Below are positions 1 to 64,000 of a stretch of DNA of 64,000 bases, one piece after another. The stretch comes from Alloascoidea africana (Eukaryota; Ascomycota; Alloascoideomycetes; Alloascoideales; Alloascoideaceae), in contig JAKTTT010000026.1 of NCBI GenBank assembly GCA_030581615.1, positions 1-64,000 of the forward strand, read 5' to 3'. Position numbers and translations under genes: made by a program. The notes beneath the pieces were generated by a model, which searched no databases, was not told the origin of the DNA, and worked only from the letters and a program-made list of their open reading frames with translations. The stretch's first letter is position 1. Each line of letters opens with the position of its first letter.

Positions 1-1745
1 GTTTTTGTGATAGTGGTGAACGTAGTTTTCTGTACTGGTGTAGGGCAGTCGGTTTCGGTGACAGTGGTGTGGGTCGTCTTTTGCGGCGGAGGTGTTGGAC
101 AGTCGGTGATGGTGATTGTGCCTGCCTTTGTGACGGTGACAGTGACGCCATCGTTCAGCACTATCTTTGTGGGCTCGGGACAATAGGTGACATAAGTGGT
201 GTAGTACCTTGTAGTGTAGGTAGTGTGATAATGAATGCGGTCGTCGTCGTCTTTGTCATCGTCTTTGTCATCGTCATCGTGGTGGTGATCGTCGTCGTCG
301 TCGTGGTCATCATCATCTCCATCACCGGGATCACTTCCCTTATCATCATCGTCGTCGTTGTCATCGTCATCGTCATCAGGTCCTTTGTCGTCACCTGGAT
401 CTTTATCATCACCTGGATCTTTGTCGTCGCCTGGATCTTTATCATCACCTGGATCTTGATCATCACCTGGATCTTGATCATCACCTGGATCAGTTCCATC
501 ATCTCCTGGACCATCGTCAAAGATTTCAGGTCTGATTACCACAGAGGAAGTAGCAATTCTTACAGGACGCGTGTTGGAATAGTTCATTGGAAACTCGTGT
601 CCCTCAATTGATAGGTGTGGTTCCCCATCATCATAATAGTCGCTTTCTTGGGGCCGGCGTATAAAATATCCAAAATACATAAAGTCTAGGGTTGCAAACT
701 CATCCTCCGATGACAGAGTCTGGGGAATGTCATAGACGACATACCGATAACCTTCCTCGGGCCCAAATGAATACTTGATAGAAACAGCTTTTGTAGAGCA
801 TTCGATTTCGGCTTTGGCTTGCTCCTCCTCGCTGTAGGCAACATCTATTGGATATCCCCAAAAATCATAAGATGAGGATGTACCAATATTGATCTGGTCA
901 CAGTTAATGTCAAAGGGATCACCTTCTCTCTTCTCGTATCGGAAAGTGGCATTTGTGTTATTATAGCCAGGAGTACCTGCATAAATGTGGATATCAGAAT
1001 CTTCAAAGTCCGAGGTGAGAACATATGGAACATAAAACAGATGCCTGGTATGAAGATCACTTTCAAGAATAGATCTTGAGTCGTCAGTATCATTTTCTTT
1101 TTTTACTCCGAATTCAAAAACCATAGGAACGCGCGGTGTATAATAGTGACACTTATCGTCATACTGCTTCAAACGTCCTGATATTGCAAAGACACCTTTG
1201 GATCCATAGCTTTCTTTTGCGTTTCCAATAATACTAAATCGAATTGAATGGTTTTCTTCGTTGTATGAGACATAGAGCACTTCGTCTCCTTTTTTGTTGG
1301 TCATGGTGTACCCGTTCAAAGTAATATCGATGACATCATCTGGCAAAACAACTTCAAAGAAAGTTCCTTTTTTCAAACGCTTAGGCAGCTGGAAAAAAAT
1401 TTGGAATGCAAGCCAACTATGAGGGTGGTCTATGTATTCAGCGAGCATGTCATAGTCATGTACAAGAACAGTTGTGATCACATCCGAGAGCCCTTTCTTG
1501 TCGATTTCGTTTGTAGCCCACATCCGACGTTGTTGAAGAGTACATATAGGAGACGGATGGGGAGAGACAATGGGGGAACGCGCATCATACATATTGTAGT
1601 TCCATTCTTCACCATCATTCATTAAACTGGGGTTAGGAAATAGAATAACTTGAGTTGGGGAGACTACGTTATCTTCAGGCATGGGGGCAGCAATTGCTGC
1701 TTGTACAACAAGCGCAATTGCACAAAACCCTGAAAAGATTTTCAT
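1..1745 (-). CDS. Als-like (agglutinin-type) cell-wall adhesin, 3' end beyond window
   Basis: Open frame from the ATG at 1745 to the left edge (about 581 codons seen, no stop). Residues 1-19 form a signal peptide (MKIFSGFCAIALVVQAAIA). Residues about 20-370 resemble the N-terminal ligand-binding domain of Candida Als proteins: the stretch GDPFDINCDQINIG followed by a WGYP motif and then GYRYVVYDIP matches the Als pattern of DCSN-hVG, W-YP and GYRPFVDAY. Then come about seven DPGDD(Q/K) units (about residues 413-457), an Asp- and His-rich run (about 458-501), and the start of Thr-rich wall-protein repeats containing TYCPEP and TITDCP motifs. A GPI signal would be expected further left but is not visible. 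Known for the family: wall-anchored adhesion to host or other surfaces. Inferred here: surface adhesin. The domain assignment is from memory of Als sequences and is fairly sure. Confidence 0.82.
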   Translation of the reverse strand, partial: MKIFSGFCAIALVVQAAIAAPMPEDNVVSPTQVILFPNPSLMNDGEEWNYNMYDARSPIVSPHPSPICTLQQRRMWATNEIDKKGLSDVITTVLVHDYDMLAEYIDHPHSWLAFQIFFQLPKRLKKGTFFEVVLPDDVIDITLNGYTMTNKKGDEVLYVSYNEENHSIRFSIIGNAKESYGSKGVFAISGRLKQYDDKCHYYTPRVPMVFEFGVKKENDTDDSRSILESDLHTRHLFYVPYVLTSDFEDSDIHIYAGTPGYNNTNATFRYEKREGDPFDINCDQINIGTSSSYDFWGYPIDVAYSEEEQAKAEIECSTKAVSIKYSFGPEEGYRYVVYDIPQTLSSEDEFATLDFMYFGYFIRRPQESDYYDDGEPHLSIEGHEFPMNYSNTRPVRIATSSVVIRPEIFDDGPGDDGTDPGDDQDPGDDQDPGDDKDPGDDKDPGDDKDPGDDKGPDDDDDDNDDDDDKGSDPGDGDDDDHDDDDDHHHDDDDKDDDKDDDDRIHYHTTYTTRYYTTYVTYCPEPTKIVLNDGVTVTVTKAGTITITDCPTPPPQKTTHTTVTETDCPTPVQKTTFTTITK

Positions 1746-3913
1746 TTGGTAGTGATTGAGAAGACTTTGAATATGGAGAAAGAAATGTTGCAAGCCGAGC
1801 AGATGGGATCTTTTTATAGACTTTTTCGCAGGGCTGTGGGGAAGTCGCTATCGAATCAGCAGGGTGTTCTCGTAAAGTGGGACCCTGACCATAATTTCGA
1901 ATTGTTGTGCCTGGTCTATAATTAGTTGGAATGTCCACTGCTAGCAGAGAAGCAAATCAGCGTATACGTTGGTATAGTCAAACGCTCAGTTGAGACTATA
2001 TTTTGTCGCAAGATAGCGATCTGCTTCTTGTCTGTAGAGATCTTCTCCAGGCCTTGACCGCACGGGATAGACAGCAGCTGTATAGGAGAATTGAGTTATT
2101 GGTTACATGTGCTCCAGGGAAAGTAGACTGAGATGGATGACTCTGCATTTCTTGATCGCCATATTTAGAACCAAGTCTATTGTTAGCGTCCTTTACAGAG
2201 AGATAAGAAATAAAATAGTATATTTTCCTTGACAGACCTGTACTCCTAGATGGAGGCATGAATCATTTTAATATCGTGTGAGACGTGCGTGCCAGAATGT
2301 CTTCAAATGGGAGAAGTCCGAAAGCCATTCTGAAAATCAAATTGGTAGGAGAACACCAGTCCACAATTTTAGTGAAACCCGGTGGATTTAGAGAGTATCA
2401 CTTCTGGGCTCTATAATAATGCGCGCTTTCAATATTATAGCAAGTGCTCTCATCCCCAGAAGTCATATTCGCACTAGCCTATAGTCAGACGGACATATAT
2501 GGCAAACTTGGTTGAGGAAGACTTTTCAACTGTTCAAGTCTTTATTCCTTTTTCATCAAGGCATTCATGGAGATAAAGCTATTTCTGCAACAGAAAACTG
2601 TGTAGATACGTTGTCTAAACGCTACGTCGAAATTACCAATAAAGTATGCCCACTTCTTCATATGCCATGCAAATCAGGGCGAGCAGAGACTCAACAAAGG
2701 CCAAGTGGCAGATAAAGGAGTACTGCCCCACGTTGCGATCAATCGCGAACTGTGACAGCAAATAAGATACAATGAAGGCGAAGCTACTTGCAAACGCCTA
2801 TTGGAAAGAGATGGTAATGAGCCGTCATTTCAATCCACCAAGAAAAACCTGTATTGCATGGGAAAAAGGGGTCACTTATATTTGACACGGGATTGGCGTG
2901 CTGAGACTAATGTGATTTATCAAAACCGTTACAGTGCAAAGAAAGCCACCCATACCTGCTGGAAGAGAGTGCAAAAGGCGGCTCTCCTAATACTGGTTGC
3001 ATCAAGGGCGAAAAAAGGGTTGAGAGCGGTGCTAAACCGGTAGGGTACGGATCTGTGGTGGGGAATAATCAATTGTAGACGCCTTTCAATTCATACTTTG
3101 GAAAATTCATAGGATTTCTTGTAACACTTCTATCTTAGGACTAAGGGGAAAGTAGCAAAAACTTTTAAATTATATGATCTTTATCTTCTTCTCTAGTATA
3201 CACGCTGAAGCCTTTGTGGTAGGAAGGGAACTGCTCTGGCCTGCTCAAATTGGGAGACTTAATCAACAAAATGCATGGGGTTATCTCAAATGAGAATTTG
3301 CAAAGTTTTCTATACAATTCATGTATTTGAGTATAATTCAGTATTGGTTTTTGCGGTGAAGAAGGACGACTTGAGTTAAATCGTGTGTGGTTGAAGTGGG
3401 CGCTTAATTCAAAAAGAGTGTTGCGCAACTATCAGAGATCAACTATTCTTTAAATCACAAAACTCTCAGATTAAATTCTTTATCTTTGAAGTCCATCTGT
3501 TCCTGTCCTTTATAAAAGTTCATGTGTTATACTAAGGTGTTATGCTACTTTGGATGTACCCGAAACAAGACGGACATGTAACAGCCCCAAAAAAGGCTTG
3601 GTTCTGAGAATAAAGAACAGAATAGACTTGGATTTCCAAAACCTATGATGTCTGTTCCAATTCTCTTCTTATGATTTACACTTGTAGGCTACAATCTTTC
3701 AATTACACTGAGAAAACAATAATAAAGCAACGCATAAATTATACTACTTAACTCTGACAAAAATCTTAGAATATAGAACTATAATATAAAAGGTTATAAA
3801 CACATAATACTTGACTCGATACTATAATATAAAAAGGTTATACAAACATACTACTTTACTTGATATTCAGTAAAAAAAAGTAAATCAACAAATACAAAAA
3901 AAAAAAAATTATC
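1746..3913. other. Intergenic, no convincing gene
   Basis: Upstream of the adhesin on one side and downstream of the GATA gene on the other. Only short open frames (under 90 codons) are present, with no recognisable domain. The adhesin promoter should lie in about 1746-2300. A poly-A run just left of 3914 and the direct repeat at 3778-3866 lie 3' of the GATA gene. Confidence 0.5.
3778..3866. repeat. Two-copy tandem repeat, about 43 bp
   Basis: The segment beginning actataatataaaaggttat at 3778 recurs at 3821 with a few differences (an extra A, CAAACAT for AACACAT). It lies directly 3' of the GATA-finger gene and is AT-rich. Confidence 0.75.
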
Positions 3914-4669
3914 TTAAGCATTTTTTTTGAAGTTGATAAATGCCGATTTTACCCTAAACTGTGGGTGGTCAGGGCCAAGCCTCTTCTGAAACTTCCAATA
4001 CTGGGAGAGCAAATTATCATTTTGGAAGAAAATCTTAGCTCTCGAGTAATGCACCCCACATGCATTACACAATGATCCAGGACCTTTTGGTCCCACCCGC
4101 CAGTTGGTACTTTTGGTGTCAGCACACTGGGTGCAAGGACAATGTTCTTTAAGTTCTTTATTAGGGATTTTAGAGACCGGAGCTTTGGGGGGAGCTGAAG
4201 TTGGAGATTGGGGGGTAACTGAAAATGGCATTTCTGATGTGATTGAAATTGAAGAGTCCGAAGTGTATACGGAGGGTGCGGTTGAAGAGTTTGAAGAGGG
4301 AAAGGAAGGTGCGGTTGAAGAGTTTGAAGTGTATCCGGAGGGCGCGGTTGAAGAGTTCAAAGAGGAAACGGGAGGTACGATTGTAAAGTTCAAAGAGGAA
4401 ACGGAGGGTGTGCTTGAAGAGGTCGAAGGGAATTTGAGAGTTGGGCTTGGAGGGATGGAGAAGATTGGTCGCGATGGGTATGGTGTGCCAGGATGTAGCC
4501 TGCGATGTTTAAGACGATGGGCAAGTCTCTGAATTATAACCATCGTTTCTCTTGTAGCTCCACTCAACTGCGGCCTGTCATTTACAGGCTGAGGCTTGGA
4601 AACTCTTTTAGAGGTTTCGGGAAGATTAAGCAATTTCTGTATATCCATCGTATTAACTGCTTTTCCCAA
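3914..4669 (-). CDS. GATA-type zinc-finger protein with Ser/Thr repeats
   Basis: 251 codons from the first ATG after a short leader. The C-terminal third has one GATA-type finger of spacing C-X2-C-X18-C-X2-C (CTQC ... CNAC) with the typical TNWRVGPKGPGSLCNACGVH core. It should bind GATA-like sites in the nucleus and regulate transcription. The middle of the protein carries at least three imperfect copies of a 15-residue unit ending NSSTAPS, so this part is low-complexity and probably disordered. Beyond the finger is a basic stretch (FQKRLGPDHPQFRVKSAF) that probably helps DNA contact. I cannot assign it to a particular yeast GATA factor; the X18 loop separates it from the common X17 Gln3/Gat1 type. 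It is a single-gene unit with TATA-like sequence (tatatatata) near 4746. Confidence 0.8.
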   Translation of the reverse strand: MGKAVNTMDIQKLLNLPETSKRVSKPQPVNDRPQLSGATRETMVIIQRLAHRLKHRRLHPGTPYPSRPIFSIPPSPTLKFPSTSSSTPSVSSLNFTIVPPVSSLNSSTAPSGYTSNSSTAPSFPSSNSSTAPSVYTSDSSISITSEMPFSVTPQSPTSAPPKAPVSKIPNKELKEHCPCTQCADTKSTNWRVGPKGPGSLCNACGVHYSRAKIFFQNDNLLSQYWKFQKRLGPDHPQFRVKSAFINFKKNA

Positions 4670-7617
4670 GACGAAAAGAGAGCAAGTAGATAGATAGTCA
4701 AGATGGTAAGAAACAGAAGAAAAAAAAACAGGCCAGGGAATTTATATATATATTGGTTAAAAAATACATAGGAACTTTTTATTTGGTTGTTTCCTTTTTA
4801 CTTAGAGTTTCCATATTGGATAGAGTACTCATCATATTGGTCTAGAGGAGGGGGATTTCTAAGAGAAGCTTTTGAAGGCTATCTTCACAATTCAAACTTA
4901 AAAAAGGCATTGTGTCAATTAGAACTTAAAAGCAAAAACACACACACAAAAACTGATGTCCTAGAACACACTTTTGTTTTTTTTACACAGCTCTTGTAAT
5001 TTTTGATATGAAGAGCCCATTGACAAATGCTCAGCTATGGAAACAACTTGATTCAGGAATATTAGACAAATTTTGGGTACTATAAAAGTCCAGCTTTTTC
5101 ATTAAACGGAAGGACGACCGAGATAGAAGGAAAAAAAAAAAATACAAAAGAATTATGCTCTTGATCTTAAAACCACAAATTAGAGTTTTCTATCATGCTT
5201 CGCAAGTAATGCGGGCCAAAAAGAAATGCGTTCATCTATGAAGATCGGGTCCAGTTTTAGGGATAGTTCTTTGTTCTTTGTTCTTGATGTTGAATCGGAC
5301 ATTCTATTGCAGTTTCTAGAATCCTGTGACAGGTTCTCCAAGCAGAAACTTTAGGCGTGAGAGTTTATTCCTAATCAGGGAATAATGACATCCTTGTAAA
5401 AACTCTCTGCCTTGTAACATGAAAAAAAAGGCACAACACAAGGGGGTCAATGATTTTCATCTACCATATCTGAGGACCTAATAAAACATGGAGCTTAGTA
5501 TTCAAGAGCGAAAAGCTCAAAGCTCAATTGTGTAAGAACGATCTACTCTATAGAGATTGGGAACAACAGAGAGCGTTGAACCCCAACGCCTATCAAAATT
5601 AGCATGCTCATTCCCCTTAACCGTAAAACGGTTGCTTGATGACATTTTTCAGTTAATGCAAAATATGCTTATTTATAAGCATGATATTTAAGAAAAGGCC
5701 GAGACTTGCGTCCTACTTTTTGTAAACATATACCCAATAATAGCAATACAAATGCTTTAACAAGCAGATCATTGCAGGTAAACCCCTGTGCATTAGTGCA
5801 CATCTGAGCGCCGTTCTTGTCTTCTTATATGGGAAACAACCTGGAAGGTGCGGCGGTCCTTGGGTTTTCCTTAATGTTTCCTATTCTGACACAGCCTTTA
5901 ATACCTAATGGGGGTCTTTTAAATATTATAATAACTTGATGACAAGCTCTTGCAGATACTAACGCCAATGAGCAAAGTCGGCCGCGACAGGGGGTATAAA
6001 AATGTGGTGGCGTTAAGATTGGGCAGCATAGACTTTTGTTCATTGTGATGCAGGAAACGAGGATATGATTCCTTGACATTGACAGAAGATGATGATGTAC
6101 AACGTTTGCGGAGATATCATTGACAGTAGTAATATCGGATTATCTCTTATACAGTTCGGTCTGAAATGAAATTCAAAGGTGAAAACTGTTTGCTACCATT
6201 ACGATGCGTTTCAAAAATGTGAAAAACGACACTATTAGAAACGTACAAAATATTGGTCTAAATAATAATCAAAGAAATTCTTTTAGTTCTTGTGTGAGTA
6301 TATAAACTTCATTTGTTTGATGGCTCTAGATTCGCCGATTCTGATTGTCAAATACATCGGGGCATGTCAGTCTTCGGCCTTTAACTCAACCGGGACCTTG
6401 AATATACTCTTGCTTGGATTAGTGGTTCACAAAGGGTTTCTCTAATTTTTTTTTTTCTTCTTTTCAATATAGTTCCCGCAATTAAATTGCCTGGTTATCC
6501 ATGATGGTACGATTTTTCAAAATCCATCGGAAATGCTCGTATTATCTAGACGATAGCAACCTCCAGATTGAAGCAAAAAAATGAGACAACTTTGAAAATG
6601 CAAGCAATCATGTAGTTGTAGATATCATTTGTAAGCAGAAAGTGATAGCATAGTAGTGGATGGTGGTAAAAGAACGTGAATGATGGATGGAACAACTTGG
6701 AAAAAGCGAGACATGAATAAACTGAATAAAATCCATAGAGAATGGAATCCATCAAATTCTGATTCTGATTGAATTTCTAAAGGCTTATATGGATGTTGTT
6801 GTTATATTGAGATGGCTTATCATACACAAGGACAGTCTTACTTTTGGTATGCAAACGATCCTCTTACCAACCACCTTAATTGTTAGCTACATAGGTCTGT
6901 CTACAATTGAGGGGTCTTTCTATAACAGTTGTGATAATTCAGATCAGAACATTGAATAGACAACCATGGTTGAAGATATCAAGCAAACAGGAATTAAGCG
7001 CCGTGTATTTGAATCTCTCTATTAGCCGATCCAATCATGAATGTTGACCCATCGATCAGACATCATAGGTTTACAGAGCAATTCTTTTTATTTTTTTATT
7101 TCCTGGGTTTGGATTTTCAAAATTTGAGGATTTCATAACGATATCAAACTATTCTAAAATCGTGATTTTTCATAAGTAATGTTCTTTACAATATTATTAT
7201 TATATTACCTACTAACTATTAATTATTGGGAATTTTGAGTCCTTGGACTATGCATTTGGGTCCAATCCAGAAAAAAGAAAAATAGATATGGTCATAGAAA
7301 ATAAGGGGGTGGGAAACAAATTAAAATAAATAAAAAGCATTTAATCATATTTTTCTTAAAGTCAAGGTCAAGGTCAAGGTCATTGAATTGAATTGAATTG
7401 AATTGTGGTTCTATAGTATATATGCTCACAGCAAGAATTGATTAGGAAGAATTGATAGATGCCCAAACAATAAAAAAAAAAAAAAAAACAAATTAAATAA
7501 ATAAACAAATTAAATAATAGTAGAAAAGAGATGCATTTTGCTTGCGAAAAGTTTGTAAAAAAAAAAATAGAAAAAGAATAAAAGCCAAAAAAACGGTTAC
7601 ATTTGGTTCTAGGATTT
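4670..7617. other. Gene-poor intergenic region, about 2.9 kb
   Basis: AT-rich DNA with many stops in all frames. The longest open frames are about 80 codons and look random. Near 7361-7405 there is a simple repeat. No tRNA or other RNA gene could be recognised. Confidence 0.5.
7361..7405. repeat. Adjacent microsatellites (GTCAAG)n and (AATTG)n
   Basis: About three and a half units of GTCAAG (7361-7382) run into nearly five units of AATTG (7383-7405). They lie about 210 bp 3' of the DUF1765 gene. Confidence 0.9.
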
Positions 7618-10600
7618 TTAATCACCTCGAAGCATGTTTCCTGGAGCCTCGGAGATTAGTGCAGGTATCGCAAGGTCTTCAAGTCTTTCGATACCGTGGG
7701 TACTTCTTTGGACCCTTACATATTCTTCAAACTCGACAACTGTTTGTTCCCATTCTGCAAGGGAACGGCCCACATAGGCTTCACCACGGATCCCGACACC
7801 AATGTCAGTTTCTGTTTCTGTTTCTGTTTCAGTGGTTGTTAATTGTAGCTCTGCAAGGTTATCTGCACGGCTTTGGAACGGGAGACGTGGGAATATAGCA
7901 AAAGGATCGGTTTCTGGGGTATATATGGCGGCTCTGCTGCCATTTGAGAAAACAGGACGGTTGGTGTGTCTATTTCTTGTTCCTGTTCTGTTTCTATTTC
8001 TCATGGTTGGATCCATATCATCATTGAAAACAAGAGAAAATTGATAAGGAGATCTATAAGGTTCCGGGGTTTCATTAAACAGTTCCGGAGGTGGTGGGAT
8101 AAGTCTTGTTGTGACATTAATAGAATTTCCAGAGTTACGAGTGTTGGGAACTCTTTTTTGATTATTTGTAACATTCTCATCCGAATCGGAGGTATATGAC
8201 TCGGAATCGGAATCGGAACCGGAACCGGAACCGGAACCGGAATTCGGAAGGGTTGAAGAGTTCAAAAACGTCCATTTTGCTTTGAAAACGTTTGAAAAAG
8301 AGGAAGCTAGGGATGAAAATTTATTTGAATTTTGTTGTCGCTGTTGTATTGAGGAAATTGCTTGAGACCAGCGAGGTAACGGAGGTGGGGATGAAGATGA
8401 AGATGAAGATGCTGATGAAGATGATTCAAAGTCTGTGGCTGCGTTGTGGAGGTTTGGATTGGATCTGGATGAGGACAAGCGAGGTAGAGAAAGTCTTTTA
8501 GAAAGACGACGCGCACTGGTAGAGGCAGAACTTTTTGTACTTGCAGTTGTTTTCGCACTGGTTCGGCTTGAAATGGACATGGCATCGAATAGTGAAGCTG
8601 TATCGACATCATCCCCGGTCCCAGTTCTGGACCCAGTTCTGGACCCATTTCTGGACCCATTTCTTGTCCTGGTTCCAGTGTCTCTACCGTTTCTGGAGTA
8701 AGATGAATAGGCGGCCTCGTCAAACACGTCATAAGGGTATGTTCTTCTCGGTTGATCTGAGGAAGAAGATGAAGAAGAAGATGGGATGGTGGGGATTCCA
8801 AAATCGGAGAGGCCGATTCCAAAGTCTTGATGAGGAGGGTTTTCAGCCATGTTTGAAGGAAGGATTGCGATTCTGCGACGGGGGAAAGGAGCAGATGGGT
8901 CAAGAGAGGGTTTTGTTTTGATAGAGTCGCAAGCAAACAGATTGGCCAGTTGGCGATGAGAAGATAATAGTCGATGCATGAGAATCTGTCTTGCTGTGAC
9001 AAATTCTTGGGTTTCGATTGGCGAATTTGGTGGTGAAACGTAGATACCGCTGACAAAGGACGAAGAGGGATCCAAGAGTGCGATTCTCCAGCATACAAGT
9101 CTTAGATAGTATGCTCTTACGAGAGGTTGCCAATGACAAAAGTATTTCCCCCAGATTGGAGAAGATAGCAGCCATGAGATGACGGTGAATCTGACGCTGT
9201 TGTCATTTGGAGAGTTTCCGATGCGAGGAATTGCGTTCCAGATGTTGAACAGAAAGACGAGGGCACGAAGCTCGAGAAAGCTGTTTCCTGTTTCGAGCAT
9301 CCGGCCCACGACGGCGATCCAGAACTGCCAGTCGACGAGATCTGGAACTGGAGCTGGATCTCCAAGTGTATCGTGCTCGGTATCTGGCATGAGCAGTGCG
9401 AGCAGGTATTCCTCGACAAGGTCCACAAAGTTGGAGCAAATGTCTGTGTTGTAGACACTGACGGCCATTGCGGCTGTTTTCAAGGTCATTTGGAACTGAT
9501 GGGCATATAATTGGGAATTGGGGCTGCAATCAGGATCGTTATGGAGGATTTCGCGGATAACTGCTAGCAGTTTGTGATTTCTGATTCTGCGTTTGCGTCT
9601 GGATTCTCCGTCGAGATGGGGGCGGTTATGATTCGGGAGCACTGCATTCACGTCTCTGTCTCTGTCTCTTTCTCTTTCTCTTTCTCTGCCTCTTTGTGGT
9701 TGTTTCCTGGCGGGCCGTGGAGGTTTGGGACACAGATAGGTGGTTTCGAGGATACGCAGCAGATGGGCCTGGAGAACGGCCATTCCGGGCACAAACAGCG
9801 CCAGCGAGGGCCAACGAGCCGTCGCGGGCGTGGGAAACGTCAGCCAGAGGGCGACCAGGCGGTGGAAATGCTTGAGAAAGGCCATGAGCAGCGGGCTCTC
9901 TGGCGGAGTCCAGTGGACAGCCCAGCCGGCGAAAAAATCGCAGGAGCAGTGGGACACAGACACCAGATACTTTCTGGACGGCCGATACAGAACGTTGAGA
10001 CGGCCGCTGACTCTGGCCGGCGGCGTCGGAGGCTTCAAGGGCAGGCCCGTGAAGGCGACGAGATAGCCCAGATGGGCGCACCGGGCAGGCAGCCGGGCTC
10101 TCATGGCCCCAGCTTCGCCAGCACCAGTTGGTGCTTCACCAACTGGTGGAAAACAGGCCCGCTGGATTCGCTCCACGTAGCACCGCGGCACGTTCAGCAG
10201 ATACAGCAGGACGTGGGCGACGCCGGGCACCGCGAAGTAGGCGTGGGCGAGCACTTTGCCCGCGAAGGCCAGCAGGCTCGGCGGAGGGCTCCTGGTCTGG
10301 AGCCTGGCGACGACGAGGTCCACGGTGCGGCCCAGCAGTCTCGAGTAGCCAGGCTCGGGCTCGCTGGGCTCGATCAGCTCGCTGGGCTCGTGCCATTCGC
10401 GACGGCCCAGCAGTCTCGAGATGGCCTCGTAGTAGGCGGCTCTGTCCTGAGCAGCGACGGGCCGGGCACGGTCGCCCAGCGTGTCCAGCAGGGCCGTCCA
10501 CCAGCCCGCGAAGCTGTGAGTGAGCTGTCGGTTCTTGCTCTGCTCGTTCTCGCTTGCACTCTCGCTCTCGCTTGCACTCTCGCTCTCGCTCTCCGGCCGT

Positions 10601-10704
10601 CGCAGATACGACAGCAGCCCCAGGCGCATGGCGTTCGCTCTGGCGGGCCCGCTGGAGGCGCGGAATCGCTGGAGGGCCGCCTCGAGACGGAGCTCGTTGG
10701 ACAT
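7618..10704 (-). CDS. DUF1765 / UPF0592 family protein (Ahk1-like)
   Basis: 1,028 residues from the ATG at 10704 (MSNELRLEAALQRF). The frame stays open 54 codons further upstream, but that part is low-complexity pyrimidine-rich promoter DNA and overlaps MOB1's first exon, so the internal ATG is preferred. The N-terminal half is a helical, Trp/Leu-rich region typical of DUF1765 proteins, including segments such as LELRALVFLFNIW and WGKYFCHWQPLVRAYY. The second half is Ser/Thr-rich and disordered with Gly-Ser, Asp-Ser and Glu-Thr repeats. The C-terminal block LAEWEQTVVEFEEYV resembles the conserved tail of fungal members. In S. cerevisiae the member Ahk1 (YDL073W) is a scaffold in the Hkr1 branch of the HOG osmosensing pathway; that role is an inference here. 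The N-terminus also has SESESASES repeats. The family call rests on memory of motif style. Confidence 0.65.
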   Translation of the reverse strand: MSNELRLEAALQRFRASSGPARANAMRLGLLSYLRRPESESESASESESASENEQSKNRQLTHSFAGWWTALLDTLGDRARPVAAQDRAAYYEAISRLLGRREWHEPSELIEPSEPEPGYSRLLGRTVDLVVARLQTRSPPPSLLAFAGKVLAHAYFAVPGVAHVLLYLLNVPRCYVERIQRACFPPVGEAPTGAGEAGAMRARLPARCAHLGYLVAFTGLPLKPPTPPARVSGRLNVLYRPSRKYLVSVSHCSCDFFAGWAVHWTPPESPLLMAFLKHFHRLVALWLTFPTPATARWPSLALFVPGMAVLQAHLLRILETTYLCPKPPRPARKQPQRGRERERERDRDRDVNAVLPNHNRPHLDGESRRKRRIRNHKLLAVIREILHNDPDCSPNSQLYAHQFQMTLKTAAMAVSVYNTDICSNFVDLVEEYLLALLMPDTEHDTLGDPAPVPDLVDWQFWIAVVGRMLETGNSFLELRALVFLFNIWNAIPRIGNSPNDNSVRFTVISWLLSSPIWGKYFCHWQPLVRAYYLRLVCWRIALLDPSSSFVSGIYVSPPNSPIETQEFVTARQILMHRLLSSHRQLANLFACDSIKTKPSLDPSAPFPRRRIAILPSNMAENPPHQDFGIGLSDFGIPTIPSSSSSSSSDQPRRTYPYDVFDEAAYSSYSRNGRDTGTRTRNGSRNGSRTGSRTGTGDDVDTASLFDAMSISSRTSAKTTASTKSSASTSARRLSKRLSLPRLSSSRSNPNLHNAATDFESSSSASSSSSSSPPPLPRWSQAISSIQQRQQNSNKFSSLASSFSNVFKAKWTFLNSSTLPNSGSGSGSGSDSDSESYTSDSDENVTNNQKRVPNTRNSGNSINVTTRLIPPPPELFNETPEPYRSPYQFSLVFNDDMDPTMRNRNRTGTRNRHTNRPVFSNGSRAAIYTPETDPFAIFPRLPFQSRADNLAELQLTTTETETETETDIGVGIRGEAYVGRSLAEWEQTVVEFEEYVRVQRSTHGIERLEDLAIPALISEAPGNMLRGD

Positions 10705-10819
10705 GGTGGAGATGGAGAGTACGGGAGGAGGAAGGGAGGTGCCCTGTCCACTTCTCTCCCATCTCCATCTCCAACTCGCAACTCTCGTCTCTCGTCTCTC
10801 GTCTCTCGTCTCCACCACC
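10705..10819. promoter_or_regulatory. Very short bidirectional promoter (DUF1765 / MOB1)
   Basis: Only 115 bp separate the two divergent start codons. The interval is pyrimidine-rich on the plus strand and contains a (GTCTCTC)n tract at about 10786-10812 just before MOB1's ATG. Both genes must share or overlap their core promoters. Confidence 0.65.
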
Positions 10820-11690
10820 ATGTCCTTTCTCCAGAGCCTGTGAGTATAGTTTCTCGCCCCGACCATACACGTTACTGACGACCTGCAATTGCCCGTCTAG
10901 CCATCTCGCGAACGCCGCGACGCGAACGACCCGCCAGACCCGCGGGCCTGGGCTCGCACACGCTGCTGCTGTAAACAAACAAATGGCCCCAGAGGCCTCA
11001 GAGGCCACCACCACCGCGGCCGCGGCCGCGGTGCTGGGGACGTCGCACCGGGACATTCGAACGTACGCGGAGGCCACGCTGGGCTCGGGCTCGCTGGCCC
11101 AGGCGATTCTGCTGCCCGAGGGCGAGGACGTGAACGAATGGCTGGCCGTGCACGTTGTGGACTTTTACAACCAGATCAACATGCTCTACGGCGCCATCAC
11201 CGAGTTTTGCAGCCCCCAGACGTGTCCGCGGATGACCGCGACGGCCGAGTACGAGTATCTGTGGCAGGAGGCCGAGCCTGCTCCTGCTGGGGCCGGCCCT
11301 GGCGCTGGTGCTGGTGCTGGTGCTGGTGCTGGCCGGGGCAAGAAACAGCTCGTCCCGCTGTCTGCCCCCGAGTACGTGGACAGGCTCATGACGTGGATCC
11401 AGGGCTTTCTGGACGACGACAACGTGTTTCCGTCCAAGATGGGCGCCCCGTTCCCGGCCCAGTTCCACGCGTTGGTGAAAACCGTCATGAAGCGGCTGTT
11501 TCGAGTCTACGCGCACATCTACTGCCATCACTTTGACCAAATCACAGAACTCAGTCTCCAACCCCATCTAAACACAAGTCTGAAACATTTCGTGCTGTTT
11601 GCAAAGCAGTTCGACCTGGTCGCAGACAAGGATTTCGGTCCCTTGGACGAATTGATTGCTCTGATGCTGTCCGAAGAAAGACGCGCCTAG
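10820..11690 (+). CDS. MOB1: Mob1, NDR/LATS-kinase coactivator (mitotic exit), one intron
   Basis: Two exons, 10820-10839 and 10901-11690 (donor gtgagt at 10840, acceptor tctag ending 10900, branch-like ttactgac), give 269 residues beginning MSFLQSLHLANA; S. cerevisiae Mob1 also begins MSFLQ. The body matches Mob1 closely: GEDVNEWLAVHVVDFYNQIN, SPQTCPRMTATAEYEYLW (zinc-binding Cys), RVYAHIYCHHFDQI (zinc-binding His) and HFVLFAKQFDLV near the end. Mob1 binds and activates Dbf2-type kinases at the spindle poles and bud neck to drive mitotic exit and cytokinesis. Compared with yeast Mob1 the disordered N-terminus is shorter. A Gly-Ala run of about 20 residues is inserted inside the domain, between LWQ and the SAPEYVD motif. 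Confidence 0.95.
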
Positions 11691-11740
11691 TGAGAATGAA
11701 AATAAAAATGAAAATGAAAATGTTGTAATGCCATGGGGGA

Positions 11741-11761
11741 AATATATATATATATATATAT
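11741..11761. repeat. (AT)n microsatellite
   Basis: About ten AT units between the convergent 3' ends of MOB1 and the WSC gene. Confidence 0.9.
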
Positions 11762-11910
11762 CTGTTATAAATAAACCAAAACAAAAAAAGTCATAACTTC
11801 TCGGATGTACGATCGAATAAACTGGGGAAAGTAATCTGAATAGATGCAAGTGTAGTAGTAGTGATAATGGATAGAAGATGCAAAAATGTGAACCCCACCA
11901 AAGAAATCCA

Positions 11911-13275
11911 CTAGGCTCCTGGATGAGAATGGTGAATGGCTTCATGGGCCCGTTCCGGCCGCGAAAACTCAAAGTCAAACTGGCCCAGGTCCGCATTCGC
12001 AAATTGCGAAAGGCCCGCTCGGTTCAAATTCGAGTATCGAGGACTTGGCACCGTCGTTGCCGCCTCCAGAGACTCCGGCATCGCGCTCGCCCTGTTGTCG
12101 GGATTCCGCACCGTGAGAACCTGTTTACGGCTAAAGTCAGAAACGTCCGGGAGCGAGCCCACGCTGAGTCTGTTCGTTGCGGTTCGTACTGCCAGAGGAT
12201 TCAGCCGTTGATCCACATCCTCCGCAAAAATGTCCAGTGCTGGCTTGGAAATCGATCCAGATCCGCTGCCGTTGGAAGAATAGAACGAGCCCGCACCGAC
12301 TCCAGCTCCAACTCCAACCGTCTCGAGCATCTCTTCGTCGTTCTGCTTCCGGCGCCGCCACAGCAGGAAGAACACGAGCGACATGAGAGCCGTCCCGCTG
12401 GCACAACAGCCCACAGCAATGCCGGCGATGGCCCCGTTCGAAAGAGAGCCAGAACCGGAACCTGAACCTGAGCCCGAGCCCTCGCCACTTGCTGCTGCCG
12501 CGGCGTCGGCATCCGTCGCAGTTGCAACAGAGGTCTCTGTCACCTGGACGGCCTGCGTCACCGTGACGGTCGCGCCATTGGCGTTCGTCGTCGTGGCCGT
12601 GAGCGTCGTGCTGACGGCAACAATCTGCTTGGTTTTACTCAAAGTGGTAGCTGGCTCTGTGTTGGAAGACTGGGTCGTGCTAGTTTGCACAGGCGACTTT
12701 GCAGAAGGTGAGGTTGTCGAATCTTTTGAATCTTTCGAGCTAGTAGTGGTCGTCGCACCAAAGTTGCCAATCAAAGTCGTCTCGTCTTTGTCGTCTCCAG
12801 TCACTGTTGTCGATGTTGAAGGAGTTGTTGATGGTTTTGTCGTCAAGGTTTTAGAGTCTGAGTCTGAGTTTGAGTTTGAGTTTGAGTTTGAGCTCGAGTC
12901 CTGTTTCAGAGTGCCCTTGCCCGTCTTGTAAACAGTCAGTGCATCAGATCCACCACATTTCTCGTCTGGATATCCGGCACATTTGGTACTGCAATCGCCC
13001 GAGTCCGTTTCGTAAGAGGAGCCCGGAAGCGTGTTGCCGCAGAGACATTCTTCTCCGTTGTACAGTGCAGCCAGAGCATAGCCTGAGTTTGAGCATTGCT
13101 CCAAACAGTACCCTGAGGACTGGTAGAGATAGGTCCCCTCGGAAGAGAAAAGCGACTTGGCATTGTCCGAAAAACAGCCGACCTGTTCTTGGCTTGCGGC
13201 CGCAGTCGCGGACATCAGCACCAGGAACAACAACAGTCGTGCAAACGTGAGTCCTGGTCCCGTCCAGCGAGGCAT
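11911..13275 (-). CDS. WSC-domain cell-wall stress sensor
   Basis: 454 residues from the ATG at 13275 (MPRWTGPG), chosen over one 20 codons upstream because it puts the signal peptide (LLLFLVLMSATAAA) at the N-terminus. Residues 31-118 form a WSC domain with its Cys pattern (VGCFSD ... CLEQC ... CLCG ... CSTKC ... CGG). A Ser/Thr-rich stalk of about 160 residues follows, expected to be O-mannosylated. A single transmembrane helix lies at about 281-306, followed by the RRRK stop-transfer. The cytoplasmic tail of about 145 residues ends in an acidic and aromatic stretch (ANADLGQFDFEF). Known for the family (Wsc1-4, Mid2-like): plasma-membrane sensors that recruit Rom2 to activate Rho1-Pkc1 cell-wall integrity signalling. 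Which Wsc paralogue it is cannot be told. Convergent with MOB1. Confidence 0.9.
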   Translation of the reverse strand: MPRWTGPGLTFARLLLFLVLMSATAAASQEQVGCFSDNAKSLFSSEGTYLYQSSGYCLEQCSNSGYALAALYNGEECLCGNTLPGSSYETDSGDCSTKCAGYPDEKCGGSDALTVYKTGKGTLKQDSSSNSNSNSNSDSDSKTLTTKPSTTPSTSTTVTGDDKDETTLIGNFGATTTTSSKDSKDSTTSPSAKSPVQTSTTQSSNTEPATTLSKTKQIVAVSTTLTATTTNANGATVTVTQAVQVTETSVATATDADAAAAASGEGSGSGSGSGSGSLSNGAIAGIAVGCCASGTALMSLVFFLLWRRRKQNDEEMLETVGVGAGVGAGSFYSSNGSGSGSISKPALDIFAEDVDQRLNPLAVRTATNRLSVGSLPDVSDFSRKQVLTVRNPDNRASAMPESLEAATTVPSPRYSNLNRAGLSQFANADLGQFDFEFSRPERAHEAIHHSHPGA

Positions 13276-14824
13276 TGTTGGTGTTGTGGGATGTTGAGGT
13301 TGAGGTTGAGGTAGATGTTGATGTTTCAGGGGCATTCGGAGTTCGCGTAAGAGGAAAAAAAGAAAGAGAAAGGGAAAGGGAAAGGTGAAAAAAGATAAAA
13401 GATAAAAGAAGGTCGGTCAAGGAGTGACTACGGCAAGAAAAGCGAACGTGGGTGCGAAAGTGTGAGAAAGCGAAACAGGAAGAAAAGAACAGAGAAATGA
13501 AAAGGAGCAAAAAAGCTCCTGCGAAGCACTTCACTCTGATACACGCCTGGGGCAGGGTAACCCCGTGGATTTGCTGCTGGATTTGCTGCTGGATTTGCTG
13601 CGAACTGGGATTTTTTTCAGGTTGCTTATTATAGTTATCAAGGGGAAGGGGAGGATTGCACAATGAGGCTGTTATTTCCTTTGGGTTCTAGATCCTAAAA
13701 GTAAATCTATTTGTGGTGATTAATAGTTGAAAAAGGCGGGATATGTATATGCTTGCACAGCCACCAAACATGATTAAAAGTGGCTTGAAATCCTGAATGG
13801 TCAACAATTGATACAATCGGATAGAAAAAAGTTATGGTAGAATTGAACATTAAGATATTACGAGTATTTAGGATTGTATGGGAGGGGGAGGAATTTGGAT
13901 TGGACGTTTACAGGTATTAAAGTTTGGATGAACAACACACACGCTACACAACCTTGGTGATGTGCAAACTAATAACTAATTGAGATTCTTAGTCAAGAAT
14001 CACCTTGAGTTTGAGTTCAAATACAAGACAAGGTTGATTCAATATTCAAAGCCTTTTGGGTGAAATGTTTGTAATAATCGCCTAGACTTGTACCACATTC
14101 GATTGGATACATTACATTAGTTCCAGATTAGGCTTTTATTTCCGATCCCTCGGTTTTTCAGTCCCCTTGAAGAGATACATTAAAGGTCAATGAGAACAGC
14201 ATAACAAAACTTTATAGGAAATTTTGAATCATTGGTAGAAGCATATACTGTATTACAAATAACTGTTATATCTCTGATACAGATACATGTGTACATACTT
14301 TGTCTAACTATAAACACATTTACAGTAAATGTATTTGCAAAGCAGTTTGGTCGACTAAAGTCTGTTGTTGTAAATCATATAACCCTGCAAAACATAGATT
14401 CATTCTGAAATTTTTGACAATTGACATCCCATAGTATCATTTTTTTGGTTCCAAAAAAAAACATGGAGTTATTAAAAATACACAATACAAACTGGCATCC
14501 ACGGACAATGGAATTTACAAATTACAAAAAATTAAAACTAAGTAAATCATCAAATTGCCTAAAAAGTGGTATATTAAAAAAGAATCAGAATTATATACGT
14601 CATTTCAAATACATGATTGGGATTTAGTTCACTGTGTTCAATGGGAAAACTCGTAGACAACCACGCAACAATGGTATTTGCGGAAAGATTCTCGGCGTTG
14701 TAATTTATATATAAAAATGAAGGGAAAAAATGATCAAGCCGTAGTTGAATGAATAGGAATTGGGGTTTTGTATGTTTACATTTTTTGTATGTATGTGTTT
14801 TAAAATTTTGTGTCGTTTTTGGTT
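13276..14824. other. Intergenic: WSC promoter plus 3' flank of family copy A
   Basis: 13276-13660 is purine-rich with short AG repeats and three copies of a GGATTTGCTGCT-like unit near 13566-13600. The part 14500-14660 is homologous, in reverse, to the downstream regions of family copies B and D. No gene was recognised. Confidence 0.5.
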
Positions 14825-15478
14825 TCATTTCTCGGGTCTCTGAGACTCTTGCCTCTTAAAAACAGAACGAACTTTGCGGCCCAGTTTCTTTAACTGATCT
14901 CTCCCGCGGAAACTCAAGGGAGATTTCTTCTGGTTACCGGACTTTGTTCCATTGGCATTTGCCTCATGAGGTAACACCAGTGGGAAAGATTCGTTCTCGG
15001 GTTCATCACCAAGACCGTTATCATCTCTATCTGAGGATGGCTCCTGATCCAAGCTTAAATGGCTAATGTCATCATTCGAGGAATAATCAAGTGACCATTC
15101 GTCATACCTAACACTTTCTTCATCAGAACTACTAGAATAATCCTCTTGACCATATCCACCCATCTTTTTCGAATTCTCCAAACTCATGAGGGAGTCGTTT
15201 TCATGGTCTGGCTCCGGGAAAAAATAGTTTTCCATAAGGTGGAAAGTGGGAAGAAGATTGAAAAGCGTGGGATTTAACTCCTCCTTTGGGTCAGAATCAG
15301 AAGTGGGTTGAGTAGTTGGTAGGAAGGTTTCACCATGAATGTCTCGATACGATGCTTCTTCCTCATGATGATGTCCTCTCCTCTCATCCATCATAGAGAT
15401 TGGGTCTCCCGGGTCTGAAGGTTGGTTATCGTGGTTTTCCGTATCGACAATGTCAAATATATAGGTTGAACGACGCAT
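14825..15478 (-). CDS. Unrecognised lineage gene family, copy A
   Basis: 217 residues. The start at 15478 (MRRSTYIF) is chosen because the DNA before it (CTAAACCC ... GTCTATTACCATTATG) aligns with the leaders of copies B and C; the frame is open 34 codons further up. The protein is acidic and Ser-rich through most of its length (EDYSSSSDEESVRYDEW). It ends in a strongly basic segment, QKKSPLSFRGRDQLKKLGRK, followed by VRSVFKR. That tail is shared with copies C and D. No signal peptide, membrane segment or known domain is visible. Copy A is the most diverged of the four and lies head-to-head with copy B. Function unknown; the basic tail might bind membrane, nucleic acid or a partner. Confidence 0.6.
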   Translation of the reverse strand: MRRSTYIFDIVDTENHDNQPSDPGDPISMMDERRGHHHEEEASYRDIHGETFLPTTQPTSDSDPKEELNPTLFNLLPTFHLMENYFFPEPDHENDSLMSLENSKKMGGYGQEDYSSSSDEESVRYDEWSLDYSSNDDISHLSLDQEPSSDRDDNGLGDEPENESFPLVLPHEANANGTKSGNQKKSPLSFRGRDQLKKLGRKVRSVFKRQESQRPEK

Positions 15479-15583
15479 AATGGTAATAGACAAAGGTTTC
15501 ACAGGGTTTAGTTCGGGTAGTTCACGGATTTGAGAGTGATACAAAAAACGATTGGGGATTGGGAGAAAAAAATTTAGCACTTT

Positions 15584-15596
15584 CCTCTTCTTTTAA
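15584..15596 (-). promoter_or_regulatory. Conserved core-promoter element, copy A
   Basis: On the minus strand it reads TTAAAAGAAGAGG, preceded by CAACGACTTGGAAAAGAAG. It corresponds to the TATAAAAGGAGA element of the other copies and lies about 115 bp before the start codon. Confidence 0.45.
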
Positions 15597-16142
15597 CTTC
15601 TTTTCCAAGTCGTTGTTAGACTAGGGGTAACAATCTGGTGAATTAACCTATTTTTTCTTTTCTTTGTATGTGGGGTGTTTGTCAAAGACAGTAACTTTAG
15701 TTATAAATTCAAAAGAAAAAACTTTATTCGGATCTTCTCATCGCATTCATTGTATCTACATGGATACCAACACTTAAAGATGCCAAACTAAGAACTACTG
15801 GCGAGAAAATACAATGTAGTGTATTCAAATCAAGTTTACAAGTATCTTTATCTGAAAAATGAATGTGCTAATACTAAAATTTGCCACAAAACCAAGCTCT
15901 TGCAGGTCTTTGATCCTTTAGTTACCAATTCTAGAATCATCTAAATGAACCAGCTCTTGGTTTTTTTACAACCTTAAAACTGTATAGGGGTTTTGCGCCC
16001 TTTTCATGTTTATTTCTGCTCTTACATTCTTTTTGTCAATTCAGTTAGGTGTATATGTGTAATGTTACGTGCATTTTACCAAAAACTTGTCCAATTGCCA
16101 CACCTGCAGTTGACTACCGATAGCATTATCGGTGGTATTGCA

Positions 16143-16337
16143 TTATACTACTGTATCTGATATACACTCCAGGGGTAATAATATAAGCGCTGTGTAGATT
16201 TTGTTAGAAATCAAGGTCTCGCTCGTTGCATTCTTGGACACAGATGGTGAAGCCAAAACCTTAACCCTGTAGCAGAGCCTAATTAGCCCTTCGTGCAACA
16301 ATTTTCTTATCTTTTGGACATTATTTTGATCATGCAA
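16143..16337 (-). pseudogene. Relic fragment related to 18605-18931
   Basis: The reading KNATSETLISNKIYTALILL matches NEDTDTLVSRKTYTALNFL at 18605-18931 in the opposite orientation, with CTACACAGCGCTTA identical at base level. Neither place has a full-length gene. The family is not recognised. It is probably part of the same duplicated block as the four-copy family. Confidence 0.4.
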
Positions 16338-16934
16338 AGTATTTCATAGATGTATTTTTAGCATTATTTGATTAAGAAGTTTGACTGTTTCTCGAATCTG
16401 CTCACTACACACGCAAAGTGTGGAGGTTAATGCCGACGAACAAAGGTTCAACATTCGGATAAATCCCCCAACTGCTTACTGGGACAACAAGAAAAATGTG
16501 GATATTCACAAAGTAATATTTAACCAGCCTTGTGTAGAACAACTTTAACAACACTTCATCGTCGTCATTCAGGCCGGCCTGAACAGGGTTATTAAATACA
16601 CAACTGAGGTTGAAGTGGTATATAGAGAGACTGTCAGACCGCTTGTAAAAAATTACCGATAAATGTTTAGATAATCCAAAAGAGATTAATCCCCTTAATT
16701 ACTAAGTTGGTCTGTTTTTGTACTGGTTAGGTCGTTGTTTCCCTTTTTGGTAGTTTTAAGTTTTGACATATACATGTAGATACAATACGAGGAGCCTATT
16801 CCATTTTTTTCGATCGAACTCTAATCCCTTGACTAACCGATTTAAGATCAATTAGAATTCAAAGACAAAGCAAAGAGTCAAAAAGCAAAATTTATCATAT
16901 TGACAGCACAGTATAACAAAAACTTGGAGAGGAA

Positions 16935-16946
16935 TATAAAAGGAGA
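16935..16946 (+). promoter_or_regulatory. Conserved TATA-like element, copy B
   Basis: TATAAAAGGAGA about 105-115 bp before the ATG. The identical element occurs before copy D and close variants before A and C, so it is probably the core promoter. Confidence 0.6.
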
Positions 16947-17049
16947 GGGAGATGTCCTCTTCCTCTGTCCCAGCTACCAACTACTTTTTACCACGCTTTG
17001 TGAATTATCCAAACTACTCTAAAACCCTTTTAAACTTATCTCTATTACA

Positions 17050-17735
17050 ATGGTGAACCCTTTCGTCGAAGACTTTGACCGTATCAATGCGGACAACTTC
17101 CACAGTCAACTTCCCAACCCGGAGGACATGTTGGACGAGGTTATAAGATATCTCGAAGATGAAACAGCATGGAGTCAAGCATCCAATGGAGAACCCTACC
17201 CATCAACTCGCCCACCCCCGCCCCCTCCAGAAATTGCTCCAATTGCTGACCAATCGCTTGAACAAGTAGACCCCCTTTCTCCTGATTACCAAGATTTCAA
17301 TCAGTTTTCTCTTGAGGAGTCAAGCTTTTCCTCTGAATCGAGCGAAATGTCAGATTATAGTTATGACTCCTTTGAACTTATCAGCAACAGCATGGATGTT
17401 GATAATTTGCCCACCATGTTTGAATTTGATGGAATGGACTATTGTAAAATCTGCGATAAAGAAAATTTTGATTCTGATGAATCGTCACTTGAAGAATATG
17501 CCTCTCCGGAAGCGGTTAACCCTGTGGGCTTTGACAACGATACACACACAGAGGACCGCCCGAATGAGGATTTCGTTCCATGGTTTAACCGCGTTTAAGA
17601 CCTTTTAAGGCCAATTCCGATGAAGCAAAGCGTGGCAAGAAAATAGAACATTCCTGGCGTTCTCACAGAAAAGATTAGTTAAAGAGGATGAACCGCAAAC
17701 CACGCTCTGTTTTCAAGATGGAATAATCTCAGGAC
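17050..17735 (+). pseudogene. Unrecognised lineage gene family, copy B (decayed C-terminus)
   Basis: An open frame of 182 codons (17050-17598) has the family layout: a MVNPF start, a Pro-rich box (STRPPPPPPEIAP, compare SPTTPPFPDIVP in copy C), and an acidic Ser-rich middle. It stops before the basic tail. The tail is still recognisable downstream in another frame: KRGKKIEHSWRSHRKD, then a TAG where C and D have CAG (Gln), then LKRMNRKPRSVFK. So copy B has one frameshift and at least one stop relative to its relatives. It may still yield a truncated protein lacking the tail. Promoter and leader are conserved. Unknown function. Confidence 0.6.
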
Positions 17736-17869
17736 TTGAACCCCCTTCCCCCAACACACACACAGACAATCAAAAAATCAAAAAACACACAAAATTTTGA
17801 CATACAAAAGCATAGAAAAGCATAGAAACTTACAAAAATTCGAAAACTCAAAATCTTTTTTTCTATTTC

Positions 17870-18075
17870 TACTATCAGAACATAACCGGGAGTCTCTCCA
17901 CGGAATCAAAGCGATGCAATGATTGAGCCGCTGGTGATCTTTTCCACCAAAAGCAGTAAAATGAATTCCAATCATGCATTTGCAATGGAGTATACAGTTC
18001 TGTTCTTTTTAATATACCACTTTTTAGTGATTTATTGTTTTGCAAGATTCTTTTTCGTATTTCGTACTTCACATA
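17870..18075 (+). repeat. Arm of large inverted duplication (partner 22620-22860)
   Basis: Shares long identical runs with the reverse complement of 22620-22860, for example around GATTGAGCCGCTGGTGATCT and TTTTAGTGATTTATTGTTTT with few changes. These are the downstream flanks of copies B and D. A weaker relative lies at 14500-14660, 3' of copy A. Confidence 0.8.
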
Positions 18076-18379
18076 GATTCCCACCGAAGATACTTGTCTT
18101 CAAGCCTCAAAGGCACGCATGGCAATGACACATAAATCTAGTCATGGCTTAGTATTCTTCCAGTTGTTGCCTCCTACTTCCGTAGAGTCTCGGCTAATTC
18201 CATCCTTGGCAAACAGGATAATTCCGCGTTTTTACTCAAAATGGTTTTTATAACTTCTCACTTCAAGTGTGTAATGGGGAACTAGGAAAACTTGTAAATA
18301 TTAAGATAGCGTTTATCTGAACAAAATTCCAAATATTTGGTAGCTTCGAATGGATAATCTCCACGCTACATGGAATACA

Positions 18380-18500
18380 GTCTAGTTCAGAGCTATATAA
18401 ATAACAATTGCCCAACTTGTTTATCTTAATGAGAATATTCAACAATTCTAGAGTCTGCTTGAAGCCTCCTACGTTCACAATCCTCTAGAGTATCTTTAAC
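18380..18500 (+). repeat. Dispersed repeat remnant, possible LTR fossil
   Basis: Resembles 21635-21760: a TATAAATA motif, then about 50-60 bp later TCAAC(A/G)ATTCTAG and a TTG(A/T)AGCCTCC block. The arrangement recalls the end of an LTR, but no partner repeat or internal region is seen. Old and broken if real. Confidence 0.3.
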
Positions 18501-18604
18501 TTCCCAGACTAGGCGGCTCCCTTGGGTTCGTATACATAGGCCACGACTATGTAACTGGGCACTTTCCCTGTTCTGGGATGGTAAGTCATTGTTAGACTCA
18601 AAGA

Positions 18605-18931
18605 GTGGCAGCAGTTTCTTTCCATTTTCCCCTTCGTAATCCAAGCTCCATGCTTGAAACCAGAATGCGTGTGTGTTCAGGCTTCCAACCCAATCTACTT
18701 CACAGAAGCAAGCATTTTAAACACCTGGGGCACAATGAAGACATATGGAGTACTTTTAGCAGTCTGGGTATCACCAAAGATAAGAGCAGTTTGATGAGGG
18801 TTGAGGTTTCTCTTAATGAAGACACCGATACCTTGGTTTCTCGCAAAACCTACACAGCGCTTAACTTTTTAGTTGCAAAATATTTATCAGATTTATCACT
18901 ATATTGCGATTCCACAAACAAATACTGGTGA
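18605..18931 (+). pseudogene. Relic fragment related to 16143-16337
   Basis: A 108-codon open frame. The part from about 18790 to the stop (SLNEDTDTLVSRKTYTALNF, then YLSDLSLYCDS) is alike in sequence and codons to the fragment at 16143-16337. The first half has no counterpart there. The family is not recognised; it could be an intact small gene, but the partner is shorter and differs, so a relic is more likely. Confidence 0.35.
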
Positions 18932-20354
18932 ACCTTGAATTTAGATATGTCAATCGGACGAGCTTTTCAAAAGCTTGGATCATGACGCCTGGCAAAAATA
19001 GTGTACCAAAAAATTGTTTTGTCGCTTAACCCAGCCAGGCCACGTCTCAAATTTTGCAAAACAATAACAAACTTGGTCGAATCAGTAAATGCTCTGTTAA
19101 AGAATTCTGCTTCCTGTACGAATAACCGAAACAAGTGATTGAGAGTATCTGGCTATTTTACTCTCTTAATAATGTGTGCTACTATTACTGTTAAGCAGGG
19201 CCCTATTCCCTACATTATTGGAATTTTTCATTACTGAATTTTTACCCTAGGTCATTTCAAAACCTTGCACTTGAAACTACTACTGTACTTATTCTCGATA
19301 GTGTATTTCATGCAAAATCATTCACTTCGTACACACTTGTCTTTAAGGATCACTAATCGGTTCTGGAAGTTGTTACAAAAGAAGACCAAAAGAAGACAAG
19401 GCAAAGTTTAAGAAGGAAAACTCAAGAAGACTTGAAGAGGATAACAATACATAAAGCATGTATCTTTCTATCTTAGAAAGGAATATGGCAGCCTATGCAC
19501 CAAAAGCATTTCCATTGCTTTCCGGCTCATTCTATTACACAAAAGAGCGTTGTCTAATGAAATCAAAATTTAGTTTGGATGGATTACTTTTAGAACAAAT
19601 TTCCTAGCTTCTTTGTTATAGTATTATTTTTTGGAATAACTATTAACCACTTTAACCTTGTTAAAAGGAATTATATCAGCGACAATTGTCATACTTATAG
19701 TATATTGTGTTGGAAATCCCTTGGGAGTCATAGACTAGATTGAAAACACAGTGTGAAACATTATACTAGTAGAGCGCAGTATAACGCATATCGCTAATTC
19801 CTTAGCTACTTTATGCAATCGGAGGTAGGAAAAATTGCCCGAGGTAGGTAGTAAAACTGATAAAATAAATCTAAATTTTACACAAACACAGAAAAGATAT
19901 GGCGATTTTTCTGAGGAGGAAAGTAAAAACAAAACGCATTTCAAGAACTTTCTAACAACTTCAAGGCTGTGAATTGAAATGCTAATTCATTTAGAATGAA
20001 ACAAGCCCAAGTATTGGTAACATAAGGATCAAAACCTCTAGAGCTTAGTTATGTTTCCGTTGCACAATGTGAAAAAGCTTTCTTCCCTAAATTGCCAAAC
20101 TTTTGTGTCTCGCTGGTTAGATCTTGGTTTCCCATTTTAGTAGTTATAAGTGGTTACATCCATGCAGATTCATGCAGACACAATGCGATGAGCATATTTT
20201 CGAGTAAAGTTTTCTTTAAATCTATCTCTGCTCCCTTTGACAAGCAGAGTTAAAAGCAATTGAACCATTGAATTTCAAAGAACATTCAAAGACACAGCAG
20301 AAAAGTCAAATTTACCAGATTGTTACAATAGCATACAACGACTTGGAAAAGAGC

Positions 20355-20366
20355 ATTAAAGGAGAA
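20355..20366 (+). promoter_or_regulatory. Conserved TATA-like element, copy C
   Basis: ATTAAAGGAGAA, preceded by CAACGACTTGGAAAAGAGC as in the other copies, about 125-135 bp before the ATG. Confidence 0.5.
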
Positions 20367-20488
20367 GGAGGAGCCCTTTTTTTTCTTTCCCAACCACATA
20401 CTACTTTGTACCACTCTGTGTCACTCTCAACTTCGTTAACTAGCCAATATAAACAATTTCAAATTCTCTAAAACTTACATCTATTACG

Positions 20489-21163
20489 ATGATGAACGCT
20501 ATTACTTATCCACTTAATCCTTTCAATGTCGAAACCTACCTCAACAAGCCTCCCGATTTGGAGGCCATGAAGGCCAAGATGATAAGACGTCTCGAAGAGG
20601 TTAAAGAATCATGTCAAACCTTCCATGGAAACCCCTACTCGCCAACTACCCCACCCTTTCCAGATATTGTTCCAACCGCCGACCCACAGCTGGAAACAGT
20701 AACCTCCCGGTTATATATTCATCCTAATCTCGTTTACCATACAAACAGCTTTCATTTCCAGCTGCCAAACCAGTCCTCTGGATCGACAATAGTGCTAGGC
20801 CATCATAGAGACTACCCTTCGGGCCATATCAACAATATGATTTTTGAGAATCCGAGCCGTATGGATGAATATGGTCAAATGGATGAATCCAGTACCTATG
20901 ATGAACAAAATATTACTGATGATGAGCGCCAATGGTTGCTTGATGGGTATCCCTCTGTCGGTAGAATGAGCAATTCGAGCTTTGAACAGGGACCACATAC
21001 CGACAGAGATGTCAGTCTAACTGAACCATCCGAGCGCGAATCCTCCTTTATGAGACCCCATGAATCAAAGCGCGGCGACAAGAAGAAACCCTCCTGGTGT
21101 TCTCGCAGAAAAGATCAGTTGCAAAGGCTGAAGCACAGAGTACGTTCTATTCTTAAGAGGTAA
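20489..21163 (+). CDS. Unrecognised lineage gene family, copy C
   Basis: 224 residues starting MMNAITYPLNPFN, like copy D's MMNTFTYLLNHFN. Layout: a short basic-acidic helix (MKAKMIRRLEEVKES), a Pro-rich box (PYSPTTPPFPDIVP), an acidic middle, then two blocks nearly identical to copy D: YDE/KQNITDD-QWLLD and SFEQGPHTDRDVSLTEPSER. It ends with the basic tail KKKPSWCSRRKDQLQRLKHR, then VRSILKR. No signal peptide, membrane segment or known domain. The close match to D at protein level with drift elsewhere suggests selection. Its downstream similarity to D stops near 21240, where unrelated sequence begins. Function unknown. Confidence 0.7.
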   Translation: MMNAITYPLNPFNVETYLNKPPDLEAMKAKMIRRLEEVKESCQTFHGNPYSPTTPPFPDIVPTADPQLETVTSRLYIHPNLVYHTNSFHFQLPNQSSGSTIVLGHHRDYPSGHINNMIFENPSRMDEYGQMDESSTYDEQNITDDERQWLLDGYPSVGRMSNSSFEQGPHTDRDVSLTEPSERESSFMRPHESKRGDKKKPSWCSRRKDQLQRLKHRVRSILKR

Positions 21164-21634
21164 ACATCTTAGGACTTTACAAAAACATTCACAACCCAAG
21201 AGAAAAGGAACAAAAATATAAAAAAGAATACAAAAGCATGTAGGAGTGGACTTTACAACTGATCACCTCCCGTTCTAATCACCAATGCGGTTTTTGATAT
21301 GAAACGGTTTTCACCATTGCGGTATCAGCGTGATAGATAAAACGGTAATATTTTAGATTCGAGATCTCTAAAAAGTGAGGCTTTTTTTAATATATATAAT
21401 GCTATTTTGATGAGTTATTATGATCTGGTTGTTCACCACGCACCTTTGTAGTTCGATTTGTTGATCGTTCCACTCTGTGGATCCTTCTTTTCTTAACATA
21501 ACAGCCCGCGAGTTAGTTGCAAATTAATGCCACGATCACCCGCTCTAACTTGTTACTGAGAGCCCGTGTCTTACACTACGAGGGGGGTATCCTCGGACGG
21601 GTGATCTCCTTAATCTCTAGTAGTGAGACTTAGA

Positions 21635-21760
21635 TAGGTCTTTATAAATAGCCCATGTGTTCCCTCATGGGGAAGAATCAACGATTCTAGTGATTGTTTG
21701 TAGCCTCCCACCCTCTCGAACCTTTACAGACCCGAGAGCAGCTTGAGTGTTCCACCCCAT
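21635..21760 (+). repeat. Dispersed repeat remnant, possible LTR fossil
   Basis: Counterpart of 18380-18500: TATAAATAGCCCA, then TCAACGATTCTAG and TTGTAGCCTCC. The family cannot be named. No coding part is seen next to it. Confidence 0.3.
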
Positions 21761-22619
21761 CTAAAAGACTATAATATTTAGCAAGGAGATGATTTATTCC
21801 ATATCTCAGCCTTGAGTATTATTCTATTTAAACGCTTGGTTCTATGACGAGTTTTTGAATCTGCTCAGAGCTCATCACAAACACGCTTTAGAGAGTGAGT
21901 CTTCGGATTCTGGAGGCATGTAGAGAAGTTTATCGAGATGAGAAAGAGTCAATTGTCAGCAAATCTCAGACGGTATTCCTTCTATTAAAGTATTTCCAAA
22001 GACCACGAATACTGTTTGCACGAGATAAATTATACCTGCAGCTTTTGTAAGATGATGGCTTATCGCATGTGTAATATGAGAGCTCTATCGTACTCCACAT
22101 TCCCGTTCCCCTACCTAAACCCGCTGTAATGCTCTAGGAGGAGAAGATGGTTATGGTATTAGAGTCACTCCTTGAGTCTAAGATTGCCTTGACCTCCAAG
22201 AGCAGCGAAAGGGCCTAGCTATATAGTCCGGTCTATGGATACGTACATGCCTGGAGATTCCCGACATCATATATGTAACATGCCCTTCGTCTAGATTAGA
22301 TAGGTTAGACTTTTAGACATACTAGAATTATATCTCCTCTTTATAAATGTACTACTTCTTACTGACCATCTTACAAGGGAACCCATCCTATAGCATGCTT
22401 CCAAAACCAGACTATTCCCATCACCAGAAGTAACGAATTACAATCGCAACCTTGAGTAGGCCCGCCAGCTTAACTGTTCGTCATGAACAAATGCAACAGC
22501 GATCCAGTCTATTAGTAATGAACTTGAGAAATTCTAAGCAAGTATATTGAGTATCAATCAACAGAATAGGACCTTGCTTTGCCAACTAGCGATTAGGGGT
22601 TTGTTTTGTTGTAATCGCA

Positions 22620-22860
22620 GAGAAGCAGCAATTAGTTATGATCTATGTGAAGTGCGAATTACAAATTACGAAAAATATCTTGATAAAACAATAAATCACT
22701 AACAAGTGTTACATTAAAAAGAATAGAACTGTATACGCCATTGCAAATGCAAGATTGGAATTCATTTTACTGCGTTTGGTGGAAAAGATCACCAGCGGCT
22801 CAATCATATCACTTTCATTCCGCGGAGAGACTCCCGGCTTTGCTCTGATAGTAGAAATAA
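22620..22860 (-). repeat. Arm of large inverted duplication (partner 17870-18075)
   Basis: Downstream flank of copy D. The reverse complement matches the downstream flank of copy B with few differences over about 200 bp. Confidence 0.8.
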
Positions 22861-22958
22861 AGAAAAAGGATTGAGTTTTTGAAAGTCTGTATGCTTTTGT
22901 ATGCTTTTTATACTTTTGTGTCTTTTTTTCTCGGTTTTTGGAGTTTTTTTGTAAAATT

Positions 22959-23801
22959 CTAAGATGTTTCCTTCTTAAAAGTAGAACGAACTTTGCGGTT
23001 CCACCTTTGCAACTGATCTTTTCTGCGAGAACGCCAGGAGGGTTTCTTCTTGTCGCCGCGATTTGCGTCATGGACATTGGCTTCATGGGGTCCCATAAGG
23101 GAGGATTCGCGCTCGGATGGTTCAGTTAGACTGACATCTCTGTCGGTATGTGGTTCCTGTTCAAAGCTCGAATTGCCCATTCCACCGACGGAGAGATGCT
23201 CATCAAGCAACCATTGGCTCTCATCAGTAATATTTTGTTTATCATAGGTACTGGATTCATCAATTTGACCATTATTCTCTGCTTCATGATCTTCTTCGAT
23301 TATAGAGTAATGCCCCACTTGAACTTCTTCTTCTTCTTCTTTTATAGCATAATACCCCAGTTGATCGTTTTCATCTTCTTCGGTTATAGAATAAAGTTCC
23401 ATTTGTTCGTCATCATATTCTTCAGTTGTATAACCCTCCATGCTGTCATGGTCCGTGGGATAGTTTTGAAGACACAGCGCTTCGCACAGCACTGCGCTCA
23501 GGCTAGCGCTTAGGCCAGGGCACTGATTTGACGGCGAGAGATAAAAGCTGCTCAGATTGTGGTAACGAGAAGAGGGTCTAAGTAAAAACGGAAGCTTTAT
23601 CAAAGTCACACATAGAGTAGTAACTGGCCCTATTTCTGGAGGAGTTGGTAGGTAGGTATCATCGGGGAAGACTTGATCAATTCCTGCATACGCACTAACG
23701 ATAGTGATTGTAGCCTCTTCTATCTCATAGCTGAGACGGTTGTTGAAGTAAGTTACCGTATTATTGAAATGGTTAAGGAGATAAGTAAAGGTGTTCATCA
23801 C
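22959..23801 (-). CDS. Unrecognised lineage gene family, copy D
   Basis: 280 residues, the longest copy. It starts MMNTFTYLLNHFN and has a Pro box (LPTPPEIGPV). The middle carries three tandem units of about 14 residues (ELYSITEEDENDQL, GYYAIKEEEEEVQV, GHYSIIEEDHEAEN), each a tyrosine followed by an acidic run. Then come the blocks shared with copy C (YDKQNITDESQWLLD, SFEQEPHTDRDVSLTEPSER) and the basic tail KKKPSWRSRRKDQLQRWNRK, then VRSTFKK. No transmembrane segment or known domain. Convergent with copy C. Leader and TATA element are conserved with B. Function unknown. Confidence 0.7.
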   Translation of the reverse strand: MMNTFTYLLNHFNNTVTYFNNRLSYEIEEATITIVSAYAGIDQVFPDDTYLPTPPEIGPVTTLCVTLIKLPFLLRPSSRYHNLSSFYLSPSNQCPGLSASLSAVLCEALCLQNYPTDHDSMEGYTTEEYDDEQMELYSITEEDENDQLGYYAIKEEEEEVQVGHYSIIEEDHEAENNGQIDESSTYDKQNITDESQWLLDEHLSVGGMGNSSFEQEPHTDRDVSLTEPSERESSLMGPHEANVHDANRGDKKKPSWRSRRKDQLQRWNRKVRSTFKKETS

Positions 23802-25807
23802 GGTGAGAGGGATATATTACAGGGGTGTTTTGTTTGAATAATTCACAAAGTATCTCACAGAATAGCGTTTAGTTGAGAAAGAGGAAGAGGACATCTCAAT
23901 CTCCTTTTATATTTTTCACCAAGTCGTTGTAGTCTGGTGAATTAACTAAATTCTTTTTCGTTGTCTCTAACTTTTCTTTGGAGTTCAATTGTTCCTAAAC
24001 TTGTTTGGAAAAAGAGAACAGATATAGAGTCAAAGAAAACTTTACTCAAATAGGCTCATACCATTCTTGTATCTGCATGTAATGTCAACACATGTAGATA
24101 CCAAAAAGGGAAATAAATATCTAACCAGCGAGAAAGTCCAACAACGTACTAGTGATTTATGGAACTAAGCTCTTTCAGATTATCTAAATATTTATCGGTC
24201 TACATTTTCACAAGCGCTATGGGAAACTTCTATCTAAAGATCTCTTTCAGCGACAAAGTTGGTCTCTAGGGTTCTCAATCTGTGCCATTTGTTTCATCCA
24301 AACCGTGTTTGTTTTTTTCTTTTGGCTTTAATCCCGACCTTGAAAAAAAAGTTCAATTATCTGAGTTATTCATGTAAGAAAGTATGCTTAGGGGATGAAT
24401 TTTCCACCGTTTGAGTAGGAGTAGTAGATGACCGGATAGAACGAAGCAACTATTCATTTACAGAGATGTTACGAATTGGGATTGACGGCATGTCTCTTTG
24501 CGTTTGATATCCAAATAATTGAGAAATGAGCAAAGGAAAGGAAAGATGATAGAACTTGTTTTAAAGTAGGAAGTGCTTCCTTCCTCCATAGACAGATTTC
24601 GATTGCAAGCAAATGCATTAAAGCTCAAAATGATCACCCTAAATGTTCTTTCGGTATTTGATTGAATTGCTTAAGCGTCATTTAACAAAGTTGGATTGAA
24701 GTAGTCGAAAAAAAGCTGAGCTTCTGTTTGGGAACTGGAATAGAAAAAGAGCTGGTTGGCAAGAATTAGCCCTAAAGAGAGAGAACTTGAATCAATTGCG
24801 ATTGTTGTGATTCCAAGTCTAACAGAGCAGAGCCTTGAGGATATCAATGATCAGAATATTAAAGAGAACCCTAGGCGTTTGGCTCCTTGTAGCTTTGTTA
24901 TTATCCATTCTTCCATTAGTATTGTACCTGGTACCGTTCCTACCAACATTAAGTTGTCATATTCTTCTAAATAGGTTTTTGGCTGCCCAGTAGGATTGCC
25001 AATGTCCCATCTCCGTTCAAGTCGGAGTTTGACAAACTGTCTTATCACTTCAAATTCCCTGTGACAATTGTGTTTTTGTTCTTTTTGCTCATTGACTAGA
25101 GTCGCTGGATCAGAGAATCAAATTAGTCTCCCATTAGACTCAAGCGTCTTGGATAGTGGAAAGTGACTCTGAACTCATCCCAAATCCACCAGTTTGTCGT
25201 CGGATGGTCTCTCAATATCCATTTTTCATTTGCTACCTGGACCCAAACCCTGGTGGTTACTGCACCTGTCTAAACGGCTCATGACCGATGTTTAACGTTT
25301 TGTATCTGGCGTGGATGACCTACACGCTTATGTCCTTTTGAATTGATAATTTCAGAATCTTGAGCAGGTAACCCACAAACCGATGTCCAGTGAATGTCGG
25401 TACTGCTCAATAATTTATGCAAACAGCAGATGAGGAAACGTGATACTTTGTTTATCGAGGTAGAATCAGCCCAGATTTTGTCAAAATTACGGGAGCGGCG
25501 TCAAGATAACGTCAAATTTACAATCCAAACATCTACAGTATATCTGCCATGTTCCATTGAGCTTTTCACGATAATTGTGAGAGAAGCTGGGAACATAAAA
25601 ATGACATTGTTTAAATAGTGTCAACATAACGATCATGTTTTGTGAATTAATCTGGGTTTATTGTAGAATATCTACAGACACCAGATACCACTTCACTTCA
25701 CATTACCAACAGACTTGTTCTTTCCTCTTTGAAATTTCTGGATCAGTTGTGGTGCTCATAACAAACAAAAGGAGCGGTTTAAATTTATTTTATTTTCGAA
25801 ACTATAC
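23802..25807. other. Intergenic: copy D promoter; remainder without a gene
   Basis: 23802-24150 is the promoter and upstream block shared with the other copies. 24151-25807 has only short open frames without recognisable motifs. Confidence 0.5.
23900..23911 (-). promoter_or_regulatory. Conserved TATA-like element, copy D
   Basis: Minus-strand TATAAAAGGAGA, identical to copy B, about 100-110 bp before the ATG and preceded by CAACGACTTGG. Confidence 0.6.
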
Positions 25808-27161
25808 CTAGTCCTCGCTTTCATTCTCACTTTCCGTCTCGCTCTCCAGCTCGCTGTTTCGCTCAGGTTCACGCGCACGCTGGTCGCTCGAGCCACCAGC
25901 CGCAGCGCTCTCTTTCAGTGCAATTAGTTGTCTTGTGCGGAACTGCTCGTAGTGTACGAGGGCGGTGGTTTCAACCAAATCTTGCAAATGGGTTCTCGTG
26001 AGAAAGTCCCGGAGGTATACAAACTCGCAATGTGCTGGGTCCTCGATATCAATTGCCCCCGCGCGGGTCTTGCGGCCCCTTGTGATTCTTCCATTCAGAT
26101 TCAGTTCTGTTTCTGCTCCTACGACCGCAAACGGGATGATGTGCTGGTGGTGAATGGAAACGTTAGAATAACTGCCAGCAGCATGGTCCTTTCTATTCAA
26201 ACACTTACGCGGATCGTGTTGTTTGCATGCTGTTCTTCCTCGGTATCGTCCTCGCTATCATAGGGATAAATGTTAAGCCCATTGAACTCGAGCTCCCGTT
26301 GTATCTAAACCAGCCAGTGATGTCAGGGGTTAAACCTAATCTGGGAAAAGTTGGTAGCAACCTTAATTTTAACTTACAATTTTCTTAAAAGCCTGTCGCT
26401 CTTCTAATGTGAGCGAGTCGGATTTGGCAATGATTGGTACCACATTTGCAATTTCTGTTAGTTTCTTGAGAACCGCCACATCCAGCTGACTAAGACCATG
26501 GCCGGTGGGTTGGATAAAGAATAGTACGCAATGCACTCTGGTGTCTGCAATATATCGTTCTCTTTGAGCGGTGAGTTCCTTTCGTAGATACTGAGAGTGC
26601 TGGTCCTTGATGTACTTGACAATTGGCTCCCAACTGCATTTATTAGGTCCACTTTCCACTTGCAATTTGAATTTGAAGAAGGAATACTCACCACCTGTCA
26701 TTGTTAATCTGGTCACCGTAGCCTGGAGTATCGATGATGTTTAATGTCAAGCGAACGTTGTTTTCCTCGAGGGCTAGGAGAGAATTATTAGAAACAGAAA
26801 TTTCGGGGGTGAGTTTTGGACAGGGACACATACTGCGGGACACTGTTTTTATTTCTGCGGTTCTCTCGACGGGCTCCAAAGCGCTCTTGCGGCCGCTGGA
26901 CTGGGCAAGAGGCGAAGCAAATAGCGTATTGACCAGAGTGGTCTTGCCAAGTCCCGAATGGCCTGGGGAATTTGGCCATTTGGCCAAGTCAGAGTTAGAG
27001 TTGGCTGTTACCGATGGAGGAGGAGCCAGTGGACACTTACCAACCAGCATGAGGTTGAACTGGAAGCCTCTCTTGACGAGCCTGTGCTCGATCTGGGACG
27101 TGATGGAGTCGAACCCCACGTACGAATGGGGCTCGATGCCCACGGTCGAGTATCCTTCCAT
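25808..27161 (-). CDS. CDC10: Septin Cdc10, six exons
   Basis: Exons (minus strand): 27041-27161, 26834-26962, 26692-26773, 26378-26633, 26209-26304, 25808-26143; they join in frame to 339 residues. All five introns (58-78 bp) have GT-AG ends, with CTAAC- or CTAAT-like branch sites in several. The product follows S. cerevisiae Cdc10 through its length: SYVGFDSITSQIEHRL, P-loop GHSGLGKTTLVNTLFAS, IIDTPGYGD, WEPIVKYIKDQHSQYLRKEL, AKSD, and IIPFAVVG. It ends in an acidic Glu/Ser tail without a long coiled coil, as expected for Cdc10. It forms the central subunit of septin filaments at the bud neck. S. cerevisiae CDC10 has no intron, so five is striking. Confidence 0.95.
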
Positions 27162-27415
27162 AATGCTTTTTGTTTTCGTTTCCTGGCCGGACAAAAAGGG
27201 GTTTGTTTGTTCAAAAGAAAGCTGCTCGTCTTCGCTTCGGGGTCCTGCACCACAATATATACGCAACACCCAGACGCCCTGGAATCTGAAACATGGAAAC
27301 TCATAATTCAAATTTTGATTCATTCTATACAGTGAAATGCCCAGACATGTAGAAGTGACGTTCTATACATTAAGACGGAAAAAAGAAAATTGGGTGAAAA
27401 AAGTACACATTACAC

Positions 27416-28390
27416 TCACAAAAAGTACTCGACGGGCTGGGGTTGTGGCAGGTTGCCCATGAGCTGCTGTTGGGTTGGGTCCATCATCATCTGTCGCTGC
27501 TCTTCGTTCTCCGGGGCCGCGTCGAAGATGTTGAAAAAACGCTCCTCCGCGCTGTTGACCTCGAGTACGCTGGCCAAGTTCCCGCATCGGTAGCAGTAGT
27601 TGGGTGCGGACCAGACTGTGGAAAGCAGCCCCCCGAAGAGTACCTGGTAGCCCTCCTGGCACAGTTGATGTGCGCGTAAGATGTGGTTCATGCTGTTCAC
27701 GTTCAGAAACTTGTTGACGACCTCGACTCCAAAAGTGTAGCCGGCACCACGCGGGGATATGGAAAAGTCTGCTTTTTCCTCGTCGGGGTCGGACCAGACG
27801 AGGTCAGCCATGGGGCCCTCGCGTGGGATTTCGCGGAAGCGGTCGATGACGCGGATTTGGTCCAGCGAGTGGATTGTAGGGCTGAGGCCGCCGTGCACAC
27901 AGAAGATGGAGTCGTCGATGACCACGGACAAGGTCAGAAAGTCAAACATGTCTGTGAAATAGGCCCAGGTTTTGGACGAGCCGTACTTGCGCTGGCACTC
28001 TGTGTAGAAGCCGTAGTTCTGGGTGACTCCCCTGGACTCGTGGTTTCCCCTGACGAGGTACACGCGGGTGGGATATCGCAGCTTGAGGCACACCAGCAGA
28101 GTTATTGTCTCGACGCTAAACAGGCCTCTGTCCACGTAGTCGCCCAGAAAGAGGTAGTTTGTGTCCGGGCAGTAGCCGCCGATCTTGAAGATCTCGATCA
28201 GGTCGTAGAATTGGCCGTGGATGTCGCCGACCACGGTGATGGGCGACTTGATCTGGACCACGTTGGACTCTTTGACCATGACCTCCTTCATCTTCAGACA
28301 CAGGGCCTGGACGGTCACCTCCGGCAGCAGCTCGCGCCGGTAGAGCCGCTCTATACACTCGTCCAGATCCAGGTTCGCTGGGACCTCCAT
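27416..28390 (-). CDS. PPG1: PP2A-like Ser/Thr phosphatase Ppg1
   Basis: 324 residues, no intron. All catalytic motifs of PPP phosphatases are present: GDIHGQ, GDYVDRG, RGNHES, HGGLSP, and SAPNYCYRCGN. The start (LDLDECIERLYRRELLPEVT) and the middle (EIFKIGGYCPDTNYLFLGDY) match Ppg1 rather than Pph3 or Sit4. The C-terminal EYFL fits the carboxymethylated leucine of the PP2A group. S. cerevisiae Ppg1 is longer (insert after WSDPEE and a longer tail). Known role: catalytic subunit of the Far complex, acting in TORC2 and mitophagy control and in glycogen storage. Divergent from SSK2. Confidence 0.93.
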   Translation of the reverse strand: MEVPANLDLDECIERLYRRELLPEVTVQALCLKMKEVMVKESNVVQIKSPITVVGDIHGQFYDLIEIFKIGGYCPDTNYLFLGDYVDRGLFSVETITLLVCLKLRYPTRVYLVRGNHESRGVTQNYGFYTECQRKYGSSKTWAYFTDMFDFLTLSVVIDDSIFCVHGGLSPTIHSLDQIRVIDRFREIPREGPMADLVWSDPDEEKADFSISPRGAGYTFGVEVVNKFLNVNSMNHILRAHQLCQEGYQVLFGGLLSTVWSAPNYCYRCGNLASVLEVNSAEERFFNIFDAAPENEEQRQMMMDPTQQQLMGNLPQPQPVEYFL

Positions 28391-28838
28391 GTTAGTCTCA
28401 GGGAAAGGGGTTCACGGTGGACAGATATTGCAATACATACAGACCAGACCGGGCATTTTCAGTGGTGGATGGGATAGCACAGCGAGCAGATGCACAGAAA
28501 ACACTACAGGCACCACGCGGCGACGCTCTTTCGTTGTCTAGCTGTAGCTGTTTCTCGGTCTCTCAGTCTCTCGGTCTCTCGGTCTCAGTCTCTCGCTCCG
28601 CGGCTCTCGTCGTCGTCGTCGTCGTCGTCGTCCTCAAAACTCGTGGGCTCTCTGGCTCTCTGGCTCTCTGGCTCAGCCAAAAAGCCAGAGAGCCCGCGGG
28701 AATGCGCCGTGCCCAGCGCTACGCGCGCGGCCCCGGATGTACGCGCGGGCAGGCCCGGCGACCTCACGGCATCGTCGCAGTCCTCCTCCCCCAGCACAGC
28801 TCCAAGATCACCTTCTTCACGTCCACGCCAATTGTGGG
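28391..28838. promoter_or_regulatory. Divergent promoter PPG1 / SSK2 with simple repeats and hairpin
   Basis: Contains a pyrimidine tract of CTCTCGGT-type repeats (about 28555-28600), a (TCG)n run (28607-28632), (TCTGGC)n units, and a perfect 12-bp stem, GGCTCTCTGGCT at 28662-28673 with AGCCAGAGAGCC at 28683-28694 (9-base loop). The stem lies about 145 bp before the SSK2 start. Confidence 0.6.
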
Positions 28839-31800
28839 ATGAGCCAGCCTTCAGAACCCCCGGACGTGTCCTCGCGCCGCCGCAGGCTCACTGCCGGCGT
28901 CCAGCCCCGGCCCCAGATCGACCTGGACGACTTTCTGGTCCAGCGGGCCCGCAAGAGAGATCACTCGAGCTCCTCGTCTCGCTCGTCCACGCTCTCGTCC
29001 TCGTCCTCGTCCTCTGCCAGCATCTCGGCCAGCGCCTCGACCACGGGCCCGGCCTCGAATGCCGCCTCTGCCGCCGCCTCGGCCTCGTCGTCCTCTGCCA
29101 AAGACGCCCACGACTCGCTCGAACGCACCGGAAGCGACCCCAAGCTCGCCTTCAGATACTCCGCCAGCTCGGCCTCCGTTTACTCGCGAACCCCAAAGTC
29201 TGAGTCGGCCACCTCGAACCCTTCAACTCCCTTTTCCATATCGCCCACCCTCACGAGAATCCCGCTGGAAGACGACCTGTTCAAAGACAATCACCCCCCG
29301 AGAACCGCCGATCTCGACAAGTGGGACGACCACGACCAGATATACCTGGCCTCCTCCGCGGCCACGCCAGCTGCTGCTGCTCCAGAGCCCCTGGCCCTCC
29401 CTCCAGCTTCCCCAAGACGACTCCCTCCCCTTGCAACAAACTCTTCAACTCCAGACCTCCAGCAGAGCCGCCGCAAAATCACCACTCCCGTGTCTCCCGC
29501 GCTGCCCCCGACCATCCTCTCTGCGACGGCTGCTGCTGCTTCTGCTGCTGCTGCTTCTGCTCGCCCGGACTCGCCAGCTCGATCAATGTCCAATGGCTAC
29601 GTCCCAACCACGTCCTCCTCCCTCCACATCTATCCCTCCAACTCCTCGAACGCCATCTCATCCAAAGCAGGCAGCATCGCCAACAGCAACAATAGCAGTA
29701 GCAGCAGTAGTAATATCAGCAACAGCTCCAACAACACCATTGGAAACAACACCTCTGCCAACAACATCAATTCGGGAATACAAAGAAATTCAAAGTTAAT
29801 AAACTCAAATGTCACGGCTTCGTCTGCTTACCGCACCAACGATGCCAGAATTAGGGATAGACAGGCCCAGGACAAGACAAACAGGTACCTGGCCCAGGAA
29901 CGGGCCTATATCAAAAAGATCAAGCACGATTTTAACGACCCTTATTACACAAAAGCTGTTCCTTCAGAGATCACTGAAAGCGAGAGTGAGAGCGAAGATG
30001 ATGAGTCCCTTTTTTCCGAAAACCAAACCGATGTGATCTCAAATATTTCCTCCTTGAGTAGCTCAAAGGCCGATTACGTGCCTTACAACGCAGGAACCGT
30101 CATCTCCCATAAGGATAACGGCAATCCAATGGTCAAGGAGCGGCTGGAATGGCAAGCCATGCTTTCCTCCGTCATGAATGGCGATGTGCTGCGTTCTGAA
30201 AAGACAAAAATCTCTTCCGAAGAGGACAGCTCCTATTTGAAAGAACGTTACAAGGAAAACATTTATCTTTGGCTGCGTGCCAAACTTTTGGGTCGCACGA
30301 TAGAAGGTCAAAAGCGCGTGTTCGAGTATTCCAGAACCCTTGTGGATGATGTGATAACGGAAATTCTCGAATTCAAAGTCAACCACAATAAGGACTGTAC
30401 CATACCACCCATGGATCAAATCAACAATATTCTGCTAAAATGGGACAACTGTCAGGCTCTTTGGCCCACCTCCAGAGATATGCAACGTGATAAGCCTCGC
30501 TGCGATAAGCAGGATTTTAAAGATCGGCTTGACGCCCTGATCGCCTGGTCTACCGTTACCGCATCCATAAGACAGGAAATTGATTCGTTTAAAGAATGGA
30601 CAAAAGATGAAAACATTGATGTTGCTGCGGTCCCCAAACCCAAAGAACCCACTGGGAAGGACAAGATGCCTGTGGAAGATCGCTCTTTTGCGGAACGCAT
30701 TTTGAAGCAAAAAGACATTGATGCTATTTTCCAAAAGAGAATCTTTAACGCAATCGATGCCCTCTCGGTAAAGGCAAAGGAGACCCAAATCGAGTTTGGT
30801 GACATTTTTGCAGACCTTGAGCTTCCCCCTTATATCGAGGACCTACTAACCCTCATCATGTTCCCAATCAAACTGATCAAGGAAATCATCCGCTTGAGAC
30901 TTGTCTATGCGCAAAAGCTCGCAAAGCCAACAATGATGATGATTGACCAAATGATTGGCGATTTCCATTCCTATATCAAACTTTCGATCGAAATCAAAAG
31001 GCGCGTTGTATCATTCGTCTCCAGTCAAGAGGGATGGAACCTTGAAAGTTATCTCGATGAGGAAAATTTCGATTCCGCTGTGCTGGAATGCGTCCAATAC
31101 TACCTTGTTCTTTTACATCGAAAGCTTCTCGACAGCAATTCTACCAGTGAAAGCCATGGCGTAAACACCTCCTCTTCATCCTCCACCACAACCACCTCGT
31201 TCACAAGATCTTCCAAGACGTTTAGAACTTTCAAAGAGCCCGATGAATTGTACCACCGTTGGCTTTTCCTCAAGAAATTGGGATTCACGATAAACGGGGG
31301 AGGCGAACTGATCGCATCCCAATTCAGCGCACTGACAAGCAAAATGGTCTCCCGGCTTTTGGCCTACTTTCGAAACCAGTTGAATGGCCCACCAATACGC
31401 ACCAAAACAGAGGTGAATAGATGGTACACGACAACAGTGGACAATATTGGCGCTCTACAAAGGCGATTACTCCGTTTCTCTGGAAAGTTGGAAAAAGTGC
31501 TGAGAAATGCAAGCGAGTTTGAGGTTCATCAGAGTCGTGCTGCAGATTTCATAAACTTGCTCAAAGAAACCGGTCATTTTCTAGTTTACACCTCCGGCAA
31601 AGTAGAGACTAATGGGGTTTATCTCATTGCGAGTCCCGATCTTTTTGAAAAATACGATAGAATTGAACGGATCCTCGTGTCTTCAGGACTTGATGGTAAA
31701 GAAGATGTTTTCCAAAGACAGCTTAAAGAGCAACAGGATTTGGAACAGAAGCGCCAGCAAGGAGGCGGTGGTGGTGGTGGTCTGGTGGGAACAGGTATAG

Positions 31801-33707
31801 GCCCACACTCGATAGTAGAAGATGAAGATTACGATTCGGATGATGATGAAGAGAAACAGAGACAAATGGTGGATTGTGACCCAGCATATATTTTGGCAAT
31901 CTGTCCTCGCGACCCCATCGTATGGAGTGGTCCAATTCTAGAAATCAGAAGTTGTGACCCTCAGGCCGTAAGTGACATGAAGGCGGGCCGTGTTAAACTC
32001 GTTGTGGAAGGACGCTCGAATTCACTCCCCTTTGCAAGAGCAAAGTTTTCAAGAGCAGTGGGGGAAACTGTCGGGAATATTACCAAGACCAGAGCCTATC
32101 TTCCAAAAGTCAACCATGAACTACTCAGAGCCTCAAGATTATACTCCAAACTATCGATCGCTGTAATCGAATGCACTTCCATAATCAGAAAACATACGGA
32201 AGGATTGGGTTGCCAGGAACTCATCAATAACATATTTGTGTTTGCTAGAGACTTGGGGAAACAGCTCTTACGAATCAGTGATACTGCAAGGGGCTCCTCC
32301 ATAACCAGGAAGCTTATAAATTTGAGTATAGACTGGGTCAGTTTCGTAAGTGACGACTGCGTGCCGTCGGACCCAAAGACATTTAGATGGACCGTTTCAG
32401 CCCTCGAATTTTCAATGGAAATGACCAAAGACTTTAACATCCTTGCCGTGACCGATGAGCAATTCCACACCCTGCAGTCCAAAGTCGCCAGGTGTATGAC
32501 TCTGTTAATATCACATTTTGACATTATGGGTGCCAGATCGAGTGCTGCAGAAAAGCGACGTATTCAAAAATGGTCCAAAAAGAGAAACATTTCCAATTTC
32601 AACAGTGAACATGACGAAGACATTCTGAAAATGGTCAGTGAGGAAGTCATGAAAAAAATTGACATGTTGGAGGAATCCAGAAGAGAAGCACATAGAAATC
32701 AAAACACTGTCGGAAAAGTGCTCGACGACCGCGATTCTGAAAATAAATTCCTAACATTCTTGGCCTCCAGTTTTACAAGCGTCACGATCAAATGGCAGCA
32801 AGGCGAATATATTGGTGGCGGGGCTTTCGGCTCCGTCTATACTGCCGTCAACCTTGACTCTGGTGAGGTCATGGCCGTGAAAGAAATACGACTCCACGAC
32901 AGTAAATCTGTACGCCGGATAGTGCCCCTGATAAAGGACGAAATGACCGTGTTAGAAATGCTGAACCATCCCAACATTGCCCAATATTACGGAGTCGAGA
33001 TACATAGAGATAAGGTCTACCTGTTTATGGAATTCTGCCAAGGTGGATCCCTAGCCTCTCTATTAGAGCATGGCCGGATAGAGGACGAAACGGTGATCCA
33101 GGTCTACACACTACAAATGCTTGAAGGCCTTGCGTACCTGCATGAATCCGGGATAGTACATCGCGATCTTAAGCCTGAAAACGTTTTACTGGACCACATG
33201 GGTATCATCAAGTTTATCGATTTTGGAGCTGCAAAAGTTATTGCAGTATCTGGTCGAACCGGAATCATGGGATTGTCGAATAACAGAGGGACGATGCGAG
33301 GAACCAGGCTCAACAGCATAACTGGCACTCCAATGTACATGTCACCGGAGGTGATTCGGGGCACAATCAGAGGGGAAGGCCGTGACTCGTGCGTCGATAT
33401 TTGGTCTCTTGGATGTATAGTATTGGAAATGGCGACGGGACGTCGACCTTGGGCTAACCAAGATAACGAATGGAGCATAATGTATGACATTGGAGCAGGC
33501 CATATACCCCAATTCCCGACCCCGGATCAGATGAGCGAGGGCGGGCGGAGGTTTTTGACCAAATGCCTTGAGCCCGATCCCATGAAGCGTTTCTCTGCAA
33601 TTAAACTTCTCGAAGACCCTTGGATTATGGAAATCAGATTGGAAGCCTTTGGTAATTTTGAAAGTGGTGGGTCGAGCACCGATATCAGTGGAACTCTATC
33701 GTTATAA
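28839..33707 (+). CDS. SSK2: Ssk2/Ssk22 MAP kinase kinase kinase of the HOG pathway
   Basis: 1,622 residues from the ATG at 28839 (MSQPSEPPDVSS); the frame is open 34 codons further up but starts in repeat-rich leader. The N-terminal 340 residues are Ser/Ala/Asn-rich and probably disordered. Residues about 350-1300 form the conserved regulatory region (Ssk1-binding and autoinhibitory part in S. cerevisiae). The kinase domain is at about 1319-1596: IGGGAFGSVY loop, MAVKEI lysine, HPNIAQYYGVEIHRDKVYLF, HRDLKPENVLL catalytic loop, DFGAAK, GTPMYMSPEVI, DIWSLGC. These match Ssk2 very closely. Known role: activated by Ssk1 after osmotic stress; phosphorylates Pbs2. Intronless, unlike its neighbours. 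Confidence 0.95.
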   Translation: MSQPSEPPDVSSRRRRLTAGVQPRPQIDLDDFLVQRARKRDHSSSSSRSSTLSSSSSSSASISASASTTGPASNAASAAASASSSSAKDAHDSLERTGSDPKLAFRYSASSASVYSRTPKSESATSNPSTPFSISPTLTRIPLEDDLFKDNHPPRTADLDKWDDHDQIYLASSAATPAAAAPEPLALPPASPRRLPPLATNSSTPDLQQSRRKITTPVSPALPPTILSATAAAASAAAASARPDSPARSMSNGYVPTTSSSLHIYPSNSSNAISSKAGSIANSNNSSSSSSNISNSSNNTIGNNTSANNINSGIQRNSKLINSNVTASSAYRTNDARIRDRQAQDKTNRYLAQERAYIKKIKHDFNDPYYTKAVPSEITESESESEDDESLFSENQTDVISNISSLSSSKADYVPYNAGTVISHKDNGNPMVKERLEWQAMLSSVMNGDVLRSEKTKISSEEDSSYLKERYKENIYLWLRAKLLGRTIEGQKRVFEYSRTLVDDVITEILEFKVNHNKDCTIPPMDQINNILLKWDNCQALWPTSRDMQRDKPRCDKQDFKDRLDALIAWSTVTASIRQEIDSFKEWTKDENIDVAAVPKPKEPTGKDKMPVEDRSFAERILKQKDIDAIFQKRIFNAIDALSVKAKETQIEFGDIFADLELPPYIEDLLTLIMFPIKLIKEIIRLRLVYAQKLAKPTMMMIDQMIGDFHSYIKLSIEIKRRVVSFVSSQEGWNLESYLDEENFDSAVLECVQYYLVLLHRKLLDSNSTSESHGVNTSSSSSTTTTSFTRSSKTFRTFKEPDELYHRWLFLKKLGFTINGGGELIASQFSALTSKMVSRLLAYFRNQLNGPPIRTKTEVNRWYTTTVDNIGALQRRLLRFSGKLEKVLRNASEFEVHQSRAADFINLLKETGHFLVYTSGKVETNGVYLIASPDLFEKYDRIERILVSSGLDGKEDVFQRQLKEQQDLEQKRQQGGGGGGGLVGTGIGPHSIVEDEDYDSDDDEEKQRQMVDCDPAYILAICPRDPIVWSGPILEIRSCDPQAVSDMKAGRVKLVVEGRSNSLPFARAKFSRAVGETVGNITKTRAYLPKVNHELLRASRLYSKLSIAVIECTSIIRKHTEGLGCQELINNIFVFARDLGKQLLRISDTARGSSITRKLINLSIDWVSFVSDDCVPSDPKTFRWTVSALEFSMEMTKDFNILAVTDEQFHTLQSKVARCMTLLISHFDIMGARSSAAEKRRIQKWSKKRNISNFNSEHDEDILKMVSEEVMKKIDMLEESRREAHRNQNTVGKVLDDRDSENKFLTFLASSFTSVTIKWQQGEYIGGGAFGSVYTAVNLDSGEVMAVKEIRLHDSKSVRRIVPLIKDEMTVLEMLNHPNIAQYYGVEIHRDKVYLFMEFCQGGSLASLLEHGRIEDETVIQVYTLQMLEGLAYLHESGIVHRDLKPENVLLDHMGIIKFIDFGAAKVIAVSGRTGIMGLSNNRGTMRGTRLNSITGTPMYMSPEVIRGTIRGEGRDSCVDIWSLGCIVLEMATGRRPWANQDNEWSIMYDIGAGHIPQFPTPDQMSEGGRRFLTKCLEPDPMKRFSAIKLLEDPWIMEIRLEAFGNFESGGSSTDISGTLSL

Positions 33708-33981
33708 GGAAATAGAGAAGGGAGGTGGTGAATTAGTGTTATTTATTTATGAATGCTGGACGTTTGTGAAGGGAGCCGATATACTCCTTCTTCTGGTTTG
33801 TTGTGTTTTATTCTTTCTGAATAACTAGTTTTCTCTCTGCGACATTTTAATGCTAATAAGTTTGTTTTTTTTTAAATTTTTTTTATTTTATTCTTTTGTC
33901 TTTATTTTCTATTTTCTATTATTACTGCTCAATAAATGTATACTGTGTATTAGTACTACTATTCTACCTCTATCTCGATGC

Positions 33982-34876
33982 TTAAATGCGAGGCTTTCCC
34001 TCGGCTTCGGGCTTGTGTTTGTCGAGTTCGTTGAGGGGCTAAAAGCGGGATAGGAAAAGAGAGTCAGTACAGTACGTATAACCAGCCATACAAAAAATAA
34101 GAGAAAAGGACATACGTGTTTTCTAGCAGAGCCAATGTGTTTTGTATGGGTACCCCTTGCGAAAATGGTCTTTTGGTCTGCATTGTAAAAATTGATGTTT
34201 GTGAATGCCAAGGTTCCTCCAGCTTTGGTACAGAGACATTCCTAGAATCGGTGTTTGGTTTTAGTGCCGATTTTCGTTTTCAACCTCAATCTCTATTGTA
34301 ATGATGCCAGTCCCTGAGTGAAAAAAAAAAAAAAAAGACTTACGACAAATATACTCTCGCCAACGAGCCCCCCAGAGGCAAGATACTGGATGCTGATATC
34401 AGTGCTGACGCCCGTAGCAAAGAACCCTCTAGACGCCACGGCCAAGGACCCGCCCAGGTCGACCAGCCCTGCGATGCAGGCACCGTGAAGAATCTTCAAT
34501 CGGTTCTGGAGCAGGTATTAGTCATTTGTTGTTCCCTGTGATCATCATGGTCCAATACAAACCGTGTGCTTCTTTTCGATCTTCAGAGATAAGTACACCT
34601 TCCCCGGAGTTGCTTCAAGTAGGTTCAGCTTTGCTCATAGTTGTTAGACACAATTGTCGATAGAAAAACAAAAGTGCTGCTTGTATGTGCACATCTGCGC
34701 AATATATATCATACCTTATCAATAAGAGTTGGCTCTAATCCACTGGTTTTGAGGAAGTCGTTCCAGACCTAATCATTGGATAGAAAGGTTTGGTTTAGTT
34801 CAACATGGCTCGGAATAGGTAGACAACAAGGCGAATAATAGTTTCGTACTCTTTGAACAAAAGTTTTGGTGGCCAT
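33982..34876 (-). CDS. Hotdog-fold acyl-CoA thioesterase (ACOT13-like), six exons
   Basis: Exons (minus strand): 34850-34876, 34715-34768, 34563-34628, 34344-34505, 34116-34241, 33982-34038. They join in phase 0 at every junction to give 163 residues. Introns are 57-102 bp with AG acceptors; two donors are unusual (GTACGA, GTTTGT). The fold is clear from the 4HBT signature ILHGACIAGLVDLGGSLAVA, followed by GVSTDISIQYLASGGLVGE, as in human ACOT13/THEM2 and related fungal proteins. Expected activity: hydrolysis of acyl-CoA thioesters, often at mitochondria. No clear targeting signal in MATKTFVQR. A CACGTG motif at 34997-35002 lies 120 bp upstream. The first and third introns are the least certain. 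Confidence 0.8.
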
Positions 34877-35545
34877 CACTAGAAACCGAGAAGAGGAATA
34901 GGAAGAAATCACAAATCAGAACAGTTTCCTATCGATCTTTGGCCCGAGAGTGGGAAGGGCTTCATCTGTCTTAAATACTGGGGAGAGGGTCCACGGCACG
35001 TGCACTCACCACCGCCCAGGTTTGGTCTTGAGACCTTCAATATCGAAGGAAGGGTCTCCGGCGATATGTGTGCCGAGCATTATTAGTTGCTAGCAGATCC
35101 TAGTTTTGATGCCTTTCATAGCTTTCAACTGAAATCTTGAGTCTATCTAACGATGTTGGTGGAGACATTTTTGAGGCAATCTTGGATGAAACATTTTGTC
35201 AAAGCAACTGAAATCGATCCCTGGATTCTCCGAGTATTCTTCACTTGAAGCTGCCAATTTAACGTAAGCATTCGTACGGCTAGATCAGTGACGGCTCTGG
35301 AAACTCTACAATCAAACCAACTTTTTGCTGTGTATGCAGCTTCTTCGATTTGGGGACTTCTGTTCCTTTTGGTGGAGAGATTGAGGAAGACTGACACACA
35401 CAGCCTTGGGCTTTTTCGCTTCAGCGCAGTTCCGTCTCCTCGAAACCTGGAAAACCTACATGTAAGGGGTTTGTTGTTTGTTTCTTATTTTTCTTTTTTT
35501 TTTAATTGGCTATATCAGAGAAAATTCACGATAAGGAAGTAAAGA
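34877..35545. other. Intergenic between thioesterase and secreted protein
   Basis: Contains the thioesterase promoter with a CACGTG E-box. Opposing 84-codon open frames at 35143-35542 have no recognisable motif. Confidence 0.5.
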
Positions 35546-36160
35546 CTATCCAGCAACGACCACCGTATTGATTACTGTATTGACAACCTTGTGCACGACT
35601 GTACTCACGACCACGTTTTTATCAGCATTGCTAGCATCTTGGCCACCACCACCGGCCATTGTAACAGTCGCAATCTGTGTCGACTGTGCTCCAGCTGCGG
35701 ACACAGTTTCGGTGCCTGCTGTTATCACTTGAATGGCTGTGGAAGTAACGTAGATCACACCGTCTGTGTCGTCATCGGCTTTCTCGACTTCATTTTCTTC
35801 GGTCCATGTCTCCCCATCTGTGGCCGCTTCTAATCCATTGCTGGAGTCTCCATACACGTAAAGCGTGCCGGTAACCGTGCTATAAATGGTAGATTCGATG
35901 GGGTCCCCTACGACGGTCTCTGTCGTCGTTGATAAAATCGTTGATGAGACATCTGCCTCGTGCGCATGGTGAACATGACGAACCCGTGTTGTGGTAGATG
36001 TTTCCGTGTCGCCTGCCACCTGGGCTTGCACGACCTTGGTGACGAGAACGGTGGCCGCCTCCGTTACGACGACAATATCTGCGGCAAGGGTGGAGGAATG
36101 CAGTATTCCAAGGGAAAAGAATAAGAGACCTGCTGTAATGTGTCTCGATTTTACAAACAT
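35546..36160 (-). CDS. Small secreted Thr/Val-rich protein
   Basis: 204 residues with a clear signal peptide (MFVKSRHITAGLLFFSLGILHSS cut to stay short; cleavage near STLAA). The mature part is rich in Thr, Val and acidic residues, with repeated V-V-T/T-E-T motifs (VVVTEAATVLVTKVV, VYVTSTAIQVITAGTETV) of the kind seen at the N-terminus of yeast wall proteins. The C-terminus is hydrophobic (VVVSTVVHKVVNTVINTVVV) but broken by His, Lys and Asn, so a GPI signal is doubtful. No Cys pattern and no catalytic domain. Probably a wall or extracellular protein; the family is not recognised. Confidence 0.6.
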   Translation of the reverse strand: MFVKSRHITAGLLFFSLGILHSSTLAADIVVVTEAATVLVTKVVQAQVAGDTETSTTTRVRHVHHAHEADVSSTILSTTTETVVGDPIESTIYSTVTGTLYVYGDSSNGLEAATDGETWTEENEVEKADDDTDGVIYVTSTAIQVITAGTETVSAAGAQSTQIATVTMAGGGGQDASNADKNVVVSTVVHKVVNTVINTVVVAG

Positions 36161-38131
36161 GCTATGATGTTCTTAGTGAGCGACTAAAGTATAAGATGGG
36201 TTTAAGAAATGAAAGACAGACTTTACAGTAAAGCACTAGTAGGAGAGAGAGTTTATTCGTTATTTGTTGTTGGCTTGGACTGTTTAGTAGACTTCATGAG
36301 GTAGGTGCCTAATTACAAAAAATAATTAAATGTTGACATGCCTGGTTGTTTCAACTATAAGAATGTCATGGGTAAAACACCTGCCACTGTATGTTATTTG
36401 ATAAAGTCAACAATTGGATGCTTGACTACCTCTTTTGCCTTTGTACTCTAAAAAACCGATTCATCGTATTGTTAAGGGGATTCGAGTGAAGCGTAATTTT
36501 TACAGGGAGCTCTTCTTTCTGTATATACTTGATGAACAAAAAGCATTGTATTAGCTATTCCCATCAAAAAAGCCAACTAGAAACTGTCTGAAGATAGCAT
36601 TTGGGTTGCATGCTAAGCTCTTTTGTAACATCTTGATTGAAAAATAAGCAATACCAAATCTCTTGATCTTTTAAACTATTCTTTATAAGCAACTATTTGG
36701 TTCCGATATTTCTTCCATCACTTATCGTCGCCCGAAGGACAGAAGCAATTGACCAAGGCATCTGTCCTAATTCGGTTTTTTGATTCTGCTGATTATTGCA
36801 TAAGCCAAGTGTTAAATTGCAATTCTTATGGTGGTGGCCGGTGAGAGGAGCATCTACCCTTGATAGGCCGGCAGTATCGACATCGCCAAAAAGATTCTTA
36901 AAGGATTAAGCGCCGTTATTATCTCGGTATATGTATCGGCAAAGAGTTTTGCCGTATTCATTTGAACAACAAAAGCCGTTTCAGCAGGGCCTGGATTGAA
37001 ACGTGCTTATTCACAGTACTCGCTGTTCTCGGTGAAGCCCTCATTAACTTCTTCACATGTCTAACCTCTCATAGGTACTCGGCTAAAACTTGTTCTCCAA
37101 TTGTCTCTGACTTGCTTTTACTTTTATAGATCTGCACTGTTATCTCTTTCAAGCCTAATTCCACAGGCCAAGCTCATAGACATAATCCGATTTACGTTAA
37201 GCCTCAGATGGCATGAGCTGCAAATCTGTAAACTCTTTTTGGCATTTTGAGCCTGTTTGAAAACTATCTTAAGATTGTTCCTAGATATTGCTAAATTTTT
37301 GATGTTTACTCATTCTAGAAAAAGATTGTGTCAACAGCTACATCTTTTTAAGCTCGTTCTGTAATAGTTGCATGCTATTGGGCGATAAGAGTATCTCTCG
37401 AATTTGTAATCTATAGCGAAGTAGAGTTTGTAAAAATGGCAGATTGGCCTTGATACCTCTTTATCAGTTTTATTCTCTTGGTGCAGTAGACACAAAGTGT
37501 GACAGAACAGATAAAGAACAAGAACTTTTTTTTTCCAAAATGTTCTCTCCCCCACCGCTTTCTGCTCCTAAGCCTCAACCGCCACTCTATTCTGGTGGAT
37601 TAAAGTTTTGTAGAAACTTGAATACTTATGTTTGTTCGATTAATGGTTTCAGAACAAAGATATATGGGATGACCTAAATTGTGAGGCTTGTCTTAACCTT
37701 GTACCTTCAGTATACGTTGAAAAGCGCATGTGTAGGCCTAGCTGGCTCTTTGGAATATCATCTCGATGCTTTTCTTTTGATCACTCTTTTGAGGGTTCAA
37801 CATGCTTTTCGACTCAGCTTATGATGAAGTTAAAATATGCTGCTGACCTTCAGTGCGTTTTAAGGACATGATCTATGTGAATAGAAGGTGCTATCACCAA
37901 AAGTATTCTTCGGTTCCATCCTCATCACTTGGTCCTCAAGAATATTCTAGTACTTAAGTTATGTGATTATTTGTAGACTCGATGTTATAGTTCGGTCCAA
38001 TTTTAGATTGTATACTGTATTTGTATCGATCAAAGAATAATTTTGAAAACTGAACCTTCCATATACACAAGGTTGATAATTGGTAGCTGATCAGTAGGTA
38101 ATATGAGCAGTAATTTATACATTTAGAGGGT

Positions 38132-38256
38132 CTGTTATACTTGCTAGATGACAGAATCTAGTTTGTTAGGAGTTTTATCCGGAACAGTAGTCTGTATAAA
38201 GCTTGATCTATTAGAAATGAGAGAAAGAAGTTTCTGTCATCTAGCAAGTATAACAG
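38132..38256. repeat. Perfect 25-bp inverted repeat with 75-bp spacer
   Basis: Left arm 38132-38156 (CTGTTATACTTGCTAGATGA and on) is the exact reverse complement of right arm 38232-38256. The spacer is not palindromic. It could be a small MITE-like element or a strong hairpin; no target-site duplication is obvious and no second copy was seen in the window. Confidence 0.9.
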
Positions 38257-39199
38257 GGTAGAATTGAGATACACATTGAAAGGAGTAGTCTATATAAAAC
38301 AGTGTCAGACAGCTACAGTGGACTTGAATTATCTGACTATGACAATCTCCTTAATTTCGGTCATAACAGCCCATAGCATATACTCTAGAAACGGCCAAGA
38401 ATAGCATTAACGTTAATTTCAATAAAATGAAAGCTACTAGCAATTGACTTTACATCAAAGAAAGTCAAATCTTAAATAGCAAAATATTGTTTCTTAGTGA
38501 ACTGGGCTATGAAGGATTGCCTGTCAAACCAGAAAAAAATTGTGAGTATAATGCAAAGGTGAAAGCTACTCATGGGAATAACAAATGGGCAATTACGATT
38601 TGAATGATGTAAGTGCAATCTTAAGCATTGCCAAGAGGGCGATGTAAAGGATATTCCAATGTCCTAAGGTGGAGAGCTTGGGCATGATCTGATTCGGTAC
38701 AACTGAGATAGATATGGGATATTTCACGATAGCACTTACATTTCGGCCAAATTATTTTGGATCGGTTGGTAGAAAATAAGAACTCAAAGGACAAAGGGAC
38801 TTTCCAGAAGGATAATCTCCTTGAGAACAGTAAGATATCTCAAAAATGACTCAAAAGCCAAAATTTCGAGCTGCTAATAGATCTGTTTGGCCTTCCATCA
38901 CAAGCTCTCAAAGTGAATTCCAAAGAGAATCAGATGCAACTAGTCAAACTTTCGAGCAGAAATGACTGTGTTTGAAACCTCATTTTGCTATTTGATGGGG
39001 AGTATTTCAGATTGATGCCGTTTATCAAGCAATAGTGGTTTGTTGTTTTGGGAAACGTATCCATCCATGTGCAATGCTGCGTGATTTTGTTGATCTTTGG
39101 AGAACACTCCATCTTTTCGAAGCTCTGTTTGAGCTTGTTCCAGAGATTTTCTAATCGTCCGGGATTTTTTAAATTTGGTGTGAGGTGATCATGCTAGAA

Positions 39200-40120
39200 T
39201 CTCATCATACACACCTTTTCAGTTTTCTCTATTTTATCCTTTATTATACTCTTAATCATGTTGAACATCTTCTGAAGGGCTCCTATCTTGGATGAACTGC
39301 AGATACAATCAACTTTTAACAAATCTAGAACTAAATTCCTGCATTTATTATCTACAATAGATAATGGGGCAAGTGGAATCCTCAACGTTGGCAATCCTTC
39401 TTCTCAAAATGTTTCTCTGTTACTAGCCCTGCCACAACAGTCTACTTTGTCTAGATCTCCTAATTTCTTGTTGATAAATTACATCCTTTTTCCTATATCA
39501 GAAACACTAATCCTGATTCGAATCTTGATTTCTTCTTACAATAGAGATCCCCGATCTTTATATTACACTCTTCTAATCTGATCTGTCCTCCCAGTTTTGT
39601 TTTCAAAATACTAAAAACGCTTACTTATGAGCGAGTCAACTTCTACAGCTCCATCCAATCTCTTTCATCAACTTTATGTGTCTCAAGCCATACAACACGT
39701 ATTCTCTAGTAGCGGAATCTAATCAGGCTCTTCAGGCTATTAATCAATACTATAAACACGGTGCTCTACAGTTCAGATCTACTCTGCCAATCGAAGCACA
39801 TTGAGAACCAGAATGCTCAATTGACAGTTTCTTATGCTAACTTGAAGAACTTGGCTCAAGTAGAAAAAAATGGTCTTCCCCAGTTCAAGCTCGGGCTCGG
39901 GGCACCAGGTCCGTCTCCCCAGCTCTCTGGTTTTGAGGACGTGGCTCTAGTGTCATGGTTGAGCCACCAGGAAAGACGGGACTTTACTACATCCAGAGAT
40001 AACCAGAGTTCAAGACACGGTGCAATGGTCCATGTGATCCCAAGGGGCCAAGTTCAGAGATACAGAAGCGATAAATGCGTTAGTTCTGTTTATGTCGAAC
40101 ATTAAGAGTTGAATACTGTA
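39200..40120 (+). mobile_element. Possible fossil of an LTR retroelement 5' end
   Basis: A stretch ending with a TATA-like and T/C-rich leader (about 39300-39620) is followed by coding-like sequence that is more GC-rich than its surroundings and contains a gag-like segment. It looks broken, with multiple breaks, and no polymerase part is present. Family uncertain; clearly old. Low confidence. Confidence 0.25.
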
Positions 40121-40582
40121 TGGCCATCAGGAAGGTCAAACTTCGACGAGACTGATCAGATGATGAGAATAATCTCATTGATGGTTTTTACAGGTACTGA
40201 ATTACAGGGAAAGGCTAAAAGTTTCAGTCTAGAAATTGGAACGGGTTATAATAACCCAAGGCATTGGAATTGAGCACTCCGTAGTTCGTCTTAGTAGATA
40301 GGATCTATACCGTCAGCAATTGGCAAAACCATCACCTTCACTGTAGGGTTATTAACCCTACGAAGATACATTGATCGATCATTGTTCTAGACTGAGTGCA
40401 CCATTTCGTCTAACATGCTGCCGCTGAGCAAAGTGCAAAAATCGAATGTTGGTGGTTGGTGGCCGCCGGAGGCCGACTGTTGGATTCTTTGTGGCCACAA
40501 ACGATCCCCAAGATGTACTTCAGTCTACCTACATTAAAGATCTAATTTCCTGACACCATTTATACCACTGTTTATTAGATTA

Positions 40583-40975
40583 CTAAAGAAGCTCAATGTA
40601 TTTTGCATCCGGCAGTCCTCCGATGTATTGAGCCCAGATCTCATTGACAGCACCGGAGGGACAATGTTGGGAAAACTTTGGATCTACTGGACCAAAAGAT
40701 ACGGCAAGCATAGAATAAAAAATATCCGGATATTCTGGGTAGGTAACATCAAATTGTCTTTTATTATGGTTGTGTCTTAGTCTATATGTGTTTAATATCG
40801 AAGGACTGTTGAGATGCAGGATCGACATTGTCTATCTTTCATGGCACTTTCGAGCACCTTTTAATTATCATGATAATATGAGAATACCCAATCTTGAAAT
40901 TGAATTCCCTTCATGTATTTGCTCGCTGCCAACTGAGTATACTTTCTACAAAGATAATTTAGTTCAAAAATAGTA
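40583..40975 (-). other. Possible coding relic or exon, unknown
   Basis: Two minus-strand open stretches in different frames have protein-like composition: one reads LAASKYMKGIQFQDWVFSYY (about 40940-40870) and the next VTYPEYPDIFYSMLAVSFGP and on to a stop at 40583. They may be exons of an unrecognised gene or a decayed one. No family was recognised. Confidence 0.2.
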
Positions 40976-43021
40976 GAGTACTTGAGACTTGCTAATTCTC
41001 AGTATATTTTAAACTACATTACTAAACTAATGATCCAGCGCAGGCAAAACATGAGAAGAAGAGGAAAGTTGTATTGTTCATAGTGGCTGGCTATAAATGA
41101 TGACGTGAGAAAACACGTCTTGAACATTTTGGAACAATGTAACATTCGCAAATACAAGTAATCATCTAGCAGCTACATGTTGTGTTGGGTCTTTAACGGC
41201 TAATTTTAGTATATTATGTTAGCAAGATTCAATATTGTGATCAATATTAGAACTTTCTATCCAAGACTGAAAAACTTGTGCTTTCCTCTGATTCATGAAG
41301 AATTGCAAGCTTTTCATTAGTTGGCTCTTTTTGTAACCTTTTTAATTCACATTCTTTAATACACCCATACATACTAGTATAATTTTCTACAACGCAAGAC
41401 TATGACGATGAAGATCATCAATGATTTTCAACCAAGTTATTGTCATCATTAGAGTTCAAATTTCTACATGGATAAGGTCAAATCTGCATTCTTTCTACTA
41501 CCTCAGGCATAAAAGATTTTAAAATGCCTTCCTTTTATTTAGACGCATATTTATAACACAGCCAACCTTACTGTTCAGTTTAAATATATTTTTTAGCAGC
41601 TTGGTGGGTAAGGCAAGAAGCAGGATGGTCACCTGCATATTTAAAAGTGGGCAAATCTTCTAAAAGGATTTTTGGTCACATCTGACAATCTGGTTATTCT
41701 AGGAAGATACCCGGCCTCTGTTTTATAAAGGCCAAGAAGAGATATAGTCTCTAAGGATATTTAAGCACCGTAGTTACCCCAGATTCGCTACAACCGCCAA
41801 GATCTCCTAAGAAGAAATGGGTTTGTTTGTACCTCACCGGCTATCTAATATTATCTACTCTCTGTTAATTTTCAAGATCCGATTAGATATGGAGTTCTTT
41901 CAACCTTGTAAGAATAAAGAAAAGGAGCAATTTAGTATGGTATTCTATGTACAAATCTGAAAGATGGTGCATTCTATCGTTTTACCAGCTTGTACTGTTA
42001 CTGAAATCGTTAAATCGTTAAAGCGCTTTTTGTAAAGTCATGAGGACGCATCTCTATCCTACCATGACTGCATAAATGCATTCTGGCCGTCATCTTCCGG
42101 TTTTCGGTTACGTTCCCGGTTAAACATGATTCTGAGTGATGTCTACATTGAAAGAGACCCCTACAGCCTGTTTTTTTGATCTGAACGCGAAAAATAAGAC
42201 ACCAGTTCCAGAAGCTCAGTATTCTTAGCTTCAACTTTATCGTTAGGATCAGATCGGAGGGACTAAACGTTTCAAATATCTTCTCAACATGACTTATTCT
42301 ACGCCAAGACCCACATCTTCCTACCTCTTCTTACCTCCACGCCAAGAGATCCAAGCTGCTAGACTGAGGTGTAAGATGTGTCTGGAGTGCCACTTGACAG
42401 GGTATTGTGTTGACAGCTTAATTGCTGTTGCATCCCCTCAGTGGACACGTAATGGTAACAACACGTTGTGGGTGTAGTTGTAGGACACGTATTAGCAAAT
42501 TCAAAATGTCTTCAAATCAGAATTAATTTGGCTGTTTTCAGAGGCGACATGATGATATCAAACAGTGGCCTCAGGTTGGTATTGTAATCTTTTTTTCGCG
42601 TTCTTTTTGAAAACCTGTGTTTTTACTTAGCCTCTCTTTCCTTTCGCAGGGTGTCTTACGCGCTTTCAGTATTATGTACCTCTAGTGATTGACATGCAGC
42701 AGGATTGAAAGACAAAGCTGATGATCCACCAGATTCCAAAACAACATTGAAATCCTTGATCTGCTAGGCGCTGATAGATTACTCCAATATCGCTAGGTGC
42801 GCTCCATAAAATCTCATTTCACATCTTGGTTGGCTATTGTTCGCGGCGCGATGGTTCAGCCCCTTCTGCCGTTTTAGCCCATTTTGCCATGCAGCGCGTA
42901 ATTAATTTTACCCTATTCCGGTATCTCTGCACGTGCCTAAAACAGACAAAGAGATGGGGCTAATGGGTGTGTTTTGGCCCAAACAGGAAAAATAACGGCC
43001 ACGAGCGTAGCCGTTTTACAT

Positions 43022-43390
43022 TTACTTCCGCTTTGGGAGAACTGCCCAGCTTGTCAGTTGTGGACGCGCTTTCTCTTTGCAACGTGACCCCCCAGTAGCA
43101 AACTTCTGGAGCGTGTCGGGATCAATCGCAGGCACTATAGGAGGGAAGGGATGCTTGCTAGGGTCTGTTCTTTGCGAACAGGTCAGAAAACTTTGTTTTT
43201 TGGCCCGCCATATTATTATACCTTCTCTCTCGGCCTCTTTCTTCTTGCTCTTCTTTTCCAACTCGTGCCTGTGAAGAAGAGAATATGGCGTGTGCTCCCT
43301 ATTATAATCAAATGACAATGACGACAACAGCAAGAAACGTACCTATGCAACCGGTTCACCCTGGGAAGCTTAACATCTTTCGGTTTATTC
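43022..43390 (-). CDS. Possible spliced gene, 3' part only, unknown function
   Basis: Three exons, 43343-43390, 43222-43268 and 43022-43164, join in frame with GT-AG introns of 74 and 57 bp. The product is basic: NKPKDVKLPRVNRLHRHELE, then KKSKKKEAERED, PSKHPFPPIVPAIDPDTL and a C-terminal TSWAVLPKRK. An acceptor (ctctctgcag) precedes 43390, but I found no ATG exon before it. It lies antisense to the first exon proposed for the gene at 43285-45305, so at least one of the two models is wrong or the start of the plus-strand gene is the later ATG at 43459. The family is not recognised. Confidence 0.3.
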
Positions 43391-45305
43391 CTGCAGAGAG
43401 AAAGCCGGTACAACACAAATCACAAGAGAAAAGCAGAGGGTCGGAACAAGACAGTGGGATGTTCAACGACAATTTCCGTCCTACAAAAAAGCTCAAAACA
43501 GACTCAAACTCGAATTGCGTCTCTTATTCGTTTGGTCAAGAAAGGCAAAACACGAAGGAGCAAGCACAAGAGAATCAGGCAGTTGGAAGAGTGTTGGAAA
43601 GAGCAGAGATTTCAAGAGTATGTACCCTTTTGTACCATTTCTAAAGGAACTTTAGAATGTGCACTTACAACAATGAATGTAGATCAGCAGGCAACTCAAG
43701 AGCAAGCTCTCTGTAGCCTCTATTCGTGCTCAACAAGCATTAGAAAAACGCTCAAACACATCTGAACCAGCCGCAACTCCTTTCAAAGAGACGAATATAT
43801 CCTTTAATCAACAGCAAAAGCCCAAAAAGCCTTATAATTTTGGATCTGAATCTTCATCGCGAATATTTTCAAATGTCGCACTCACTAAGGATGAAAGTAG
43901 GTTCGCGTCTTCTTCCTTGGAGCCTAATCCGGCAGTGTCTTATCAAGTTCCCGGAACAATGAATCACAACAGAAACAGCTCAGACTTGGAATTGAACAGG
44001 CACATTTGCTCCAAATCTTTGACCAGAACATTAGTATCAGATCCAGTGGAAACACCAGAGGCCTATCCCAAAAAGAAGGCAACACCTTATTCTGGTAGGC
44101 TTGTTGTAAGCGACTCTGTTGATGGAACAGCGCGGCTGGTGTTCAAGCAAGATGAGAATAAGGTGGACTGCGATGCGACTACTACTTCAATTCCTAGACA
44201 TAATGGGGATACAGATTCCAGGAGCAACTATGGACACAGGAAAAGCACTGAAGCTTCAAACCCCAAAATCGACTTTATGTTGCCTGAGCAACCATCATTT
44301 TATCCCTTTCAGACGGTTTCTTCTTCCCAGTTCAAGTATCAAACACCAATTCAGCAAAAAAGAAGAGGATCTCTATCGTCAAGCCAGTCGGGATACACAA
44401 ACGATCCTCCTGGCTATAGCGCTACTTCAAAAGTCCAGTTTACGCCTTTCTCACAGGCCAGCTCTATATCAACCTCTCCTCTTCGGTATCTTGGGTCAGA
44501 TTTTTTCAATTCTAGCAAGCGGTTATTAGGCTCACCCCCTGCTCATAACGACCAGCGCAATCAGTATCACACTTTACCTCCTAATGATGGTCTTCGCCAT
44601 CGCCATGGAGAAGACGAGCTGCTAAAACCGGGGTATAGTCCACTCCCATCTTCATTCCAGGGTCCACGTACTCCAAGTCCTTTGAAATCTATGAACACTG
44701 ACATTAGCGCTACGAACAATCAAAATATCACAACCAATCCGTTTGCAGGAAACTCTAGTGAAAATTTCTCAAACCAAGAAGGCGTTTTATCCGAATCGTT
44801 TAACTATCTTTCAGTTCCCAAGTTTGGAACCCCTAAGCAAAAACGATCTTCAGGTTTTCGGGGATGCAACAATAATGATGAAGAAGGTGCTGATCTATTG
44901 ATGTACCTTGCATTTTCGCCTTCCGCAGCCGGCACTTTTTCTTCCTCCTATCCAACGTCCAAGAGATCGCTGCCGTCCTACAAAGTGAGCTTCCCAACAA
45001 TCGAAGAGAACGAAGATGGCACGGGTAACAACAGTAGTGTTTCCAGTAGTGATAAGCATCCGTATCTAGAAACGCCGGGACGCACTACAAAATTCTCGCT
45101 TGGTACACCCCCATTCTTGACACCTGGAAATAGAGCTTCAAGGGTTGGAAACAATTCACATGAATCAGGTACGCCTAATATTAATGGGTTTGTCCCTTCC
45201 ACGCCATTGCAACATTTTAACGTGAACGACTATGTTAATATATTTACCCCGAGCCCAAACCCTAATCAATCAACAATAATGAAAATGGACACCACATCGG
45301 ATTAA
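43285..45305 (+). CDS. Probable Stb1/Whi5-type G1/S transcription regulator, one intron
   Basis: Exon 1 43285-43617 (or from the ATG at 43459), exon 2 43683-45305; the intron (gtatgt ... gtag, 65 bp) keeps the frame and removes stops. The long form has 651 residues, the short 593. A short basic helix (ISRQLKSKLSVASIRAQQ) spans the splice and recalls the GTB motif by which Whi5/Nrm1/Stb1 proteins bind SBF/MBF. Most of the protein is Ser/Asn-rich with many S/T-P sites, as for Cdk targets. The block GADLLMYLAFSPS and the C-terminal FNVNDYVNIFTPSPNP are typical of the fungal Stb1/Whi5-like group. Known role of that group: control of G1/S gene expression. The assignment is from remembered motifs; the 5' end is uncertain. 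Confidence 0.5.
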
Positions 45306-46912
45306 TATTAATTAAATATGTGATGTTTAGAGTCCCATCAGATGAACATTTTATTCTTTAAACTTTGCCTAATCCTGTTTTATGATCTTGAGAAATAATC
45401 TATAATTAGCACATCCATAACTACTTAATTAGTGCATTCATTCTCTAGTCATAGACTCTTTCGAATTCTTAATATGACCAAGTTCTTTACTTGTCTGATG
45501 TGAGCTCACGGAAAAAGTGTGTATTGTTAACGCGACAGGAAATGCCTAGGAGAAAACGGCATTATCAGTTTGTGGTCCTGCGTCCTTGCTAACCTGCTGC
45601 ATACCGAATTCTTTTGTCTCTGTAGTTGCTGGAACATGGAAGGTGACATAATGCGATACAGTTAGTAATTCGCTTAAGGTAGACGGTAGTTTCGTGGGGT
45701 CATGAAGCCAAGGCTATGTGTTCATTGGCTTTATAGCGCATTGAGGTCTAAGACCCAATATGTTCCAAACCAAAAAAAATGCCGAGGGTCTTTGCAAGAG
45801 TCTCTCAGCACTGAGTACTCAATTTGTTCCTATGCAACCTACTCAATGCAGGTTGTTTCCAGCTTGATGGCTTTACGATGAGTTTTGTTTTGAATCTGAT
45901 CCCAGTTGCATGAAACTTTCTAGATTTATTTTCCATCGGTGCCGATTCAGAATAAAAGCTAATGAGTATTCATATTCATAATCATTTTAGCTACTGTTCT
46001 GATCATGTTCTCCAGCAGCAATACTTTTATGGTAGAGCAGTTTTGAGAGGTTTGCAGCTGCATTTGAGGCGCAGTGCTCAGCTACATTCACCATACAAGA
46101 AAAAGTCAGTTGGTGAAGCTAAACCTACACTTTTGCTCAGAGGTAAAAAAAAATAGAAGTATCTTTAAAGCTGTTTCCTAGAATGCTGATATTCTATGGA
46201 TACGTCATGATCATGGAACCGTAGTCAGTATGAGAACTGTCAGAAACCTTCTGTATATGGAATCTGGCTTCTCACGTGACTGAGAACATAACCGACTAAT
46301 ATGGTATTTAAAAGAACAGGTGAGATGACAAAAAGTGGAAAAATGGAGTATCCAAAACACTGTAGTCCTTGATTTCTCTTTCTCTATTTCTGTTTCTGTT
46401 TCTATTTGTGGTTGGCGGTTGTATAATGTTAGCGTGGAAGATGGGAGGAGTGGACAGTCTTTTTTTTTTTTGAAGGCGTTGGAATGTTTTAGGGTCCTCA
46501 GAAAAAAGTCTAAGATTCAACATCTAGCAAAGCAATTTGAAGAACAGACGAGAGAGGGATGATGGACGGCTAGAAAAAACACGAGTAAAAGAATTTTGGA
46601 ATATAATAGCTATGGTCGATGATTTTGGCTCAAAGAGAGGAAGATTGGTCTTCATCGATTGATCTTGCCTTTCTTGTTATGCAAGCCACACATGGTGTTT
46701 CCTTTCTTATTACCCAATCCGTACAATCGTATCTAGACTCTGCCTACTCGTCTTTTTCCCTCCTTCCTCAACCTTTTCTAACAATAGTCACTCATTCTGT
46801 TCTATTCTGTACTATCGTTTATATTGATTTTTTTCTTTTAATAATTTGCCCTCGCTTACACAAACTCCAACTAGTAGTCACTCTTTATAGCAAAATTATA
46901 CTTAACCACGAA
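45306..46912. other. Intergenic, promoter of the Skg6-like gene
   Basis: No gene recognised. TCACGTGA at 46272-46279 is a palindromic E-box of the Cbf1/Pho4 kind. The open frame preceding the Skg6-like ATG (from 46619) is hydrophobic and T/C-rich and is probably leader. Confidence 0.5.
46272..46279. promoter_or_regulatory. TCACGTGA palindrome (Cbf1-type E-box)
   Basis: Eight-base palindrome containing CACGTG, about 640 bp upstream of the Skg6-like start. A bHLH factor could bind it; no further evidence. Confidence 0.3.
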
Positions 46913-48805
46913 ATGGTGCCACAGCCAAGTGGGTCTGCCCGGCGGTCAATTATCCATCTTTCACGAAGATCCTCAAAGTCTGAATGTGTGTCCTCCACCG
47001 AATCCAACACCTGTGAAACCGGAAACAAGTTCAAGTCATGGGAAGTCGCAATAGCCATTTTGATGCCCGCTTTGGCCATTTTTCTGTTTCTTCTCGTGAT
47101 ATGGTACAAAAGCGTGAAACGGGCCAAGAAGGAAGAAGAGGACTTTGAAGATTTCGACAAGGAGGACGCTGAGATGCCAGATCTATCAACAAACCCTCGG
47201 TCATATGCCAACAGCTTGGGCATGTCCAAGAAGGGAGATCAGGGAATAATGTCTACGCGACATTCAGAGATTGACCCGTATTACGCTTCTCCATTTCTAC
47301 TCCCGCCAACCATCACGACATCCCGTTCCTCTCTGGACCAGTATTCAAGGTCAATTCTCCCCGATGCTGCGGACGTTATCAGCATCAGATCTTCTTCAAA
47401 TACCCTCCGGTCAAGCTCAATGATGAGTAATCCTTTTGCGATAACGTCGTATCCTTCTCAGCACAATATCATATCTCGTCCGGCTTCTTCTGCCTCCGTC
47501 ATGACGTTTGGTGCTTCTCGATCCAATATCGCGCTGTCTGGACAGCGAAGCACAGCGGTTTCTTCTTCAAGTGCAACACTTTCTGAACTTGGTTCAAGTC
47601 GACCTTCAGAAGCTGGCACATCTTTTACAGAGCATTCTGAGATTGCACCTCCTGCTCCAGCGCTCACCAAACGCGTACATGTTCCTCAGCGTTTCAGTTT
47701 TTTCCCCAGCGATGAGGAGTTGGAGGTCTCGAAGCACATTAAAAGTCCGCTCTCACAGAGTTTTCTTGTAACTGAAAGTGGCGAGGAAAAAAGGGGGAAA
47801 AGTTGGGTAGACGGAGACAATGGCAGTTCCGAGAGTAGAGATAGTTCTACGGAGGCTATTTCAAACGACAAACGGGTACCAGCACAAGATAGAGAAGAGG
47901 AACGAGCAGTTTCTGACACTTCCTCGGACACAGACACCTACTCCAATACGGATTTGGAAACTGACGCGCATTCTACTTTTGAGTCCGACTACAAATCCAC
48001 AACTGTATCTGATGAATCTGATGAGCGAAACCGACGGAGCATGGATCTCTTACAGGTTAAACCGGCACCAGGAACACAGGTAGCTAGTCAAAATAAGGAT
48101 GAAGAAGATGAGGATTCAAGTCGAGTGACCTCCGTGTATAAGGTGTATCTTGGGCATGATTTTTCATCTAGGCAGTCCACAATGTTTAGAAATTCAATGA
48201 TTCCGGGCGAAAGAGGGGCAGAAAAACAAGATTACGATGGTATCCCAAGACGAAATTCCCAACTGTATCCGAATGATTATGTTGAGGATGATCAGTCGGA
48301 TTTTAGCCGAGAAAGAACTCCCTCAATTTTCATAAACACGGAAGCCAGCTCAGAAAGGCCGGATTCTAGGGTATACTCCAACGATTTTGAGGAAGAACGA
48401 TCGTATTACGAACAAGGAACCGACCACCCAGCCTATTCAAACCAAAATAGATCTTCTCCTCCTGCACAGTTTGAGAATTCTAGTTCCCAGCGTCCATTTC
48501 AAAACGACTCTTACCCAGGGGGCGATAGAATTTCTTCCCACTATGATAATCATACTCCAGAGATTCGGGTACCAGGAAGTTTTGAACCAGATGGCCTGAC
48601 ACAGGAAAGACAAGTTCAGATCATTCCAGGTAGAGACATGGATGGAATCGAACAGGAGACAAAAAGTTACCACAGTATGAACCTGAGCAATCCGCCTGTA
48701 CAAAAGCAAGGGGCACAGAGGCAAACGATGACGGTGATGACGAGGAACTCTACTATGCTCGAAGGGATCGACGAGGAAGGAGAGGAGATCAGCAAAAGCG
48801 TTTAG
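46913..48805 (+). CDS. Single-pass membrane protein, Skg6/Tos2-like
   Basis: 630 residues from the ATG at 46913 (MVPQPSGSARRS), preferred to a start 98 codons upstream because the upstream part looks like leader. One transmembrane helix at about 44-64 (VAIAILMPALAIFLFLLVIW) is followed by a basic anchor (KSVKRAKK) and an acidic block (EEEDFEDFDKEDAEMPDL), the layout of the Skg6/Tos2 transmembrane region. The long tail is Ser-rich with Asp/Ser repeats (SDTSSDTDTYSNTD) and many phosphorylatable sites. Skg6 and Tos2 in S. cerevisiae sit at the bud neck and tip in polarity and cell-cycle control. The assignment is tentative; Axl2-like tails are an alternative. Confidence 0.45.
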   Translation: MVPQPSGSARRSIIHLSRRSSKSECVSSTESNTCETGNKFKSWEVAIAILMPALAIFLFLLVIWYKSVKRAKKEEEDFEDFDKEDAEMPDLSTNPRSYANSLGMSKKGDQGIMSTRHSEIDPYYASPFLLPPTITTSRSSLDQYSRSILPDAADVISIRSSSNTLRSSSMMSNPFAITSYPSQHNIISRPASSASVMTFGASRSNIALSGQRSTAVSSSSATLSELGSSRPSEAGTSFTEHSEIAPPAPALTKRVHVPQRFSFFPSDEELEVSKHIKSPLSQSFLVTESGEEKRGKSWVDGDNGSSESRDSSTEAISNDKRVPAQDREEERAVSDTSSDTDTYSNTDLETDAHSTFESDYKSTTVSDESDERNRRSMDLLQVKPAPGTQVASQNKDEEDEDSSRVTSVYKVYLGHDFSSRQSTMFRNSMIPGERGAEKQDYDGIPRRNSQLYPNDYVEDDQSDFSRERTPSIFINTEASSERPDSRVYSNDFEEERSYYEQGTDHPAYSNQNRSSPPAQFENSSSQRPFQNDSYPGGDRISSHYDNHTPEIRVPGSFEPDGLTQERQVQIIPGRDMDGIEQETKSYHSMNLSNPPVQKQGAQRQTMTVMTRNSTMLEGIDEEGEEISKSV

Positions 48806-50234
48806 CTTTTTCATACCCTCTGCAAGTAGTAGGAAGGCATTGGGGAATCGAAGCTCAAGCAGTAATGCGGAGTTGAGAAAGCAGTTTATGAACAAATATT
48901 TTATGATGGTTCCTTTCTTTTTGTTTTTGTTTCTGACTGTTTCAAAGCTTGGACTGGGAAGGAAACCAACGATCATATTAAATACATAGAGAAGGGAAGA
49001 AAGACAAGAAAAGCTGATGTTCATGCCCATGCTCATATTCTTTTGTCATTCACAGCCAACACGGAGTGCCTAAAGCTCTGGTACTTTCTTTTTAATTTCT
49101 CCTAGATGCGTTTCGGATTCTTGGGCTGGAATTTCCTGTTATTTTTCATTTTACATTTATCCGTTTCTATATACCATACGTAACACCGAACTAGCGAAAC
49201 ACCTCTTTTGACTTGCAAGGTCTTCATTAGTTTGTATATTTGGTGCGTTTGTGAATATGCCACAGGACAGATGGTTTAAGCGCCTTGGTATAGAGTTTTC
49301 CTCCTTTCTCATGCTGAGTATTAAAGGTCAGAGAGTCCAATGATTTCCGACTACAGATGATTTAGTACAGTAGCCCCCTAGTCAATTGATTGTAGGATCA
49401 TATATCCACAGTAATATCTTTCACTTGTGCTTTTGCGTTTCTCCTTTGAGCAGTTTTTCGGGGAAAAAAGTCTGGATTGACCATTCTTTCAAGATGTACC
49501 GTTTACTTCAAACTACAAGATGAATAATTCTCTACTTGTTTCCACGAACTCATGTCCACTTTCCGGGCCCGCTTGTCAGTATAGAACCCAGCAAGGGTCT
49601 CCCCATCGAATTGACCGAGGCAAAAACAACACTTCAGGGCAAACCAGAAATTAAACAAGCGAGAAGAAACAAATAGAGCCAGTTGCAGCGCTGCATTCGT
49701 TTTGCAGGCCCACCACCACACGTGTAGGCTCAGGCCCGCCGCTGGCCGCTGCTGGGCTCGGAGAAGCCAGCCGGGCGGACAAAAAGGCGCTGGCCAGGAC
49801 CAAAGGCCCCCAGGCTTCAGGCCCTAGGCTTCATGCCCCCGAGGCCGCAAACGCTGGGGCCAAAGAGCCCCAGACCCCAGGTCCCTGGGCGCCCAAAAGG
49901 CCCGCGGCCATGTGTCTGGAGGTCCTGGAGCTGGGGGCCGCACCAGCCTATGAAACGGCAGCACTCAGCACATGGCCCTCGCGCTGGGGCCCATTCTCTC
50001 CTTCGCTGCTCCCAGTCCAAGTCGCTTCGCCAGCGCCTGCTCCAGTTCTTTTTTCCGTCACCAGCCAAGCCCAGCCAGCGGCAGGAGAACCTCTGTCACA
50101 CGCTCAAATTATTTATAAAGGAGACACGGATCAACGCTGCTGCTCGCACTCTTCTCCCCTGCTTCTTCTCCATTCCCTTTCGTACCACCGCCAACTCCCG
50201 GCTCTCTAGACTCTAGACCCGTCCTCCTCCTAAT
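48806..50234. other. Intergenic with GC-rich island upstream of PHO81
   Basis: 48806-49700 is ordinary AT-rich DNA. 49700-50080 is strikingly GC-rich, with many GGCC, CCCAGG and AGGCCC words, unlike the surrounding sequence. A CACGTG site begins at 49719. Confidence 0.6.
49719..49724. promoter_or_regulatory. CACGTG, putative Pho4 site upstream of PHO81
   Basis: CACGTG within accaCACGTGtagg, about 510 bp before the PHO81 start. In S. cerevisiae PHO81 is itself induced by Pho4 on phosphate starvation, so the site suggests that loop is kept; inference. Confidence 0.4.
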
Positions 50235-53200
50235 ATGTATGCCTGTCCCAGATCCTAAGCCTTCCCCTCCCTGTTCGGGTCTCTAGCAGTCCCGATGGAA
50301 CAGGGGTTTGGTGCTACTCGGCATCCCAGCCTTGATTTCAGTGTTATTGACCGCCGCTTCGATCTGTTCTACAATAGGAAGTTTGGAAAGCACCTGGCCT
50401 CGCGGAGACTCGATCTGCCCGAATACGCAGACTACTTTATCAACTACAAGGCCCTGAAAAAGGTACTTGACAATCCCGATTTTGGGCTTTACATTGTGTT
50501 CCTGCTGCTAACACTCGCTCTTTCTAGCTGATAAAATCGCTTGCTGCACCTGCGAATTCTCATGCGAACCATGAAGTGGAACGCTCCTTACAAGAAAACA
50601 AGGCAACCTTCTTTTTCCAATTGGCAAGTTGCTCTGTTGGCTCATCGCTTCTAAAGAAAACAGCGGTATTAATATTAATCTGTATTTGATCTAGGAACGA
50701 GAACTAGAAAAGATCAACACTTTTTATCTGGAAAAGGAAGCCGATGTATGTTTTGATCTCCTTTTTCAAAAGTCCAATTGTTACACAAGTCTCTATTCCT
50801 GGTGCTAACGAACCACCATTGACCTAGTTCAAAGTACGGATCGACATTCTCTGCAGGAAGAAAGAGGAGGCTCTAAACCAGGGAAGACTGGCATCTAGAA
50901 ATTCAGTGACATATATTTCGATATATGAGGGATTCCAGAGGTTCAGACGAGACCTGGATAAATTTGAGGTACATTAATGTTCTTTTGTTGGTACAAAAAT
51001 GAGCACAGAGACTAATATTTATGTCCACATCTGCTTAGCAATACATTGAACTAAACGAAACCGGCTTTGCAAAAGTCCTCAAAAAATGGGACAAGCGATC
51101 GAAATCAAATACAAAAGAGATTTACCTTACGACAGCAGTAGAGGTGCAACCAGTTTTCCACAGCTCGGAAATATCAGAGTTATCGGACCTTGCAAGCTCA
51201 TGTATCTTGGAGCTGGAAGCTTGGAGCGAAGGAGAAAACCTGGTCTACGAAAAGAGACCGGCCCATCTTCAGCCAGGAACTTCTGCCGCAAGTTCCCCCG
51301 CGGCCTCTCATCCTCTCACACCTGGGGCAACGGCCCCTACTTACCCCCCAGACACCAGTAAAGTCATCGACGACCTGTACTACGAATTTGTGAAAACCGC
51401 CAGTTCGAAGAGTGATAAGATTAAAGAGGATGCCATAACCGAATGGATAAATAGACTAAAAGAAACCGGGAATGCAAGACAGCAAATGTCAAGGATTTTG
51501 TTTCTTTCAATATCTTCAGAGGCCTCCGATAATGCCATTGTGTCTCTTGCAGAATCTGGATACATCAACTGGTCGTATACAGATGAAATCAACGGTAGAA
51601 ACTGTCTTCATATGGCGGCCATTTCTGGCCGCAAAGTCATCCTTGATTTGGCAGCCAGGCAGCTCGGAGAGCCCGAACTCAAGATGACCTTGAACATGCT
51701 GGACGCTGTCGGTCGGTCTCCTCTTCACTATGCATGTATCCATGAAAGGTCCAACTTTGTGTCGGTGTTGGTCCAAGCAGGTGCCAAAATCGACATTTTT
51801 GACCAAGACAACTTTTCTCCCTTGCTATACTCCATCAAACACAAGTCCCCAGAGCTTGCTGAAGAGCTTGTAAAGTACGGCGCTTCCATTAACCCAAGCT
51901 CAGAAAAGGATTACGTTCCTCTTAATTTTGCCTGTCAATATGGTGATTATGAAACTTGCGAAATTCTTCTCAAGAGCCCCGGTCTCAAAATCATGCCCGA
52001 TGCAGAGGGTCTGTTGCCAATTCATGTTGTTGCACGGGCAGGCAATTCCAAACTCGTTCCACTTTTGAAAAAGTATAATGTTGACGTGAACGAAGTTGAT
52101 AAATTGAATCACTGGACTGCATTGTTCTATGCTGCACTACAAGGTCATCCTAATACGGTGAAAGCATTGTTAGAATCCGGAGCAAATCCTAATGTTGTTG
52201 ATAAGGATGGACACATGCCCAATTACTATGCCGCTTGGGAAGGTCACTTTAACTGTCTTTACCAACTGGTAGTCGTTACGAGAACCTTCAAGACACTCGC
52301 TCCAACTTCCCTTTCATTTGACGCAATATCCATTGATGATTCTCCCAATGTTACCCCTTTATTCAACAATAATGCCATTAATTATAACAACAATTCAACT
52401 TTACAAAATGTGGATTCCATAGATGCAATCCCCGACTTGGAACTACCACCGCCAATGATACCCTTGAGAAGGTATGGCCATAATTTTTTGGACAAAAAGA
52501 TTTTCTTACTGTTGGCGTTTGAACCGGGAACCTCGTCCATAAAGTTTCACTCGTCAAATGCAGTTTTGGGTACTAGAATTACGGTTTCACTAAGAGGAGC
52601 AGAGGCAATCCCCAGAAATCTGGTCTATCCTATTGTGGACAACGATCGAACTCTGTCCTTTAAAGTGGACGATTTAGATAGTTGCATTGTCGATTTTGAG
52701 TTATTCCCAACTTTTGGAACAAGAGTAAACGCAAAGACAACGGCACTTTCTCATGTTTTCAAAGATTTGGTGGTTAATGGAATAACTGGGAAATGTACTC
52801 TACCCTTGTTTGACATGAGATTGAGAACCATTGGAGAACTGTCTTTTACCTACCAGGTGATTCATCCATACCCTGGTGAATCACTTGAAATTTCAAAATA
52901 TGACGTTTATTGGAAATCAACGAGTCAGTATGATATTAGACCCCAACCACCAATAGGATATGGCTCAACAAGTATAACCAGCGCTTTATCTTTACAACCG
53001 TCCTCAACCCCTTCTAATGCTATTGGGCCTCCTCAACAAATTCAATCTTACTCCTTTGTCAATGCTTCCTCATTGTCTGGAGACTATGTGAGGGTAATGG
53101 TATGTCTATCCAAGGATCGCATTCCAATGCTCTGCCCCAACATTTTCTTATCAATTTCTGGCATAGACGTTCCATTGAGTTATCTGAACTATGAGGACGT

Positions 53201-53969
53201 GAAAACAGTTGCGAATAATAGTTACAACCAGGAAAGTCTGGTCGAGGCCCTTAAACAGGCTCGAACAAGTCAGGAAGTGGTCAAAGTTGTAAACAAGGTG
53301 TTTGTATCTTTGGAAGAGTTGTTATCTTTGCTTCCGCTATCTATTAAACTCGATCTATCTATTCTTTACCCGACAAAAGTGGAAACAGATTTCTTAAAGC
53401 TTTCCTGTTCTTCAATAATGGATCTTAATGAGTATATTGATGAGATTTTGACAGTTATATTCCAACATGTGAGGCAATCAAGAGCGGAATTTACTACTGG
53501 TCCTTCTTCTCCCGAATCCCCTCGATCCAGAGCCTTTATTTTCACTTCAAATCACGGTGATGTTTGCACTGCTCTAAACTGGAAGCAACCCAATTACCCC
53601 GTTTTTTACAGCATGGATGCAATTCAGTTGAACGATAGTGATTTTGAAATTACCAGTGCCCATGGTTTGCCTGTCCCCGAGGAAGACAATCGATTTTGGT
53701 CTTTAAAAGAAGCAACACAGTTTACGTTGAATAACAATTTAATGGGATTGATTATACCTCATCGCCTACTAACACTTGTGCCCACACTGGGTGACACAAT
53801 CAGATCGCAAGGGTTGATATTGGTAACTTCTGTATCGAGCAGACATGGTGAGACTGGAGATGAAACCGATTACGCTTCGGAACTGAGCAACAACTTTTAT
53901 TCGTATTCGGCCGTGAATGGCATTAGAAATGATGAATTATTAAGATTTAAAGACATAATTGACGTGTAA
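50235..53969 (+). CDS. PHO81: Pho81, SPX-ankyrin CDK inhibitor of the phosphate pathway, six exons
   Basis: Exons: 50235-50236 (AT of the start codon), 50378-50462, 50528-50623, 50695-50745, 50828-50968, 51039-53969; total 1,101 residues. The joined N-terminus MKFGKHLASRRLDLPEYADY matches Pho81 and the SPX consensus. The other possible start (50295, MEQGFGATR) would add 28 unrelated residues. The third intron is GC-AG (gcaagt), supported by the exact join FFFQLERELEKIN. SPX spans about 1-160 and ends LNETGFAKVLKKWDKRS. Ankyrin repeats lie at about 195-430 (RSPLHYACIHER, NHWTALFYAALQGHP). The block PPPMIPLRRYGHNFLDKKIF and a degenerate GDE-like C-terminal region follow. Pho81 inhibits the Pho80-Pho85 kinase when inositol pyrophosphate signalling reports low phosphate, letting Pho4 enter the nucleus. 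Confidence 0.93.
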
Positions 53970-54446
53970 TTAGGTTTTTAGACAGTTATCATATCACATC
54001 AGGATTGATGGATTTTCTTTTCTTCTTTTTACTTTTTTTCTTATATTTGTACTTTTTTGTTTTTGTTCAAAAGCTGACCGGTTTTCACTCACAATTTAGT
54101 ATTTTTCCTCATTTCAGTTCGAGCAATAGGATGATGGGAAAAGTTGAACTTTGATTTCATTTTTTTTTTTTTTTCATGCATACATACGATACGGGGGATG
54201 AGAATATATAGTAGTATAGGATACAATATTCATAGTGTAAACTTGAAAAATGGGGAAAAGAAAAAGAAAAAGAAAAAGAAAGATTGGGGTGTGTATATAG
54301 TTATCAATCAAACTGTAATTGATCTGCGGTACCGTTAGACCGTCACACGATCAAAGCCATGCTTTACACGAAATATATTAAAACAGAAAGCAACAATTAT
54401 GGAATGTTACAAGTTCTAGTTCTTTTTATTTATTTTTGTTTCAGTT
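53970..54446. other. Convergent 3' region, PHO81 / acetyltransferase
   Basis: AT-rich with poly-T runs and a short AAAAAG repeat near 54259-54282. No gene. Confidence 0.6.
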
Positions 54447-55235
54447 CTAGTTCTCTTTCTTGAGTGGGACGGTTAAATCGTGCCAAATGACACCACCATG
54501 TTGACATTTGCTAATGCCGTTATCCGTGAAGCCCAATTTGGTATAAAAAGGAATCAGCTCTTCGTGTGCAATAATGACAATATTCTTTCCTGCACCAACA
54601 GTGGATAACCTCTGTATGTAATCGCGAATTAGAATGTGTCCAAGATTACGATTGCGATAATCGGGGTGAACCACAACAGAATGAACAGCAATGTTGGTGC
54701 CGTCTTCACAATGGCCCTTGTCACTGGCAAAGTCTTTTTTCGATCCCTTTTCATTAAACTCTGGTAGTTCCATAGAATCCTCTGTGATTTGTTCAGAGCG
54801 TATTTTAGTGCTGTGGATATGGGCAATTAATCGTTCACCACTGACCACTTGTCGTGATCTCGGGGACTTTTTCTCTTTTTCAGTGTCGCTGTCATCGTCT
54901 TCTTCATCCGCATCTTCTTTTTTGGATTCTTTTTCCTGGTCTCCATCAGCACTGCCATCCGGTAAACTGGTCTCTTCCTCCTCCTCCTCAACTGTATAAG
55001 ACCGGATGAAAACACCTGCTGTCAACTCAGGACAGGCTTCTAGCCGATACTTGATTTTCTCACGACTTGCGCGTTCATTCGGAGGAAATCCAATCTCTTC
55101 CAACTCAACGCATTGGTCAAGATCCCCAACTATAAGGGGCCTGATGAAAGCGTGCTCCGGGAGTGTTTCGCTAAAGGAAGCTTGCTCCTGTTGCATTCTG
55201 TGCCTTTCGGACATGGAAGCAAACAGAGATTGCAT
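54447..55235 (-). CDS. GNAT acetyltransferase, Paa1/AANAT-like
   Basis: 262 residues. The N-terminal IRPLIVGDLDQCVELEEIGF followed by PPNERASREKIKYRLEACPE matches the arylalkylamine/polyamine acetyltransferase family (yeast Paa1: LRPLELADVDQVIELE, FPPEERAT, YRLEKSPE). GNAT motif A is VVHPDYRNRNLGHIL (acetyl-CoA pyrophosphate loop), and motif B is AHEELIPFYTKLGF. An Asp/Glu/Lys-rich insert of about 45 residues lies between beta-strands, after IRSYTVEEEEEET; it is longer than in Paa1. Known activity: acetylation of polyamines and arylalkylamines in the cytoplasm. Later in-frame ATGs (MSERHRM) could also serve as start. Confidence 0.75.
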   Translation of the reverse strand: MQSLFASMSERHRMQQEQASFSETLPEHAFIRPLIVGDLDQCVELEEIGFPPNERASREKIKYRLEACPELTAGVFIRSYTVEEEEEETSLPDGSADGDQEKESKKEDADEEDDDSDTEKEKKSPRSRQVVSGERLIAHIHSTKIRSEQITEDSMELPEFNEKGSKKDFASDKGHCEDGTNIAVHSVVVHPDYRNRNLGHILIRDYIQRLSTVGAGKNIVIIAHEELIPFYTKLGFTDNGISKCQHGGVIWHDLTVPLKKEN

Positions 55236-56474
55236 GATGAGGGGTGGGTCAACTGTCCGTATAGGGCTTTATAAGCAAAATCTGATTATGGCGTTGGTCC
55301 GTTTGAGACTTGCAATAGACCGTAGCTCTTTTCAAAACAAGAGATAAAGTGGCGTCTTTGGGTCGTTTTGGGCCTGTATCGGGACTGGCGAAATTGGCTT
55401 AACGGTTGGACAGAATGGGAGGGGTGGAAGGAGGTTAGAAAGGGCTAGCGTGTGACAGCTTTTTGGGGAAAGACGCTATGAATCTGGAGCAAGATACGGG
55501 GGTTTTATCGAGATGAAGGCATGGGAATCGTGGGTCGGACTCCTTCTGTTCGAGATGTGTGATATACGGCGATAACTGGACTGTTAGAATATCGCGTTGC
55601 TCCAGTGGTGGCTGAGAGTGGACGAGTGCCATCATTGCCATCATCTAGGTTTCTGTTTCCAGCTTAGTCTCATTTACTAGCTTCTAGAATGAAACGTAGG
55701 ATTGGCTCCAAATGTCCAGAATGCTGCCACTCTAGAATTGACTGTCCTGCTTCTCTCGGAACTGAAGAACCGCATTTGGGCAAAACTGTTTCTCGGTGAC
55801 ATCAATTCTTGAAGACAATTAGGAAGCTCCAATTTCCATATTCTAGGTTAATTGATCTACCGTATTTTACTTTTTTATCAGGGCTGAGACGCTACCAGAA
55901 GCCCATTCAGTGTGTTCCGCATCTATTCGATGATATCTTTTCTCCACGTTTCTTGCCCTAGGGCCGCTACAGCTGTCATCATAAATTACTAAAATAATGC
56001 TTACAAACCCTACATGTGATTGGTTACTTTGCAACCGTCAAGCCCATTCTAGTTCATTTTCTTTGTGTTTAAGATTGGGGCATCTTCAGGAGAAACACAT
56101 TAATGAAATGACAGTTGTGTACCGATGAGCATCCTCAAGGTCATTTTAGGGATCTCCTAATGGACCTCGCGGTCGGCCCAAGCCGTCTGATCCATGGCCA
56201 CAGTCAATCAGGAGCTGAAAGCGTTTCTCGGCCGGCCAGGCCACGGCCCTTTGGCATTTCCAGGTTTTTCAGCAAGTTCAGAAAGTTCAGCTCTCAACAT
56301 CTGGGGGAGAATGGGAGAAAGGCTGTCTTGTTAGCGGCGCTGTGATTGGCCGATCCGTGGCCTTTCTCGGCTTCGGTAACCCGCCTAGAAAATCGCAGTG
56401 CGCTTAAAAAGCTGCTCTCTCCCTCCGCATAATCGGTTTGCTCTTCCTTTTCCTTCTCATCCATCAGCTCAATC
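55236..56474. other. Intergenic, acetyltransferase and ISU1 promoters
   Basis: No gene recognised; open frames under 80 codons without motifs. 56150-56260 is rather GC-rich with GGCC words. Confidence 0.5.
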
Positions 56475-57029
56475 ATGTTTGCACGCGCTGTCAAGTCTTC
56501 ACTGACACAGACGCTTCGGGCTCCTATTGCTCCCGTCGTCCAGACTGCCGCATCTCGACAACCTGCTTTGTTGAGGCCAACATTGGCCAAGCGGCTATAC
56601 CACGAGAAAGTCATTGACCATTACAGCAATCCTCGGAACGTGGGATCGATGAATAAGGATGATGCGGACGTTGGAACAGGTCTAGTGGGTGCTCCTGCCT
56701 GTGGTGATGTGATGAAGCTACAAATTAGAGTGGACGACGATGGAATAATATCGGACGTGAAATTTAAGACTTTTGGTTGTGGAAGTGCCATTGCCTCAAG
56801 CTCCTATGTTACAGAGTTGGTCAGAGGAAAATCCTTAGAAGAGGCCGCAAAGATCAAAAACACGGTAATTGCAAAAGAGTTGGCTCTTCCTCCTGTCAAG
56901 CTTCATTGCTCAATGCTTGCGGAGGATGCAATCAAAAGTGCAATCAAAGATTACAAAGCCAAACGACAAGTGGCTGCTCCTACCCTGGGCGTTAGTTCAA
57001 ACATTTCAAAAGCCTCTGCAACAGCGTAA
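56475..57029 (+). CDS. ISU1: Mitochondrial iron-sulfur scaffold Isu1
   Basis: 184 residues. The N-terminal about 40 residues are Arg/Ala/Ser-rich without acids, a mitochondrial presequence. The IscU domain then starts at RLYHEKVIDHYSNPRNVG. The three cluster-ligand cysteines are at 76 (GAPACGD), 102 (FGCGSA) and 145 (KLHCSML), and the Asp following the first Cys is present. LPPVK, the Hsp70 (Ssq1) recognition motif, lies just before Cys145. Isu1 assembles [2Fe-2S] clusters with Nfs1-Isd11 and frataxin in the matrix. Length and motifs are normal; a short Ala/Ser tail is added. No intron. Confidence 0.97.
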   Translation: MFARAVKSSLTQTLRAPIAPVVQTAASRQPALLRPTLAKRLYHEKVIDHYSNPRNVGSMNKDDADVGTGLVGAPACGDVMKLQIRVDDDGIISDVKFKTFGCGSAIASSSYVTELVRGKSLEEAAKIKNTVIAKELALPPVKLHCSMLAEDAIKSAIKDYKAKRQVAAPTLGVSSNISKASATA

Positions 57030-57809
57030 GGGCTTGCCTCTTCTAGCATCGTTTATTTAAATCTGATCCGAAATTTTGGTGGTGGTGATGATGATGATTC
57101 TTTAGCGTCGAGAAAAGTGATCCAAATGAGGATCAAGAAGCTTACTTCTCCATGCTACTTTGTTGGAGGAGTTCTCACCCCCCCAATTTCTTTTTCTGTG
57201 AGATGATTATTATTGTTGTTTCCCCTTTATTCTTTATTGCGCTTGATTTATTTACTTCCTTTTCTATTCGTTTTGTATTCACTTCTCTACCTTTTTGTTC
57301 TCGGTTATATAATAGAAAGGACCTTTGTTTTAATGGATGGTGCATTAGTCTACCTCATATTCTACAAGATTTTCACTACAAGTCACACTAGGCATTTATT
57401 AGTAGGATATCTTCCAGATCTTGACGTATTGTTGACGAATTAAGACGGCAACACCATTAATGAGCCTCCATATACCTTGGCCTGTGTAATACGGCCATAC
57501 AGAAACAAATCAATGACTTTTCACAATGTTATTATCAATCTGGGTAAAGCTCTCACCAGAAAAAAACTTGGCTTGTTGGCTAAAGATCTGTCTACTACTT
57601 CCCCTAGGGTAGGATCAATTTTTAAGACTCTAGATCCATTGCCAAAGATGACAAACTAGGATACAAGCGATATCATGTCAATGGTGTTGGCAAATAGCAA
57701 AAACGGATGCTTTTAAAGACAAAGTATCTTTTATTCATACAATTTATTGTCATTAGCTTGAAATTTAGATACTTCAAATTAAAAAATGTATACAATAGAG
57801 CTAAACCAA
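57030..57809. other. Intergenic, convergent ISU1 / RPL5
   Basis: T-rich sequence; open frames of 60-80 codons are hydrophobic by composition and not convincing. Confidence 0.6.
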
Positions 57810-58694
57810 TTAAGCCAAAGAAGCAATCTTCTCCTGGATTCTGGCATCCCTCTGTTCCTTGGTGAGCTTGTACTGCTTGTACTTCTTGGAGTTGGCAGCA
57901 TACTGTTCCTTGGTGAACTTCTTCTCAGTTGGCTTGAAAGAAGGATCTTCTCTGATCTTCTCATGGGCTTCAAGGTAGATATCCTCAATGCCATCAGCCT
58001 CAATATCGTCAGCCAAGTATCCCTTGAAAATTTGCTTGAATTTCTCCTCATCATCATCAGCCAATTCTTCCATGTACTCAGCAACGTGACCACCAAAAAT
58101 GTACTTTCTCAAGGTGTCGCTGTCAAGTTCCTTGGACTCAACATCAAAACCTGGGAATCTGTTCTCGGAGTGGGGGACATAGAGACCACCATCAGAAGCA
58201 CCCTTTAAAACACCGAAAACACGGGCACCGGTTGTGGTTCTCTGGAGACCAATGTCAAGGAAAACCTTGAAAGGACGGGGTCCATCCTCAACAGCCTCAG
58301 TCAATTCGTATTCTCCCTCAACTTCTTCAACTCCCTTGTAGGTCTCGTCAAGTCCAAGCTTCTGAAGAGCTCTTCGTGCAATCAAAAGACCAACAGCATA
58401 AGCAGCAGACCAGTTGGTCAAACCGTGCGTAATTCCGTAACGAGGAAGCTCATGAGCATAAGCAGCAGTCAAGACAATGTCACCAGTGATCTGAGAAGAG
58501 ATGATCTGGGCAATAATGTCCTTGTTGGTGAATCTAACAACAAGTCTATACTTGGGGGTGTTGTACTTGGCCTTGTGCTGTGTGATCAAACGCTTTCTAG
58601 CGTAGTAATCAGTCTTACCTTCACGTCTTCTACGGAAAGGAGTCTGAAAACGAGAAGTGTAAGCAGAGGTCTTGACAGCCTTGGTGAATGCCAT
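57810..58694 (-). CDS. RPL5: Ribosomal protein L5 (uL18)
   Basis: 294 residues from the ATG at 58694 (MAFTKAVKTSAYTSRFQTPF); the frame is open 51 codons further up but that is leader. Typical eukaryotic L5 motifs: RRRREGKTDYYARKRLI, NTPKYRLVVRFTNKDI, YAHELPRYGI, GLTNWSAAYATGLL-like, DIGLQRTTTGARVFGVLKG, and a basic C-terminal tail. L5 binds 5S rRNA with L11 and enters the 60S central protuberance. Codon use is strongly biased to AAG, GAA and CTC/TTG, as for a highly expressed gene. Intronless. Confidence 0.97.
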   Translation of the reverse strand: MAFTKAVKTSAYTSRFQTPFRRRREGKTDYYARKRLITQHKAKYNTPKYRLVVRFTNKDIIAQIISSQITGDIVLTAAYAHELPRYGITHGLTNWSAAYAVGLLIARRALQKLGLDETYKGVEEVEGEYELTEAVEDGPRPFKVFLDIGLQRTTTGARVFGVLKGASDGGLYVPHSENRFPGFDVESKELDSDTLRKYIFGGHVAEYMEELADDDEEKFKQIFKGYLADDIEADGIEDIYLEAHEKIREDPSFKPTEKKFTKEQYAANSKKYKQYKLTKEQRDARIQEKIASLA

Positions 58695-59344
58695 TTCTAA
58701 TGTTGTTGTTGCTGCTTTGTTGAGATGATGAAGGATGTTGAAAAATGTGTGAAGAACTAAATATCGATCACCTGTGCTGAAAATTACTACGAATGCATCT
58801 GCTTCAACATTAGGGCTCTGCCCTACGGTACCACCTAACACCTCCAAGACAGGGTAACTGTAATTAAAGTTAACCTTCAGATGCGATGCTAATCAACTTT
58901 AAACTGTCACTTCATGTACACAAGACTTCTGATTCTGTAACCACTCTTTAACTAAGGTAGAACTTGATCAACAAATTCCCCAAAAAAAATATAACCGCTT
59001 CTTAAGATAGGCCAATGCTTCCAACTTTTTCTAATTCAATCCCAAATGAACAACCATATCGCAATAAAAAGTATTAATAGTAACAAACAATCAAAAAAAA
59101 CTACCAATCTGAGCCAAAGCATGTTGTAAAATAGTTTCTGCACATTACCCTTAAATTGGTAAAGGTACAAAGACCAAAAAGCCAAATGAAAACGATCGAA
59201 TACCCTAGTGTCAACGTGTTTAAACCAAAAAGAAAGAATAATATTAAGTCGTTTTGCACTAGAAATCGCAGCTTGTTCATGCATCCTTGTGATAGCAGCC
59301 GCTCTGACTCAGGCGTGCAAAGGGTATATAGTCAGAGACTAGAT
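58695..59344. other. Intergenic, RPL5 promoter
   Basis: AT-rich; T-rich tracts on the minus strand upstream of RPL5 as usual for ribosomal protein genes. No gene seen. Confidence 0.55.
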
Positions 59345-60481
59345 TCACAATAGTACCAACTCGTGATTGGAATTCAAGTCCACACTGACATCCAATCCAA
59401 TTAGTTGTAATGCTTCATCGTTGTTTTTCAGCGTTTCACAGTCAAGATGGTTGATCAGCACTTTTTTCAGTTTTGATAGATGTTCATGTAGTGTAGAAAC
59501 AAATGCTCTAAGGGTGTATAGTTCCATTTGGTAGTGGTTCACATCTGACTGAAGTCGGGACACCTCTTGCTTTCTCCGCTTTCTGCAGTTGGAAGCGGCA
59601 ACCCTATTCCTTTCCAGCATTCGTTCTCTTTTTTCTGATTCTGTAAGCTTAGATGTAGGCTTTGAAGGAGTTGAAGTTTTGGTGGCTTGAGTCTCGGCGC
59701 TTGTTTTGTCCTTCACGCTTGAATTGCCAAAACTTGAAACAGAGGACGTTGAAGGGGAGGTTGAGTTGAATCTGCCTGTTTCGCTTCTGTCACTGGAAAA
59801 GGGGCTTTTGAAAAGAGATGTAGGTGTAGGGCTCAGATCTTCAGGATCTTCTTCTCTTGGACGCTTTCTTGTCGTCTGGTGTCGCTCAAAGTCACTGTAA
59901 AGGTGTAACTGTGGATCTAAAGCGCTATCACTTCCCAGTCCAAAGCCATTGGCGCTTTGCCCCCGTTCAAAAACATCGGCTTGAGACGAAGACAGAACAG
60001 TTTGTATCGAATTTCTGTTTTCGCTATCCAGATGACTATAAATTGTTCCAAAAGGATGAGTATCCGCTTTTGTGTTGGCGCCTGTGCTCTCTTCTAAGTA
60101 GCTGGAGTCGGGAACATTACCAAGATAAAGATTATTTGGCCAGCAGTAAACACCAGAATAACCTTGATTATACCCATTAAAAGATCCTAGGTTCTGATAT
60201 TGGCTATTCTGGATTTGAGGATCAAGTCCTGAAATTGTGTGAGATTTGTCCCTGCTTCCCGTAGTGAAACTCCCCAGTTGCAATGAAGTTCTAGGAAGAT
60301 TGCTAGTTTGAAGAATTAAACCATTTGTGCTTTTACAAGCTGTTTTGTAAACATCATTCGAATCTGGGAGGGTTCTACCCAAACTACCAGACGAGAAAAG
60401 GTCTATGCCTCTAGGTTCCTCAAGTCGTATATCGCTCAGTTCTGAAGCTGCATAATCTTGGATTGTTTTTGTACTTGTCAT
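59345..60481 (-). CDS. ATF/CREB-type bZIP transcription factor
   Basis: 378 residues. The bZIP domain at about 280-345 starts KLTESEKRERMLERNRVAAS; its basic region NRVAASNCRKRR is of the ATF/CREB class (compare Sko1 and S. pombe Atf1: ERNRVAASKFRKRKK), followed by a leucine zipper of about four heptads (LQSDVNHY, LYTLRAF, LHEHL, LKKVL). The N-terminal part is Ser/Asn-rich with several S-P and T-P sites, consistent with MAP-kinase regulation. No HRR/HRA modules could be confirmed. Known role of relatives: stress-gene regulation downstream of Hog1/Sty1. The exact orthologue is unsure. Confidence 0.78.
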   Translation of the reverse strand: MTSTKTIQDYAASELSDIRLEEPRGIDLFSSGSLGRTLPDSNDVYKTACKSTNGLILQTSNLPRTSLQLGSFTTGSRDKSHTISGLDPQIQNSQYQNLGSFNGYNQGYSGVYCWPNNLYLGNVPDSSYLEESTGANTKADTHPFGTIYSHLDSENRNSIQTVLSSSQADVFERGQSANGFGLGSDSALDPQLHLYSDFERHQTTRKRPREEDPEDLSPTPTSLFKSPFSSDRSETGRFNSTSPSTSSVSSFGNSSVKDKTSAETQATKTSTPSKPTSKLTESEKRERMLERNRVAASNCRKRRKQEVSRLQSDVNHYQMELYTLRAFVSTLHEHLSKLKKVLINHLDCETLKNNDEALQLIGLDVSVDLNSNHELVLL

Positions 60482-63400
60482 GTCTGGTAAACCTAATCAA
60501 ATACAAACAGTAAACTTGATTTAACAACAAAAAAATCTTCTGTTCCGTAATTGTGTGGCGTAATCTTTGAAGTTGTTTCCTCACAATCACAAAAAAAAAA
60601 AGAGGTAAAAACTATCAGGATCAAAAACGTTACAGATTTGAGGGAGAGAAGAGGGGAAGAGTGTCTTATAAGTGGTTACTTAGTTCTTCTCGGCAGAACA
60701 TTATAGTGGTTGAGGTTGGTTCTAAAATTTCTAGAGTAATATGATGGTTAAGTCAAACTTTAATTTCGTTTTGATTTTTGACTAAAAAGAATGATGAGGT
60801 TGCCCACTCTGGCAATAGGAACTGACACTACTTCAGATGAATGGCTAATTTAATTGAACAAGGATGATCTAGAGAGCATTTCTTTTCTTCAGAATTGTTT
60901 GTGAGAGCCCAAATCAATGAATGCCTGAGGACAGTCATGTTTCTTGAACCTGAGTAGAAACAAAAAGTATTTGATAAGCCTTTTTTACTAGTGGCGTTTT
61001 CAGCTGGTCAGTTAGGTTTCTCATGTAAAGAAACGCCTAGAGCATCTCCGACTAGGTCATTAAAGTCTCCGCTTTGAATGCAAGGGCTTGACGAGTTCAA
61101 AATATGATACACTGTTGTTCTGGCGTCTAGCCAGGTCATCTACAAGTGCATTTGAAAGTCATAGTTTACTTGATTCCGTAATCCAGTTATATTCTAGCAA
61201 GTGGAAAAAGTATCCTCCAATGTTGCTGTGCCGTGATGTTTTACGAAAGCTGGCCAACAAAAATGGTACGGCTAGGAGACAGGAAATGGTCTTCATGGCA
61301 TCGCTCGGATAATGATTCAAGCGGTCAAAAATTCCGACTAAAATAATTTGTTCCAAATCTCAGCTCACCGAGCATAGGATAAGGAGAACAACTAGCTAGT
61401 TAACTAGAGATCTCACCATAATATCTCGGTTTAAATTGTACGCATGTGAAATATTGCAACTCCGCACCGTTTGTAGCAAGCGTAAACTTTGTTTTCTGCC
61501 TGAGACACTGTTAAAAGGAAACAACATGTTCATAAAAAGGCAAAAGGGTCCAGAGTAAATGGCGCTTTGCCGTGAAAGTTTTGTGGTAAGAATACGTCAT
61601 AAGGGAAAACTAAAGTCCAAAGAGGTACAGTCTAGAGGAGATGGGCAACTAAGGAAGCCGACCATTTATCTGCATCGTTAAATATAACTTGAATTACGGC
61701 CTAAAATTTATAGTTTGAATTGGTTTCGACAAACTTGTAATGCGGTTGTTGAGCTGTGCATTTTGTCAACTTTGAGTGAAGAAGTTAGCCTCTCAGAGTT
61801 ATTCAGTTTAGTCCAAATTGTTCCTTCTATTGTGCACAAAGGGAAAGCCGAAGAGGCTAGACAAGACAAGATTCTGGAATTTTCTTTTCCTCCACCTGCT
61901 CCTTCTGCGTTACGCCATGCCGCACGTAAAAGATATAGTTGATCAAGTTTTAGGTAAGCTGAAGAACCTTTTCAAACGGCATCAAGAACATGAGCGGCTC
62001 CAAAGACTTTCTTTGTTTGATGAATGGGTATGTACTCCGGGCGAGTTTAATAGCACCAATTATTTCAAAGAAGCAATAGGTGGAGAATTATACAATGTTC
62101 GGAAAATTCTGGACTGGATGTGTCTATAATTTCTGGTATCGCAACAAAAGCAGTAAGGGTTCGGAGAAAAGGTTCCATAGTGTGCTCTCCAAATAGATCA
62201 AAAAAATTTACTGCTTTTGCAGAACGGTGCATCATTGTGAGAACCAGTCAAACCCCTGGAGTACTGACGCAAAATCTAGACAAACAGTGCATAAAACGTT
62301 TGCTTAATGCTGTTTAGTTTTTCCTATTCTTCTCCCTTTTGAATTAGAGATTCATACATTTAGAATTGCTATCTTGACCATCTTAGCAAGAGTCGCAATC
62401 TCGGAGAAATGATACATCCGTTAACAGCAACGTACTCTATCCTTAATAACGAAGCAAATAGCAATTCTCTCAATTCAGTAAAATGATAAGCTGGTTTTAG
62501 TTTGAGAATTAGTTGAAAAAATTGTAACAAATGCGATAAGAAGTCGCTGTCATTAACGTTTGGAGTTTTTTTTTTATAAGAATGATTTTTATTTGATAAA
62601 CTTGCAGGATAATACTCCCAATACCGGGATATTGTAGATCAGCAACTGTCAAGACTTTAAATGCATGAAACTTCTTTCCTTTGCGGGCAATCCAAAAACA
62701 ACTACTATTCTTCTCAGGTTTAGAATACTCCAGAACCATGGTACAAGCTCTTACAATCAGCGATACACGAAATCTTACTCAAAACAGTGATATTAATTAC
62801 CTTTCAGGTCATGTACTTTAAGGCCTTACTTGCTTTAGATACTAACTTGATTGCAATTTTAGATCTTAAGTGCATTATTCTGTAATTCATTCGACCCTGC
62901 TTTAGTTCTGTAAGCTTAAAAGCTTTCTTAAGCTAACAATTTGTTCCGAGTTCTGAATCACAGAATGCACTTTGGTTCTTGACTCGGTATACCTCAGTCA
63001 CGAAAGAAAATCCATATCCTAGGCTCATTAGACTGCTTTGATAGAACATGTCTGCCAGTTGCAAAATATCTAATCTGTCCATGTGCGAAGAATTGACCAA
63101 GCCTAGCTTATATTACGGCTCATGAAATACCCGAGGGTAAGTAAGTGGCCGCATCGTTGAAAATGTTCCGGCCATTCTATCCCATTTCAGTCACAAGAAT
63201 AATTGAACCGTGACAGAAGACGAATTCCATGACTGAAAAACCAAAATTGGCCAAAATTCAATTCAAAATTCTAATACTCTATAATTCAGCCTTATTGTTG
63301 TACCCAACCTCTATGTGTCTTGTTAGCTTGAAATCATTTTAAAGCCAACAAAAGTTAAAAGATCCAAAAAGAGCCAAAACAGAAACAAATTGGGATTGCG

Positions 63401-64000
63401 AACATGCCAATACATCCATGGCGATATCACTTTAAAAGCCTTTGTCGATAAGCATAAAGCTTGACATACTATTCTTCTGATTCTAAAAAATCACACAAGA
63501 AGTCTTGTTACAGACAAAGCCCCATTGAATAATACAACATTACTTAGCACAAGTGATTATTACAATCTAACTCCACTATTGGCACCTTATTATCGTATTG
63601 TTTTGCAGAGCAAGATGTCACTATAAAAGTACGAACTGTTCTATACAAACTCATTAGAAAACAGCTGCCAATATGATCAAAGACATTCCCGTTTCTATCT
63701 CCTCGGTAGTGTGTGTCGACATATCCCGAAAGCAAAGCTCTACAAGTATGCCTTTTACTGCAATTGTTTCATTACCAAATCGTGGTTACAATTGAATAAT
63801 CAGGCTAGTAAGAGAGACACATAAAAGAGTTGAGAGATCTTTTATTTGTTTATCTCTGTTGTAGTTAAAAGAAGGTTGAGGAGCAATGTGTTCCCCAGAG
63901 AGACCGACTAAAATGGTAACGGGATTTATTAGCGTTGTTCTTATCTCCTTATTGGTATATATTGGCGCGTTTTCCCCAGGAATTGGCTGTAGGTTGGATA
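60482..64000. other. AT-rich right end without a convincing gene
   Basis: Includes the bZIP promoter (60482-61000). Several open frames of 60-100 codons lie at 61088-62317, of which only 61917-62129 looks protein-like. 62330-64000 holds nothing recognisable. Confidence 0.5.
61917..62129 (+). CDS. Small open frame, unknown, doubtful
   Basis: 70 codons from MPHVKDIVDQVLGKLKNLFK; the first half is an amphipathic basic helix and the second half has balanced composition (FDEWVCTPGEFNSTNYFKEA). A frame starting inside its 3' end (62120-62317) could be a following exon. No family recognised. Confidence 0.2.
   Translation: MPHVKDIVDQVLGKLKNLFKRHQEHERLQRLSLFDEWVCTPGEFNSTNYFKEAIGGELYNVRKILDWMCL

What the first reader, a model, noticed from the sequence alone, without database searches (positions are those of the whole stretch)
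14825..23801. Undescribed four-copy gene family with a basic C-terminal helix
Copies A (14825-15478 -), B (17050-17735 +), C (20489-21163 +) and D (22959-23801 -) share a start, a Pro-rich box, an acidic Ser-rich body and a tail of the form KKxPSWxSRRKDQLQRxxRK then VRSxxK. They sit in a 9-kb block with no other intact gene. C and D keep whole blocks almost unchanged (QNITD-QWLLD, SFEQ-PHTDRDVSLTEPSER) while the DNA between drifts, which suggests selection. No known domain is visible. Seen: the similarity. Inferred: recent local amplification of a lineage-specific gene.
Basis: partly seen in the sequence, partly recalled or inferred. Interest (0 to 1): 0.78.

Follow-up and report, generated by a model that had tools for sequence, protein, structure and literature searches.

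The report
Four-copy fast-changing yeast orphan genes
Four old, fast-changing copies of an unfamiliar yeast gene sit side by side; the two that look most alike most likely do so because one stretch was copied between them, not because that stretch is specially protected by selection.

Summary
Four homologous units (A-, B+, C+, D-) lie at 14.8-23.8 kb of what looks like a budding-yeast contig; searches of that genome found no fifth. Homology covers upstream, coding and 3' flanking DNA. Pfam, NCBIfam, PDB, Rfam and the viral, prokaryote and plasmid collections gave no credible relative; other fungal genomes could not be searched.

Two inferences fail. The C/D "conserved blocks" are one sharp tract (C 20871-21184), nearly identical at synonymous sites too (dS 0.044, dN 0.114), while the 5' halves are 54% identical: most likely gene conversion, not purifying selection. 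D shares a second tract, in the 3' flank, with B. The duplications are old. B is broken: its ORF ends before the tail, which lies in another frame with an in-frame TAG.

A, C and D are probably real genes: simulated neutral drift rarely leaves such frames open. Residues look barely constrained. D's model shows one confident C-terminal helix; A's does not. Most likely function: disordered acidic adaptors docking through a basic tail; low confidence. Interest is modest.

The parts
14825..15478 (-). Copy A: intact ORF, 217 aa, acidic body (net -32 without the last 36 aa), basic tail (+10 in the last 36 aa); most diverged copy
   Evidence: AF2 model low confidence throughout
17050..17598 (+). Copy B: truncated ORF, 182 aa, acidic body without tail
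   Evidence: one change of phase against C, at the tail
17599..17735 (+). Copy B relic of the tail, out of frame with the ORF and with an in-frame TAG
20489..21163 (+). Copy C: intact ORF, 224 aa
22959..23798 (-). Copy D: intact ORF, 279 aa, with imperfect 42-nt in-frame repeats coding an acidic stretch
20871..21184 (+). C side of the C-D conversion tract (3' part of the coding sequence to just past the stop)
22947..23272 (-). D side of the C-D conversion tract
17828..18077 (+). B side of the B-D tract in the 3' flank (80-96% identical in 50-column steps)
22642..22886 (-). D side of the B-D 3'-flank tract
14559..14634 (-). Copy A 3'-flank segment, 84% identical to B 17954-18027; the highest identity among A's blastn matches
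16670..17049 (+). Upstream region of B, homologous to the upstream regions of C (20109-20488), D (about 23799-24178) and A (about 15479-15858)
   Evidence: 63-72% identity in the six pairs over aligned columns; the D upstream query found the B and C upstream regions, not A's, and nothing elsewhere in the genome
22965..23036 (-). D C-terminal helix (residues 255-278); pLDDT means of the last three blocks 80, 89, 69
21588..22390 (.). Fragments of several dispersed repeats between C and D (21588-21728; 22070-22124 plus 22249-22390 interrupted by 22125-22248)

Best explanation
This is an old, single-locus cluster of a fast-evolving orphan gene in a budding yeast. SHOWN: four homologous units with shared upstream, coding and 3' flanking DNA; three open frames and one truncated one; sharply bounded tracts of high identity (C-D in the 3' coding part, B-D in the 3' flank), with D a mosaic of the two. 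INFERRED FROM THIS (about 0.75): non-allelic gene conversion between the copies made the near-identical blocks. INFERRED (about 0.75): A, C and D are or were until recently translated and selected to stay open, while most residues change freely. INFERRED FROM COMPOSITION AND ONE MODEL (about 0.3): the product is a disordered, acidic, Ser-rich adaptor that is held at an anionic surface (membrane, nucleic acid or an acidic partner) by a basic amphipathic C-terminal helix, with the acidic body acting as bait or as a cis-inhibitor of the tail; B would then be a tail-less dead or decoy copy. The stated confidence is for the evolutionary account; the molecular function alone is about 0.3.
For: Relatedness and single locus. 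Conversion: C-D tract dS 0.044, dN 0.114 over 97 codons, against dS about 1.0-1.3 in the rest of the same pair; 2 of 28 fourfold sites differ; permutation 0 of 10,000 for C-D with either B or A as third sequence, and for B-D with either A or C. Open frames: after 0.2 neutral substitutions per site 16, 18 and 6 of 3000 simulated A, C and D frames stay open, after 0.3 it is 1, 5 and 0 (substitutions only, no indels); coding-region indels are multiples of three in 7 of 9 (A-C), 7 of 9 (A-D) and 6 of 10 (C-D), against 4 of 8, 4 of 10 and 3 of 8 upstream. Free residues: in no pair of six are mismatches significantly commoner at codon position 3 (in-phase columns of a DNA alignment); the 5' coding part is less identical than the upstream 380 bp in six of six pairs. 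Body and tail: net charge of the last 36 aa +10 to +12, rest -14 to -39 in A, C, D; D helix 255-278, block means 80, 89 and 69, with the rest of the model low; amphipathic moment of the tail rarely reached by shuffles for A (4 of 2000) and D (58 of 2000).
Against: Purifying selection on residues is not seen in the codon-position counts, and in the C-D tract dN exceeds dS, which is what non-functional sequence or diversifying selection gives; with 27 differences it is not significant (P 0.07-0.18; bootstrap of the ratio from 0.96 up). Protein-guided NG86 gives ratios below 1 for A-C (0.56, bootstrap 0.36-0.80), A-D (0.38, 0-0.62) and A-B (0.54, 0.31-0.89) but not clearly for B-C (0.94), B-D (0.83) or C-D (0.79); such alignments favour low dN, and the A-D one has long gaps. 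The tail alone (29 codons) shows no special constraint: ratios 0.33-0.65 in the five pairs other than C-D, with wide bootstraps, and B's untranslated tail gives ratios like the others. C-D and A-D have stretches that align out of phase. Synonymous codon use is no help: B and C lie above and A and D below the 95% point of the intergenic null, and wrong frames score as well. The amphipathic moment of C's tail is ordinary (416 of 2000 shuffles), and A's model shows no confident helix (tail blocks about 52-56). Low pLDDT from four-row alignments may reflect the thin alignment rather than disorder. The permutation test assumes an even rate along the sequence; weaker B-C and A-B signals may be rate variation. 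No expression data.
Confidence: 0.6

Rival explanations
1. All four copies are decaying duplicates with no present function; A, C and D just have not yet acquired stops.
For: B is broken; codon-position mismatch is flat in six of six pairs; C-D tract dN/dS 2.6; the untranslated tail of B gives dN/dS like the tails of the open copies; codon use uninformative.
Against: Neutral drift to about the observed divergence leaves very few frames open, and three copies are open; most coding indels keep phase, fewer do upstream. The simulation had substitutions only, so it is lenient to this rival.
Confidence: 0.22
2. The C/D blocks are kept by strong purifying selection on the protein.
For: Amino-acid blocks between C and D look almost unchanged.
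Against: Synonymous sites in the block are at least as unchanged as replacement sites (dS 0.044 against dN 0.114; 2 of 28 fourfold sites); the same part of A is only 66-68% identical to C and D at DNA level; high identity starts and stops sharply.
Confidence: 0.04
3. The proteins are nuclear acidic coactivators: the aromatic-acidic body is an activation domain and the basic tail a localisation or nucleic-acid-binding segment.
For: 39-aa windows that satisfy the published acidic-activation-domain rule (formula 1 of PMC10550315, passage seen) occur in A (5 of 179), B (17 of 144) and D (28 of 241); of 14 other window proteins two have any. With only the first two terms of the rule all four copies have some, and again 2 of 14 others.
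Against: C has 0 of 186 under the full rule; composition shuffles do as well for A (184 of 500) and B (138 of 500), less often for D (31 of 500); uL18, a ribosomal protein, also passes.
Confidence: 0.15
4. C-D identity comes from a recent partial duplication of the 3' end rather than conversion.
For: Only the 3' part is near-identical.
Against: C and D also align, at lower identity, through the 5' coding part and the upstream region at the matching place, so the tract replaced a homologous stretch; a partial duplication would need an exact landing. Direction of transfer was not determined.
Confidence: 0.1

Closest known systems
Lineage-restricted (orphan) gene families of yeasts
   Same: Short, quickly changing, no recognisable domain; [quoted passage not shown]
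   Different: Here multi-copy at one locus with conversion tracts; range over species untested
Paralogue clusters shaped by interlocus gene conversion (as in PMC3966223, search listing and start of abstract only)
   Same: Bounded tracts of near-identity between otherwise diverged paralogues, mosaic copies
   Different: The copies lie partly in inverted orientation, tracts are about 250-320 bp, and the genes are of unknown function
Acidic transcriptional activation domains (PMC10550315, passages seen)
   Same: A, B and D have windows that meet the charge and W/F/Y/L rule
   Different: C has none; no DNA-binding domain found; for A and B explained by composition
Proteins with basic amphipathic membrane- or partner-binding helices (recalled, no call)
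   Same: Basic C-terminal segment with hydrophobic residues spaced along it, predicted helix in D
   Different: Not confident in A, moment ordinary in C; no sequence relationship to any named protein found

Membership tests
Paralogue cluster with gene conversion | Homologous copies at one locus | tested here: met
Paralogue cluster with gene conversion | Bounded tracts with low synonymous divergence between otherwise diverged copies | tested here: met
   C-D dS 0.044 in the tract against about 1.0-1.3 outside; permutation 0 of 10,000
Paralogue cluster with gene conversion | Discordant relations in orthologues of a sister species | not testable with these tools
   the search tool states that this genome has no relatives here
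Lineage-restricted orphan family | No known domain or relative | tested here: inconclusive
   No credible match in Pfam, NCBIfam, PDB, viral, prokaryote or plasmid collections, but fungal genome databases were not available
Functional protein-coding genes | Open frames maintained beyond neutral expectation | tested here: met
   A, C, D; B's tail not open
Functional protein-coding genes | Purifying selection on residues (dN/dS clearly below 1, excess of position-3 changes) | tested here: inconclusive
   NG86 below 1 for the pairs with A, no significant position-3 excess in six pairs
Acidic activation domain proteins | Rule on charge and W/F/Y/L in 39-aa windows, all intact copies | tested here: not met
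   A, B, D pass, C has 0 of 186 windows
Basic amphipathic helix proteins | Confident amphipathic helix in all intact copies | tested here: inconclusive
   D yes, A no, C not modelled; moment rarely reached by shuffles in A and D, often in C

The most novel reading that the evidence does not exclude
A locus under diversifying selection: small acidic proteins with a basic docking tail whose coding sequence changes faster than its own upstream region, with gene conversion shuffling the tail module between copies, as expected for genes in a genetic conflict (selfish element, self-recognition or viral defence) in a budding yeast.
Probability: 0.1. Interest if true: 0.6.

Novelty: new member of a known kind. 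Interest (0 to 1): 0.3.

Why it matters
It is a clear case where near-identical protein blocks between paralogues look like selection but silent sites point to a conversion tract. It also offers a compact test of how an orphan yeast gene keeps its frame while its residues change freely. If an excess of replacement changes is confirmed between species, the locus would be worth testing as a conflict gene.

Tried and rejected
Known family: Pfam and NCBIfam (four proteins each) and PDB (protein D, and the four-row profile) gave nothing credible; weak hits such as the ZN292 zinc finger and TBX2-3 models in B (E 0.34 and 5.3), two hypothetical-protein models in B (E 0.05-0.07) and two PDB chains (E 0.5-0.7) were dismissed. 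Viral and prokaryote collections: 40 and 27 pattern matches, none confirmed; plasmids, with protein D only: no match. The phage collection and the PHROGs and PADLOC libraries were not searched. More copies in this genome: none besides the four; C23 matched B at E 0.2 only (C was searched as DNA, not as protein). A nucleotide profile and a six-frame protein profile of the family on the window gave significant matches only at the four units. Functional RNA in the conserved 3' flank: no Rfam match up to E 1, folding no better than shuffles (z -1.3, 0.5, -1.2, 1.5). Codon usage as a coding test: uninformative, since several known genes score no better than background and wrong frames score as well. 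PAC-like 8-mer (name recalled) in the A and C upstream regions at matching places: two of six occurrences in the window, altered in B and D, so left as a lead. A phosphodegron-like LPTPP in D (recalled) is not shared by the other copies and was dropped. Literature searches for a matching family turned up nothing specific in the titles and abstract starts listed (10 of 13 papers, 10 of 61, 3 of 3, none); these cover only the open-licence library.
Full report
SETTING. The window is the start of contig C26 of a 23.2-Mb genome in 138 contigs. Ten neighbouring ORFs were scanned; nine match Pfam, among them Mob1/phocein, WSC, septin, phosphatase, SKG6, GATA and bZIP. The uL18 protein scores highest against one entry whose organism I did not identify (9spj, 563 bits), then yeast chains (about 555-557 for what I take as S. 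cerevisiae and Kluyveromyces, 532 for Candida), against about 455 and 424 for what I recall as Neurospora and S. pombe chains. I therefore take it as a budding yeast; the species is not identified. No relative of this genome is held, so nothing could be compared between species.

OBSERVATION. Four units are related. Pairwise blastn within the window gives 1e-123 (C-D), 4e-92 (B-D), 6e-27 (B-C), 4e-16 (A-D) and 2e-8 (A-C); A and B are joined only through the 3' flank (5e-15). In the whole genome protein D and the D tail find all four places, protein A finds the other three (B's tail only at E 0.07), B's ORF finds C, and the DNA of C finds D; the only other place is C23 at E 0.2 with B. The ORFs are 217 (A), 182 (B), 224 (C) and 279 aa (D). 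B's ORF stops at 17598; the tail relic lies in another frame with an in-frame TAG. Homology is not limited to the coding part: the 380 bp upstream are 63-72% identical in the six pairs, and A, B and D share the 3' flank (63-84%), while C's 3' flank is unrelated beyond roughly 75 bp.

THE C-D BLOCKS. In the codon alignment of the block (97 codons) there are about 2.5 synonymous and 24.5 replacement differences: dS 0.044, dN 0.114. The 5' parts of the same two genes have dS 1.0 and 1.3 and dN 0.6 and 0.8. Of 28 fourfold sites two differ. Identity in an independent pairwise alignment climbs from 0.44-0.66 to 0.80 at 20856-20905 and 0.84-0.96 up to 21158, is 0.74-0.76 to 21266 and then 0.36. With variable sites permuted, no shuffle of 10,000 gave a tract as strong (score 60.8 against a maximum of 18.3 with B as third sequence; 56.8 against 21.0 with A). 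So silent sites are as alike as replacement sites and the likeness is bounded: most likely a gene-conversion tract. A second tract, between B 17828-18077 and D 22886-22642 in the 3' flank, also beats all permutations (33.2 against 21.3 with A; 64.4 against 19.4 with C). D is therefore a mosaic. Of the eight permutation tests run, two further ones beat all shuffles narrowly (B-C 19.8 against 16.2, A-B 17.5 against 17.0), A-C was reached by 94 and A-D by 2344 of 10,000; I do not interpret these, as uneven rates can produce them.

ARE THEY GENES? For: at 0.2 neutral substitutions per site, 16, 18 and 6 of 3000 simulated A, C and D frames stay open, and at 0.3 it is 1, 5 and 0; at 0.1 it is 175, 171 and 98. 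A and C are 57% and 68% identical in the two coding parts, which by the same simulation is about 0.5 substitutions per site, or 0.25 per lineage. Coding indels are multiples of three in 7 of 9 (A-C), 7 of 9 (A-D), 6 of 10 (C-D), upstream 4 of 8, 4 of 10, 3 of 8. A and C align in phase over 98% of columns, C and D 90%, A and D 75%. Against: mismatches are not significantly commoner at position 3 in any of six pairs (lowest P 0.054, in B-C, where position 3 is lower; in A-D position 3 is slightly higher, 0.44 against 0.40). Protein-guided NG86 ratios are 0.54 (A-B), 0.56 (A-C), 0.38 (A-D), 0.94 (B-C), 0.83 (B-D) and 0.79 (C-D). For the tail alone (29 codons) they are 0.61, 0.55, 0.65, 0.56, 0.33 and 1.46 in the same order, with wide bootstraps, and B's untranslated tail is not set apart. 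The ratio of 2.6 in the C-D tract is not significant (P 0.07-0.18). The best reading is frames kept open with residues largely free, that is a fast-evolving protein; recent decay of all copies remains possible. The 5' coding part is less identical than the upstream region in six of six pairs, though alignments near 50% identity are noisy.

PRODUCT. Net charge of the last 36 residues is +10 (A), +12 (C) and +10 (D), of the rest -32, -14 and -39. AlphaFold2 on D (four-row alignment) gives mean pLDDT 42.5 with one confident element, the helix 255-278. On A it gives mean pLDDT 48.4 and no confident helix. With four rows, low pLDDT may mean a thin alignment rather than disorder. The helical moment of the tail is reached by few shuffles for A (4 of 2000) and D (58 of 2000) but by 416 of 2000 for C. 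I propose a disordered acidic adaptor with a basic docking tail at low confidence. The acidic-activation-domain rule of PMC10550315 (passages seen) is met in A, B and D but not C, for A and B no better than composition predicts.

SURROUNDINGS. Between C and D lie pieces of dispersed repeats: 46 non-self matches for the C-D spacer, of which 26 are copies or part-copies of 21588-21728 (only 40 of 62 candidates scored). The 22125-22248 piece interrupts another repeat, and L039 shows the uninterrupted site with a two-base overlap. Another dispersed piece lies downstream of B. They may have helped rearrangement; this is inference.

VERDICT. A real, old, single-locus family with conversion tracts; selection on the blocks is not shown; novelty across yeasts cannot be judged with these collections. 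Interest 0.3.

Noticed in passing
window 22070-22390: A 124-bp piece (22125-22248) of a longer dispersed repeat interrupts a second dispersed repeat; the uninterrupted site exists in L039 and the junction shows a two-base overlap. Looks like a templated insertion or a truncated mobile element.
   Followed up: partly
window 21588-21728: A piece of about 141 bp with copies or part-copies in at least 26 other places of the genome at 80-89% identity; nature unknown, possibly a solo long terminal repeat or a short interspersed element.
   Followed up: no
window 18500-18638: Dispersed repeat piece downstream of B with copies on C40, C4, C58, C105 and C73; part of it (18526-18607) matches the piece downstream of D at 22166-22246.
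   Followed up: partly
window 14559-14634 and 17954-18027: 3'-flank segment with TTTTTAATATACCACTTTTTAG is the best kept part between A and B (84%), though no RNA family or stable fold was found.
   Followed up: partly
window 23289-23430: Three imperfect 42-nt repeats in frame in D, coding an acidic Tyr/Glu-rich repeat not seen in the other copies.
   Followed up: no
window 15737 (minus) and 20185 (plus): GCGATGAG, resembling the PAC promoter element (recalled), at matching places upstream of A and C, altered in B and D.
   Followed up: partly
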